A stretch of DNA of 64,000 nt from Alternaria dauci (Eukaryota > Ascomycota > Dothideomycetes > Pleosporales > Pleosporaceae). Shown here in pieces: positions 1 through 64,000 of this stretch. Every line of letters begins with the position of its first letter. Position 1 is the stretch's first letter. The stretch spans positions 4,340,001-4,404,000 of the forward strand of contig NC_091273.1 of NCBI RefSeq assembly GCF_042100115.1, written 5' to 3'. The position numbers were made by a program, and so were the translations under genes. The notes below the pieces were generated by a model. It saw only the letters and a list, made by a program, of their open reading frames with translations. It did not search any database and had not been told where the DNA came from.

Positions 1-321
1 GAGACTCTGTTCACGCCGGACGAGCGCGTCGACATTATTGAGGAGGCGAAAAATATCTTCCGCCTTTGCGCTACGCTGGTCGATGAGCTGGATGAATCGA
101 TTGGCACGGATATGGCGCAGTTTGACGCAACACCCGCAATTCACCCCGAGCCCAAGGCTTCGACCGAGAAAACGACCCTCGTCGATACCAACGTCACAGG
201 CGTCGAAAACGTGACCAAGTCCAGTGACCCGTTCAAGACATTTTTCAAAAAGCCAGAGGTCATGGGTACCCTTGTCGCTGTTGGCTGCCTAGCCGTGGTC
301 ACGCTGCTCAAGTTCCAGTGA
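1..321 (+). CDS. Heme oxygenase, C-terminal part (cut by window edge)
   Basis: Only the last 106 codons are present; the frame is open from base 1 and stops at 319-321. The first part reads FTPDERVDIIEEAKNIF and continues to LVDELDE, which matches the last helix of eukaryotic heme oxygenases (human HO-1 has the same pattern of an 'IEEAK..F..N..L..EL' helix). A polar linker of about 50 residues follows, then a hydrophobic segment at about residues 87-104 of the fragment (VMGTLVAVGCLAVVTLLKF) ending one residue before the stop. That is the tail anchor typical of ER heme oxygenases. Heme oxygenase cleaves heme to biliverdin, CO and iron. The catalytic His region lies outside the window, so the family call rests on the C-terminal helix and tail anchor alone. 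Confidence 0.68.
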   Translation, partial: ETLFTPDERVDIIEEAKNIFRLCATLVDELDESIGTDMAQFDATPAIHPEPKASTEKTTLVDTNVTGVENVTKSSDPFKTFFKKPEVMGTLVAVGCLAVVTLLKFQ

Positions 322-988
322 GACAACGACATGTTTTTGACATGACGACGGAGTCTCTTTTTCCTTCCGTCACACGCTTGGAGCTTTGCTCTATGATGAG
401 CGCCAAATGTATGCACCTGACACGGCGCCGTCTCCAACGGACAGAAACGAGACGTCACGAATGCTTTCTATTTCTATTGTTCTTTTCATGACATGCGTCA
501 TACGTCATTCCTCGGAGTTTGGTCATGTCCGGCGGGTCAGGATTAGCCCGTCATGCGGTGGAGTTTGTTTCCAACTTTGACTTTGTTCGGTGGTTCACTT
601 GAGGTTGTCTCAAACAGTTAGTGCATGGTAGTAAGGCGTGCGATACCCCCCTGTAGCAATTCGTAGGATACATGTATGCTTTGGTTTTATTTTACTCTCG
701 GCCTCGAGGTGCTTGCACATGATAATCACTTTACGCATAGAAGCTCGTGTTGTTAAAGAGAGAGATGCTTTGTTTTCAGTTTTTGTAAAGAGCTATGAGA
801 AGTACATGGATGATGTTGCTTGTCGCTGGCTTTGCGCTTTTCCAAAGAGACGAAGGAAGATACCCTGGTAGCCCATACATGTTATTTTTCTCGTCGAGTC
901 TTTTGTGATGTGCCAGGAAGGGAATTACAAAAGAAATAATCTTCTCTTCTAGCCCACATGGTTGTTTTGTACAATCGGCCTTTATCCA
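322..988. other. Intergenic, convergent 3' flanks
   Basis: Lies between the end of the heme oxygenase gene and the end of the Cys-rich gene. I see no gene. Bases 803-820 hold an 18-mer that recurs at 3117-3134 (see the repeat entries). Confidence 0.6.
803..820 (+). repeat. 18-bp direct repeat, copy 1
   Basis: The sequence tacatggatgatgttgct is identical to 3117-3134. Weaker similarity extends on both sides (tttgttttca against tttgtattca upstream; aaataatc followed by acatg downstream in both). Each copy lies 170-240 bp beyond the stop codon of a minus-strand gene. Confidence 0.6.
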
Positions 989-1918
989 TTACTTCTTGCA
1001 GCTTCCGTCGGAGTGTTTTCCCTTAGGGCATTCGCAATGTCCGTTCTTGCACTCCTTCCCGTCCTTGCACTTGTCGTCGCACGCAGAGCAATCCGTATTC
1101 GTCCCCAACTTCGTACATTTCTTGCCCTTGTCACAAAACACTGGCTTTTCAGCAGGACACTCACAATGTCCTTTCTTGCACTTTTGCACGTCCTGGCACT
1201 TGATTCCGCACCCCCCGCAGTTCTTTTCATCCTTGTTCAGATTCAGGTCTTTGCATTCTCCGTCGCAGAAGTAGGGTTTCTTGGCTGGGCACTTGCACTG
1301 TCCGTGCTCGCATATCCCGTTTTTACTGCACTCGTTTGCGCAACTGCCGCAGTTGTGCGGGTCCGTGTTGAAGTCTGGTTTCTTGCCACTCGGGCACTTG
1401 CAGCCTCCGCCTGTGCATTTTTCTCCCTTGGCGATATCGCACTTGTCTCCGCAGTCAGAGCAGTCTGTTTCTGTGCCGAGTTTTGTGCATTTCCCCTTGC
1501 ATTCTTTTGGCTTGTCGTGGGGGCATTGGCATTCCTTGTTCTGGCACTTTTTGTCTCCCTTGCATTTCTAGTGTCGCAGTGTGAGTATGTGGAGCAATTT
1601 GTTCTGTGGTACACATTTACCTCTATGCACTTGCCACCGCATGGCTCCTTTAGAACCGGTGCTTTGGCCGCAGGGCCGCATTCGTAGCAAGGTCCCTTTT
1701 GCTTGAGGGACTGCAAGATGCAGTCCACACCGAAGAGTGGAGTATGAGCTCCACACCAGCTTGAACAGATGGTGGTTCGTTTTGCTTGTTCTTCGGGGAA
1801 TGCAACAACAGAGCAAGCTATACGGGAAGATGGTCAGTAAGAATCGCTATATCAGGTTTCTGTTACATCTGGAGCACTGACCGAGAAGGAGGAGAGCGAA
1901 TACGCCGAGTTTAGGCAT
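989..1918 (-). CDS. Secreted cysteine-rich repeat protein
   Basis: Model: exons 1882-1918, 1621-1817 and 989-1567, giving 270 aa. Introns are 1818-1881 (GTCAGT...TATAG, phase 1) and 1568-1620 (GTAAAT...ACTAG, phase 0). Both are needed to keep the Cys pattern in one frame. The start gives a signal peptide (MPKLGVFALLLLACSVVA, predicted cleavage near residue 18-20). Residues about 29-77 hold eight Cys. Residues 79-270 hold 35 Cys in about four modules of the form C-x3-5-C-x8-11-C-x2-C-x3-C-x5-7-C-x4-C-x-C-P, with TDC/NC, GHCECP and GQCKCP signatures and many Lys. The spacing recalls STIG1-like or EGF-like disulfide modules, but I cannot assign a known family. Secreted, disulfide-rich and lysine-rich, it could be an effector or a wall- or glycan-binding protein; that is inference. 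The long open frame on the opposite strand is a shadow of the Cys codons. Confidence 0.75.
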
Positions 1919-3359
1919 CTTGAATCGAGGGTTGGTGGGGATTGAGGTGTAGTATGCTGGCGCTTTTCTGCGTACTCAATCCAGAATGCGAGATTCCCTC
2001 TTCTTTTATGCGCTCGCCATGCGCTTTCAGAAGAGTCATCGAGATCCAGAATGGTCTTGGAGGTCTTGTCAATCAGCCATCCTCAGCCCCGAAACTACTG
2101 CTGTACAGTTCCACATCGTCATCCATTCGAATCCGTCAGGCATGGCATTCTTCGCTCAGTGCATTGAATCCAATCCTTCTCTGTATGATTGGTAGACAAT
2201 TCAACGCCCCTGATATCAGTGGAGAATTATCGAGCACACTAGATTCGACGTACAGTTGGAAACGTAATTAGCAACAGCGAGTTTGGGTCGGAAGAGATGG
2301 CCAAGAGGCTTCTATGCTAGCCATGTAGGCCTCGCCGTGGAGGTTGGAGTATCTCAACACCAAGTCGATCGGCGAGAGGAGTGCTTTATGTAGCGCTAAT
2401 GCAATGCAGATCACGTTTGTAGCAGTTTGAGTACTTGTAGTAAAGTCTCCGCTGTGAGCCGAACCCCGCTTTGAAGACATGTGGCTGATTACTTGTTAGC
2501 AGCTAGAGCTGAAGCTGAAAAAGAAGGCCTATGATGTTTGTGGGATGTTCGTATTGCTGGAAGCTTGCGCACAGCCACTGTGCTTTCGGTCCCAAACTTC
2601 TACATCGTGCGGCGGGACTTGAACTTAAACCCCGCAGTCGTCTTGAACGCATTGGAATTTCTTTTTCCCGTTTCAGTTACTGCTCTGTGCGGTAACGTCT
2701 GGGCATTCACGGATACGACAGAAATAGTCAAGCCGTCGATGTTTCTGTCGACTGCGAGATGGACTAAGCTATATTGCCAAGTAATGCAAACAACGATCAA
2801 CCAAAACCTCATCCATTTTGCCTTGGGCCGGTCATTCTCTCAGATCTAGTGATAATTGCTTTGAACTAGCTCAGATCCATGGCTAGCATGCAGACACGCA
2901 TGAGATCAGCCCAGTCTGCATTCCATGAGACGGAGATACGCCTTAGGGACTGCGGGAGGCGTGGAGATCGTAGCACAACCTCGTGCGCATTCATACTGAT
3001 CCGGACTTGTCTATCATGACACAAAGTCATCTAGGTCTTGAGACATCTCATGCATAGCGGAATGTATTCTAAAGAAAAGACGGTTTGTATTCATTCTGTT
3101 TGATGAGATGTAAGGATACATGGATGATGTTGCTGGTGTTTTCGTGTTTCTAAGAAGATAGAGAAAAGTAAATAATCGTTACTACATGTTTTTTGATGTT
3201 TTAACAGGACAACGTTCGTACCTAGGTATGCTTGCTGCCTTTTCTTTACAAGTGTTTTTGGTGCGTCGGGGTCTGCTAGAAAAGGAAAGAAGAAATGGAA
3301 TCTATCCCTCGTGGCTGAATAACACGGAGTTCGTAGCTTTAATGCTGTCTCGTTTCATC
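1919..3359. other. Intergenic
   Basis: About 1.4 kb between the start of the Cys-rich gene and the end of the zinc-finger gene. Short open frames here show no family motifs, no consistent splice-linked frame and no repeats except the 18-mer at 3117-3134. No gene called. Confidence 0.5.
3117..3134 (+). repeat. 18-bp direct repeat, copy 2
   Basis: Identical to 803-820. Lies about 225 bp downstream of the stop codon of the minus-strand zinc-finger gene. Confidence 0.6.
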
Positions 3360-4516
3360 TCATATCGGAAACAAATTGTTCCGGATGCTCATATCGAAGG
3401 ACCCATCCGTGCCATGAACTTTGCGCAAATGGATTCGTAGATCAGCACTCCGGTAATAACCTTTGCCGTTGACGCGATCGCAGCCTGGTTGTGGGCAGGA
3501 GAATTCGGATTCATCGTGCTCAGTACGCATGTGGCGAAACCAATCTTTCGGAGATTGGAAGGCTCTCTGAAGAGAGTACATTTCTACTCCAGCTGGCCTT
3601 GACTGCGTGCAATCTGCCTTTGGACACCACCTACGATGATATTCGACATAGCTGTTATCGTCACCGATGTGGTGGTAATTCCGAATGTGTTGAGTAAGAT
3701 GGTCGCTGCGTTTGAAGCCATTCTTCCCTTTGTATTTCTTGCAGTATTTGCAAGGGAAGCGCTTGGTGTTTTCCTGATGATCGCGTTGATGTCTTGTATA
3801 TGTGTCCATCCGGGTGAATCTCCTGTCGCAATTCTCATGCTTGCAGATGAAAGCGGTGTGGTCAGAGACGAAAGCATGGTTGTCTAGATCACGTGCAGAC
3901 TGGAACACTTCCAAACACTGATCGCATGTCTGCATGTCTTGATGCACAGTCTGCATATGATTTCTGCCCTCTTGCGTCGTGGCATATCGGAATTCACAGG
4001 ACTGCAAGACACACTTCCGTGTGCCGTAATGCTGTTGTGACTGTTGTGCTGCGAAGCTAGCAGGCCTAACCCCGACGACCTGGCCTGTTGTAGAAGAATC
4101 ATCCGAACCAGTACCGAAAACGTTACTATAACACCAGTTAGACTTGAATAATATAACGATATTCAATAACCAACCTTTCCGCGTAGCTAAACTCTGGGAC
4201 CGTGGTCCTTGGGTAGCTAGTTGTATCTCGGAGTACAGCATCGTTCTGGGAGAACTCGAACCCTCCAAGGGGAGCCGGCATCACCGGATTAAACCAGCTT
4301 TCATGAACCTCGGGATAAATGTAGTTGTTTGTAACAATAGGGTCCTGGAACCCTGTGTCCCAGTCTAAGTTGTTCGGTGTCGTGATCCAGCTTTGAGGCA
4401 CATTGTATTCTTGGCGAGTCCAGCCTGAGTCGTCTAGTTCGATGACACTACCCTTTTTGTTAGCAGAGTGGAAAAAAAAAAGCTCACCCGAAGTTCGGGA
4501 ACTGGGAACCGTCCAT
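3360..4516 (-). CDS. C2H2 zinc-finger protein
   Basis: Model: exons 4488-4516, 4175-4447 and 3360-4125, 355 aa. Introns are 4448-4487 (GTGAGC...GGTAG, only 40 nt, with a run of ten T) and 4126-4174 (GTTGGT...TATAG). The start MDGSQFPNFG is the only one that joins in phase. The N-terminal ~135 residues are acidic and polar, rich in P, N and W, with no recognised domain. From about residue 139 to 345 there are several Cys2His2 units, some irregular, such as CKHENCDRRF followed by TRHQRDH, CKYCKKYKGKNGFKRSDHL with HIRNYHH, and CPQPGCDRVNGKGYYRSADL with HLRKVH. This is a nuclear DNA-binding protein type common in Pleosporales; targets are unknown. The first short exon is the least certain part. 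Confidence 0.8.
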
Positions 4517-5468
4517 GATTGGCAAGGCAAAAGAAGGCTGCGCGTGCTTGACCGAAAGCGTCGAGGCGAAGCAAGCCACAAGAGTCGATGCGTTGGCAGT
4601 CGTAAAGCAGCGGAGGAAAGCTGGAGTGGTGTTGGTACGGAGAGGATAAGATTTTGGTGAGGACAACAGACAGGACGCTTCGATGATACATACTTGCAGC
4701 CGACTAAGCCTCACGCCGCTTTAAGCAGGACACAAAAAAGGGCAGAACTAAATTGCTACTGCATTTTGGGTGCATGTTCAGCTGCGTGGAGCGTGGATGA
4801 TTGGATGCGGTGCGCGAAAGGGCCATGGCCCTTTTTTGGTGCAAAAGATGAACCTGGTGGGGCCGAGTACTGAACGCGCACCTGCAGGCAACCTGGCTGC
4901 ACGCCGTGAATTGCGAAAGATACGCTGGTGAATGCATGCACGAGAGCTCTGTACCAATAAGCTAATCGAATCCAACAGGAGAGTAAGGGTGTTGGTCATG
5001 ACGCTGAGATGCAGCAATGTAGTAACTTGATTCACACCGAGACCTCAGCCGCGCTTGCTCTGTGTCACCGACATTCTACGACGAACAGAATCGTAGCTTA
5101 CTATTTAGCAGAAAATTGGCAGACCGGCGAGAAGCATTTGTGCAGTGGAGCGAGGAAAAGCACGATACTGAAGATTGAGTGTAGAACATGCTATGCCCAG
5201 ACTATATAGCAATCTCACAGAAAATCAAATGCTGGGTGGAATGGCTAGCCAGAATGTAAGGATGATTTTCATGGAAGCTTATACAGATTAGCTACAGATG
5301 TATTCGAAGACATGTACTCATACAGCTCATAATAGAACGTGAAACCCATTACGCACCTTCGCAACTCTTCTCTTGCCACCAGATACTGCCGAAGCAATCC
5401 GACCGGCCCCAGAAAGCCGAAGAGAACACTGAAACGGAAGAACGTAACCTACTTCACCAGAAGCCCTA
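4517..5468. other. Intergenic, promoter side of the zinc-finger gene
   Basis: No gene seen. Contains a perfect 18-bp palindrome at 4817-4834, about 300 bp upstream of the zinc-finger start. Confidence 0.5.
4817..4834. repeat. Perfect 18-bp palindrome
   Basis: AAAGGGCCATGGCCCTTT reads the same on both strands. It lies in the upstream region of the minus-strand zinc-finger gene and could be a dimeric factor site; no family motif recognised. Confidence 0.5.
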
Positions 5469-7694
5469 CTACTCTTCCACCGCATGCTCAGGCGCAAAGG
5501 GATCAAAAGGCACCACAACCTGCTTCTTCCCAAACGCCTTTCTCCACCGCTCCTTCATCCTCTCCCACATCGTCGTACCCCTCCTATTAGCTTGCTTGAA
5601 AGTCATATAACTCCTACCAATCTCCCTCAACCGAGTCGCCTCCTCTTTCTCAAACTGTTCAGCACGATCTCTCAGTCCGTTGATAACGTGCTGACGAAGC
5701 CGGTAGTTGGCAAACGTCGTGTCGTGCTCTGGATGCAGGGCGAGGATCTCAGGGATCTTGGAAACAGCAAGACCAGATTCATTGATGCGGTGGTAAAGGA
5801 AGGACTCGAGGTCTTCAGGGCACCAGGAGGGCTGCGCTGGAATGCCGACAAAGGTTGCGCGAATAGCGCGGACAATGCCAAAGTCGGTTACTTCGCCAGC
5901 TTCGTATTGTTTGAGGAGGTCGCAGATGAGCCTGCCGCGGTGTAACAGGCGGACTTCTCGGTGTGTCCAATCGCGCTTGTAGTCTGTTAGGCTTGGAGGG
6001 AGGAGGCAATTCTCTTGTGTGATCTTGTGGGCTTCGTAGAAGTCGTTGAATCTGCCGCGGGCGTTGGGGAAGAAGTAGCCTTTCCAGAACTTTTGGTCGT
6101 AGACTGCGGCTTCGACTAAGATACGGAGGTAGTAGTATAGCTCATGCTGACTCAGACTGTTGGTCTGATGAGACGGAAAGGATAAGACACCTCGGCTAGC
6201 CTGCCGAGGGATGTCGAAGATGACGGCCGTGGTGGGATTGCGCCGATGACCGTGTTGTTTTCTCCAATCTTGAACATAATATGCGCCTTGTTCAAACTCT
6301 TCTAGAGAGACGGCGACGGTAGCGATGGACTTGGCCTGAGCCTTTGTAAGAATACCTTCCTCACCGAGGCCGTTCATGAAGATCTCAAAGTGCTCTGGCT
6401 TCAGTATATGTCTGCAGTCCTCAGGGAAGAGCTGTGCGACGATCATCTCGTGGTCATCGCTATTCATAAGTCGACGTTCGACAAGCTCGGCGTTATTGAC
6501 CACGGCATTGTGGCGTATAATCCAGTTACGCTCAACAGAGCCTTTAGGCATTTCGCTCGCACAAATACTAACACCGTTGACATTGAAGGTGACATCAGGT
6601 ATCTCGCTATCGTCGTGACGGTCTTTAAGACGGAAGTGTGCATTGATCTGGTCCATGATTTCGATGTTGGTAGGGCAGCCATCAGCTGCAAAAAAGGCGA
6701 GATCTTTGATGGCTTTGCGTCGACGTACGGCTTCGATTGCCTCATTCGAAGTTCCCAAACTGGTTCGGAGGCGGGAAGCCGGAGAGAGACTGCTTGGGAG
6801 ACGAGCTATATTACGGCTCTCTCCAGGCTCCTTTTTCTCCAGAACAATTCCCAAAGGTTTTAAGCGTTCACTGGTATTCGCCTGTGGCTTGATTGCGGCG
6901 TGGCGCTGCGCCAGCAGCTTTTCTGCTGCTCGCCTATCCGCCATAGCGGACTCTAGTTCATTGGTGTAAGCATCGGAACTGTTGTGGGTCGGCTCGACGA
7001 CCATGAGCTGGGAGGTTGTTCGAAGTATAGGGTGACTTTCGGCGCGCGTGTCGACGTCGGTTGCAAGACTGAGGTCTGCTTGAATCTCGACGTCAGCCTT
7101 AGCAGGAAGATTTGCAGACTTTGTGAGTGGTGTGGTAGATGTAACGCCAACACGCTCTTCGCTGGGTGTTGATGTTTCAGAGTGCGCGCTTGTAGGTGGT
7201 GCCGATGGGTTCGTGGGTGGAGTACTCGAAGGAACCATGCTTGAAAGCATAGTGGTCTTGGATTCAAATATCGTGTCATTCGCCGTGAAAGGTAGGGGAG
7301 GAGTTGGGGTAGCATGCTTTGGACACATTAGTACCTGTCGGCATAAGGGATCGTCCACTGTACTGACCTTCGTCTGCTTGGGCGACTGGAAATGGTAGAG
7401 TTTCTTGGGCGTAGAGACAGATGTAGCTGCCGCGGGCGTAGAAGACGGGCTTGGGATATCAAGATCAGAGCTTGGCGGCACACTGTTATTGCGACGATGA
7501 TAACCAAAGACCTTCTGGAAGCCAGCCATAAGACGCGAGGTATCTTCGCGTCTGAGACTCATCTTGGGAGCGCTGTTGATTCTGTTCATACCGGTATTGC
7601 TGTCCATGCTAATGCTATGGTCGTTTTCGGCCGAATCATTATCGTGGCTACGGCGGGATGGTTTAGCTGACAGAAAGGTTTTAATGTTGGCCAT
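5469..7694 (-). CDS. Conserved-looking protein of unknown function, about 724-741 aa
   Basis: One open frame of 741 codons starting MANIKTFLSAKPSRRS. The first ~330 residues are Ser/Thr/Pro-rich and probably disordered. Residues about 330-740 look folded, with helices rich in charged and aromatic residues (for example DWRKQHGHRRNPTT and YYYLRILVEAAVYDQKFWKGYFF). The basic C-terminus includes MWERMKERWRKAFGKKQ. I recognise no domain, signal peptide or membrane segment. A probable in-frame, stop-free intron of 51 nt sits at 7317-7367 (GTCAGT donor, TACTAAT branch, AAAG acceptor). Splicing it removes 17 residues and gives 724 aa. Real gene: high confidence; function unknown. Confidence 0.75.
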   Translation of the reverse strand: MANIKTFLSAKPSRRSHDNDSAENDHSISMDSNTGMNRINSAPKMSLRREDTSRLMAGFQKVFGYHRRNNSVPPSSDLDIPSPSSTPAAATSVSTPKKLYHFQSPKQTKVSTVDDPLCRQVLMCPKHATPTPPLPFTANDTIFESKTTMLSSMVPSSTPPTNPSAPPTSAHSETSTPSEERVGVTSTTPLTKSANLPAKADVEIQADLSLATDVDTRAESHPILRTTSQLMVVEPTHNSSDAYTNELESAMADRRAAEKLLAQRHAAIKPQANTSERLKPLGIVLEKKEPGESRNIARLPSSLSPASRLRTSLGTSNEAIEAVRRRKAIKDLAFFAADGCPTNIEIMDQINAHFRLKDRHDDSEIPDVTFNVNGVSICASEMPKGSVERNWIIRHNAVVNNAELVERRLMNSDDHEMIVAQLFPEDCRHILKPEHFEIFMNGLGEEGILTKAQAKSIATVAVSLEEFEQGAYYVQDWRKQHGHRRNPTTAVIFDIPRQASRGVLSFPSHQTNSLSQHELYYYLRILVEAAVYDQKFWKGYFFPNARGRFNDFYEAHKITQENCLLPPSLTDYKRDWTHREVRLLHRGRLICDLLKQYEAGEVTDFGIVRAIRATFVGIPAQPSWCPEDLESFLYHRINESGLAVSKIPEILALHPEHDTTFANYRLRQHVINGLRDRAEQFEKEEATRLREIGRSYMTFKQANRRGTTMWERMKERWRKAFGKKQVVVPFDPFAPEHAVEE

Positions 7695-8579
7695 GGTCGG
7701 TACTGAGAGTCTTGCCGGATTGTTGATGTCGCTGGGTTCAAGATATCGGATCTAGATAATGTGTTGCCGCTGTTAGTCGGTGGTAGCCTGTGTGGTCGAT
7801 AGTGTCGAGCATAGTCTGGAAACTGGAAGTCGAAAACAATGCCAAGCATTTGTGATTCGGTCCTCGACTGGCGGGAACTCGCGGTGTGTTGTGGCGAAAA
7901 GTGAAGGTGAATGTGATAGTGGAACGGCCCGAGGACTGCCCTGATAGAGCGCCGTGAGTGAGTACCAAAACGCAGCAATGCAGGGGTAGATTGACGAGCC
8001 GCCTGGGATAACGGTATAGTCCCCTCTGCTCACAAATACTAAAAGATGGCAGTTGTGATGTACGCGAGACGCTACCTGACATTGCTACGCGTTTCACACA
8101 AGCAAGGCTCACGATATTCGTGTATAACCCGATGATCGTCGACAGCCCAAGACCTCGCTTGGACTAAACACGTCAATTCGCCAGGTGTTTGTCGAGCTGT
8201 ATGCACTGTGTAGGTCCAATACAACGCATAAACATCGCAGCCATGTAGACAATGTCCATCCAGGGATGAGAACCGCCTTCACAGGTCGAGCTCTTTGTGA
8301 GAAAGAACAAAGGGCGCAGAGGTAAGGACAATCATGCAAATGGAGAAATGAGATCTACTACCTGACATGAATTTGACTTGAGAGTGAAACACATGGATGG
8401 TTTAAGAATAAGTATGACTTGGAAGGTGAAAACAAAAAACTCCCCCAAACTCCTTGCTTGCCGAGGACTGATATGCGTAGACTGGGAAGACGATCACGAC
8501 CCGATGTACTTGCGCAAACCTTACTGCGTCCGTCCTACAATGAGTGTTCTGACAGGACCGTATATCTGGCACGCCTTGG
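7695..8579. other. Intergenic
   Basis: 5' flank of the preceding minus-strand gene and 3' flank of the E2 gene. Short open frames lack motifs; no gene called. Confidence 0.5.
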
Positions 8580-9513
8580 TTATACGAACCTCTTAAGCAC
8601 CATGAACAATAGCGCAGCCACTATTCCGTAGATACAAGTGTCGATCAAAGCCAAGTCTGGACTGCGTTGGGCAACTTGTTGAGGTGGAGGCACGGTTGTA
8701 GTCCTTGTAGGTCTCACCACGGGCACTGTAGGAGCTGATGGCGATGGGGCTGTAACTGGAGCTGCAGATGCAGCTTCTGTTGGCGATGCAGACGACACGG
8801 CTTCGGCAGCACTCTCTACTGCCCGCTGCTTGCCCTTGTCCACCTTCTTGTTGTCTTCCCCCTCCTTGGCCAGTTCGTCGCGATAGGCTAGTCTCAGCTC
8901 TTCGGGGACTTGCTCTTCCTTCCTTTTGCCGTCCTTGTCCTCAATCTCCTTGACAAGCTCCTCCCTCTCTTGCATGATCTCGGCGTTGGTCTTGGCACAG
9001 CCAGCGCATTTCCATGCTCCGCTGTCTTTGGCCATACGCTCACGTGCGTCTCTGCTGCATTCGATGCCGCCGAGCTGCCCCTTTGCGTCTGTGTCCATGA
9101 AGCTTCTTATCGCGACAAGAGCCGTGCGCACGCCCCATGCGGGCTGCCATGTCTCTTCGTGATGGCCTGATATGCTTAGACAGATTTCACGATTGACTTC
9201 GAAGCGTCCGGTGGGTGTGAGGAAGCGGAAAGAGGGCGGGCGAAGAGGATACGTGGAGGGGAGGACGATGCGACCGTGGTAGATGCCGCCGGCATAGGGC
9301 GACGGCTCGGGCGGGCCGCGGATTGTGAAGTGCCATTCGAAGAGGTTGGTTTCTAGAGGTTCTGCATGATAGTCTGATGAGGGCGATGTAGAGAGCTCTG
9401 AAGCTTCTTTTACTGCTACACGTTAGCTACGCATCACCAATCACGACGCACACTCGCATACGTATCCGCTTGATGGTCGGGTTCTTGGTGTTGAACTGCC
9501 CGCGGGTGGACAT
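8580..9513 (-). CDS. ubc6: Tail-anchored E2 ubiquitin-conjugating enzyme (Ubc6/UBE2J type)
   Basis: Exons 9462-9513 and 8580-9412 joined by a 49-nt intron (GTATGC...AGCAG, phase 1), 294 aa. Residues 1-130 form the UBC fold: the N-terminal helix, YAGGIYHGRIVLPSTYPLRP, FRFLTPTGRF, and the active-site Cys at about 95 in EICLSISGHHEETWQPAW, the signature of the Ubc6/UBE2J class. A charged linker and a low-complexity Ala/Pro/Thr stretch follow, then a single hydrophobic C-terminal segment (about residues 270-293, IYGIVAALLFMVL). Family members sit in the ER membrane facing the cytosol and load ubiquitin for ER-associated degradation. The start is set by the canonical N-terminus (MSTRGQFNTKNPTIKRI). 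Confidence 0.93.
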
Positions 9514-9814
9514 GGTTGCCGTGGTTGTAGGCTGGGAGCACGTGGTATTAACAAGACTTCTATATAGTGTAACAGATAAACAACAGGATCCCGAGTGAAT
9601 GTATGTCAGCTACTTTGCAGTGCACGCGTTTGGAGCGCATTCGCCGGAATGCAACGTAGACAACCACGACGCGGCTGCATCGCTGGTAAGCACCGGCAAC
9701 TGCTCGTAATCGATAAGGCCGGACCCACTTACAATCAGCTCATCCGACACATCCCTATCAACCACCTTTCCTCCTTGTGCGCGTTCGTACTGTAGCATTA
9801 TAGCTGTTTCCGCC
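9514..9814. promoter_or_regulatory. Divergent promoter region
   Basis: About 300 bp between the divergent E2 and F-box-like genes. No specific site recognised. Confidence 0.4.
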
Positions 9815-11164
9815 ATGTCTTCAACCGAGCCCAACGCTGACGACATGTCCAAATATCATCCTCACGACCTGCTGATCGCAAAGTTCTTTCCTGACGAAGA
9901 CATACTTTCCATGGGCTACGACTCCGTAGAATATTCAGCAATTTGCCAAAGCGCACGCGTCTTGGAGAGAATGGGTGAAAAGCCTCCTCGCATCCCGTGG
10001 CCAATGCCTCCCCCAAGACCGTCAGAGTTCCTAGAAGCTGCTGTGGAGCAATGGCGAAGCGAGGCGCTGCGGGCGATTGACTCGCGCATAGCCATGTTCT
10101 CGTCGGATGCTGTCCCGCAACAGACTGTAGCTACACAGGCTCTTCGAGCTGCCACAATATCCAATCCTTCTGCTCCTGTGCATCGCCTTCTCCTTATACC
10201 TGAGTTGCTCGAACTCATTCTACGACAAGCAACGCCTCAAGCACAGCACACCGCATGGAATGTAAGCCGCTTTTGGCGCAAGACGCTTGAACACATTCTG
10301 GCCTACCAGTACCGATCGCGCTATCCCTGTCCTCCAGTTGGATATGGCGAACGCATTGATATACAAAAAGGCATCTCGTGGATGCAACCGTCCGACGACG
10401 ACATTGCACGTGTTGAGCAAGAGACTGTAAACGCGTCGCAAAGACCTCTGAGGGAGCTAAGTCAGGTCTATTACCCAGCAATAATAGCTCAAGCCAGCTC
10501 CCTGTCCAGTGCTGCTTATCTCGCAATCCAAGATACGTACGAACGTCTCCAGTGGAAGCCTGCACAGCCCAATCCCATCGACCAGAGCCGACGATGGATA
10601 GACCTCAGCCAATTCAGGATGAACCCGCACGTTGTAGAGCTGTTTGGTGGCCGCATGGAACCCAAGCTAGGCCATTGCGAGATCTCGTTGAAAGCCGGAA
10701 CTGGCCAGCCTTGCCTGCTTCGAGGATCGCTGCCTAGTGGGAACTTTGCGAATTTGATTGCTGATATGTTCTTGACAGAGCCTGCTTGCAAGGCAGTAGG
10801 CATCTACATGACTCAGATATACTCACAACATTTGCAGTTACTTGCTACTGTATCCAATAAAGATGGTGTCCGTGTAGGACAGTTCCTGGATGCTCTTCAT
10901 CACCATGCAGGCAAACTACTCACCAGGTGGCGGAGCCAGGTCGAAGACCTTTGGCGGAAGATTGGCTGGCCACAGTGGGCAGATCTCAGCACTCCCGAGC
11001 AAAAACGCCGTCCATGGATATACCCTGCCTCTCCAAAATTCTTTGTGTTTTTGGAACAGACGCAAAGAGGTCCTCGGACATTGGCACAAAAGGCTTATAT
11101 CAAGGGAGAAGGAGTCGTTACTGTGCATTTGAGCGAATGGTTTCATGATTCTGGCAACTCTTAG
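9815..11164 (+). CDS. F-box-like protein
   Basis: Single-exon frame of 449 aa. Residues about 120-150 carry an F-box-like pattern (HRLLLIPELLELILRQ followed by AWNVSRFWRKT): a 'L.IPEL...IL' helix and a 'V.RFW' helix as in the many fungal F-box-like proteins of Pleosporales. The rest has no recognised repeat and looks like a variable substrate-binding part. The inferred role is an adaptor of an SCF ubiquitin ligase, but many fungal copies are uncharacterised. An N-terminal acidic segment precedes a Pro-rich stretch near residues 58-70. Confidence 0.7.
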   Translation: MSSTEPNADDMSKYHPHDLLIAKFFPDEDILSMGYDSVEYSAICQSARVLERMGEKPPRIPWPMPPPRPSEFLEAAVEQWRSEALRAIDSRIAMFSSDAVPQQTVATQALRAATISNPSAPVHRLLLIPELLELILRQATPQAQHTAWNVSRFWRKTLEHILAYQYRSRYPCPPVGYGERIDIQKGISWMQPSDDDIARVEQETVNASQRPLRELSQVYYPAIIAQASSLSSAAYLAIQDTYERLQWKPAQPNPIDQSRRWIDLSQFRMNPHVVELFGGRMEPKLGHCEISLKAGTGQPCLLRGSLPSGNFANLIADMFLTEPACKAVGIYMTQIYSQHLQLLATVSNKDGVRVGQFLDALHHHAGKLLTRWRSQVEDLWRKIGWPQWADLSTPEQKRRPWIYPASPKFFVFLEQTQRGPRTLAQKAYIKGEGVVTVHLSEWFHDSGNS

Positions 11165-11454
11165 ATTGGGTCACGTTCAGCTCATGGAATTTCATTTGCG
11201 CGAATGATGAACGAGCAGCGTGGTTCATCTCCTTGTCCAGGTAAGACACTCGAGTACTAACATCATCAAGGTCTGAAATTCGAAAACAGTATTGACTTGC
11301 AACCCAGATAGGGACACATCCTGAGGGCGACGAGGCGTCCGAAGCCCTCCTTTAATGTTTATTAAACCGTGCTCGAGATATCATACGAAGCAACTAATGC
11401 ACGACTTTTCATTAATATCACGTCTACACTATTAAATCGTCTTGGTGAATAGCT

Positions 11455-13223
11455 TCATCGTGTCAGCGTATTAATGTACGCAACACCTTCGGCTCGATCG
11501 TCGTCCTCTTCGATATAACTCTGGTCTTTGCGGAACACAAAATTCGTCGCATTGCTTGCATAGCTCGGCCATTCAGGTATTTGAGATACTTCTCAAAACG
11601 TCAGCACAACTACTAATAGATGCGGGGTAGGCCAACTCACCACCATGGCCATTGGGATTGAGATCGTATGCGAACGACGTCCACATTCGCATGACCAGCT
11701 TTGACAGAGCAATGTTCTCTGAGCTGTTGCCCAAAGGAGTAATTTTCTGCTCAGTATTTCCGAAGACGAATGGAATCTGTCATTGCTGTTAGCCCAAGAG
11801 ATATTTTTCCCAGTGATGAACATACATACCTCGGAGAAGTGATTGACGCCGATCGTATCAGGCGTAGTGTTGAACTTTGGCGCATCCCATCGGTAGGAGT
11901 ATACACCATCGACAAACTCACTCATACTTTGCGCAAGATTCCTTCGTGGGGCATACATGGTCAAATCAGTTGCGATACTTTGGTAGCGCTTGTACTGAAG
12001 ACCATACTGCGGCCATGTGCGATTGCCCCATCCATACGGCTCGCCAAGTGCAGGGTCGTTGGGATATAGCTCAAGCAGCCTCTTAGCAACTATCTCATTG
12101 ATGTTCCAGCGCTTAAAGTGCACCATCTGATTGATGGCATCGGCGTCGGTATTCACCCCATTCACACCAAAGCCTTCGTCGGTGTTGGTACCGAGGATAA
12201 GAGGAATCTTTGCGAACTTGCCTTCTCGCAATGATTCCGAACCGTATCGGGGTATCAAGCTGCCATCTATTACGTGGAACCATTCGAGGCCTTGATATCC
12301 GAACGGTGCAATTGTCTCATAGGGTACGTCGCGAAGACACTGTAGCGTATCGCTGGCGCCAGCGCATCCAACTGACGCGGTGAGGTTGTTGTACATGCGC
12401 TGATACCAGTCTGTACCATTGAGTGGCGCACCGACAGCACCGCCGCTTTCCAGAATCGCCGCACGGAAGAGACCTTCATTCTCACCATCATATGCAGCTA
12501 TGTGGTCACCGACAGAGTACGCACCCGCCGACTCGCCCCAGATAGTGACTTTTGTGGGGTCGCCACCGAAAGACGAAATGTGCTTGTTGACCCATTGCAT
12601 GGCGAGGCGTTGGTCGCGAAGTCCTAGATTCTGTGCCCCGGCCTCCTCGACCTCTTCGCTATAAAGAAAACCGAATGCTGCCATGCGATAGTTGATCGAG
12701 ATTCCAATGACTGGTTTGTTGTTTAGTACGGATTGTTGGACGATATAGCTCATATTGTATCTAGTTTAGGTCAGCATTTGACGCTCAGTATAAGGGCATT
12801 TTCGGAGACCACGTACCGCGGATCGCTAGTAGCACCCTGCTGCCATCCACCTCCGTAAATCCATAGCAATACTGGCAGATCTGTTTCATTCGTCCTAGGC
12901 TTGACAATGTTCAAGTGTAGACAGTCCTCTCCCAGCTTCGTCCAATTTGCAGCAACCAAGGTATTTGTATCCGAACCATAGCCCTTGCAGTCAACACCGT
13001 ACTGCGTAGCATTGTGATATGTCGAAGGAGAATTCTGCACTAGCTCAGCAGGCGCGAAGCGTACTGGCTTTGGAGCGAACTTGACGCCTAGGAACACATC
13101 CTGGTCAAATTCACGGAGGTAGCGTCCTTGGTAGATCCCAGCTTGCGAATGAATGATGGGAGATGAAGCGGGGATACCGGTGGCAAAGCACGCAGTGGCC
13201 AAGCAGGATCTTCGAAGCTTCAT
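11455..13223 (-). CDS. Secreted type-B carboxylesterase/lipase
   Basis: Exons 12817-13223, 11830-12760, 11641-11776 and 11455-11588, 535 aa. Introns are 12761-12816, 11777-11829 and 11589-11640, all GT-AG with phases 2, 0 and 1 that fit. Signal peptide at residues 1-20. The alpha/beta-hydrolase core has LLWIYGGGW (oxyanion hole region), the nucleophile Ser at about 213 in TIWGESAGAYS, acid Glu at about 331 (GTNTDEGFG) and His at about 443 (GVNHFSE). Length matches the family (about 530-560). Type-B carboxylesterases hydrolyse esters of lipids, xenobiotics or secondary metabolites; the substrate is unknown. It lies tail-to-head with the P450 gene upstream. The last two exons are short and were found only by splice logic. 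Confidence 0.9.
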
Positions 13224-13830
13224 GGTGACAGGATCTGGGGAATCGTGTCATGCTTGCGCAGCATGTGCATTCACTCATATACACCATGTGCCATCTCGAG
13301 CCCTCCCTATGAGGCTTTACGGAAGCTTCGTTCCTGAACATCCACCAATAAGGAGCATGCCTACATCGCCTTCTACGTAGCCGGCATTCGTTTACCGATT
13401 AACGCGGCTCTAAGCATGCCTGTGTTCTTGGCAACGCTGAATTGATGCTTGGTCGCCTGGGCATGGAGCATAAAACTGGACTGTTAGCACTTTGCGCCTG
13501 GATCTGCTAGCCCTAGCGGCGGCTTCACGGTGAATTGGGAAGCTTGTTAGCAGAGTCAAGTAAACGGCAAAGTGCCAGATTAGCCGGCGACGTGATGCAA
13601 TTCGTTTGGTGCAAATTAGTCCGGGGTAGACGTTTGCTCCACATTACCCCGCAAGCCTCGCGGTGTGCCGTTGCATAATGTACCGTCCACACGTCATTTA
13701 TCCGGAATCTTGGGTTATACCACGTGCGCTTCTTCATGTGAAAGATGATTGCCAAAGCCCAAAATCTTACCCAGGAGACTTCCAAACCCTGCAGCCCATC
13801 AAATTATTGACGTCCGTCACATAGCTGCAC
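13224..13830. other. Intergenic
   Basis: Upstream region of the carboxylesterase and downstream flank of the P450 gene, both minus strand. No further gene seen. Confidence 0.55.
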
Positions 13831-15538
13831 TCATCTCAAGCTGGGTTCCCTCTCAGTGACAAGGACATTCAACTGATCCTGCAGAAAAATACCACCGTAG
13901 TTTAATGACCTCCACGGCTTCTCAGAGTCCACAAGAGACCAATCGAAATGCCGCAGAAACTACCGTCTAGTTATTATGATGATCGATTTTGAAAGGCCGT
14001 ATGACATACCTCGAAGATGACTTTCCTGATCTCCAGCCATGCTATGGGCTTACCAAGACACTGGTATTTGCCATAGCCGAAAACCATATCAGAAGTGCGA
14101 ATCATAGCGTTCAGATTTTTGCGGTCGGTTTCATCCTGATCATCGAGTAACCAGCGCTCTGGTCTAAAGCAGTCAGCATCTTCGCCAAAGATCTTCTTGT
14201 CATGGTGCAGGCCCCATGCGTTGTAGCAGATATTCGTCCCACCCGGGAAGAAGTGTTCTTTGCCGTCGAGGACGAACTTGTCACCTCCGATGGGTACCTT
14301 CTTCGGGACGACATCTGTGATTGGTGGATGCATGCGGAGCCCTTCGCGGGCTACAGCCTGCAAATATGGCAGACCCTTCAATGTCTCGTCAGAAACGATA
14401 TCGGACGTAGTGCTAGCCTGACTTGAGGCGACAGTAGCGTCAATCTCCGCCTGAAGCTTTCTGTAGACTCTATGATGTGTCATCAGATAGAGCATCGTCG
14501 CGCGTATAGCAGTCGCAGTGGTATCCGACCCTGCCAAGATTTGGAGCATCGACTCGGTAATCAGATCGTCGCGTTTCAAACCGTGTCGTATAAAGGAAGC
14601 AAGCATGTCCGATCGACCATTCGTTGGCTTCTCAAGACGTGACTCGATAAGACCCCGAGCTACAGCCATCATCTTCCCAAAACCAGTTGCATCCTTCTCT
14701 GAGGGCCCGAGAATACGTGCAATAGGCGGCCAATGGAGAAGAGGCGCCAAACCAAAGGCAGCGACCAGTACTATGATCGACAGTCCATCTCTCCCGGAGC
14801 TTATGTAGTTGTCGACATCAGCATCAGCCTTGAGATCTCCAAACGCTTTACCGAAGCCAATCTTGCTAATAACATCAAGGGTCAAGTACTGAATTTTGCT
14901 CCCGAGATCCATGGGCGTGTAATGCGTGGCGGTAGAAATATATCTTGATCTAATCAGATCGAGGAGTTGCTGTACATGCTCGTCGATGTCTGATTCCAGT
15001 GAGAGATTTTCTTTGCCAGAGTACCCTGAAGCCATCTGCTGACGCCGCTTGGTATGTCGGGCCTCATCGAGCTCACTGAAAACATGGTCTCTGCCAACCT
15101 CTGTGCGTGTCGCAGCGTTGAACCATGTTGATCGAGTATATGGCGAGCGCACTGCGTTCATATGCGCCAGCAGGTCTGGCGAAGATGTGATCAAGTCGTT
15201 GGGGCCGACACGGGCGATGGGGCCTGTTGGGGGCTGTCAGCAATTGGGCAGGGGCGGGCGGGCCGCACAGGCGAGCCACGGCGCCTTTTCCGCGCTGCAG
15301 CTCCCAGCCATCCCGAGGCTTTTTACTCACCATAGCGTTCGTTCACCTCTCTATACCACAGGTGTGAACGTCGCCCCAGTATCGCGCGTATGTGCAGCAA
15401 TTCACACCATCCCGTGCTAGGTGGACCAGCGAAGGCTCGAAGCCGCCGGTAGCCCAGATAGGCCCTCGCCGCGTATGCCGCCAGAGCTACCAACCCCAAT
15501 ATCCATCTTGCCGCGTAAAGCTGAGCGAACAAAGACAT
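13831..15538 (-). CDS. Cytochrome P450 (pisatin-demethylase-like class)
   Basis: Exons 15331-15538, 14010-15223 and 13831-13959, 516 aa. Introns are 15224-15330 (107 nt, GC-rich, GTGAGT...AACAG) and 13960-14009 (GTATGT...GGTAG). The last exon adds 42 residues (FLRHFDWSLVDSEKPW onward) that complete the usual C-terminus. N-terminal membrane anchor about residues 8-30. I-helix AGSDTT about 300-305, ExxR about 363-366 (EGLR), FRPERW, and the heme loop FGYGKYQCLGKPIA with Cys at about 458. This is an ER monooxygenase using NADPH-P450 reductase; the substrate is unknown. Overall pattern (PSTGW, ARVGPNDL, SPYTRS.WF) resembles fungal pisatin demethylase-like P450s. Divergent from the GMC gene across 372 bp. 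Confidence 0.93.
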
Positions 15539-15910
15539 GCCGAATGCACAATGTCAGCTCAGGAGAATAAGGAGTGAAGCGTCAAAGGAGGCAGGTGATG
15601 GTATTTCTACGAGCGGGGTCGCCTTCTCCTCCATGCATGTCAATACGGAAGCATGTTGCGATGCAGCAGGCGAAGCCGCGACTGCAGATACCCTTGCGGA
15701 GTTGTGCTACCAAGACGGCTGTCAGGACCACTGGACATCCCAAGACCGGTTACGAATAGTGTTTACGATCTGCATATGCATACACATGCACTGTAAGACG
15801 CTCGTCGGATAATTGCAGGCTGTGAGTCGTGCTGTCACGCAACGGCAGTGGCATGATAAGAAGAGACACCCGCCGATCGCTCAAGACTGCATCGATATCA
15901 TCCTGCAACT
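15539..15910. promoter_or_regulatory. Divergent promoter of the P450 and GMC genes
   Basis: 372 bp shared 5' region; it suggests co-regulation of the two oxidoreductases. No clear consensus site identified. Confidence 0.45.
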
Positions 15911-18008
15911 ATGATCCTAGACATTGTCACTATTGGCTTAGCTGTCACTTCTGCATATGCGCTCCCCTATGCTGCTTCCAAGCGACATTTCTCAGAGCTC
16001 CGTCCCAGCTATGACTACATCATCGCTGGCGGTGGCACAGCAGGTCTCACAGTAGCTGATCGACTTGCTGAAGCCTTTCCAGAACGCAAGGTCTTTGAGC
16101 TAAGCATAAGGAATGCATAACTGATATTCTCCACAGGCACAGTGCTCGTAATTGAGTATGGTGAGGTCGAGGACGCACCCGGCGTTTTCGACCCTCCAAC
16201 AATTGTATGGGGCGGTTCCAGTGCAAAAGTGTCATTCTTTACTTTCGACTCACTTCCGAATCCTGATATGAATGACAAAGTGGCGTTGGTGCTTGCCGGA
16301 AAGACTGTGGGTGGAAGTAGTGCTATCAATGGTATGTACTTCGATCGCGGATCCAGACACGACTACAACGCATGGGCCCGAGCTGGGGACCCTGAGTTCA
16401 GCCGGAGTACGATCAAGTGGGACTGGGATAGCTTGTTTCCCTACTTCAAGAAAGTACGTGCAAGTACTGGTCATGCGTCTGGCATCTGGCTAACTGCAGT
16501 ACAGAGTGTGACCTTCACTGAGCCCACCCCAAACATGGTACAAGAGCATGGGTACACCTGGGATGAGTCCGCGTACGGAGGTACGACACCTATCTATTCG
16601 AGCTTTCCACCCTTCTTATGGGGCGACCTCCATGTTGCTAGAGAGGCTTGGAAGGATATGGGCATTCGAGCCCTGGAAGAGTGCGCCGGGGGCGACAAGG
16701 AAGGATCATGTTGGGTGCCTACATCCCAGCATGCCGTTACGGCAAGGCGATCACATGCGGGCCTAGGTCACTTTGAGGCTGTGAAGAGCTCCAGACAGAA
16801 CTATGACTTGCTAGTCAAACACCAAGTGATCAGGGTCGTTTATACTGACGGCGTGTCACAAGGACCGCCATTAGTTGAGGTAAGGTCTCTGGAGAAAGAT
16901 AAGACGTTCAATATGACCGCCAAAGCCGAAGTTGTCATCTCTGCCGGTGCATTGCATACACCTACGATTCTGCAAAGGAGCGGTATCGGACCCTCACCCT
17001 CGCTTCAAGCTATGGGCATCGATACAGTGTTGGATCTTCCTGGTGTAGGCTCAAACTTGCAAGATCATTCTTCACCTGGGATATCATGGAACTGTAGGTA
17101 GATCTGCTGTTCATTGAATTACATTAGCCAATTGCTGACATCACTACAGACACGAAGCCCGGTAACTTCTCCAACATGCCTTCGGATATGCTCAATCCTG
17201 CATATGCCGCTCGGGCAGCAGCAGAGTTCAATATGACGCCTGCAAGAGGCCCATACACACTGGCTATGAGTTCAACTGCTCTCTACATATCACTTCCTAA
17301 TGTGACTGAAGAGTACATGGAGATAATCAAGGAGATACGTAGAGTTGCCGATGACGGCTCAGCGGCCTCTCACTTGCCCCAAGGGTCTCACTCAACCCTC
17401 GTTGACGGCTACAAACGCCAACTCCACGTCCTTGCGGACCTTCTTGCGAATTCCGAGGCTCCTAGCGTAGAAGTACCATTTGCAACTGGGACAGCCATGC
17501 GCCCTATCATTCTCCACCCGTTGAGTCGCGGCACTGTTCGTCTCAGTATGACGGACCACTTGGCTCAGCCGATACTCGACTACCGCGCTGGTTCCAGCCC
17601 AATTGACTTTTCCATCCACATCGCCCATCTCAGATGGCTTCGTAAGATACTCGATACACCCACCATGCGTAAATATGGTGCTGTGGCAGTCAGCCCAGAT
17701 CCAGCCATCCAATCGGACGAAGACCTCAAATCGTACGTCAAGGAGTCGATGGTGTTGTCGCACATGCATCCATGCTGCACAGCTGCCATGTTACCCAAGA
17801 GTCTGGGAGGGGTTGTAGGACCGGATTTGAAAGTGCACGGTGCGGCTGGCCTACGTATTGTCGACATCAGCATCTTACCTTTCCTACCAAGTGCGCACAC
17901 CAGCGCTACAGCGTATGCTATTGCAGAAAAGGCCAGTAGATATGGACATTTGAAGAGAAAATCACTAATATTCAGCAGGCTGCGGACATCATCATACATA
18001 GTCTATAA
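15911..18008 (+). CDS. Secreted GMC oxidoreductase
   Basis: Exons 15911-16085, 16137-16453, 16505-17093, 17150-17931 and 17979-18008, 630 aa. Signal peptide MILDIVTIGLAVTSAYA. FAD-binding IIAGGGTAGL about 37-46, GSSAINGMYF and the second signature SAGALHTPTILQRSGIG. The catalytic His at about 610 lies in PSAHTSATAYAIAEK. Introns 16454-16504 (51 nt, stop-free, in frame) and 17094-17149 are GT-AG. The first intron (16086-16136) and last intron (17932-17978) fit only as GC-AG: they give PER|TVLVIEYG and AIAEK|AADIII, as the family demands. If the last intron is retained, the frame runs on to 18030. Flavoenzymes of this class oxidise alcohols, sugars or aryl alcohols and often make H2O2; the substrate is unknown. 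Probable partner of the divergent P450. Confidence 0.87.
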
Positions 18009-18093
18009 AGCTATCATCATCGGTGATTGAGAAGTCTGCAATACACTTAGATAGTGTTCCATATTGTGACAAAACTTTTATACTGTCTAGTAT

Positions 18094-18994
18094 CTATGGC
18101 GATGTTACTAGTCGGCGCTCGACTTTCACGTCTGCGGATAGCTTCTGCAGCTCCTCACTCAGCTCATCCGCTGCGATATTTAGCTTTGTATCATCGAGGG
18201 CTTCTAATGCATCCAAAATGAAGAGTACGTTTGATGTTCCGTCGCTCAATGCAGTCCTTGAGCATTGTCTCCAGTTCCAGCGCCTGCAAGTCTAAATGTC
18301 GGCGTACAAGATCAGTACATGTCTCACATGCAGTTCGCACAGGGGTACTTACCACGCCACCATCGTCGCACCATACCACTTCCCCAGGACTTGGATGCTC
18401 AATCACGATTTCTCCGCCAGACTTGGTGTCAAATTTCTCATCGCCCTTTGCGCGTATCAGAAACGGACTTCCTTGATACTTGTCCAGATCCTCGCCTCCC
18501 AAAGGAATCTGATGTTTGATTGAGATGGCGTTGTATATATCCGTCAAGCGATTGACACGCGGTAGACCTGCATCAACACGACGCAACAGGGCTTCGAGGC
18601 TGTTCATAGTCTTCTTAGGCTTTGCGCCAAAGGCTTTGTAGGCTTCCTTCCATTGCGCGACATGAGCAACGTCGTTGACTGGCGTCTTTGTAAGAGCCGC
18701 TTTGGCTTCAGCTTCGGCGGAAGATAGGAAGGCTTCGCTGGTTGCGTCGCAAGGACCTGGTGGGATGTTGGTGACCACCATGAGCAGAGCGCGGTAGTCT
18801 GGTCGAAGCTGGAATATTTCTGGCGCAATGCGCGCGTTGGCAAGATAATTCGAGGGATCCTGGGTATTTCCCATGTTCGAGGCGGTTGTAGATGAAAAGC
18901 GAAGATCAGCTGTACGGCGCGCAAAAGGCAATGATGAAGATATGAAGACTGGTACGATGACGTGCAATGTGCGTGAAGATGGGCGTCTGAACAT
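18094..18994 (-). CDS. B3/4-domain protein (PheRS-beta-like tRNA-binding domain)
   Basis: Exons 18353-18994 and 18094-18291, 279 aa; 61-nt intron 18292-18352 in phase 0. Residues about 60-240 match the B3/4 domain found in the beta subunit of phenylalanyl-tRNA synthetase and in free-standing proteins: the VNRLTDIYNAISIKHQIPLGG pattern, ending in GVV|TCRRWNWRQC across the intron. Free-standing B3/4 proteins are thought to act in tRNA quality control, but the role here is inferred. The first ~40 residues are Arg/Ser-rich and may be a mitochondrial presequence; MGNTQDPSNY at about residue 41 is an alternative start. The spliced C-terminus removes the frame that would otherwise run past the conserved Trp motif. 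Confidence 0.88.
18292..18352 (-). other. Intron resembling an introner-like element, copy A
   Basis: The last 43 nt of this intron share about 77% identity with the last 43 nt of the intron at 37025-37088 in an unrelated gene. The shared core includes ACTGC, TGTGAGA and ATGTACTGA in the same order and spacing. Confidence 0.55.
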
Positions 18995-19265
18995 TTTTCA
19001 ACTTTCTTCGATACTTATCCATTTACATACTGCTACATTGGACGCTCTAAATTGCCATTTTGGGAAGCAGACTTCTACATTTGACCACAGGGCGTACATG
19101 TAGAAGTCTCTGTTGACATGTTGACATGGACCAGTCTAGCCTCTTTCTACCGGCGCCTAGCACGTTTTCGGACTAGTGCTTGCAGAAACGGAGTCACCGT
19201 CGTACTTCGCACATCGTTGCGTACATATTCTAGCCTCTCAAAAGTTGCCATCCCCGCCACGCAGC

Positions 19266-19852
19266 ATGTCGTTTCTGGTCAATCCTTTTTCGCGATCGTC
19301 CCAAGCTGGAAACGCGTGGTTCTGCGCTGGTGCAGTGACGCTGTACCCAAATCTTGACGACTCTGCGCGCGTCGGCGAACAGCGCCCCTGTGGCGAAAAG
19401 CAATATGTTCCAGGATGCCGCGTATTCCACGTGCCTCGCGACGACAGCTCCAAAGCAACTGAGGTAGCGATTGATGATTGGAAAGACCCTGAAGTCGGTG
19501 GTGATGCGAAAGACCAAGTAATGGTGTTCCAGTACAAGGGAAAGTTTTGCGCTATCAACCACGTACGTTGGGATATCCGGTGCTGTGCATCTCGCGCACG
19601 TATTAATCACAACAATTGCAGGAATGCCCACACTCTTCATATCCACTCTCTAATGGCACGCCCTTTGATATTGAAGACTTTGGCGTCGTGCTGAGTTCAG
19701 GCATCCAATGCCCCAAGCACGACTGGTCTTTCGATCTGCATACCGGCCGATCGGATCGCGGAAGCTACAGACTTCAAGTTTGGGAAGTTCAGCAAAGAGC
19801 AGGCAGTGAAGGCGACGAGATATGGGTCAGAAGAAAGCAAAGAATTGGATGA
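19266..19852 (+). CDS. Rieske [2Fe-2S] domain protein
   Basis: Exons 19266-19562 and 19622-19852, 59-nt phase-0 intron (GTACGT...TGCAG), 175 aa. The Rieske cluster ligands are visible as C101-P-H103 (ECPHSSYP) and C129-P-K-H132 (GIQCPKHDWSFD). The domain is small and soluble, without the membrane helix of the bc1 subunit, so it resembles ferredoxin-type or AIF-like stand-alone Rieske proteins that pass electrons to a partner oxidoreductase. An upstream in-frame Met exists about 30 codons earlier; MSFLVNPFSR is preferred. Convergent with the GH30 gene, the two stops only 43 bp apart. Confidence 0.88.
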
Positions 19853-19895
19853 TGCCACACCATACAGGTTTATACGATGTCGCATGCGCTATACC

Positions 19896-21452
19896 CTACA
19901 ACTTGATACCTGTAACCTCGAAAGTCTGCACCATGTTCTTCTCGAACTTCGACCAGAACCTTGTTCCGCTGATCGTAGTGTCGAGATGCTGTACATACCG
20001 ATCGCCGCTGCCGATCTGGGTGCTCCACCGCGAAACGGTCGCCCCGGATGAGGGACGTCCCGAGAAGCCCGACAATTCAAAGTTTAGGTACTGCGCCTCG
20101 TCCCAGTTCACGGCTACGATAACCAACAATGATTTGCTCGCATCGTATGCAGCAACGACATTGTCCATGCCACCGTCAAGGATCCGCATGCCGGGACGCA
20201 TGTGTCGTGCGAATTGGGCAAGCACGTAGTACTTTTGGGTGGATGAACCCAGCGTTTGCGCATCATTGTCTGCGTCTACCAATCCCCAGCCCCCTTGATC
20301 CAGGACCTGCCAGTACTCCCACGCTGTAGGCTTCAGCTTGCGGAGATCCTGGAGAAGATATCTGGCCAAGTTCTCCCCGGAGGCTACGCCATCACCGTAT
20401 TCGCTGTTCCAGAGGGGCTTGCCAGCCTGTGAAGCCAACGTATGGACACCAGCGCGGTCACCGCTTCCGTACTGATAACCGTGTACGTTTATCCGATCAA
20501 TCTTGCCGAGTGCACTGCTACCAATCGTCCTTAGAGTAGTGGCAGCTTGGTCGTAGTACGACTCATCGGAGGCCGCGATCTTCGTTGACAATCCACGGCT
20601 CGTGAGATGTGTATCGAGGAACTCGACAATCTTGGCTTGGGTGGGTACATCGATGTGACATCCTTCTTGCGTTCCGTCTGCCTTCCACCAGTTGGCGCTT
20701 GGCTCGTTGAACGGATCCACGGTCTCGAACTCGACGCCCCAGTTGTCTTTGAAGTGTTTCGCTACATTCGCCATGTAAATTGCATGCTGCTCCAAGTTCC
20801 AGGATTGGATGTTTTCGCTACCGTCTGCTGCGCCTGAGGGGTTGTGGTTCTTTGTCATCCTGGAAGCTGTCAGTTATGTGTCGTGTGTAGCTTACACGTA
20901 AGAGATACGTACCACCACATCGGCGCATTTGAGAACAATTCCGTTCTATCAGCTCCGCGCGCGATTGCCTTTTGGAGCATGGCTCGCTGTTTAACGTCAA
21001 CGGACCTGAGAAACAGCTGATAGTTAGTAAAAGACTCAAAGCACGCGGAGGAGGCGTGCGTCATACCAGTCCCAGCTCGAAGAAGATGGATCATCGCTCT
21101 TCCAGTCTATCCAGTAGCCTTCCATCTGCCTTGATCTTTTCACATTCGGCGATACTACCATCTTCTGTCCATCGACGGTATTCCAGCTGCATGCACCGGC
21201 ATTGTAGCGTACGATATTGAAGCCAAGTCCTGGTAGAGTCTGGCCATTGAACTGGGTTTGCTTCAGTGTGAAGAACACATCCGCAAGGTCATCTCTATCG
21301 CCGAACTGTTGTGCCCACCATGCCAACGAAGTTCCCCAACCTTCCCAGGTGCCCCAGTTGCTCTTGGGGTCGATTGTGGTCGTGATATCGGCATTGGCAG
21401 AGTAACTGCTGGCCAGCACTAAGGCCGTTCTGAGGAAAATTGATGTGCGCAT
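19896..21452 (-). CDS. Secreted GH30 glycosidase, endo-beta-1,6-galactanase-like
   Basis: Exons 21067-21452, 20913-21005 and 19896-20859, 480 aa. Introns are 21006-21066 and 20860-20912, both GT-AG. Signal peptide MRTSIFLRTALVLASSYSANA (start chosen for this; an in-frame Met lies 12 codons upstream). WGTWEGWGTSLAWWA, RYNAGACS and the acid/base Glu at about 212 (DPFNEPSANWW) are GH30 hallmarks. The nucleophile Glu is at about 313 (WNSEYGDG). A C-terminal beta-sandwich follows. The pattern fits subfamily 5, endo-1,6-beta-galactanases that trim arabinogalactan side chains; other GH30 activities cannot be excluded. Its neighbours are also secreted hydrolases. Confidence 0.9.
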
Positions 21453-21512
21453 TGGAAAGAAGAATTGAACAGGACTGCTATCGACCACTCGGCTTTTCCA
21501 TCGTCACTCTCT

Positions 21513-21521
21513 CCTTAAATA
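21513..21521 (-). promoter_or_regulatory. TATA-like box of the GH30 gene
   Basis: TATTTAAGG on the minus strand, about 60-70 bp upstream of the GH30 ATG. Confidence 0.45.
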
Positions 21522-21816
21522 CAGCGGTCGATCTCAATGTTAGCTTCTCATTCCGGTATCGCGTCCGCACACACCATCTTGTCACTAAGAATACACTTGG
21601 CTCTTGGAGCATGGGCAAGCGGGGTAGTGTATACACGGTGCTATAGAAGTACCTCGGCGCCTGGTGGCTCTTGGAGATAGCTACAGCCAAGTTCGGTCAC
21701 AGACGAACGACGTAGTATTTCGGGAACATGGACAAAACAAGCGATTCCAAAGTCTTCCACCAATAATTGATTTGAAAAATCAAGTTCCTGTGGCCGCGTG
21801 ATGAGCATCTAAGAAA

Positions 21817-21844
21817 CCGGGTTACTCCCGGAGTTACTCCGGGA
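21817..21844. promoter_or_regulatory. Overlapping palindromes with CGG-N7-CCG
   Basis: 21826-21844 is TCCCGGAG-TTA-CTCCGGGA, 8-bp arms with a 3-nt spacer. It overlaps CCGGG-TTACT-CCCGG at 21817-21831, and GTTACTCC is directly repeated. The inverted CGG triplets with 7-nt spacing look like a binding site for a Zn2Cys6 dimer upstream of the GH30 gene. Confidence 0.45.
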
Positions 21845-22277
21845 ACGACGTTTTGGTTTGCTGTGGGGCGGAAGATTTCGACATTTAAGTTCTTCCGCAT
21901 TTAGACACTTTCAAACCTTGCGATGACGGTACTTGCCACACCTGCCGGAGCCAAGCGACTATTATACGACGTGTTTAACGATATTGAGTGTTCCTTCCGC
22001 GGACAAGGTTCGGGTGTGGAGGCGGACGCTAAAGGGCTTGTCCCCACTATACTTGCTACCGATCGCGAGTTGTGGAGTGGAGAAGTCATCGGCTGACGGA
22101 CTAAGTGGCCTCCGCGGTGCAGCGAGCAGAAGCCAAGAGACGTAGTCACAATGAACTGACGTCGGGAAGCAGGTGTATTACGCAAACATAACAACCACTA
22201 GCAAAGAAGAAGCCAAGGACTTGTCGGGTATACAACATTCATTGTGCGTGTCTGTTCGCATATATACTACGATACAC

Positions 22278-24074
22278 CTAGAAGAGCTTGGCAGCTCCCA
22301 ACATTGCGTTACCACCTTCCGTGGTGTTACCAGCAACAGTACCGTTCGCATCTGCTTGGTTCAGCCAAGCAGCCTGAAGTCCCCATACACCCACACTGGC
22401 CGTTACCGTCTCGTTCAAGCCGGAGATCCTCAGAATCATCGTGTCAAGAGGCTGGGTAGGGAAGAAGACCGAAGTCGCACTGAGTTCACCACCGTTCAGG
22501 AAGATCTCGATGATACTCCTGTCGATGATGCCGGAAATCCTCCACGACCCCTCATCCGGATTGTAGAGGCCTGTAGCAGTGAACTTGTCGGTAAAGTAAG
22601 GGCTTTGAAAAGCGTCAGTCTTCCCGCGGTCTAGCCACACGTCGCCGGACGAGATGAAAGTGCCACCTGAAATCGACTCGCCCGATACAGAAGACTGGAA
22701 GGTAAAGCTAATGGATCCAGCAAGGGAGGGGCCACCAGTGATACCAGTCACATTGGCTTCAAAGTAGAGGGCGCGTGACTCAACGGTGGAGTAGTCTACA
22801 AAGACAGCACCGTTACCAAGAGAGTCGTTGGAAGCCAACTCCGAATCGACAATGGACATGATGTTTGCCGGGTACGAAATCAGCGACAGGCCCCGGCGAG
22901 GCAGATCCTTCAGGTAATGACCTCTTGGCACCGTCATGACACTGCGGAAACCATCTCCTACGTCCTCGCCAGCAGTTGGAACGATGTTGGTGTACTGCCA
23001 GTTGCTTGCCCAGTTAAGCGTAACCTGGTCGTCGGCGGTGGGAATACCATAGAAGAACTGGCCAGCATAGTTATCCTTTGCGAAGTCTGTAAGCCTAGTT
23101 CGCGCATCGTCGGCTTCGAAGTGCGTGCCGTTGAAGCTTCCGACAAAGTACTCTGTGATCGAGCCACCGAGCGGGGCACCCGGGTTGATTGAAATAAGCA
23201 TAACGTATCTAGACTCATCACTGTCGGTGGAGTTCTCCACGCGCATCTCGACCAAGTTTGGACACTCGTACTGCAGACCAGTGATACCATAGTGGGAGAA
23301 GTTCGACGTGGGTGTCCAATCGATGAGATTGGGGCTGGTAAAGATGCCGATCTCAAAGTCGATAGGATAGGCTACAACCATGACCCAGCTCTCGGTGGGC
23401 TCATACCAGATCACCTTTGGGTCGCGGAATTGGGTGGGGTTGGTGCCGCCGGGTGCGATGACAGGGTTGTTCTCGTATTTGATGAAGGAGTAGCCGTTGT
23501 CGTACGAGTAAGCAATGTGCTGGGTCTGGCTCTCTGGGACATTGATAGTGTAGATGGCGACTACACCGTTGGTCTGGTTGGGGAAGAAACCGCTGGTGTT
23601 GTTCGAATCGATGACAGCTGATCCTGAAAAGACTCCTTCTGTAGGGCCACCAGGGAATAGAGCAATGGGCTCGTTAGTCCATGTGTAGAGGTCTTTGCTA
23701 GTAGCATGACCCCAGTGCTGGTTGCCAGCGACGTTCGCTGTGGGGTTGTATTGATAGTACAAATGGTACACGCCATCTTCGTCAACAAACATGCCGTTAG
23801 GATCATCTGCAAGAGAAGTCGAATGTCAGCAGCAGTCTTGTAGTTTTCGCGTCTTTGGAAACTTACTCATGAACCCTACAGGTGGGCTGTAGTGAACTTG
23901 AGGTCGAAGCGGCTCATCATAATCGCCCGACAATGGTACTCCGGTCGGCACGTTGGGTTGCGAGTATGTTGATGTGCTCGAAGCTGATGCCGTCAAGGTA
24001 TTGGACGACACTTGTGCATGCCCAAACGTGAGCAGGCCGCCGAAGGCTGCGAGGACGGAAAGATGGGAAGGCAT
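22278..24074 (-). CDS. Secreted GH32 beta-fructosidase (invertase/inulinase type)
   Basis: Exons 23867-24074 and 22278-23806, 60-nt intron (GTAAGT...TTGCAG) that splits the Asn codon of the catalytic motif, 578 aa. Signal peptide MPSHLSVLAAFGGLLTFGHA. The nucleophile Asp is at about 71 in GFMNDPNG, the stabiliser Asp at about 198 in FRDPKV, and the acid/base Glu at about 250 in YECPNL. The order and spacing are canonical for GH32, followed by a C-terminal beta-sandwich ending about residue 560. Hydrolyses sucrose, inulin or levan; the exact preference cannot be read. Ser/Thr-rich stretch at residues 22-45 after the signal. Likely secreted to use plant fructans or sucrose. Confidence 0.95.
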
Positions 24075-24672
24075 GGTGAATTGAGGTCTGGTCCGATATG
24101 GATCATCTAGGGAAACATCGCCAGTTTTATGCTCCTACAACATTCCCATGCGTCAGGGACTAGAGTGTAAAATTTTACACCCTCTGTGACGACACGGGCT
24201 GGCAGGCGTGAGCTCGCCCCGCATAATTTCCCCATTGTCACTCCGCTTATTCCGTAATGCGGGATATGTTCTATGCGCGTAGTCAGTGGTTGCATGATGG
24301 AGTGGAACCGGGATGGAGGGAACAAGGCATACCGCAGTTTCCGAGAACGTGTTTCCCCACAGAAAGCTACAGGACTATACTGACTTCAGCTAGACGCACA
24401 GTTGAGGTGAACGTGCGTTCTCGCCTGTCCAGGTTGAACTTTCGTTGGTAGGCTAGTATAGACGGGACCGAAGGTGCAATGATGTCGTTAGACGTGCTAG
24501 CGCAAATTGTGATCTTCCCGAGAAACATTCCATCCTCTGATCATGCCATGTATATATATAGTAAGCAAGAAGTGGCACAGCGCCAAGGCAGAAATGCACT
24601 GAAGAGGGTATTGGAAAGCTGGCGTCTTATCAATATCCTTGTTTTATTCAATTACTCGTGTATGCGACGGGT
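24075..24672. other. Intergenic
   Basis: Upstream of GH32 and downstream of the BNR_4 gene, both minus strand. No gene or clear site. Confidence 0.5.
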
Positions 24673-25983
24673 TTAAGGTGCGAGTGTGAAGTCCCAAACC
24701 TGTACTTTCCTTGTTCCGAAAGGACCACCCTGCCTGATAAACAAGCTCAGCACATTGAACTTATCCAGTCTTTCCTCGTCTATCAATGGCTCGCCGGCAG
24801 AATTTGGGATGTCCGCCAGCTTCTTCCAATCATTGTAGGCTCCTCCAGCTGTCGCAGCCCAGATCTGAACAGCCATCTTGGGCTGGTCCGGTAGTATAGC
24901 AATCACATTGTCGCCTGAAGCAGCGATCTTGCCTCTGTAAGCGAGGTATGGTGGGGTTGAGAGACCAGGCGTCTTAATCGCGGTCTTGGAAAACTTGCCC
25001 TCCGGTGTCCGAAGGTAATGGTAAAACTGTGCTGTACCTGTCGAATTGTCACGCATCAGAGCATGGAAGCGACCTTTCTGGTCAGCGCATTGGGCCTCCT
25101 GGTTTATGATTTCGCTGTTTTGTGGGATCGAATACACTTTGATGCCAGGCGTAGACGGCGTGATGGGCTTCGCGACGGTTTGACCATTGGTCTGTTTCCA
25201 AGTCTTGCCACCGTCTTCCGACATTGCGAAGAAGAAGTCGTGGTTCGTGCTCGCCGTAGGCGTCTCGCGGACGGTCCATGAGACGAAAAGCTTTCCACCT
25301 TGGTTGCTTATGCCGTTGATGTATGCATTGTTGTCTTCGCCTTGCAGGTATTTGCCCACGGCACTCCATTGTCCACTCTCAGTAGAGTATCGATGAATGT
25401 ACGAGTCGCCAGCACCAGATTGTCCGATGCGGAACTCCATAAGTAGGTCACTATTGTCGAGACGTTCGAAACGAGGGTATGTGAGTGGTGTAAACGGCCC
25501 GACCGAACCCGGCAGACTGTGCTGAACAGCTCCAAATGCACTGGCAGTCCATTCGGACGGAATGGTCTTGGCAATGCCTGTGTTACTCGCACGATAGTTG
25601 AGTGGCACATCGTGATGGTCGAAGCTCAGATGAATCTTGCCATCACCGCTAATTCCCATGCTAATGGTGTTGTGCTCGTCCAGAGTGGTTTGCACATAAT
25701 CGGTAAATGCAAAGTACTGCCACTCTCCAAGTGCAGGCGAAACCTTGCGCCGTCCTAGGTTTACGTGGTGCTTGCCGTATCCAGAAGCAGTTTTGTAAAA
25801 GGCTACGTATTGGTAGTCGCCGAAGGTGGTCAAGGCGTGTTGTTGGAAAGCAAGTCCATTGAGACGGACGGAGCCCTCCACGTCATTCGTGATGTTCCAG
25901 TTCTGCGTTTTTGTAAGGGAGAGCGCTGAGGCAACCGAAGACAGCGCAGCGAAGCACGAAAACAACGATGAGGCGACTTTCAT
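24673..25983 (-). CDS. Secreted BNR_4-type beta-propeller protein (putative glycan lyase/hydrolase)
   Basis: Single exon, 436 aa, signal peptide MKVASSLFSCFAALSSVASA. The pattern KHHVNLGRR, HNTISMGISGDGKIHLSFDHHDVPLNYR, SEDGGKTW and SWTVRETP is that of the BNR_4 family, a seven-bladed beta-propeller. Related families contain polysaccharide lyases and rhamnosidases acting on rhamnose-glucuronate ends (for example PL24, PL27, GH145). The paired His residues in the second motif are the likely active-site region. Activity is inferred only. Next to GH32 and GH30 and in the same orientation, suggesting a role in plant glycan breakdown. Confidence 0.78.
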   Translation of the reverse strand: MKVASSLFSCFAALSSVASALSLTKTQNWNITNDVEGSVRLNGLAFQQHALTTFGDYQYVAFYKTASGYGKHHVNLGRRKVSPALGEWQYFAFTDYVQTTLDEHNTISMGISGDGKIHLSFDHHDVPLNYRASNTGIAKTIPSEWTASAFGAVQHSLPGSVGPFTPLTYPRFERLDNSDLLMEFRIGQSGAGDSYIHRYSTESGQWSAVGKYLQGEDNNAYINGISNQGGKLFVSWTVRETPTASTNHDFFFAMSEDGGKTWKQTNGQTVAKPITPSTPGIKVYSIPQNSEIINQEAQCADQKGRFHALMRDNSTGTAQFYHYLRTPEGKFSKTAIKTPGLSTPPYLAYRGKIAASGDNVIAILPDQPKMAVQIWAATAGGAYNDWKKLADIPNSAGEPLIDEERLDKFNVLSLFIRQGGPFGTRKVQVWDFTLAP

Positions 25984-26994
25984 AGTTCTGGTTGCAGGAC
26001 AGTCCGCATTCTCTGATGGACGACGCGTGTTTCAATATATAAGTTGGCTACTACATGGCGCGAATGTACGATAGAGCTTCGGATGAAATCATCTCCTAGT
26101 GTTTGTTTGTGGGCCGCGTGACTACCCCGGCTCTTCCCAAAGGTTGCTGCTAATTTGTGTACTCCAGGCTTGGTCATCTGTGGAAGGCAATGCATCCGGC
26201 ATGCATCGATGTTGACGTGCATCGGGAAATCGGGATATTGCAGCGACGAAGGCGGGGAAGCTGGGGTAGTGCCATTCTGTTTCTCTGCCGGGCCATGATT
26301 GGGGCGATGTGCTCGTCACTGGACCGGAAAAATGAGAATCTTCTAAAATGTGCCAGGCCACAAGCCTAAAACCCGTAAGGCCTCGGGAGGCATTGTCGCG
26401 CACTGATGCTTCGCATAGAGGGGGTGGGTGCCCGAGTGCTGGCGACCGTCAGTGTACAATACTGAGAAACGCTGTCGATGCGGTGGTCTAAAAGGCCCTG
26501 GATGTCGCGTCACCACAATGATCTGGGCGATTGAAGGTTTTCTACCATCGAAGTATGCAGACGCCACTGACGTGCGGCACAATCCGTACCGACTGTTCGC
26601 TTCGGAACCATTCCGAGCCCGGACTCTGCACCTCACGCACGCGTCGCGTCGCCTTCTCCCTTCCCTCGGATAACGCGCTGACTGCCAGCTCAATGCCTAC
26701 AATAACCACTGTGGTACACTTCAAGAGCCGCAGAAATGCCGCTCTTTTGCGATAGCGATTCATTACACGCCTATCTCCGTGGGAAACGTCCAGGAAACGA
26801 CACCAGAAAAGGCAGGAGCAACTGCAGCCAAGGGCCATCTCTACTTGGCAAAATACTCCAACTAGCAAAAGCGTGTCTTGACTGACGTATCACTACCATT
26901 CAAAGATGGGGGTTGAGAAAAGGAATAAGAAATGCCAGATGCGCAAATTGGTGCCTGGCACCTGGTCGACAGTTCGAGGCGATCCCAGACGAAG
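25984..26994. other. Intergenic, divergent promoters
   Basis: About 1 kb between the divergent BNR_4 and carboxypeptidase genes. A TATA box for BNR_4 is at 26034-26042. Short open frames show no motifs. Confidence 0.5.
26034..26042 (-). promoter_or_regulatory. TATA box of the BNR_4 gene
   Basis: TTATATATT on the minus strand, about 50-60 bp upstream of the ATG. Confidence 0.5.
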
Positions 26995-28703
26995 ATGCGC
27001 TCATCTTCGATTGTCTTCTTCGCAGCCTCTGCGCTTGCGCAGACTCAATATGGCGAGAACCATGTCCGTGTAAACTTCGACTCGCAACTTGTGGAGCAGA
27101 CAGCCTTTCCAGCGCCGAATGTGACCCTCCTGAGTCCTGCGTTCTTGCCGAATGCCTCGTTTGATCCGGGCTGGACTGAGGGAACTGAGGGCGCGACCTC
27201 CCAATACAAGCTAGGTATGTCAACGACAGATGTGCAGATCCGCCACGGACGTGAATTCTGACTGCGGGCAGAGGAATTCATAAGTAGCCTTGCCAAGAAG
27301 AATCCTTCATGGATGACATACAACGTAGCCGATTTCCTGAGCGAGGAAGGCAAGACATTCCCATACGTCTACCTCTCGACGTCGGCATCAAACGCATCTA
27401 CTGGTTATGCCACCCCTGGGAAATTGAGAGTATGGATCCAGGGCTCAGTCCATGGTAACGAGCCGGCAGGCGATGAGGCTACTTTGGCCCTCCTAGGTGC
27501 CATGGACAGCGATCCAGATTGGGCTGCCAGCTTCCTTGAGAAGATGGACATCGTTGTATTACCACGCTACAACCCCGATGGCAACGCCTACTTCCAGCGC
27601 ACCTTGGCTTCAAACTTCGACCCTAACCGCGACCACACGAAGCTTGCGCGTCAACAAACAAGAGACATCAAAGAATGGTTCAGCAGCTTTTCTCCACACA
27701 TCGCCATTGACATGCACGAGGTAAGATCGGATTGTACGAAACGCGTGTGGACTATACGCTGACTTATCCTCTGTAGTATGGTGCTGCGACACGCTACGCT
27801 GGCAATTATAGCAATGCTGCAGATGGCATGTACAGTGCAGCCAAGAACCTCAACATCCATCCATCCATTCGTGCGCTCTCCGAGACAGTCTTTGCCCCCG
27901 CAATCAACGCATCTCTACTCTCCCAGGGCCTACGCGGAGAACCATACGTTACGGCCGCATCAACAAACCCAGTTCGCCTCGAAGAAGCAGGCACCGATGC
28001 AAAGATTGGACGCAACGCGATGGGACTGACACAATGCGTAGCGTTTCTCTTTGAGACACGCGGTATCGGAATTGCTAGCCAAGAGTACAAGCGCCGCACG
28101 CTTGGAGGATTGCAGATGATCCTTGGTGTGCTGGAGACTGCTCGTGATGAGCCTGGTATCAAGGAGACTATCGAGGGTGCCATCGCAGAGATCGTCAGTA
28201 GCAAGGAGGACATTGTTATCACCGACTACACCACCTTCTCAAACCGCACATACACCATGGTCGATCGTCGAACGGGTGAGGTAGTCCAACTGCCCGTTGA
28301 GTTCGCCAGCACCACGCCTGCGACTGCCAACATGACTCGCACCCGGCCCGAAGGTTACATTATTCCTCGTGCCTGGGCCGACCTCGCTGAGCGCCTCAGG
28401 GTTTCTGGACTGGAGGTTGAGACTATTCCTGAGGTGTTCCACGGAGAGGTTGAGGCATACAACATCACTTCTTCGAGCCTCGCTTCATCGTTCTACGAAG
28501 GCGCTGTTCTGAACACCGTGACTACGGAGACCGTTGTCCACGATGTTACCCTTCCCGCAGGTAGCTTCTTTGTGAGCAGTGCGCAGAAAAATGCAGGACT
28601 GGCTTTTATCACGTTAGAGCCTGAAAACATCGACTCTTACGTGTCCTTTGGCATTGTGCCTGTGGAGGTTGGGGACGAGTATCCCGTCTTCCGGAAGGTT
28701 TGA
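26995..28703 (+). CDS. Secreted M14 zinc carboxypeptidase
   Basis: Exons 26995-27214, 27272-27720 and 27777-28703, 531 aa; introns of 57 and 56 nt, phases 1 and 0. The start [16 protein letters not shown] gives a signal peptide; an in-frame Met 21 codons upstream does not. Zinc ligands H134 and E137 lie in [13 protein letters not shown], and the third His at about 222 in [18 protein letters not shown], which spans the second intron. [24 protein letters not shown] holds the substrate-carboxylate Arg region. About 200 extra C-terminal residues form a beta-rich tail. Removes C-terminal residues or small peptides outside the cell; specificity unknown. Confidence 0.9.
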
Positions 28704-29351
28704 AGACGAGTGCTTTTGCCGCCGCGTTTAATCGTCGAATGGTCAACATGATTAGAATAGAAAAATATAATGTGATTGTGATTATCATCTTTGTCACGTA
28801 TCCGCCCTATCCATCGCCTTGACCATAGCTTCTCTCTGGCCTGGAATCTTCTCCCCTTGTCAAACACGAGCCATGGTATCAGAGTCAGATGCCAATCTGA
28901 AAGCGCATAAGAATCGGACCGTCAAGTGGACGGAATTGAAAGGGTCCTCCGAGCGAAGCCCGGTGTTAAGATTGGCTTTTCTTGCCGACGAATGCTTGAA
29001 ATCATGATTACTATTCTTTTCAAACGATTGACTGGCCGCTGCGGATGTACAAGTACTTTTTACAGCAGGAAATAGGACGCCTGAATCATCTGCGTGACCT
29101 GATACAAGGTCGTGTGTCGTGTGTCGTGTGTCGTGAAAATATAGGAAACGCCTGTTGAAAGGCTTATGAGTCTAACGATGCAACGCAATATGCCCGCCCG
29201 CCCAATATCCAGTGGGAGTGATGAACTCCTCACGCAAACGCCAGTCCCATGTAATGCCAATGTGCGAAACCGTGCAACGATAGCACATGATGCGGGGAAT
29301 GAAGTCGACTGTCACTCCGACTCTTCCGATTTTGCTCGTCCAATGTCATCC
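28704..29351. other. Intergenic between convergent genes
   Basis: Holds a short tandem repeat, unit TCGTGTG, about three copies at 29111-29135. No gene seen. Confidence 0.55.
29111..29135 (+). repeat. Microsatellite, 7-bp unit
   Basis: Three and a half copies of tcgtgtg in a row downstream of the GTP cyclohydrolase gene. Confidence 0.7.
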
Positions 29352-30386
29352 CTACCGCCTGTTGATAAGGTTCAGGAATTCCTGACGAGTCTTGTCTCGC
29401 GACCGCATGCATCCGAGCATGCAGCTTGTGGTTGTTGTCGCGCCTGTCTTCTGGACGCCGCGCATAACCATGCAAAGATGGCTCGATTCAACTACAACTG
29501 CAACGCCTTGTGGCTGGAGCATCTCGGAGAGGGCGAGGGCGACCTGCTTGGTGAGGCGCTCTTGTACTTGGAGACGGCGAGCGAACATTTCGGCGATACG
29601 AGCGAGCTTGGAGAGACCAATTACGCGACGGTTCGGGATGTAGCCGATATGCATCTGCAGGAGAGGTCAGTCGCAGTTCGCTGGTACTACCTGAGACGGA
29701 AGCATGTCAGGACTAACCTTGCCCATAAAGGGAACCAAGTGGTGCTCGCAAAGGGAAAAGATCTCAATGTCCCTCACGATGACAAGCTCGTCATGGTCCT
29801 CGTGGAAGACAGCACCATTGACAATGTCGCGCAGATTCTCTTCGTAACCTTTGGTGAAGAAGAGCAGCGCCTTCGCATAGCGCTCTGGAGTGTCGAGCAG
29901 CCCCTCGCGATCGGGGTCTTCGCCCAGGCACTCGAGCATAGTCCTGACAGCGCCAGACAGCTTCTTGAGGTTTGCCGCCTTCTCCTCCTCGGTTGCCTCC
30001 TTCCTCTCCCGCGTACCCTTGCTGGGCCAGCTAAGCCCGTCGAAGTCGATGGTGGGGTGCTGCGTGTAGGGGCTGTGGGCCCGGCTGGTCGCGAGTGGTG
30101 TCTGCGCAACGGCACCCTCGAAAGAGTCCTCGGCGTCTACTTGGCCATTCGCCATGACATGGCGGTTGTCAGTGTGCATGTTCGCAACCGCAGACTTCGC
30201 CGGGAAGTAGCTAGTCGGCCCGTCAAAGTTTACTGGCTGGCGGCCCCGGTTGGAAGTCTCTATGGCATGGAAAAGGTGTTCTCGCTCCTTCTTGTCGCGC
30301 GCCTCGGTGGTAAGTCTGAGGGGGGATCCGCCGTTCATCATATGCGAGGGGACCGCTGATTTGGGCTTGGGCGAGTCAGAGTCCAT
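29352..30386 (-). CDS. FOL2: GTP cyclohydrolase I
   Basis: Exons 29718-30386 and 29352-29654, 63-nt intron (GTTAGT...CTGCAG, phase 0) between MGK and [10 protein letters not shown], 323 aa. First step of folate and tetrahydrobiopterin synthesis: GTP to dihydroneopterin triphosphate. Zinc ligands Cys about 213 and His about 216 in [10 protein letters not shown], and Cys about 284 in [30 protein letters not shown] and [12 protein letters not shown] are canonical. The first ~110 residues are a low-complexity fungal extension; the conserved core starts near [23 protein letters not shown]. Cytosolic homodecamer in the family. Confidence 0.96.
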
Positions 30387-32216
30387 GATGGCGGGGGATT
30401 TGGCTTGGACTTTTGACTTTTTGGCGGAGAAAAAGTTTGTATTGTGTAGAGGAGAATGCGAACTACAGCGTCAAAGAGGGCACAAGGGCCAGGCAAGCAT
30501 GTTCGGACTGGCGCATGGCCTACGCAGAAGAACAGTATCGCGGCCCGGGTCTGTATGACTACTATGGAATAACTTTGTCCTAAGCGTCAAAATGCGGACT
30601 AGCGTTCCGTACTTGGAATGACGCCACATGTGCCTCACGCTCCGGCCAGGTCTGCACGTGACAAGCAGGAGGGCAAGTAGCAGGGCGGGCAGGGGCGCCG
30701 CCAGCCAACACAACCACCACCCATCTATACCCGACGCTTCATCACCCACCCACGCTTCGCTAGGTACGCACAACATCGCCAATACTGCTGGCGCCCCGTT
30801 TGATATTTACGACATTTAGCGACGATGCGGAGGATGGGCAAACCGCCATGAAGAAGAGGCTCTTTCGAGGGCCCTTGCTTGGTCCCCGCAGCTTCACCTT
30901 ATCGTACCAGCAAAACGGCGCACTCTCTACAGCACCGCCCATCTGTATTCTCGAGCCACCGCGCAAGCTATGACGCGCCACCACACGATGGTGCGATATG
31001 CATCGAGGGAGGACTGGGCGTCCACTGGCGACGGTGGAGGAGGGTGGATTGTCACACAGTAACCTCGGCCTCTTGCTTGGACATCTTGATAACACGCCTG
31101 CACAGTCGTGTACTAAACACGCACTGGGCCTCACTCTTGACATATGCTGCGTCTAACCCGCGTTGTGGATGGGCATTGTCTCACCTGCTTGTCGTTTCCA
31201 ACCCTCAGTTCCCCCTCCGGGCCAGGGCGACAATTACGAGACGCATGTCGCTCAGCTGCGTATGCCTCTGGCTTGTGCTCGAGTATACACACGTCTGTCG
31301 CGTCACATATCTCTGACGACTGCTTGGACGACAAGGTGAGCCTGGTTCACGTATTGAAGCTCCTCGCGTGTGGTTGCCTGTGTGGATTACCCCCCAGATC
31401 CAAAGGCTTTAGGCTGCAAGGTTACGTCTACGGCGCTTCCAGCATTCGACCTACACCCTTTTCTCTCCCTTGCGCAAGACGAGGTTTTGAGTTCCCGCGT
31501 CATGTGCATGCTTGCCCGGCCGTCGCAGCGCGCGAATGCCCACAACAAGCGATGGTTACGACGGCTTCAGTTGAATCACAGCAAGATCAGTGTCCGGATC
31601 AGCCAAGATTCATCTCTTGGTGCATACCGTTATTGCTGTCTGAACAATCGCCCTTTCGGAGTTGCCATGGTCTGCTGCTGAGAAGTGCTTTCTCTGTTGC
31701 TTCCAAGGGACAGGGTGATAGTTGGCAAGGCGGCCATGGTATTGCTTTGCATGTTTTATGTAGATTTTGTGAAGCCGTATGGCACTTCTGGTGGGCAGCG
31801 ACATGATATGCAAAATAGAAGACGTGGGAAGGATATGCTGAAACAGATGAAATCTGGGAGCAGGCTGGAAGTCTTGGACGGCACGGAGGGGTTTCCATGC
31901 ACTGAATGAGGGCGACCTTGATCACGGGGCTTGGCGCTGTCGATAGCGGCTGGCAAAAGACCGACGAGCGAGAAGGCGCTGCAGCGTCTGCGGCCACGAC
32001 AGCAACATCGAGGAAAGCGCATCACCGGCAGCACATCTGGGGGTGTGTTTCAGTTGCAGCCGCATCTTTTTGTTGTCTTCCAGTTCTATTACTACTTGGT
32101 CGCAAGGCTGAAAGCAAGGTGCTTGAGTTTCTTGTTGCTCGGTTAGGCCGTGGCACTTTGATCCGCGGACCTCTTGATGCTGCAACCTTGCGCCTTCTGA
32201 TGACCTTCCTGCCTCT
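30387..32216. other. Intergenic / long 5' leader
   Basis: 1.8 kb between divergent GTP cyclohydrolase and kinase genes. Pyrimidine-rich and with possible splice donors (for example AAGGTGAGC near 31332), so part may be a spliced 5' UTR of the kinase gene. No protein family seen in the open frames. Confidence 0.45.
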
Positions 32217-35200
32217 ATGGCTGCCCTGCGACGGGCTCAGGATATAGACCAGTGGAGACCAGAGGACTCGTCTATTCGGGATAGAGAGCGATCCAGGGAA
32301 AGGTCAGGGGAGAGGAACATCGAAGCCCGAACATCGTCACCAGTGCCACGAGCTGCCAGAGACTCGTCCAGACATCGCGCACCAGACACGCACATCCGAT
32401 CATCGGCCAGGCACGTGCGAGGACGTTCTCGCGAGACAAGTTTGGGCAGAGACCGCGCGCGTCGCCGCAGTCGCAGCATCTCTGGGGAGGATCGCTATCG
32501 AGCTTCGAAGAGGGAAGCCAGCGCAGACAGGGTTTCCCACTCACATCGACACCACCACCATCGCGACACGACTCCATCGTCAAAACGCCACCACCCGCGT
32601 TCTCCATCTCCGAGAGGCTCTGCGAAACGCGTAAAAAGACAAGGGAGTCGTAGCTCTCTACGTTCCGCATCCAGATCACGACGTGCATATTCGCCGGGTC
32701 GACCTTCCAGCAGGGCATATTCGCCACGACCTGCCCGCTCCGATCGCGACCGACCGCCTCGAAGGCCCACGCCCGATACCTACTTCCCACCTGCCTCGAA
32801 CCGTCGCCGCTCGCCCTCTGTCGATACTCATTATAGGCCAGTGGCCCATCGTTCACGGAAGAGATCAGTTTCACCGGACAGGAGATCTAGGCGTGAAATA
32901 TCACCTCGGCGAACGTCACCCAGAAGGACTGATCGCAGACCTGTTTCGCCATTTGACGACCGCAGGGAACGATCATACAAGTCTTACAACAACCGTGACA
33001 GGGCAAGGAGTCGCAGTCGAGCTTCCAGACGTGCTCGATCTCCCTCCCGTCCGCCTCGCAGACGATCTCCAGGTACAGTTCGCAGAGATTCGCCGCCTCC
33101 GCGCAGGAGTCGCTCACCTCGCTCATCCTTTCGACGTCGCCTATCTCGGTCGCCCTCTTTTACATCAAGACCACGCCAACGTTTGGACCAAGGAGCAGAT
33201 TCTGGCAGACCTGCCCTCGCGGACAGGATTACCTCACGCCGAGGCTCGCCACCACCTGGATCAGAGTACAACTCTGACGCATCCAAGAGCCGGGAGGACC
33301 AAGGCAAGATGAGGGGAGCATATCATTACCAGGGGCGTGGTGGGTTCCAGCAATCTCCACCGTACCCTGCCCAGAACCAATATTCTCCTCCAAATCAGTC
33401 CCCTTACCAGAGTGGTCGAGGCTGGAACAATCAGCCGTATCCTAATCAAGGGTCAGTTTTCATTCCATTGACCTTAGGCCGTTCCTATGCTGACATCATC
33501 AGATCTCCCATGCAAGGTTATACCCCAAACCAGTCTCCCTACCATCAAAACCAATCGCCCGGTTACTATCCAAACCAGCCGTATTCACAACCAGGCTTTC
33601 AGAACAACCCTCATCGCGGGGGTCATGGCAGTTACCGCGGCAACAACTTCAACGGTCCCGACCGACGCTTGTCAGGCCCTGGCGCAAATGCGTCATTCGG
33701 CGGACCTGGTGGACGAGGGCGTGGCGCTGCACCTACACAGTTTTCAAATCTGTCATGGACGCCAGCATCCGGCACTCGAGGCGGTCGCCCCGCCACTGAA
33801 GCACCACGTCCGCAGCCGGCCATCGCATCCCCAGCCCCTGCCGATTCTGCATCTGTCGATGCCGACGATAATCCATTTCGCCCATCCAAAGACTTGCGCG
33901 TAGAGGACGAAGGCGCCAAAGAGGACAAGAGGCCGGCAAAGCCTCCAACAGCGCCAAAGTCAGGATTTGGGTTTTCCTTGAAGACAAAGAACCCAGTACC
34001 ACCAGCGAGCAAAGCAAAACCTGGATTGGAAGAGTCTGAGAGACCAGAACCAGTTCCCAAAGAATCTCCTCTTGCTCCAAAGGCGAAGGTGGCAGCTGAG
34101 GTGCGCGAAACTTCTCCCCGTCGTCCGGAACCAAGAAGCGATCGGGACCGAGACTTGAGAGATAGAGGTTACGACAGCGGTCGCGAGCGAGACAACAGGG
34201 AACGAGACCGGCGATATGATAACTATTACGATCGAAAACCGGCTTACCGAGATCCTCGCGATAGAGACGGTCGAGATGTACGGGATCCTCGCGAACCTCC
34301 ATATTATCGTGGCAAAGACCGAGACTTCCGAGATTCACGAGACAGAGACTTGCGCGATCCCAGGGACATAAGAGACCTACGCGACGTTCGTGAACGCGAC
34401 CCCCGAGACCTGCGCAGTCCTCGAGATCCAAGAGACATCAGAGACATCAGGGACCGTAGAGAGCCGTACCCACCACGACGACCTGACGATAGGCGATTTG
34501 ACCCGCGCCCTGACCCACGCTCCGATCTACGACCTGCGCGAAGGACGCCACCTCCTCATGTACCCAAGACAAAGGTTGTTACAAAGAAACGCATGAAACC
34601 CCGACCTACTCTGGTTCCTGAGCATGCGGCTTCAGAGTCAGTCTATTACCGGAAGCCAGGTAACGAATCAGTAGTTGGATCCGGCACGTACGGAAAGGTG
34701 TTCAAGGGAGTCCATGTTTATACAAAGGACATGGTTGCCCTCAAGAAGATTCGAATGGAGGGTGAACGTGATGGCGTAAGCATATCCATCTAGCGGTGAT
34801 AAAACAATGCTAACTACTATCAGTTTCCGGTCACCGCGATTCGCGAGGTCAAGCTGTTACAATCTCTCAACCACGCCAACATCGTCAATCTCCGAGAGGT
34901 CATGGTTGAGAAGAACGACTGCTACATGGTCTTCGAGTACCTATCCCACGATCTTACTGGTCTTTTGAACCACCCGACCTTCAAGCTCGAACAATCACAC
35001 AAGAAGGATCTGGCGAAACAGCTCTTCGAGGGTCTAGACTACCTCCACCGTCGCGGTGTGTTACACAGAGATATCAAGGCTGCGAACATCCTGGTGTCAA
35101 ATACCGGGCAACTGAAACTGGCGGATTTCGGTCTCGCAAGATTCTACGCAAAGAGCAGCAAGCTCGACTACACGAACCGAGTCATCACCATCTGGTACCG

Positions 35201-35801
35201 ATCACCGGAGCTACTGCTGGGAGAAACTCAGTATGGGCCGGCCGTTGACATTTGGTCAGCCGCTTGCGTACTAGTGGAGATCTTCACACGCCACGCCATC
35301 TTCCCAGGAGATGGTGGCGAGATCAACCAATTGGATAAGATCTACAACGTACTGGGCACGCCCACCGTGCAGGACTGGCCTGGCATCGTTGATATGCAGT
35401 GGTTTGAACTACTGCGCCCAACGGAACGGAAGCAGTCGACTTTCGAGGAGAAGTACAAGGATCGCGTTAGCCCTATGGCCTTTGAGCTTCTCCAGGCCAT
35501 GTTCCTCTATGATCCTAATGCGCGACCGACTGCCGCAGACGTGCTCGAGCACCCCTTCTTCACAAGCGAAGCCCCGCCACCGAAACGCGCTGATGCGCTG
35601 AAGGAGCTAGAGGGCGACTGGCACGAGTTTGAGAGCAAGGCCCTTCGGAAGGAGAAGGAGAAGCAAGAGAAAGAGGCGCGGCGCGTTGCGCGAGAAGAAA
35701 AGGACACAGCGAGGAAAGACGAGGGTAAAAGACGCGCTGACGCGAATGCTGGGGAAGAGAGGGAGGCTAAGCGAGCGAAGAGCGGTGATGTTGCGGCGTA
35801 G
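32217..35801 (+). CDS. ctk1: Ctk1/CDK12-like CTD kinase with RS/RD-rich N-terminus
   Basis: Exons 32217-33451, 33503-34775 and 34824-35801, 1161 aa. Intron 33452-33502 is 51 nt and stop-free; intron 34776-34823 is 48 nt. Residues 1-400 are RS-rich, then a Gln/Asn/Pro/Tyr-rich stretch, then about residues 640-770 are RD/DPRD repeats. The kinase domain starts near 800: GSGTYGKVFKG about 804-814, ALKK, PVTAIRE helix about 838-844 (the PITAIRE/PSTAIRE position), HRDIKAAN about 917-924, DFGLAR about 937, WYRSPELLLG. A Lys/Glu/Arg-rich tail follows. The family phosphorylates Ser2 of the RNA polymerase II CTD with a cyclin partner. The RS-rich N-terminus, as in animal CDK12, suggests coupling to splicing. 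Confidence 0.93.
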
Positions 35802-36721
35802 CGTGTTGAGATGTCTCGACCAAAGCCGCGATACTGAAGCTGGTTAGATGGGGTAATATTTGTATGGTTAGAGGTGTGTTCAATCTTCGCGCGACTTTGA
35901 GATGGAATACAATGTGTGTGTATTCATGACACTTCTTGAATATATTAAGATACCTCTTCTTTTATTTTGGCAGTACACGGTTTTTCTCATGAGCTCCAGA
36001 GCAGTTGGAAGTCTATGGAGTCAAAAAGAGGTGCGGTCAGAGACTTTTGGCCGATTTGAGGACTTCGTTACCATGTGGACATAATTCAATTCTGTGGCGA
36101 CCAGGGAACCACAAACGGGCCTGGGTACGTAAAGAATTCTCGAACGCATCGCGGTAGCTGACCTCTCACAACACAGAAAGGGGAGCGTCGCTGTGGTGTT
36201 AGCTTGAAATTCATGTGTTGCGAGCCAGAGTTGTTGAGAAGAGGAACAACTGTATGTAAGCTGTCATGCTAGAAAAGCTGCTAGTCAGACACTGCCCCAC
36301 GCAGAGATTCCAAGACATGAACAACCCCATTGTCATACTTGACATTTGTCAATCAGAAGCTCCATCGAGGTGCTGGGGACGCTCGCTGTTCGAAGTGGGG
36401 ATATTTTAGCGTGCATCTCAGCTGCAGCGGGCTCAACATTCGGCTGAATGCGGCATAGCACGGAGACTCCTTTCCCGTACTGAGCCTTTCACCCTTGTCC
36501 TAGTGGACCCGCGCGTGCGCGCGAAATGGCAAAACTATGGGTAAGACTAGAAGGTTTTTGCTTCTTGTCCGCGCGTTATTATGATCCTTTGAGACTGCCA
36601 AAAACACACTCCTGCCGCGCACACAATCTCCACTACGGTTCTCTTGTGGCTGGGTTGCGCCACTTCCTGTTTCTGTTTACCTCTTTTAGCGTGGAGAGCG
36701 CTCGATTGGGGAATATCGATA
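35802..36721. other. Intergenic and unresolved 5' part of the next gene
   Basis: No independent gene. A further N-terminal coding segment of the downstream membrane protein probably lies in 36594-36721, where the frame reads a hydrophobic stretch (VLLWLGCATSCFCLPLLAW) upstream of the chosen Met. Confidence 0.5.
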
Positions 36722-38008
36722 ATGTTGGTTTCGTGGCGGCCGGAGACGAGATTGGAATGGGCCTTCTTTGGCACTACTGCGGTGCAAGCAGTCGCGAATA
36801 TTACCATACAGACGTTCGTATCACCCCGCAAAGCTTAGCAGTGGAATGATCGCTTAAACGTCTATAGGGTTGTACTGGTCACATACCTGAATTGGGTTAA
36901 CTCGGTCGTATACCAAGTGCCGCTGGCCTATGTCGCGCCCTTGACACTCGCTGTCAACTCTTTGGGATGTCTCTTCCAAGTCATATTAACACTTGATGCA
37001 TATCGGATCAAGAACCACATCCAGGTCAGTGACGTCACTTCGCGGACTGCGTGTGAGAGATGTACTGACTCTGTTCCTCGGCCTTTAGATCTTCGCACAA
37101 TGCGTTGCCAACATATGCTTGTCAATCTCGACAGTTCTGCAGTACGGCGAGATCCGAAGTGCGGCTGCCAGAATCCTTCTGAATCACGACATGTATGGCA
37201 CGCCTTTTGCAGACCATGATTGGCCTTTTCGGAACAAGGTTTCGATCGGGTTGATGACTTGTGCCGTCGTCACATGCGTTTGCAGTGCCATTATGTGCGG
37301 ATTAGCCAGGGGACTATACCGTGAGTTTTCCTGGGCTTTGTACCAGCACGTCAGTCCTGACAAGAAGATACAAACAAAATACATGATTTATCAGGTAAGC
37401 ATTCCTACTACTATCGTTTCTTGCCTGTACTCACACATCGCAGATTTATCTTGTTCTTCTCAAGATCACACCTTACTTTGTCTTCGCGTTCATATTCATC
37501 TACGACTTCATCGACGTCCATTACAAAGAGCCCGAATTCTCATTGACTCTTTCGATCCTTCCGGCTACTCTTATACATGTGGCTATCGCAGTCTATTTCG
37601 TTAGACATGAACGCCGGGTCGGAATGGCGGTGGTGTTGGTGCGTCTTTCAATCTCTATACGCTGCTACTCGCTAACACTCCATCTCGCAGGTTCTCCATG
37701 CCGCAAACATTGCATACCTGACCAGCAGACTGCTTGTCCTCTATGGACATTCGCTGCTTGCTAAGACTTTGATGAAAGATGAGATGGTATTCTACCTTTG
37801 CGTTGCGCTGTTCTTCTCAACCAGTGCGCTCATTGTAGGAACTGTTTGCTTCTTCAACTTCAAGAAAGGACTAAGACCGATTCTGTTAGGCCAGGTGCAA
37901 CGCAAACCGCGGGCGCATGAGCTGGAAGACGACTACTATGTTCAGCGTCTAAACTACAATGTAGTGCCGTTGGCGGACCGCGATTCGCAGAGGTGGACTT
38001 TGGACTGA
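36722..38008 (+). CDS. Multi-spanning membrane protein of unknown function
   Basis: Model: exons 36722-36813, 36868-37024, 37089-37394, 37444-37638 and 37691-38008, 355 aa; all junctions keep one hydrophobic frame. The first donor is weak (GTTCGT); the others are GTCAGT, GTAAGC and GTGCGT. Six or so membrane segments are visible, among them VPLAYVAPLTLAVNSLGCLF, VSIGLMTCAVVTCVCSAIM, ITPYFVFAFIFIYDF, LTLSILPATLIHVAIAVYF and EMVFYLCVALFFSTSALIVG. A short polar C-terminal tail follows. The topology resembles fungal seven-helix membrane families, but I cannot name one. The true N-terminus is probably longer; the frame is hydrophobic back to about 36594 and I could not find an in-phase first exon. 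Confidence 0.7.
37025..37088 (+). other. Intron resembling an introner-like element, copy B
   Basis: Shares about 77% identity over its last 43 nt with the intron at 18292-18352 of the B3/4 gene, including ACTGC-n-TGTGAGA-n-ATGTACTGA at the same spacing from the 3' splice site. Confidence 0.55.
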
Positions 38009-40427
38009 GAAGTAATGTGTTTCATGTTGATCAAACAAGACATTTCTTTTATATAGACTTATGACTAGGACCGTAACGAGCCGGTTTCAGCTACATAAAC
38101 ATTGTAATTTACTAGCGCTTGCATAACTTCCGTCTTGCATTTTGGTTTCAGCTTTCGGCACGCTCGAGCACTCTCGATTGCTACTAGCTAATTGCAAAGC
38201 ATCAGCATATGGAGTTTTTTCTCTCGAATTACGGGTACACACTCAGTGTTAGGATGAATTATTGCATTGGGACGCGTCGGACGCCCTCGATGGGCCCATT
38301 ACTTGTCAACAAGAAAGGGAACTGTGTCGACCATCTAGAACTGGAGACGAAAAATCTCATTGAGGTGGACACTTGACGCATCGGTCAAGGCTAAGCCGTT
38401 GCGGACGTTCATCGCAAACGACGGGTCTTCCAAAAGCCCAGGCTGACCGTGTATTCCTCTTTGAGGCGTTATCCATTCAAGACAACCTCGTATTCCTTCC
38501 TCCCTTCATTACATTTACCCTCCACGCACTGTAATCCCCCGTCACTCGGTACTGGGCAATCTACCACCAATACCCACGTTCGTGTGTCCGTCGATGAGGA
38601 CTCGGAGGGGTGCATATCGTCGCGGTCTCCACCACCCCTATGTTTACACGCCAGCTACAAGGGTATTGCTTAGCAGGCTATTTACTAAAAAACATGATCA
38701 CGTACCAGCCAGCCTGAATTGCATGCACACATGTACCAATCGCTTGCTTTGCAGCGGTCTCCAAGGTGGGCGCATGCTGATACGGATGTGAACTGGATCG
38801 ATGAGATGACTGTTAGTCCTAGAAAGACCGGAAATGGGAGCGATGACTTCATGGCTTTGTTCGAGACTTTGCGGTTGGTAAACTTGGCTTATAAGCAAAA
38901 TGGGTATACTGCCTTGATGCGCGCGTGTAACATGTCTCTTTCGTCGTCGCGCAACTTGGCCATTCGTTTGCCTCTATGCGGTTACGTTCTCTCACCCCAA
39001 AATGGCTTTTTTTTTTTTTTTTTTACAAATGTTGGACAATATGCCTTTCTGTGAATCCGGACCAGGCTGAATATGGTCTTCCATGAGCATACCCGTATCA
39101 CACGTCAGGCTTGAAACCTATCGGAAGGTTCCGGGGAGAACACTACATTGAACATATTCGACAGGTTACGCTAGGTACGACCTGTCAGGAGCAGGCACGA
39201 CGTGATTGCGATGCATCTACCGTGATGCGGGCGGGCGTAATCACCCAGGAGCGGATAAGGGATGAGACGGTGCAGTGACTGCCACGCACACGGCAGAGCT
39301 GGACGAAATTAAACCCAAAGGTTCGTTGCTTTCTCTGCCCAAGAAGCAACGGAATTTTAGCAATGCGAACTCCTGTGTGTAATTGCTTCTTCGCTGCCAA
39401 AAGTGGGGGTCAGGACTTCCTAGGTCGCGTCAACCGCCGGTACCAGTAAACTACCTCTTCTAAGTGATCACCCAACATCTCGACTCGAAGTTTCCCAACC
39501 GCCGGATCTCCAGTAATCGCTAATTGTGAATACCGCTCAACAAATACCTGTTATGTGTGGGTCAATTTCCAATGGAAGTCGTCATCTCATTGCCCAGCCA
39601 TCCCCGACGTGATTGATTGCATTGTTGCGGGCCGATCCAGCGCTCCAAGAAGCCTGATTGGCACACGGCTTCTCCGCTGCGTTGAGGGAGAAACTCCCGA
39701 TTAGGACTATTGAAAGCTTAGGCGTCCTGCAGCGGCTGAAAGAAGCAAGCGACGTCTAGCAATGGAGCTGTCGAATCGGCGAGGACGCGATAGCGCGGCC
39801 CGCCCCCACATTTGATCTTCAATCTGCAGCATCGAGATACTCAGCCCTTGTGATTTACCCGCACCTGGTATCATCCAGCCTGCAGCCAAGAATACCCCAC
39901 CAAGCGAGAAGTGCTAGGCGACGGTCGCTCGTCTTGCACTACCGAGGATCGTCATTGCATAGGTATGGCGACGCCGGGTCAGATCTGTCATGGGCGGTGA
40001 TTGATGGAGCTGACCTGCTCCGACTATCATGGTTAACTCCACCCGAAGTCGCCGACGCCTTACAGAACCGGTCCCACCCATCCCATGCGTGGTTTGAAAC
40101 TGCTGTATGTGCTTTTCCAGGAACAGTGAAGCGTGGCGAGCAGCGGCTGGGATGGCTTCCCCAATTCGCCAGATGCTCTAAGAACAATGCGTCATATCCA
40201 TGAAGCTCTCCTCAAGCTGCAAGCCACAAACATCTCGTCTACTGGCGCAACGAGCGATACCAATAGAAGTATGGATATGCTGCTTGGATGCATTACCATA
40301 GCATGTGGGCGGGGTACAGGTTGACGGCATTGAGAGCATAAGTACCACGTTCATCTCACGCATAACTTTTAGACATTAACATCTCAATACTCTCTTCACT
40401 CCTAATAATACCTTTCACCATCATAAA
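38009..40427. other. Intergenic, 2.4 kb
   Basis: No gene recognised. Contains an 18-T run at 39007-39024. The last ~60 bases before 40428 are pyrimidine- and A-rich, like a 5' leader. Confidence 0.5.
39007..39024 (+). repeat. Poly-T run of 18
   Basis: Eighteen consecutive T in intergenic DNA; may be a reverse-inserted poly(A) tail or simple slippage. No retroelement sequence is seen beside it. Confidence 0.6.
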
Positions 40428-42392
40428 ATGGCCGACACATTTACAACCAATGCCGACATCACACCAGAGAAGCTTACCATCATGAAGCTCAAGGCTAGTG
40501 GAATCCGAGATGTATTCTCCGAGCCCTCCTCACCTACAGGCAACCGATCCTTCTCATTCGGACACCATGCCAATGGTGCTAGTCATAGCTCATCATTGAC
40601 ACGCCGCTCAACTCGCCAAACTAGCTCATCTCAACGCAGAGCAAGTAGCTTCCTCCAATCTCATCGGAGCAAGATGTCCACAGAACTTACATCGCAAGCC
40701 GAGGGCAAGTTCTTCGCTTTGATGGACCTCATGTCCACTGCCTCCCGAGAGGCGTCCTCACTCAAGGAGTCGTGGTCTCGTATCATGGCTGAGCGAGATA
40801 GTCTTGTTCGCGAGAGGGATGAACTTCTCATCACGGTTGAGGAAGTGACTGAGGAGATTCAGCGCAAGGAAGCTGAGCACTCGCACCACGGCCACGAGCA
40901 CGGCGAGAGGAAGAGGCAGGTAGAGAAGCTCATACTTGAGCTCACTGCCGCACTTACTCAAGTGACCGACCACAAGAAGAAGCTCGCCGACCGTGACCGT
41001 GAATTGGAAAGCACGCGTCATGAGCTACATGAGCTTCAAAGCTCGGTCACACTCACCCATGGTGAACACGAAAGGACCAGGGCTGAGCTAGAAACTGTGT
41101 ACTCCAGGTTGAAGATCTGTGAAGGCGAGCGCGACTCTGCTCGGTCTGACTCGGAAAAGCATCACACTGAGCTTAGGACACTTCTCCGTGAGCACACTGA
41201 GCTCAAGAGCAAGTACAGCGAGACTACTTCCAAGTTCGAATCTACTCGCAAGGAGGTCCTCACCCTTACCGATCGCATCAAGATGTTCGAGCTCGAGAGG
41301 GACGAGCATCTCCACGAGAAGGATCGCCTTCACGAGGAGCTTAAGCGTGCAAAGTCTAGGGTTGACGAGACTACTCGCGAGTACACTGATCTGATCGAGC
41401 GACACGACCGTGTACAACGCGAGCTCCACAAGCTCAAGGAGACCGTCCGTGTTATTGAAACGGAGCGGGACGACCATGCTCTTACCATTGACGGCCTCCG
41501 ACGCGATGTCAAGGCCAAGATCCTTGGCTGGGAAGAGTCCGATGCCCGCGCCAACGAGTTTTCGCTCAAGTACGAACATGTCAAGCGCGAGGTCGTATCA
41601 GTCAAGGAGAAGCTGAGAGATCTTGAGCTGGAGCGCACTGAGCTTCGAGATGCCATCGACCGCTCTCGTGAGGACCACCGTCTCGTCGTTATCGAGCGAG
41701 ACCAGCTAAAGGAAGATCTCCATGACCAACACCGCAAGGTTGAGGACAACCACCGCCGTATCAACACCCTGGAAGAATCCCTCCGCCGCTCTGAGTTGAC
41801 CATCACCGAGATCAGATCCGAGATCCACACTCTTACCGAACGCAACAAGGTTCTTTACCGCGAGGGCGAAGACGCACGCAGCAAACACGGCCACCTCACA
41901 GCCGAGATCACCAGTCTCCAGGAAAAACTAGTCATATTCCAAACCGAGATTACCAACCTCAAGTACGCTCGTGACCGCGCCCACTCTGACCTCAACGCGT
42001 GGAAGCACAAGTACGAAGAGATCACCGAGACCATCTCCACCTACGACGACTCCTCGGCTGAATTCGAGTTTGAAATCACGTCTCTCCGCACGCTGCTCAA
42101 CGAAGCTCGCGAACAAAAGGAACGTGCCATCTCCGCTCGCCACGCCGCCGACCGCGAGCGCGACGAGTACATTGCCAAGTACGAAGAAAAGTGCCGCGAG
42201 ATGGAGCGTTTCGAAGAATCGGCCAGCAGCATGTACCACGCGAGCAGCGGTGGAGCTCGAAGCGGTGGTGGCGCAAAGTCGATGACCTCGAGGGTAGTGT
42301 CGAGTGGGACTACGATCCACAACCATGGTGCCTCGGGTGGGCACAGCCATGGCCATGATCATGCTGAAGGGAATTCTATCTTCTCACATTAA
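40428..42392 (+). CDS. Long coiled-coil protein
   Basis: Single exon, 654 aa. Residues 1-85 are Ser/Thr/Arg-rich and disordered. Residues about 90-590 form an almost unbroken heptad-rich coiled coil with many E, R, K and L (for example RERDELLITVEEVTEEI, ELTAALTQVTDHKKKLADRDRELE). The C-terminus has a Gly/Ser stretch and a His-rich tail (HNHGASGGHSHGHDHAEG). No kinesin, myosin or SMC head is present. It could be a structural or tethering protein (septal pore, spindle pole or cortical scaffold); I do not recognise an ortholog. Strong codon-level pattern; function unknown. Confidence 0.85.
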   Translation: MADTFTTNADITPEKLTIMKLKASGIRDVFSEPSSPTGNRSFSFGHHANGASHSSSLTRRSTRQTSSSQRRASSFLQSHRSKMSTELTSQAEGKFFALMDLMSTASREASSLKESWSRIMAERDSLVRERDELLITVEEVTEEIQRKEAEHSHHGHEHGERKRQVEKLILELTAALTQVTDHKKKLADRDRELESTRHELHELQSSVTLTHGEHERTRAELETVYSRLKICEGERDSARSDSEKHHTELRTLLREHTELKSKYSETTSKFESTRKEVLTLTDRIKMFELERDEHLHEKDRLHEELKRAKSRVDETTREYTDLIERHDRVQRELHKLKETVRVIETERDDHALTIDGLRRDVKAKILGWEESDARANEFSLKYEHVKREVVSVKEKLRDLELERTELRDAIDRSREDHRLVVIERDQLKEDLHDQHRKVEDNHRRINTLEESLRRSELTITEIRSEIHTLTERNKVLYREGEDARSKHGHLTAEITSLQEKLVIFQTEITNLKYARDRAHSDLNAWKHKYEEITETISTYDDSSAEFEFEITSLRTLLNEAREQKERAISARHAADRERDEYIAKYEEKCREMERFEESASSMYHASSGGARSGGGAKSMTSRVVSSGTTIHNHGASGGHSHGHDHAEGNSIFSH

Positions 42393-42976
42393 CTGCTGTG
42401 AAATTGAGCGACTGGGCTTTTGTTGCTGGACGGGCTGGCGGATGATGCGCGAGGAGGTTAGGATGCGGAAGAGCGTTTTTGAGAGGAGTAGGCCGGGTAC
42501 GGCGGAGACGGTCCAGAGTAGGTGATTGTCGGTCGTTAGCGGACGCTGGAATAGTTCGAGCTGACCATACGAGAGTATTTAAATTCACAACTAACTCTTA
42601 CCTTTCGATTCCGCGTGCAACAAGTGTTGATGCCTACTCTCGAGCATATCATAACCATTGTGCTTATACGAAACACACAATCATTTGTAGAAAACCTGGA
42701 CTGGGAACATCGCTCGTTAGGTGATATGCGACCTGCCGAGGTTATCAGCAACTACTCAATTGACTGAAAACAGACGCGAATTTCTTTTCATAAGTGTATT
42801 CATGGATGGGACAGATGCATTCACATGGCATCCCATCGACCGAAGAATCTCCTGGCATCAGAAGAATGCCTGTTCATGCGAAAGCTACTTGCTACCGCGA
42901 TAATGCGACCGCTTTTCTATGCGAAACATGAAGGGAAGCAGATGCGTACTTTCAGAGCACAACAGACGTAGGCTGC
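42393..42976. other. Intergenic between convergent genes
   Basis: No gene, tRNA or repeat recognised. Confidence 0.5.
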
Positions 42977-44263
42977 TTAGCTGACGATGGCAGTCGCAGG
43001 AGGCCCAGGAGTCCCACTGGTGAGGGCATCTGTCTCAGCACCATTGAAGAAATCCATACCGTTCTCCAAATTATCCTCACGAACCACCATCTCTGTGTTA
43101 ACCTCGGCATGTACGTTGCCAGCCTCATCCTGCTCTATCTCGACGTCTTCGTGTACGCTCATCTCGATATGGTGCACCGGCTCGGCGTCCTCGGCGTTTC
43201 CGTCGTCGCCACTCTCAGCATCTTCTTCGGGATAGACGTCGACTCCGTTGGTCTGTTCGGGTAGCTCGTCGCTGTTTGAGCCTTCCGGTAATTCCTCGGC
43301 ATCGTCGTCGTCTTGAGCACCGTCTTGCTGACCATTCATGTCGGCGCCACCACCATCAACGCTGTACTCTTGGTACTGTTCGCGGTCTTGTTCCGAAGAC
43401 ACCAAGGCGTCCTGGCCATCCTCTTCTTGTGCATCCTCTGCCTCTTCTACCTGCTCTTCTTCGATAGGCGACGCGTCGGCTTCGATCAGATCTCGAAGGT
43501 ATTGATCTACCTGCGCGACGTACCGGTCGGGGACCTGGCGCACTGTGTGGCCGCGCATCTTGCGAGGAGCGAGAGGCTTTGCGGGCTTTGAAGGTTTCGC
43601 GACTGCAGCTGGCTTCGGGGCAGGGGCAGCATCCTTGGGCGGCCGTCCTCGTCGGGCGGCCGGCTTCGGGGCTGACTTTGTAACGGGCTCTGGCTTGACC
43701 GTCTTGGCTGGCGGTTGGCGGGTGCGCAGCTTGGAGGGCATGCGCGGATCAAGACGGCGGGCGACATTGGGCCCAGCATTGGTCTTTGTGCGAGGAGACG
43801 ACCGCTTTCCGATTCGAGAGGGACCAGCGACTCGGTTGAGATCGAGGGCTGCAGTGCGCGCTGGCCGACCGCGCTTGGGTGTAGCTGGCGGCGCGTCTGC
43901 GGTGACGTTTGCCTTGGGAGGGCGGCCTCCACGATTCTTGACAGGCGCTTCTTCTTGTACAGGCACAGCTTCTTTCTTGGGCCTTCCTCTGCCCTTCTTG
44001 ACGACAAGCTCAGGCTCAGGCTCAGGTGCGGGCGCAGACTCAATGATAGGCTGGCGGCCGCGTTTCTTGGGCATGGGCGCGTCTTCAGCCACGGCTTCTT
44101 CGGCTTTCGCTTTGGCGGGGCGTCCACGCTTCTTCGGTGGCGCAGCAGCGGCTTTTACTGTATCGACTTTGGACGCGCGACCCCGCTTAAGAGGCGATGG
44201 GAGAGGCGCGTCTTCAGCTGCCGCGGCCTTGCGACCGGGCGCGTTTCTTGCCTTTGGAGGCAT
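42977..44263 (-). CDS. AT-hook protein
   Basis: Single exon, 428 aa. Residues 1-240 are basic and Pro/Ala-rich with at least seven AT-hook cores (KKRGRPAK, KKRGRQP, KKGRGRPKK, NRGGRPPK, PKRGRPAR, ARRGRPPK and the related LKRGRAS). AT-hooks bind the minor groove of A/T-rich DNA. RKMRGHTVRQVPDRYVAQVDQYLRDLIEADA at about 230-260 is a short conserved-looking helix. Residues 260-428 are strongly acidic (E/D-rich). A nuclear chromatin-associated protein is likely; specific role unknown. The 407-codon open frame on the opposite strand (43545-44768) mirrors the biased codons and is not a gene. Confidence 0.88.
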   Translation of the reverse strand: MPPKARNAPGRKAAAAEDAPLPSPLKRGRASKVDTVKAAAAPPKKRGRPAKAKAEEAVAEDAPMPKKRGRQPIIESAPAPEPEPELVVKKGRGRPKKEAVPVQEEAPVKNRGGRPPKANVTADAPPATPKRGRPARTAALDLNRVAGPSRIGKRSSPRTKTNAGPNVARRLDPRMPSKLRTRQPPAKTVKPEPVTKSAPKPAARRGRPPKDAAPAPKPAAVAKPSKPAKPLAPRKMRGHTVRQVPDRYVAQVDQYLRDLIEADASPIEEEQVEEAEDAQEEDGQDALVSSEQDREQYQEYSVDGGGADMNGQQDGAQDDDDAEELPEGSNSDELPEQTNGVDVYPEEDAESGDDGNAEDAEPVHHIEMSVHEDVEIEQDEAGNVHAEVNTEMVVREDNLENGMDFFNGAETDALTSGTPGPPATAIVS

Positions 44264-44808
44264 TGCGTGCGTCGGATGGCTACTTTGGGTAATACACGAC
44301 GAGAAATTGAGTATGGGAGCGTGTAATCAAAACGTGGTAAGTGAGGCTGCAGAAAAACGCGACGCGTTGGGTGTGGGGAGAACGCGTGTGATGGAGCAAG
44401 TAGTAGGCACTCACTTGCTAGCGCAGTCGCCGTGCACGTGGTTGGCAATGCCCAACACCAAGGTCCACGAAATTTCCTCTTACTTGCTTGAGTTTGCTGA
44501 TCCCAGTTTGTCATTTCACTCACCTTGTCAGAGTCACAGTCAACTTCAACACATGTGTTCGCGAGTGATTACAATATATTTACAGATCAAACTTGACCCC
44601 AGACTCCGGGACAAATTGCTAAGTCTAGAGAAAGTCTATAGTGGTCGGAGAAGAGAACTTTTCGATGCAAAACAGTACGAGGAGAGGTGGTCGACATGCG
44701 TACAGATGACCAGAAGATTCAACAAGCACCCACGACGAGGAAAAGACAAAATGTGGAATACGAAATAAGATGACGATATTTGCCAACTATGCCAATCTAC
44801 CGCGTCAT
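44264..44808. other. Intergenic
   Basis: Upstream of the AT-hook gene and downstream of the transporter. No gene recognised. Confidence 0.5.
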
Positions 44809-47800
44809 TTACTCTGCCTTCTTAGTAGCCTTGGTCCTCAACTTCATAAGACCATACACCAGCGCGTAACCCGAGATGGCGAAGATGACACAGATGGCCG
44901 CATCCCTCCATCCGTAGTAGTACTCATTGAGGTTCACTGTGCGCAAGTAGTCGCGCCCATACGAGTATTGGCAAACCTTGCAGCCAGAAGTATCGTCGGG
45001 GTTGATGAGATTTGTGCCGCTTCCTGGGCCTGCTAGCCACGCTTGCAGGTAGTCACTGCAAGTTTGATTCGACGGGGGATCGAATCTGGCAAACTCCGCC
45101 TCGGAGCAGTTGATCTCCCAGTCCCAATCGGCAAAGACGAGCAGTGATCCCATGATGTAGTTGAATGGGTTGAGCCAGTAGCTGAAACAGTATTAGTAGG
45201 CTTATTCGCTAGCTTCATGGTGGTTTGGGAATATACTTACATCCAGTAACGCCAGAATTCTTGGATTTGCGCATATGGCACAAGGACACCACAGAACGAG
45301 ACGAGAGTTCCGAGGAGGAGCGGATTGACAAGTGAGGCAAAGACGGCATTGGGTGCGTAGGCTGCAATGAACTGACCGATACCCGTGTAGATGAACTGGT
45401 AGATGAGCATGACGAAGAAGATGGCGCCTGCCTTGTCCGAATCGCCGGGAAGACCGGCAGTGTAGTAGAAGCAGACAAAGTAGAGAACAGCGCAGATGAT
45501 GAGGTACGGGATCTCCGAGACGATAAGGCCGGTAACGAAAGCGATCCACGAGTACATCTTCGACTTCTTCTCACGAGTTTCGTAGATGTCGCGACGGTCG
45601 ATGAAGAGCGGTTGCAATTGCGCAATAACACCTGGGGCAACGAAAATGTAGTTGAACAGAGAGAAGAGGACAATTTGCTGGTCGGCTACAGTGTCGCCAA
45701 TCATCCAGAAACTGAAACCAATAAAGAGCGCGATACCAATGTGGAGGGCGAACTTGTTGTTGACGTAGTCAATGTTGCGGTACATGCTGACGTTTGCCCT
45801 GTGCGTAACAATCTTGGTCTGAGTCCAGAGATCCGTGGCGAACTCGTGGCCGTCGTCCGTGGTTCCAGGCGCTTTACCAGCAGCGTCAGTGATGATGTGG
45901 TCGAGGTCTTGATGCATGCGTGTCGCTTCAGGTGACTCAAGCCAGACTTGATGCCAGTCTTTTCCGTGTGTGCCAGTTACCACGTCGATCATATGTTCCG
46001 CAGGGTTGGCGTTGGGAGGGCATGGAGCGCCGTATCGACCAAAGTACTCCTTAATAGTCGCTGCGTTGTCACCGATGTCACCAAAGTAGACAGTCTTGCC
46101 ACCCTTCGCAAGGAGCAAAAGAGTATCGAATTGAGCGAAAAGAAGGGCGGAAGGCTGATGAATGGTGACCAAGATGGCTTGGCCAACGTCCGCGAGCTTG
46201 CGAAGGAAACGGACAGTGTTGAAGGCGGCCTGACCATCCAATCCAGCTAGACAATGTTAGTGGCGCACTAAGAGTATGGCTATATGTACTTACAAGTTGG
46301 TTCATCGAGGAAGATCAAGATCGAAGGCTTCGAAACAAGCTCAACACCAATAGTGACACGCTTGCGCTGCTCGACTGACAAGCCTGCTCCAACACGACCA
46401 ATCAAAGTATGCTCCAAGTCGTGTAGTTCAAGCAAATCGATGATAGTGTCGACATAGGCTAATTTCTCCTCACGGGGAATGTCCCGGCTTTGGCGAAGGA
46501 GGGCAGAAAACTCAAGCGCCTCTCGGACAGTCGCAAAAGGCTCGTGGACATCGAGTTGCTCGCAGTAACCGGCGGAACGTTGGAACGAAACAGGGAGTGG
46601 TCGGCCATCAACTAAGATCTCGCCGTGAATAGTACCGTCAGTCTTGCGTTGAGCCAAGACATCAAGAAGAGTTGTCTTGCCAGCACCAGATGAGCCCATC
46701 AAAGCTCCCAACATACCAGGTTTGACGTAACCATGAACATTGTCCAAGAGGGTGCGGTCGCCAGATGGGGTCTTGACAACGTACGAAAGATTGCGCCAGG
46801 TGAAGACGGAAGTGTTGCGCATAAGGTTGGCACCCAAGTCTCTGTTTCCAGTACCGTCCTCCTTGGAGCCGTCTGTTCTGGGTGCTTTCTCATTCGCTTG
46901 GGCTTCCACGTCACTGGGTGTGATAGAGTTGGGAACCTTTGTCTTGTTCTCACGGGGGATCAGGAGAGATCCTCCAGAACTGGCTGTGTCATCCCATCGG
47001 AGTGTGAAGAAAATCGTGAGGGCGATGAAGAGAAACCACCAGGCAAACAAGATACCAACGTTTCGCCAGATGTTGTCCTTGGAGTAGGAGAGACTCGCAA
47101 GGTAATCATCACCACTGACCACGGTAGCACCAGGCCTAGCTCCGGCGACACCTGCGCAGGCTTGGTGGGCACCGTCCTGGTACTGAGGGAGGAAGTTCGG
47201 AATCAGGTTGGCATTGACGCAAGGAATGTCTGTTCCGGAGAACTCGTTCGCCATCAAGGACTCAAATCCGTAAGAGAGCGGGTCAATCCAGTAGATCCAG
47301 ACGAACCATGGGTGCATGTTGGGCTTGGGAATCTGGTAGCCGATGTATAGGATAAGAGCTGTTACCGAGAAACCCGAGACCTTGGAGGCAGCGTCGAAGT
47401 TGGGGAAGGCGGCACCAATCATGCGGAAGAACGCAGTCATGACAAAGGTGACGAGATACACAATGAACCTGTGGAATCGTGTTAGTATATAGCATCGATG
47501 CAGCAAGCTCGCTCGTTACTTACCAAGTGGTGAAGAAAGCAGCAGCTGTAGCCTTGAGAGCCACCATCCAGTACAAAACAACCATGAACACGGTTACTTG
47601 GAAGAACAAAATCGGCACATCAGCTGTGATCTGTGCGATACAGAAAGCCGCGGGGTTGTAGAAAGCAAAGTTTTTGTGTTTTGCCAGGATGGGGCGACCG
47701 AAGAAGGAGTCTGTGACTTCGGACATGGCCAGCAGCGCGTTGAACAGCAGAGCCAAGAATAGGGCTCCTCCCTTTACGAACAGACCGGATGAATTGGCGG

Positions 47801-49326
47801 GAGCGTTGTAGAAAAGAGAACCGGCAATCTATCAAAGTAAAAGTCAGTAAAAGTTGAGCTTGGAGATGTAGGTGGACACTTACAAGTGCTTGGACGAGTG
47901 TTGAACCTTGCTTGATGATAAAAGTCGCCTTGTCACCCCAGAGGATCTGGTACTGTCGAGTGACGCAAGCCTTTACTTGGTCGTGGAATGAGACAGTCAT
48001 GGGCGACGATGCTGGAAGGCGATTAGACTTGTCCATCGCTATGGCTTCCATAAACAACTTGGTGTTGATCTTTGCCGCTTCACTCGTGGGGTATGACAGT
48101 TCCTGCTCCATAGCAGCCTTGATGGGAGACCGTTGGTAAGCCAACTCCAGCTCGATGTTGTTGCGTGGGAAGCCTTCAAATCCGGGGCGGATCTGTCGCT
48201 CAGCAGGTACCGTGACACCGGTCAAGTAGTCGGCGACGTTGGCGCCCTCACTGCAGATAAAGCCCTGCTCCTCCATGAAAGGACGGGCTTGTTCGCGGGT
48301 GCCGTAGAACACTTGCTTGCCTTCGTCTAGTACGAGGACTTTATCGAAAAGGTCGTAGATGCCGTTACCTGCCTGGTACAAGGTAACAATTGTGGCGATT
48401 CCCATTGCGTCTGTTAGACACCTGAGAGCACGAGTATACTCCAAGGCTGTGCTGGCATCTAGACCACGTGTGGAGTTGTCCCAGCAGGCTACGCTAGCGC
48501 GGTTGGCCAAAGTCTCAATGATAGAGACTCGTTTGCGCTCTCCGCCAGAAACACCACGGACAAAGGCATCGCCGACTTTGGTATCTTCGGTGTGGGAGAT
48601 ACCCATGGAGTCCATCAGGAACGACTTGAACTTCTGACGATACTCCTCGGGGGTTGCGGAATCCTTCGGTAGAGTGTTTGGGATAGTGAGTCTCGTAGCA
48701 AAATCCATAGTCTTGCCTACTGTGAGGGTAGGAAAGAAGAGCTCCTCTTCGGTGTTCATGACAATGCTGCCACGGTATTTCTGAGCTTCGATGTGGTCCA
48801 TAGAACCGAAGTGTACATCGCCTTCGACTTGGGCATAGCCCTTTCGCCTATTGGCAAGCATCTTCAGTAGAGTGGTACATCCGGAACCAGGCCTTCCTAG
48901 AACCAGCAGCATCTCGCCAGGCTGAACGCTGCCAAAACTGTTTTCGAGGATGGGCTTCAGTTCAGGTTTCTGTCGTGACTCCCTGATCTGCTGCGGGATG
49001 TTGAACTGACTCAGCACGTTCTCCTGCAAACGTGCGTCGGCAGGAACCACCTTGACGGTTAGTCCACTCCATGTGACTCCTAGTCTTCGTCCTTCTGTTG
49101 GGTCGTTTTGATGGATGTTCTTGACGTCGTTGGCAAGTCTCCATTCTTCCACCTTCGTCTTGGCGGAATCGCTGTCTGTGATGTCTTCTTCCAGTTCTCG
49201 CTCTCGCTCCCGCTCCATGTCATCATCATGTCGTGATTTGCCAGAGAAGGTGCGGGATAGTGTTCGCATGATTTCTTCGCCAGCGCCAGAGCCTATGTTG
49301 TAGGCACTGCTTCTCCTTCGCTCCAT
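44809..49326 (-). CDS. Full-size PDR-type ABC transporter (ABC-G)
   Basis: Exons 47884-49326, 47524-47828, 46294-47468, 45241-46246 and 44809-45181, 1433 aa. Introns are 47829-47883, 47469-47523, 46247-46293 and 45182-45240, all GTAAGT-type with consistent phases (0, 2, 1, 2). Domain order is NBD1-TMD1-NBD2-TMD2. NBD1 has GRPGSGCTT about 144-152, Cys replacing the Walker A Lys as usual in fungal PDR pumps, and VSGGERKR about 259-266. NBD2 has GSSGAGKTT about 841-849, LSVEQRKR and FLDEPTSGLD, whose Ser codon is split by an intron. The tail ends with a membrane helix ([20 protein letters not shown]). Family members export drugs, plant defence compounds and own metabolites across the plasma membrane. 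Confidence 0.96.
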
Positions 49327-51354
49327 GTTGGTGTCTGTTCCAAGGTTGGGCCAAAATTATACTCCGTATGTGGATCGAGGACTAAGTATTAAAGAATGTA
49401 TGTATTCTGGAGTGTGGGGGTGAATAGCCTGAACAAACACTACTGGAATCGATATTGGGAGCGTTGTCATATAAAGGAGCCTATGGGGAATTGTTGTGGA
49501 TACCGATCGACCACAAGAGTCTACGGGGAACTCGGGCGTCAACAGCAGCGGCTCCGACTTTGCTGACGTTGCAGGCGGATTTTTCTACAGTCACTGCTTC
49601 TACCGTAGATTCCGGATGAAGCAGGGACTTATCTCAGACAAGGAAGCCACGGGGGCCGAGCATAGCGGTACACCTGGAGACGGCCAGGTTTTGAGCGTTT
49701 TGATTGGACCATGTTTGCATCCTAGCAGCAAGAGCAAATTCGGATTTGTCTAGACTGATCCGATGCTAGATGCAGGGCCAGCCACAGTCAGTGCCCTTGT
49801 CTCCCGTTACTGGGCGTACGTTACACGGAACGGAGCTGAAATTGGCTGCTGATAGCGTGTCTTAGTGAAGAATCTTGGGGGTCAACTCAGGCTCGGCCGA
49901 GCGCGCAATGCACCGAACAGTGTCCCGAAACCTCGAGAACGATGCAAGCAAGTCCCAGCGTGTCGGAGAGGCTCTCCACGTGGTTTCGACTGGCCATAAA
50001 GATGGACTTGGAACCATCCGAATGTGGAGATCCTAAGCCAATTGCAGGCGCATTCTTTATTTAATGCTCGCTGTTCGCTCTTTCGGCCGCCGACTTGTTG
50101 TGCGAGACCAGTATCCACACATTATAGACTGCCGCTATGCCTCATCACAGATAAGAACGGTTTCAGCGCGACATGTTTACTTTCGTACATCCCACCGTAC
50201 CTTGCTTGTACAACCACGCGGACGAAACGAAGGCCCGATGGGTAAGGCCCGATTACAGCCATTTCCCGAACGATGCATTAGAAGGTCGAAGCACGAGATA
50301 ATTCGCACATTCGCGCGATAAAGACCGAAAGCCGATGACGACAGTAAGACTAGGCTTACGTGTGGAGTTATTCTGGTGGTTGATGGATGCCGTCGCGTAA
50401 AGGGTGCGCAGATCACAGACCTGGCACCCGCGGCCTCCGAGAAGCTAGAGAGTGGAGCGCCAAGGCTTTCTAGCGCCGAATCCGACGCACGGAACCGGGA
50501 GTGCACGTTTCACTTCAGCCATAATATTACATGTTGTGACTCACCAGGCATCGCTGTAAGGTTCGTTACATAGACAATAAGAATCCCTAGAGACTGGTCA
50601 GCAACTGCATGTCTCTTGGGTGTGCGCGCGGACGTCATCACTCGACTGGCGGATCGGATGCTGAGTGCTAGGGAATCTGCCGTCCCATCCCGCCTTACAC
50701 TTCATCATAGGAGCACATTCGGGACATTGATTACTCTTCAACGGCGATATTCTCATCGTTGGTGATAAACCCAAAGATACCGAACGCTTTGGGATAACAC
50801 ACAAGGTAAATGCCGTAATTGCCCTGCGTCCAGAATTCGTTCGGTCATCGGTAGGCTTTGGTGTGACGTAGAACATGGTTACCGTCGCTTTTCGGAACAT
50901 CAGAAGCAGAGCTCAACACCTTGCATTATGAGCAGCCTTTGCATTCTTTTCTCCATGCAGAACCCCAAAGGGTATCCCCGCAGTTCAAATGCAAAAGCAT
51001 AGCCGGTGCCCTGGACGTGTACTCTAAATTGGGACTTTGCCAAACCCACCCGCCCACTTCGTTCAACTGCTGCTGTACGAGCACAACTGCATGTAAATCA
51101 CGATGCGGTATGTGAGCGAGCGGTGGCCCCCACTACAGTGCAGGTGGTCAAGACGCCACTAATCTTTTCATAGTAAAGTGAGATGCGACCTGCTTCTAAG
51201 CGAGTAAATTTGACTGGCTTTCATCATGACCGCACCGCTAGCAAACTCAGCTCCAAAATTGCTTAATCTGCAAGATTATGTTACCGATAAAGTATCACAG
51301 ACAAATTTCCCCTCCATCGAATCACGTGAAGCATTACTTCATCTCGACTCTCCA
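49327..51354. other. Gene-poor stretch upstream of the transporter
   Basis: About 2 kb with no recognisable protein gene. Contains a 12-bp palindrome, GCTCGGCCGAGC, at about 49890-49901 (a CGGCCG core, Zn2Cys6-like) about 570 bp upstream of the transporter start. No clear PDR element. Confidence 0.45.
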
Positions 51355-51390
51355 GCATCGGTGGTTTAGTGGTAAAATTAGCCGTTGCCA

Positions 51391-51407
51391 TCCTTCACAG
51401 GACAGTT
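51391..51407 (+). other. Canonical tRNA intron (37/38)
   Basis: 17 nt, tccttcacaggacagtt, in the standard eukaryotic nuclear tRNA intron position just 3' of the anticodon. Confidence 0.75.
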
Positions 51408-51426
51408 TCGGCTAGCCCCGGGTTCG

Positions 51427-51480
51427 GTAAGTTCACCTAAATCATCTCCAGTTCGACTCATTGTTCTAACAAAAGCATAG
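51427..51480 (+). other. Spliceosomal-type intron inside the tRNA T-loop
   Basis: 54 nt that begins GTAAGT, holds TTCTAAC (branch site, ending 11 nt before the 3' end) and ends CATAG. Its size and signals match the mRNA introns of the neighbouring genes. Exact removal restores TTCGATT. It also holds GTTCGACTC at 51451-51459, a match to the Pol III B-box core GWTCRANNC. The boundary is ambiguous by one base (G at both ends), but the GT-AG reading is natural. Confidence 0.75.
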
Positions 51481-51496
51481 ATTCCCGGCCGATGCA

Positions 51497-53060
51497 ACGA
51501 GCAGCTGCAGCAATTCTTTTTGCGGGTGTGGGGGTCTGTCATGGTAGAGGTGGTAAACAGGCATGGTTGTAGGGGACGACAAAGATTATACTCCAATTTC
51601 CTCCCGGAAGTTGCAATGCAATGCCTGATTTGTTTTGTTTTGGCTGCCGGCCGCAAGTTTCAGGTCCCAGGTCCCAGGTGTGCTTATGGCGTGCTCAACC
51701 GGGCGGAATGTTGCAGGTGAGTTACGACCGTAAGCTATGTGTTAGTGCTCACTAGTGGGGCTCATGCGATCCGTAGCCCGGATAACACTGGGACTCATGC
51801 ACCGCACTATCGCTGGGCCACAAGTTGTTTACTCATATCTTGTACGCATTTCGTCCTTCGACTATTTCTGTTTATTCATCATCATTGCGCATGGCAGCTG
51901 CGGCTCTGTTCTCTGCCTGTTGAGGATTGCGCCATTGAACATACCCGCCCACGTTATCTACTAGGTAATAGCTGGTTATCTTGGTAGTCTTGACTTCCAC
52001 CGCGAAGAGAATTACAAAGCGAGCCGCAGTATCACTTCGCATCATTGACAAGAAATCAATCAGTCGAGTACACCTGCATCTTCTCGCGACTTCCAAGGTC
52101 CGCTTGGAGACTTCTGAGCCCCTGAACAATCGTAGGAGGATCGGCGTAGACGGTCCGTCGTCACGCCACTACCAACAAAGCTTATGGGTTGCATAGATGT
52201 GTGCTGTGAATCTCGACACAGTGGTTCCAGTGCGTCAGTCTGTGGGCACACGATAGTCATAGGAAGAAAGAATGGCCATACAACCTACACTGCTTCGGTG
52301 ATCCACGGCTCGTCACACTCACTTGTGAGAACTACCCCTTACGATTGAGCGACGGCATGTCGATCCGGGTCAGCAGCCACAGCTGAGCTCTATGATTGGT
52401 TTGGCCGACTCCTCTGTGACCGGGCTACAACTCGAGTTAGCTACTTGGGGCATGGGCGCCACATTCAACTCTTTGAGAAAGCTTTGAATGCATATGCTGG
52501 GCTCAGGTTCCATGCTACATCACAAGTTCTAGTGTCCGAAAATTGGGTAGTGCGGCCTGGATCTCGAGCACTTCAAGGCGTGCGAAAACATCATTCCTTC
52601 CAGCGAGACAGTGGACGCAGAAGACCTGCGACTAAGTGTGATTGAAACCCGTGGCGATGAGCGGTACGCTGATCATCTCAGCACGGGTGCTGATATGTCT
52701 GACAAATGTGTCGCTTTTGTGTTGCACCATACAAAGAACGGACGGAAGTAGGATCATCAAGCAGTCAAACTGCTCTTCATGATTTGTTTCACTAGATTGC
52801 CCCTCAAAGGTCACTCTGATTCTACCAGAGTGTAATGTTTGTTACCTCAGTAGGGATACAATGGGTTGGAATCACGTGTCGGTTTTATGACAGTCATGCT
52901 CTACAAGGTAGCTTGCTTGTGGAACATCTGCCCTCCTCATGAAGAGATACCAGAGACAAGCCAGCATGCGTGTGATTCAGAGCAAGCTAGAAATCACTGC
53001 GTAAAAGCAGAGACGGTCGCCTTCTAGGACTGTCTTGCAAAGCTTCTCACTCAACTCATC
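51497..53060. other. Intergenic
   Basis: No protein gene recognised; includes the T5 terminator and a short tandem repeat of caggtccc near 51661-51679. Upstream region of the P450-like gene. Confidence 0.45.
51517..51521 (+). terminator. Pol III terminator
   Basis: Run of five T starting 21 nt after the tRNA 3' end. Confidence 0.6.
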
Positions 53061-54395
53061 ATGACAAGCGATTGGGAACGCCAACAAGCGGCAGCGAAAT
53101 GCGACGAGATTATCCGATTCAAACCTCATGGAGCGGAATCTAGTTATCACAATCATCAATCCGCAAGAGCTGAGCCAAACGGAAGACTCAAGCAAGTATT
53201 CGGTATCGACAACGGTTTTACCAATCCCAATCCCGCGAGTCAAAAACCGTTCATCAGGAAAGCTGAAAATCTGATGCTCAGGGCGATGAACATGAAAAGT
53301 TCAGACAGTATGGAGGACGAAGACTGGTCAAGCCTGCGAAGCCAAGCCATAAACTTCTTCGAAGAGTACATGAACAGGAAAAGCGACGAAACAGTCAACC
53401 TGGCTGAGCTTACGCAATACATTGTGCTCAGGCAGTCGCTCTGTTATCTTTTTGAAGGCGCCGCATATGCACTACGTAATGAAGACGTCTTCGATGACAT
53501 TACATTCATCGGCCGTCGTATCAATGAGCTATGGATCGAAAGCAAAACGACAAGCACTATCTCTGCAGACGAGCTGACCTGGGAGAAAGAAACAGACTTA
53601 CACAACGCGCTGCGTCGGGTGACAATGCCTCCAATGTCTGGCAGCTTCTATGGCCAGTTCCCAATCGTCGAGCAAGTCGATCCAGAAACACCCGCATCGA
53701 ACCCGATGAACCTCTTGCTCCCAGCTTACGAGACTATGTGGCGTATCGTATTACGTTGTTTCTTGGAAGTCAAGCATCGAGGCGCACATCAGGGTTCGGT
53801 GTGGACAACAGTGTTGCTCCAATACCTGGAAGATCTGAAGGACGCTAAGGTCATCAAGCCGACCGCAGCTTTCCACAGGTTTACTGAGAATGGTACCAAT
53901 AAGGTTCGGCCTGTGGAGATAGTCAAGGAAGCCCTAAGACTTTACCCTCCCACACGACGTGTTCATCGTATGTTCGACGGCGAAGCGCAATCTGCTGACA
54001 TCGAAGGCTGCCAGAGATCTGGATTACTTGGAGACACTGATCCTCTTATTTTTATCCCCGAAAGATGGCAGAGCATCTGTGAGGATGAGAGACAAGCCTT
54101 CTATGGCATAGCGGCGCAGAGCTGTACGCAGCTCCGATACAAGAACGAAAAGGACAGATTGAGGTCTGCAGAGACAAAGCAGGGATATATGCCTTTCGGA
54201 TACTTTTGTGCGGCTGATCATTCGAGCACCAAGGAGTTTGCTTCTAAAATGATCGCGTTGTTGGTAGCAGTGCTCTGTCACGGACTCGGAGACCAGTGGG
54301 AGTTGGAAGATCCTGGAAGTCTACCGTCTACTACCACCCCTCTTGACTCAGACCGTGCAGCATACGAAGGATTGCGGCTGAAGCGCAGGGGTTAA
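53061..54395 (+). CDS. Divergent cytochrome P450-like protein
   Basis: Single exon, 444 aa, no N-terminal membrane anchor. P450 landmarks are KEALRLYPPTRRVHR with E290-x-x-R293, FIPERW about 331-336, and a heme-loop-like YMPFGYFCAADHSSTKEFASKMIALLVAVL about 376-405. In canonical P450s the Cys lies seven residues after the Phe (FxxGxxxC); here FGYFC has only four. The I-helix Thr motif is not evident. It may be a P450-fold protein with altered or lost heme chemistry, like the diverged P450-like proteins found beside fungal metabolic genes. Intronless, in gene-poor surroundings, which could mean an origin by retroposition or transfer. No frameshift or stop is seen. Confidence 0.75.
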   Translation: MTSDWERQQAAAKCDEIIRFKPHGAESSYHNHQSARAEPNGRLKQVFGIDNGFTNPNPASQKPFIRKAENLMLRAMNMKSSDSMEDEDWSSLRSQAINFFEEYMNRKSDETVNLAELTQYIVLRQSLCYLFEGAAYALRNEDVFDDITFIGRRINELWIESKTTSTISADELTWEKETDLHNALRRVTMPPMSGSFYGQFPIVEQVDPETPASNPMNLLLPAYETMWRIVLRCFLEVKHRGAHQGSVWTTVLLQYLEDLKDAKVIKPTAAFHRFTENGTNKVRPVEIVKEALRLYPPTRRVHRMFDGEAQSADIEGCQRSGLLGDTDPLIFIPERWQSICEDERQAFYGIAAQSCTQLRYKNEKDRLRSAETKQGYMPFGYFCAADHSSTKEFASKMIALLVAVLCHGLGDQWELEDPGSLPSTTTPLDSDRAAYEGLRLKRRG

Positions 54396-54803
54396 GCGCG
54401 AGAGTGAGCGGGACATGAACCTTTTGTAGGCATTAGCTTCTTAACTTGTTCGTCGTCCAGTTCCCTTGCATTCGTTTCTGCGTCTAAGATGACACTGGAC
54501 ATCTTTTTTGGACCAGTTTATGCAGCCTCGCAGTACTGGAGAACTCACGCGCCTTCCAGTCTGGGAATACGTCACCTGGTTAGTCAGAACAATGCAACAA
54601 TTGCTCCTCATTCACCGCGCCATTATGGTGCAAATAGAACTGCATCGCCGGATCTCCTTCTGTTATAGAGTCAGCTGCTCCCCCTACGACCTTGACTGTA
54701 GCCACACAACCCTATGCACGCAAACACAGCACTACCTTATCGTCCACAAGTCGGGCAAAAATCCGCCTCTTACTCGCCATAACAAGGTACAGCCACGTCC
54801 AGC
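54396..54803. other. Intergenic
   Basis: Short stretch between the P450-like gene and the small Cys gene; nothing recognised. Confidence 0.45.
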
Positions 54804-55194
54804 ATGTCGCGATACGTTCCTGCGTCGACCAAGGCTAAGCCTCATAGCAACGCACTCATTAGGCTCTTCGTGTGGCGATGTTCCAATCAAGAATGCAAAC
54901 ATGACAATGAGACATTAGCAAGTGAACGCGGCTGCGTCCGAATGATCTCAACTGGCGAGGAGCTTTCAGAACCCATGTGGTATAGAGAGAAGTGCAAAAT
55001 GTGTCGTCGGCAAGCAGGGTAGGTTGGAACTGTGCAGAATACATACAGGACATACACTGACTTTGTATTTTCACCCCTGCAGTAGAGGGTGCTTGCTTCT
55101 TCAAACCAAGCCCGTAACACCCCTTCAGCCGGCAAGCGAAACGAAAGGCAAGACTAAAGCGGTGGCAGACGAGGATGTCGAAATGGAGGGTTGA
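54804..55194 (+). CDS. Small Cys protein, possible zinc ribbon
   Basis: Two exons, 54804-55018 and 55083-55194, joined by a 64-nt intron (GTAGGT...CACTGAC...CCTGCAG, phase 2), 108 aa. Without splicing it would end in an early stop right at the donor. Six Cys: WRCSNQECKHDNETLASERGC carries C-x4-C and a later Cys, EKCKMCRRQ gives C-x2-C, and one follows just after the junction (RGCLLLQ). The C-terminus is Lys/Glu-rich (TKGKTKAVADEDVEMEG). The Cys spacing suggests a small metal-binding fold. No signal peptide. Function unknown; the clean splice to a sensible acidic tail supports a real gene. Confidence 0.55.
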
Positions 55195-55813
55195 TGCGAA
55201 GTAATGTCTACTCGTAAGCTCGAGTTCTGGATCACCCTTACGTTGATGGATGGATGTGGGACATTGGGCAGTCCATTTGCTGGAACGCACGCGTCGCCTC
55301 TGGGCTAACGGTTCGCGCTAGAACATGAAGTTTAACAATACAAAGATCCCAATGTTGCTTGCAATCTTTCTTGATGTAATTGAGGATGGAATGTGTGACG
55401 TGGAACAGAGTGCGATGTCAACGTCATCACGTACATTTGGAACGCGTCTTGACGCGACGTGCTAGGCCGGATCGGTTTTAGGGCGTCCTGTTCTGGCCAA
55501 GCTTTCACTGAAGCCGTCGCCGCTAACACCTGCAAACAGGAATCATTTTGATCCTGTGCTTTGCCATGATCCTTTGGAGCGGGATGAGGTAGGTTCTTTG
55601 ACCCAGGTTCCTGCTAAAACGCACACTACGGTTCCTACTTGTCCCTACCAGGGACAAAAGCTGCCAACGAAGATCGTCAGCTCGGTGACGGCTCCACATC
55701 CTCTCACATTCGCTACGGCAGTCGCCCTCTACGCAATGGTTATCACAGTGACCCTCAAATTTATAGCGATGGCATTCATTCACTTGAAGAGATTGAGGGG
55801 CTTAGTTGCATTC
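55195..55813. other. Intergenic between convergent genes
   Basis: A plus-strand frame at about 55640-55800 reads a polar, Gly/Ser/Tyr-rich segment (GSRPLRNGYHSDPQIYSDG) like the tail of a Pth11-type protein, but I found no in-phase upstream exon; possibly a gene remnant. Confidence 0.35.
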
Positions 55814-56918
55814 CTATTCGCGCCTGTGGACGTGTATTGCGGATGCCTACATTGCAGTTAGCTCTCCTGCGCATCCATCTTTGCAGCTGACCAGACCCAT
55901 TACCTGGTGATTCGGGAACACTAGCATGTCTGCAACGACGGCGTTCTCCCGTCTACTGGCGGCAAAGACTATGAGCTCAGCAACGTCATCAGGATTAAGC
56001 GGATCGCAACCGCTAGATGTCTGTTAGCAGGCTCATCCGGATCCTGAGGCAAGTGGCAAAGATCCTACGCATAGACCTTATCGGCTTTCTCTTTGTCAAA
56101 GCGATGCCGGATGTCGTTGAACTCCTGTGTGCACCATGTCAGCAAGAGCCTGCGCATGCACCTGCGACACTTACCGTCAGGACTTGCCCAGGATCTACCG
56201 TAATGATTCGGATGCGTGTGCTAATCAACTCTTTCCTCAGAGCATCAGTGAAGGCCCGAACCGCTGCCTTACTAGCGCAGTAAATCTGCATGTTTCTCAA
56301 TCTATATTCAGTACGGGTTGAAGACAGACTATCTGTCTGGAATGCTACGCACCGATCCACCAACATAAGCCTCTCGACCAGCAATGCTTCCTAACATCAC
56401 AATATCGCCCTTGCCACCACCTGATCGCCTCTTGAATATTTTCAGCACTGCTTGTGTGATGTTAATTACGCCCTTCACATTTGTTGCCCAAACATCCTGG
56501 ATGACGTGTACCGGTATGTCAGGTGCTTGTTCGACACCAGACATGAAGCCTCTTTTCGCGGTCGTCAACGACTGACGTGGACTTGATAATGGAATACACA
56601 CGCATTATTGACCAGTACATCCACATCGCGGAACTCGTCCGGCAGTCCTTGCTCTCCAAATACTGCCTCGATCTCATCCGGTCTTGAGACATCCAGTTCC
56701 ATCACGCAAACCTTCACGCCATCGCCAACTTCACTCTTGATCTGTGCGGCGAGCTCATGGAGTCGGTCGACCCTTCGCGCTGTGACAATGAGTTTCAGAT
56801 TTTGTGGCGACGAGCGAGCGAATTCGAGTGCAGTACTGCGACCGATCCCGGAAGAGGCACCGGTAATCAACACGGCTTTTCCGGAAAGATTGTTCGCAAT
56901 TGAGTCGTGTGAGAGCAT
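55814..56918 (-). CDS. Short-chain dehydrogenase/reductase (Ymr226c/YdfG-like)
   Basis: Six exons: 56602-56918, 56353-56551, 56175-56285, 56069-56124, 55904-56012 and 55814-55846, 274 aa. Five GT-AG introns of 50-67 nt; every phase agrees. Rossmann motif TGASSGIG about 19-26, NNAG about 104-107 (spanning intron 1), catalytic Y174-x3-K178 in [12 protein letters not shown] (start of exon 3), DPGQVLTEF. The C-terminus [19 protein letters not shown] is the typical end of the NADP-dependent serine/3-hydroxy acid dehydrogenase group. Cytosolic reductase of hydroxy acids or small carbonyls; substrate unknown. It is unusually intron-rich for its size compared with its neighbours. Confidence 0.93.
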
Positions 56919-58152
56919 GTTTCCACTGAGGTCTACAGAACTTTTTGCACTCTGAGATTGTGGTAAGGGCGGGAGCGGGGATACCGGTACAACCGTTTAT
57001 ACCCGGTCCCGCGAACAACCTTTGGAAGCTAACGAGCGGACGTTCGCGACGTCCAGCGGACATTTCATCGTCATCGCGCAGTCGTTACATTTCTACACTT
57101 GCAAATTCTTGTCATGCCGAACGCAATCACTTCGACCCAACACTTCGGCGTTATTTCTCCGAAATGGCTCCTTGAGCGTTCATGGGTGGGGTGCCGCTGA
57201 AGGAATGGGCCAAGATGCAATGCCGAAACACGTTCCAATCTCATTCGGGTTGCCATTGAGCGATCAATCCTTCTGCCGAACTATGGACATTACTTGTACG
57301 TACACCTGCACGAGGCGCAGACGGAACTTCGCGTCGATGGCGACGATCTTGTCTTCATGGAAACATCTGCTTCACATACAACAGTTCCTTCGGCACGGTG
57401 GCAAGGACGTTCAGATGTTCGACAGGTACGCGGAGAATAGCGCAAACTTATCGTACGCCGGCATTTGCAAGCGAATATGACAATCATGCACCAAAAAGGC
57501 TGTTCGAAACGCAGTTGCCGGCAATAGCTGGGATGGGCCGCTCCTTGACATGAGGCTAACACCAATGCATCTGGATAGTCGTTGAAAAAGCTGCAAGCGA
57601 GGTACCAGACGACTGGGCCGGCCGTACTGGCGCCAAGATGGTGCGCCTCAACCGGAGCCGTAACCTTTTCTTGACTGCCGTCTCTCATAGCTCACGCCAC
57701 TCGAGTCAACATCCTATAGTCTGAGCGAGACATTATCCGCAACCCACGACTATTCGCCGCGTTATGCATCCTTCAGCGATTCAAGCAAGAGCAAGGATGA
57801 GGAAATCATGATTTGGGTGATTGAAGTCTCTAAGATGGCTATCTTTTCCTTTGAAGCATCTCATCGACATGTAGTGAACCAGATTGAGGTCCGTGAAGAA
57901 CGAGCTGCCTGATCATGAGCTTCTCTCAGTTCTCCTACCTCAGTCCAATCCCTGCAATAAGAAATCCTTCCCCCAGTTTTCATCGACCTCTCTTTATCCG
58001 AATCGAGAGTACGAAGCATTGTACATGCGATGCCGTGCGTACTCCTGTATCATAGACTGCGCAGAGAATGAACGCTTCATATAGCACAATCTACCTTGTG
58101 AATGCTGTCTAGCGCACCAAATCATTCACCGTCTTTGCATCGAATTGTAGAG
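56919..58152. other. Intergenic, divergent promoters
   Basis: About 1.2 kb between divergent SDR and Pth11-like genes. The open frames around 57022-57480 and 57290-57688 look weakly coding, but show no motif and break by stops; no gene called. Confidence 0.4.
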
Positions 58153-59493
58153 ATGTCGGACCCCAATGCAACCCTCATCGAGTGTCGCGTTGAATACGGC
58201 CTTGGAAGTGCCATCATAGCTGCGAGGTTCTTCACGAGATGGAAGACACTGGGCTGGCGAGGTTTCTACTGGGATGACTTCTTCGCATTCTGGTCATGGG
58301 TGTTCTTCACTCTCATCTACGTTATGGTAGAGTATCTGAGTAAGTCAAACATGGCAATGAGTTCGAGATTGGTTCATCTGACTGACACTACTTCAGGTGT
58401 AATGGGTGCACCCATAGCCATGACCCAAGAACAACGCGAAGCGCTCCCACCTGCGATGCGAAAGTCAATGCGAGAGGGTGCAAAGGGCATGTTCGCCTCG
58501 TTCTACTTCTTGATCTTCCTAGTCTGGAGTCTAAAGGGCTCTCTCATCGTTCTCTTTCTCCGTTTGACGTAAGTGCAGTTCATGATGCTCTGCAAGATCC
58601 TTACTGACTATTGCGCACAGGAGAAGTACTAGACTCTACCATTATGTTCAAGCCGTAGGCGCTGTCTCAATCGCTGCATGCATAGCCGCCATCATCACTC
58701 AGACCACTCACTGCTTACCTTTGAAGAGAAATTGGCAAATTCTTCCTGACCCAGGCAAAGAGTGCTCAGCGGGCATTGTGATTAACATTGTCATTGCTGT
58801 AGGAAACGTGTTGTGGGTATTTCCTTATAGCCCATTGATCGATAACTAACGTATGATACAGGGTGGATGCTTTGCTGCTCGTGGTCCCTCTATGGATGCT
58901 GAAAGACGCAAAGATCAGTCTGTGGCGGTGAGTTTGTTTGTTGCCCAAAAGAGTCCAAACCTAATACATTTGCACAGCAAAATTCGGGTCGTCTTTCTTC
59001 TATCTCTCGGCCTCTTCGTTATGGGCATGGCCATCGCACGCTGCATCTTATCCATCGGCACCTCTGTACAAGTGGCTCTTTCTTCAGTGTGGGCACAGCG
59101 TGAAGCGGTAAGTCAACTAGTCACCTCGAAATTATAACACCAGCATCTAACTGTATGCGATAGATTGTGTCCATATTCGCAGTGAATGCACCCGTCATCA
59201 ACAGCCTCTTTCGAGCAGAAACATGGGCAACAAGACACTCCTCGCGCGGCTACGTATCCAAGGACTCCCACCGGTCGCGGACGAACACCAGCACGTTGGG
59301 AAAGAAGACAAAGAGCGGCTTTGAGATATACAAGATGACAGATATCGAGACCAGGATGACGGATTTTGAGACAAGCAGCAAAGAGAGCACATCAGAACTC
59401 TTCAAAGATCCAATGCTGTCTCCAACACCCTCGCAATGGAGATGTTCAGCGCGAGGAGCGAGTCAAGACGGTAGCCCCGGACGTATGGCTTGA
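58153..59493 (+). CDS. Pth11/rhodopsin-type seven-helix membrane protein
   Basis: Six exons: 58153-58339, 58397-58568, 58621-58812, 58862-58927, 58978-59107 and 59164-59493, 358 aa. Introns of 49-57 nt with CTAAC-type branches; all phases fit. The pattern R-(V/F)-FTRWKTLGWRGFYWDDFFAFWSW at residues about 24-50 is the conserved TM1-TM2 region with the W-D-D motif of fungal rhodopsin-domain (Pth11-like, non-CFEM) proteins. Further helices: FASFYFLIFLVWSLKGSLIVLFLR, VIAVGNVLVDALLLVVPLWML, VVFLLSLGLFVMGMAIARC. A cytosolic Ser/Thr-rich tail of about 95 residues follows. Such proteins are plasma-membrane receptors or sensors; ligand unknown. An in-frame Met 17 codons upstream is an alternative start. 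Confidence 0.9.
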
Positions 59494-60068
59494 AGGGATA
59501 CAGGGCGACCTCCGTTGCCCCTGAGCCCGTCGTAACGTCCCGCTAGCTCACGCTGTTCTCCGGCATATGGCTCCTTCCGCGGAGGAGTGAGGTAGCCTAC
59601 GGTCTCCGCTTGAGTCTTGGGCTTGTAAAGCCTACCTTCCAAATCACACATCGATGGGCAATGTGCTTTACTATTCCCTTTGTTCAGAATGTAGTCCCTG
59701 TCGGCTATAGGTCGCTAGATACTAATAATAATTCGAAGCATTACACTTGAGCTGCTCATATTACGACCTGCACGATAAGGCCACCCCAGCAATAACAGTC
59801 TTCAAAGCCGAGTCATGGACACATGTTGACGTACACTAAGGATCAACTCCCTGATCAACCCCACATCCGCCAAGACCTTACTGCCGTCCGCGGTAGGCGA
59901 TAAACCGCGGGATGACCAGGGGTCATTGGAAGTGAAACTAGAGAGTCGTGAACCTGCGAATATGTAGTCGACAATAATGAAGCACGAATCATGCCAGGAA
60001 CTGATAAGTACTCCAACAATCCTGCATGTTACTCTCTACCAAATGAAGACCCATTGAGACTTTTCAAC
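59494..60068. other. Intergenic
   Basis: Downstream of the Pth11-like gene and upstream of the O-methyltransferase. An in-frame Met at 59991 could extend the next gene by 26 residues. Nothing else recognised. Confidence 0.45.
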
Positions 60069-61392
60069 ATGTCATCTTTCCAAGACACAATCAAAACTCT
60101 AGACTCCCTACAACCCTCACAGTTCTCTACAGATGCCGAGCGCTACGAAGCCAAAGAAGCAGTCCGGCGCCTACTGAACCGCCTCGAAACGCCATTTGAG
60201 CAAGGCTGGAGGCTGTCTTTTGAGACCCCAGTGCTCATCGCCGGAATCCAGACTCTTCTTGATCTCGGCATCTGGAAGCAATGGACAGAGGCGGACAAGA
60301 AGAACCCTGGTGCATCAGTACATCTGGATCAGCTAATAAAGTGGGCCAAAGCAAAGGCTGAGCCAAACCTATTACGTGAGTGAAGTTGCAGTTGAAAGGA
60401 AGAATGATAACGCTAACATTGTGGTTTACAGGAAGATTTCTAAGACATATTGCTGCACTCTATGTATTAGAAGAGACGGATGTCGACACCTGGAAGCCCA
60501 CACCGTACTCGCTTTCTCTCGGCGACACGATATCGCATACCGACCAGATCACTCAATGCGGGTACGTAAAGCCATTTCCATTGATTCTGTTTCGCAGTGG
60601 TCCGTTAACGCAACCTCCAGTACCGACCATACCGTCCCCACAGGCGTCAACCTCCCATACTTCCTTAAGAAACACAACTACATCGAACCCGTCGACCTCG
60701 CCAAGCTCGACAACTACCGCGACATGACAGGCGGAAAAGACTTTTTCGCTACCTGCGCCGCCGACCCAGTTGGTAAAGGAAGTAGCTTCATGGGTCTGAT
60801 GACCGCGTTGCGGAATCATAAGATGAGCTGGACAGATGTGTACGACACGAACCGCATCGTCCACGGTGCTGATGTCCAGACTGGGAAACCGTTGTTCGTC
60901 GACATCGGCGGCGCGCACGGTCTCGATACTTCGCGTCTTCTCGACAAGCATCCGGACTTGCCTGTTGACGTCCTGGTCCTGCAAGATACCCCGGAAGTCA
61001 TCGCAATGCCCATTGAAGACTTGGATAGGAGGATAGTGAAACAAGCCTATGACTTCTTCACGCCTCAACCCCAAAAGCACGCGCGGGCTTACTTTTTCCA
61101 TGCCGTACCTCATGACTGGCCTGACGCCGATTGCGTACGCATGTTCTCGCAAGTGGCCGCTGTGTTCAAGCGTGGATACTCGAAGCTCCTGATATACGAG
61201 GTTGTGTTGCCGAAGAAGGGAGCCACCAGCTTGATGACAACGCTGGATTTGCAGCTCATGAATTGCACAAGTGGAATGGAGAGGACGGAGGAGCATTGGG
61301 CGAGGCTGTTAAAGGAAGCGGGATTCAGGATCGTAGATATAAGCCGGCATCCAAGGGCGGTAGAGAGTGTTATCGAGGCAGACTTGGTGTAA
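60069..61392 (+). CDS. SAM-dependent O-methyltransferase
   Basis: Exons 60069-60375, 60432-60561 and 60621-61392, 402 aa; introns GTGAGT...TTACAG (56 nt) and GTACGT...CTCCAG (59 nt), phases 1 and 2. The N-terminal dimerisation/winged-helix half is followed by the SAM-binding motif LFVDIGGAHGLDTSRLL about 237-253. The catalytic His at about 310 lies in FFHAVPHDWPDADC. The typical C-terminal motif EEHWARLLKEAGFRIVDI is present. Plant/fungal type II O-methyltransferases methylate hydroxyls of phenolic or polyketide metabolites. Substrate unknown; located next to SDR, Pth11-like and P450-like genes, it could belong to a small metabolic cluster. Confidence 0.93.
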
Positions 61393-61444
61393 GCGGTATG
61401 TCGGGCAGCTTGGTAGTACCACGTATCCATGATTCGAGCAAGGA

Positions 61445-62062
61445 TTAAGCCCGCTCAGAGGGTTGCTTCGAAAACCCCAGCTCTATCTCCTTCAGAGAAA
61501 GAAATTTGATGTCTGGTCTGCCCTTCAGTCCAATCTCCCGCCATAACTCGATGATCTTTCCCATACACTTCAGCATCCTTTCTTCGTTCTCCCCGCATCC
61601 TGTTTGCGAGGGAAACACGAGACTGTTCAGCAATAGAGGTAGATACATTGTCTCGCGCGAAAGCATGTGGCAGGTTTGCAGCAATCCAGCACCGATTCTA
61701 GAAACGACGAATCTGCCATACCGGGTATCATAGGCCAGGAGTCTCGTCTCGGAAGTGAGAGCGTACGTATAGACCATGTTGCGGATTTCGCCTGGGAGAC
61801 GAAGAAGGGGCGATGCTGCTACAACAACCTGGTGTGCCGCTAGTGTGGTATGAGAGGAGAGGGGACCGAGAATTTTGGTATGAGTCTTTCGTGGCCGTTT
61901 GTAGGCCCTGAAGATCCTCGATGAATTTTCGAAAGGATATTTTGTGGTTTTACAGAGTTTGAAGTCTTCTGCCTGGCCATGTTTTGGAGCGATCGGTGGC
62001 TCCTTGGACAGGGGTGAAGCATACGAGCCCTGCAACAATGGAGTGTAGAGCGAAGTATTCAT
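61445..62062 (-). CDS. 2EXR/F-box-like domain protein
   Basis: Single exon, 205 aa. Residues about 88-130 (LLRLPGEIRNMVYTYALTSETRLLAYDT, then GLLQTCHMLSRE) are the 'LPGEIRN.IY.Y.L' signature of the large fungal 2EXR/F-box-like family that is especially expanded in Pleosporales. The N-terminal part is basic and without motif. Members are mostly uncharacterised; some may act in protein turnover. Convergent with the O-methyltransferase (53 bp between stops). Confidence 0.8.
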   Translation of the reverse strand: MNTSLYTPLLQGSYASPLSKEPPIAPKHGQAEDFKLCKTTKYPFENSSRIFRAYKRPRKTHTKILGPLSSHTTLAAHQVVVAASPLLRLPGEIRNMVYTYALTSETRLLAYDTRYGRFVVSRIGAGLLQTCHMLSRETMYLPLLLNSLVFPSQTGCGENEERMLKCMGKIIELWREIGLKGRPDIKFLSLKEIELGFSKQPSERA

Positions 62063-62538
62063 GATACAGGAGGTTACGACGTGTAATGTAATCGCCCTTT
62101 TTGATGGTGGTTGGTGTATCTGGTGGGATATATGTATGTTTCGAGGTCAGAGAGAAGTGGTGTAAGCTTCAGGATTTGGTACCAAAATATATATTTTAGT
62201 CCTTGTGAAAGTGGTAGTGGCCAAGAGCTACAGCCATGTTTGCCATTGTTGCAAATCGCACAATAGCTCTTTGGTTGACTGTTCGCTACCAGAGAGTGAC
62301 AGCCCATCTACCTTTACCTCAGCTGTTTCCTTGGCCTACATTCGTCAGCAGGGACCCTATTACGGCTCTCGAGTATAATAGTTACAGTGTGACTGGTTTT
62401 CACATGCTTTGCACATACCTTGCGCCGAAGTGAATGGGCACTGCATCCGTGGGGCCCCTCCAGACTTCGAGACACGTGCACTCACTTCGAGGTGAAAGCG
62501 GGCGAACACCCGATCCATTGTCAACTTGTATGGTTTCG
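62063..62538. other. Intergenic
   Basis: Upstream of the 2EXR-like gene and downstream of the Naa38 gene, both minus strand. Nothing recognised. Confidence 0.5.
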
Positions 62539-62976
62539 TCATAGAGTTACAGCACTCTTTTGGCCTGGGAACGTGGTCTCTTCAAACTCGATCTTGGTGA
62601 TGTGCTGGCCAGGCACAACGATCAGTCCAACATAACGACTGTTCCAAGCTACGGATGCAGATGGATTTCCCGACTCTTCCACGGCCTTGCGAATCGTCTC
62701 GGCTGATGGCGCACGATACTCGTGTGCCAATGCAAGAATGATGTTACGGCCCTATACCACGTCAACACAGTGCAATCTCGTCCACACGTCATAGCCCACC
62801 TTATCCGTGCATTTCATCTGGCCTCCAAAGACGCGTCCATCGCTGGCGTGTATGCGTAGGTTCTTTCCGATGAACTGATTCAGCCAGAAAGTGGCCTGCT
62901 CGTTGTCCATTTTGGCGTTCTTCTTCGCTTTGGGGAAGAGCCAGCTGTAGCGGTTGGTCCTCCGTGGAGCCAACAT
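62539..62976 (-). CDS. naa38: LSM-domain protein, NatC auxiliary subunit Naa38
   Basis: Exons 62800-62976 and 62539-62751, 48-nt intron (GTGGGC...TATAG, phase 0), 129 aa. Sm1: FWLNQFIGKNLRIHASDGRVFGGQMKCTDK; Sm2 region: GRNIILALAHEYR and RYVGLIVVPGQHITKIEFEE, which is the LSMD1/Naa38 ending. Naa38 partners Naa30 and Naa35 in N-terminal acetylation of Met-hydrophobic proteins by NatC. The start is uncertain: in-frame Mets exist at 63207, 63138, 62976 and 62910. 62976 (MLAPRRTNRYSW) is preferred because longer forms would overlap the divergent gene's first exon. Confidence 0.82.
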
Positions 62977-63161
62977 TTCGCTTGTTGGAAATGAGGGGAC
63001 CGAGATGTGGCTGTGTAACCTGAGGCTGGAGTCGTGGCGTGGGAGACCTTTCGGGAGGGGAAACGGAGGGCCGATGTGGCTTGGCGCGTTTGACGCGTTT
63101 GCGCCAAATTTCTGGACTTTGCGGAGCCCATGCGACATCGAGGGTCGCCACACATCGCACC

Positions 63162-64000
63162 ATGTCTTCAATACGGCAGAGCTGCCAATCGGCCTTGCTC
63201 CGATCAAACAATGTCTGTCTGTACGTCAATGGCTCGAGACGCGCATTCTCTCGCACATCGGTGAGCTCTAGAGGTCCGCATCCCACCTGATTCGCACCGC
63301 TACTGCATATACCATACTTACACGGACACAAGGCGCTCTCCCAAACTTCCTCCCACCCTCGAAACCCGAACTATCCGAGCTCCTCTCCAAATTCAACGCC
63401 AAGGTCCTTCTCCCCTCGCACTTGACAAAGGAGCAGCGAAAGCTTGTCTACTCGCAAGAAACCCGCGCAAAGCTCGAAGCCGAGCCTGTAGAAATCACCC
63501 TGGGAGATGTCACTCTTCCCCTCGAACACCTCGACCGGAACAGACTGCCAAACCGCTCCAAGACTTTCAGGGCGATAGTAGCGGAGAGCGAAACCAAGGA
63601 GGACTGGGAAAATGTCGTTCGGTGCTTGGAGGGATTTGAAGAGGCGGGCATCAAGGTTGATGACGCGTGGCGGGAGCTAGTCATAAGAAACCTAAGCCGC
63701 GCTGGCATGCATCATCTTGTTATCAAAATGTTGCAGAGACCAAAGGCCACGGGCGTGAATCTGAGAAACTTGGGCGTGTTGCAACAAGTCCTGAGGGGTG
63801 TGCATGACAGAGCTGCCTTGTCTGACTGGGCAGAAGAAGAGACTGCCAAAATGTACAAGCAAGCGAAGCAGATTGTCGAGCTCATGGAAGACAAGGAGCA
63901 CCACGCGGTCCAGACGCAGACTTTCAAAAAGCGCCAGGCTGGGCTTGTTGAAGGTGACTGGAGAAGTAGGCCCTCTGTGGTTGCACTGCCGACAGAACTG
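63162..64000 (+). CDS. Probable mitochondrial protein, 5' part (runs off window)
   Basis: First exon 63162-63260 encodes 33 residues of classic mitochondrial presequence (MSSIRQSCQSALLRSNNVCL, then RRAFSRTS) and ends at a GTGAGC donor. From about 63332 to the window end a second frame is open and clearly coding: GALPNFLPPSKPELSELLSK, VYSQETRAKLEAEPVEITLG, FRAIVAESETKEDWENVV, then a long charged helical region. The two parts do not join in phase with any acceptor I can see near 63332 (AG at 63331-63332 would need phase 1; an in-phase AG ends at 63379). I do not recognise the family. It shares its 5' region with the naa38 gene. Confidence 0.6.

Follow-up and report, generated by a model that had tools for sequence, protein, structure and literature searches.

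At least ten nuclear tRNA genes in the Alternaria dauci genome are very likely interrupted in the T-loop by U2-type spliceosomal introns, in what would be Pol III transcripts, and six of these genes have a further one in the D-arm. A sequence-only reading of the 64,000-nt stretch analysed here (the window) had described one gene of this kind and favoured a spliceosomal-type T-loop intron; this is still the best reading of the gene's sequence, and the genome-wide evidence strengthens it well beyond a single gene. The existence of a genome-wide class, the interruption of D-arms as well and the B-box-like sequences within the inserts are features that go beyond that reading.

The interrupted tRNA-Gly(GCC) gene of the window

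The gene lies at 51355-51496 of the window (C2:4391355-4391496, in a genome of 34.9 Mb and ten contigs) and is interrupted twice, by an anticodon intron of 17 nt and by a GT-AG insert of 54 nt within the T-loop. Its parts are as follows:

51355..51390, + strand: tRNA-Gly(GCC) exon 1, with the acceptor 5' strand, the D-arm and the 5' half of the anticodon arm
51387-51389, + strand: anticodon GCC, within exon 1
in exon 1, + strand: A box TGGTTTAGTGG, intact, at gene position 8
51391..51407, + strand: canonical 17-nt anticodon intron at 37/38 (ARAGORN i(37,17) once the T-loop insert is removed), identical in the uninterrupted paralog L002
51408..51426, + strand: exon 2, with the anticodon stem 3' strand, the variable loop, the T-stem 5' strand and T-loop TTCG
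51427..51480, + strand: 54-nt GT-AG T-loop insert, a spliceosomal-type intron, at site 57/58 (a one-base ambiguity allows 56/57)
51450..51460, + strand: B-box-like AGTTCGACTCA inside the insert, a probable B-box substitute (position-weight match, 1000 shuffles, p 0.002 uncorrected)
51466..51470, + strand: branch-point motif CTAAC, with the branch A at 51469, 11 nt before the insert 3' end
51481..51496, + strand: exon 3, with the remaining T-loop, the T-stem and acceptor 3' strands and A73
51517..51521, + strand: five-T run, a probable Pol III terminator (direct reading)

Direct reading confirmed the insert as it had been described, running GTAAGT...TTCTAAC...CATAG between TTCG and ATTCCCGG. 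When it was left out, ARAGORN called a tRNA-Gly(GCC) with a 17-nt anticodon intron, in agreement with the earlier statement that the stems pair perfectly without the insert and that an ordinary anticodon intron is also present. With the insert in place, neither ARAGORN nor Rfam reported anything at the locus, as is expected because the gene is interrupted. The unspliced gene has a mildly stable fold (z -2.05).

We also examined the other Gly-GCC genes for interruption, a comparison to which the sequence-only reading had pointed. Six Gly-GCC genes were found, five of which are uninterrupted at the T-loop; the exons and 17-nt intron of one of these, L002 on C5, are identical to those of the window gene. 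Comparison with these five paralogous genes, which have no insert, fixes the place of insertion to within one base, and the position between T-loop bases 57 and 58 that had been assigned to it agrees with this comparison.

The likeness of the insert to local mRNA introns, also claimed before, was borne out by two introns with the same GTAAGT/CTAAC/YAG anatomy, both from the ABC-transporter gene of the window, and the comparison rests on these two verified introns:

47469..47523, - strand: ABC-transporter mRNA intron of 55 nt used as a yardstick, GTAAGT...CTAAC...CACAG, frame open after removal
46247..46293, - strand: second ABC-transporter mRNA intron of 47 nt used as a yardstick, GTAAGT...CTAAC...CTAG, frame open after removal

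In one case the open frame obtained by intron removal spans an ABC motif. The transporter gene itself (45237-49326 of the window, - strand) has at least two short introns, and a candidate intron of 56 nt (GTAAGT...CTAAC...TAG) is present elsewhere in the window at 59108-59163 (+ strand).

A class of interrupted tRNA genes

A GT-AG insert was found at the identical T-loop site in ten tRNA genes of the genome: one of the six Gly-GCC genes found, two of five Glu-CTC, one of six Lys-CTT, the one Lys-TTT, all three Gln-CTG and both Gln-TTG genes. Since related inserts occupy exactly the same site in the two Glu-CTC genes and the Lys-CTT gene, the window insert is beyond chance. The Glu-CTC inserts are 54 and 53 nt long, and three other Glu-CTC genes have none. 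A second GT-AG insert, in the D-arm, is present in six genes (all five Gln genes and Lys-TTT), bringing the total to 16 inserts. In the Gln genes it lies at site 11/12 (TAGT/GTAYGT...AG/GTAGYGG, slashes marking the insert boundaries) and in Lys-TTT at site 14/15 (GGCACA/GTAAGA...CAG/ATTGG). The ordinary anticodon intron is also present in nine of the ten interrupted genes.

These genes were reached by several routes. The two Glu-CTC loci surfaced in the search for Gly-GCC genes through the similarity of their inserts, and the first Gln gene surfaced among weak matches and was read as Gln later; gapped patterns of the form TTCG-GT...AG-A led to the Lys-CTT gene, the three Gln-CTG genes, the two Gln-TTG genes and Lys-TTT. 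Raw pattern counts are meaningless alone because reversed-pattern controls match as often (9 versus 9, 15 versus 14 and 12 versus 11 for the gapped patterns; 26 versus 51 for the ungapped insert-core pattern, the control being the larger), and a match was accepted only if a tRNA surrounds it (7/9, 10/15 and 9/12). Seven matches of the first two gapped patterns were rejected in this way, no tRNA being seen around them when the flanks were read. A related gapped pattern that did not require G52 gave no further recognised tRNA gene (9 of its 12 matches being read with their flanks), and no case in the genome came from a D-arm pattern built for a different type of A box. In public DNA the T-loop insert pattern matched one viral contig and one bacterial MAG; neither match has a T-stem by eye, and both were set aside as chance. 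The Gln exon-2 pattern had no match in viral contigs.

Removal of the inserts gave a tRNA with the expected anticodon for all ten genes in ARAGORN, which called none of the ten in unspliced form. For each of the six genes that carry two inserts, removing one and leaving the other gave no tRNA, whichever was taken out (0/6 either way). On genomic sequence ARAGORN misses all five Gln genes. A 26-base pattern of tRNA-Gln exon 2, with up to three mismatches allowed, had five genome matches, all doubly interrupted, and the reversed control had none; a genome search with joined Gln exons likewise found no uninterrupted Gln gene. The single Lys-TTT gene found carries both inserts, and we found no uninterrupted nuclear copy. 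Cytosolic tRNA-Gln is something the organism cannot live without, and mitochondrial tRNA-Gln does not serve the cytosol. The inserts of the Gln genes must therefore be removable. With the inserts taken out, each of the five Gln genes keeps every one of the 17 pairs of its acceptor, anticodon and T stems. Stem variation is found at four pairs, all changed on both sides, two of which separate the two Gln-TTG genes; these compensatory changes are a mark of selection on the folded product.

These observations bear on whether the interrupted copies are dead, their inserts being random or transposed, and the tRNAs come from intact copies instead. For three of the isoacceptors intact copies do exist (5/6 Gly-GCC, 3/5 Glu-CTC and 5/6 Lys-CTT), so that the interrupted ones could individually be silent, and a review describes eukaryotic D- and T-arm insertions as mostly affecting one of many synonymous genes and as supposed pseudogenes, with those of nucleomorphs and Cyanidioschyzon merolae excepted and discussed as splicing-endonuclease substrates (PMC4090602). 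For the window Gly gene taken alone, this alternative would be plausible, given the five intact Gly-GCC copies. For the class as a whole its likelihood is very low: among the five Gln genes and the single Lys-TTT gene that were found, not one is free of such inserts. In addition, the Gly, Glu-CTC and Lys-CTT exons equal those of intact paralogs, the Gln stems vary solely by changes that keep pairing, and the inserts have diverged around their splice motifs and B boxes.

A different doubt is that intact Gln or Lys-TTT genes exist and are either missing from the assembly or missed in our searches. The whole-genome searches do give lower bounds: the family search scored 63 of 931 candidates, and 33 of the 60 listed tRNA places were read, while 20 of the 27 unread ones exceed the cut-off outside a mitochondrial-type cluster on contig C3. 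A Gln gene with more than three mismatches in exon 2 would escape the 26-base pattern, and the joined-exon search detected one of the five interrupted Gln genes, which makes it blind to genes cut in small pieces. However, five Lys-CTT genes that are divided by anticodon introns did come up in that search (best pieces E 1e-13 to 5e-12), and for this reason Gln genes of Lys-CTT-like form and similar sequence would have shown in it. Seven of the ten contigs, moreover, are 2.6-7.1 Mb long, which also speaks against missing genes. We consider such an artefact barely plausible.

The C3 cluster (C3:3344209-3399162) contains 17 family-search tRNA matches of mitochondrial character, 16 of them on one strand. 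It includes a gene with anticodon TCA, called SeC by ARAGORN, and the mitochondrial-type tRNA set includes a Gln(ttg) gene. All or much of a mitochondrial genome seems to be joined to contig C3.

Intron removal and transcription

The 16 inserts are 48-59 nt long. GT...AG ends are present in all of them and a YAG end in 15 (most T-loop inserts were found by patterns requiring GT and AG, and the cloverleaf independently fixes their ends within a few positions). All 16 have a branch motif of the form YTNAY (CTAAC in 12, CTAAT in three and CTCAT in one), and its branch A always lies 9-13 nt before the insert ends (a CTNAY-like word was required in some T-loop searches, and the Gly, Glu and all D-arm inserts were found without it).

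Introns in the D- and T-arms need not be spliceosomal, and precedent exists for their removal from eukaryotic tRNAs (PMC4090602, PMC3978253). On that model the inserts would be introns of the BHB type at unusual sites, like those of Cyanidioschyzon, nucleomorphs and archaea; the tRNA endonuclease would cut them out, and their GT-AG ends would be incidental. Many Guillardia nucleomorph introns are also without a clear BHB (PMC3978253). However, an outer exon helix of at least three pairs was found at none of the 16 insert sites (0/10 T sites and 0/6 D sites), compared with six of nine anticodon introns, which were given three allowed positions in this test, and a GT-AG boundary with a branch motif at a fixed distance in 16 of 16 cases is unexpected for endonuclease introns. 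The central helix does not discriminate because it can be drawn nearly everywhere (three or four of four pairs at 13 of 16 insert sites). We regard endonuclease removal of the inserts as highly improbable. The GT-AG and branch-point anatomy, the tRNA restored on removal and the absent exon helix argue instead for removal as U2-type spliceosomal introns, which we infer as the best reading.

The D-arm inserts of the three Gln-CTG genes (L077, L080 and L081) all share TTGCCCCCGCTAATA. Their CCGCTA and, in two of them, ATAACC complement TAGCGG and GGTTAT of the next exon; the two pairings are mutually exclusive.

An insert at the T-loop site breaks the B box of Pol III in two (GGTTCG/ATTCC). When a B-box matrix built from ten typed sites of intact genes of the same genome was applied, a B-box-like sequence was found within the T-loop insert at p<0.01 in seven of the ten genes (uncorrected, 26 stretches scanned); the seven are not independent, because the Gly, Glu and Lys-CTT inserts form one related group and those of the three Gln-CTG genes another. 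For the two Gln-TTG genes, in which the stretches were chosen after the T-loop insert had given none, a B-box-like sequence lies in the 3' trailer of the gene on C2 (p 0.006, uncorrected) and in the D-arm insert of the gene on C4 (p 0.016, uncorrected), whereas the Lys-TTT T-loop insert has a weak match (p 0.17). A B-box-like substitute is thus present somewhere in the unit in nine of ten genes at p<0.02, uncorrected. Runs of 5-7 T follow the gene in all ten cases, the first at +5 to +22 downstream except in Gln-TTG on C2 (+36), and the longest T run inside the inserts is 4. By eye, TATA-like and CATCAA-like words stand upstream of interrupted genes as they do of intact ones. The A box is intact in four of the ten genes and split by the D-arm insert in six, and in these six we found no good A-box substitute (best scores 0.1-5.2, compared with 11-14.5 for intact A boxes). 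In some plants and fungi, upstream TATA elements are reported to be important for transcribing tRNA genes (PMC3978253), and such elements may, by analogy, be how the A-box-split genes manage.

The sequence-only reading had suggested that a GT-AG intron might call for a Pol II or read-through transcript. In its favour, spliceosomal introns are normally tied to Pol II, and six genes have split A boxes without a good substitute. Against it, the B-box-like substitutes, the T runs and the upstream words resembling those of intact tRNA genes are what a Pol III unit would carry, and they led us to favour Pol III. That the introns are spliceosomal and the functional precursors come from Pol II or read-through is therefore unlikely, and Pol III is the polymerase to which these elements point.

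We propose the following pathway, in which the polymerase, the spliceosome and the order of steps are inferred from these sequence features. Pol III would be guided by the upstream TATA-like/CATCAA region and a substitute B box, located in the T-loop intron, the trailer or the D-arm intron, and would make the whole precursor and stop at the T run. The spliceosome would then remove the GT-AG introns, and only afterwards could the tRNA body fold; the folded body would be the substrate on which the tRNA endonuclease cuts the anticodon intron, and the ends would be trimmed. A wider proposal, for which we see about even chances, is that these are tRNA-specific spliceosomal introns that bring their own Pol III element, and that the essential supply of Gln and Lys-UUU tRNAs is spliceosome-dependent. 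Such introns could spread between tRNA genes without silencing them, because a new B box replaces the destroyed one.

Teaching assigns the introns of nuclear tRNAs to protein enzymes and keeps them separate from the spliceosome. If our reading is true, two splicing systems meet in one precursor and mRNA splicing would directly limit translation; the cell probably needs the mRNA-splicing machinery for essential tRNAs. Ordinary tRNA finders could report such genomes as being without tRNA-Gln, and the split and replaced B box would be a natural experiment on intron gain and tolerance inside an internal promoter. A non-canonical intron search is described for archaea in tRNAscan-SE 2.0 (PMC8450103).

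Known systems and the origin of the inserts

The open-access literature, which was our scope (most subscription papers lie outside it), yielded no paper that describes introns of the spliceosomal type in genes for nuclear tRNAs. New here would be spliceosomal introns in tRNA genes with re-created B boxes; such introns are known in other non-mRNA genes. The U6 snRNA gene of Schizosaccharomyces pombe resembles what is proposed here, in that its Pol III transcript contains an intron of the spliceosomal type (PMC10484740). It differs in that its product is an snRNA and part of the spliceosome, with an intron thought to have come from reverse splicing near the catalytic nucleotides, whereas here the introns sit, one or two per gene, in tRNAs for four amino acids. 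Frendewey and colleagues reportedly described in 1990 a B box within the S. pombe U6 intron. The rRNA introns of lichen fungi lie in a Pol I transcript and split no internal promoter, unlike those in the tRNA genes here. They are nevertheless similar in being short mRNA-type introns in a non-Pol II gene, and yeast removed one of them from Pol I rRNA transcripts (PMC8527467).

As in the present genes, introns in the D- and T-arms occur in C. merolae, nucleomorphs and Thermoproteales, and non-canonical BHB introns reach up to three per gene, with similar ones spread between isodecoders (PMC4090602, PMC3978253). C. merolae appears to be without the TFIIIC parts that bind the A and B boxes (PMC3978253), whereas here B-box-like sequences are re-created. 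Where their removal is known, the introns of these three groups are taken out by the tRNA endonuclease at BHB motifs. GT-AG ends and branch-point motifs are not a known feature of the BHB class. Introner-like elements of fungi and algae, of which related intron copies occur at several loci, bear a likeness to the inserts here. They differ from the present case, in which four related copies are found across isotypes at a single tRNA site. Introners are mentioned in PMC11782384.

These four copies belong to three isotypes. The shared words are 16 nt between the two Glu inserts, 14 nt between Glu and Lys-CTT (p 0.001) and 12 nt between Gly and Glu (p 0.002); Gly and Lys-CTT share a word of 8 nt (p 0.046), and Gly is linked to Lys-CTT through Glu. 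Shared words are clearer than whole-intron identity, which is a weak homology test, and they are partly B-box and branch-point words that are possibly alike by function. The likeness is more simply explained by copying from one tRNA gene to another, and the Gly, Glu and Lys-CTT inserts probably derive from one sequence copied in this way; gene conversion between T-arms could have done it, or perhaps an intron reverse-spliced into a tRNA that then went back into DNA. With the patterns used, no related insert was recognised outside tRNA genes in the genome; the ungapped core pattern is no proof of absence elsewhere, because it missed the Lys-CTT insert, which is one base shorter.

Downstream of the window gene and of L002 the flanking sequences are alike (0/200 composition shuffles as good), and the upstream flanks show no standout likeness (p 0.16). 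In the same way, the downstream flank of the interrupted Glu-CTC gene on C5 resembles those of L067 and L069 (0/200 shuffles as good), with the upstream flank not standing out. Because the downstream flanks are alike, interrupted and uninterrupted copies are probably duplicates in which inserts have been gained or lost since, and gain is simpler than loss because five of the six Gly genes are uninterrupted.

In the surroundings of the window gene, an open frame of 444 aa lies at 53061-54395 (+ strand), the named homologs of which are mostly annotated as cytochrome P450, hypothetical or uncharacterized; its best named relatives are Pleosporales, and the closest ones are without a precomputed Pfam domain. 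For the protein adjoining the tRNA-Gly gene, the best relatives with a name come from Decorospora, Pyrenophora, Ampelomyces and Stemphylium, of which Decorospora and Ampelomyces are Pleosporales.
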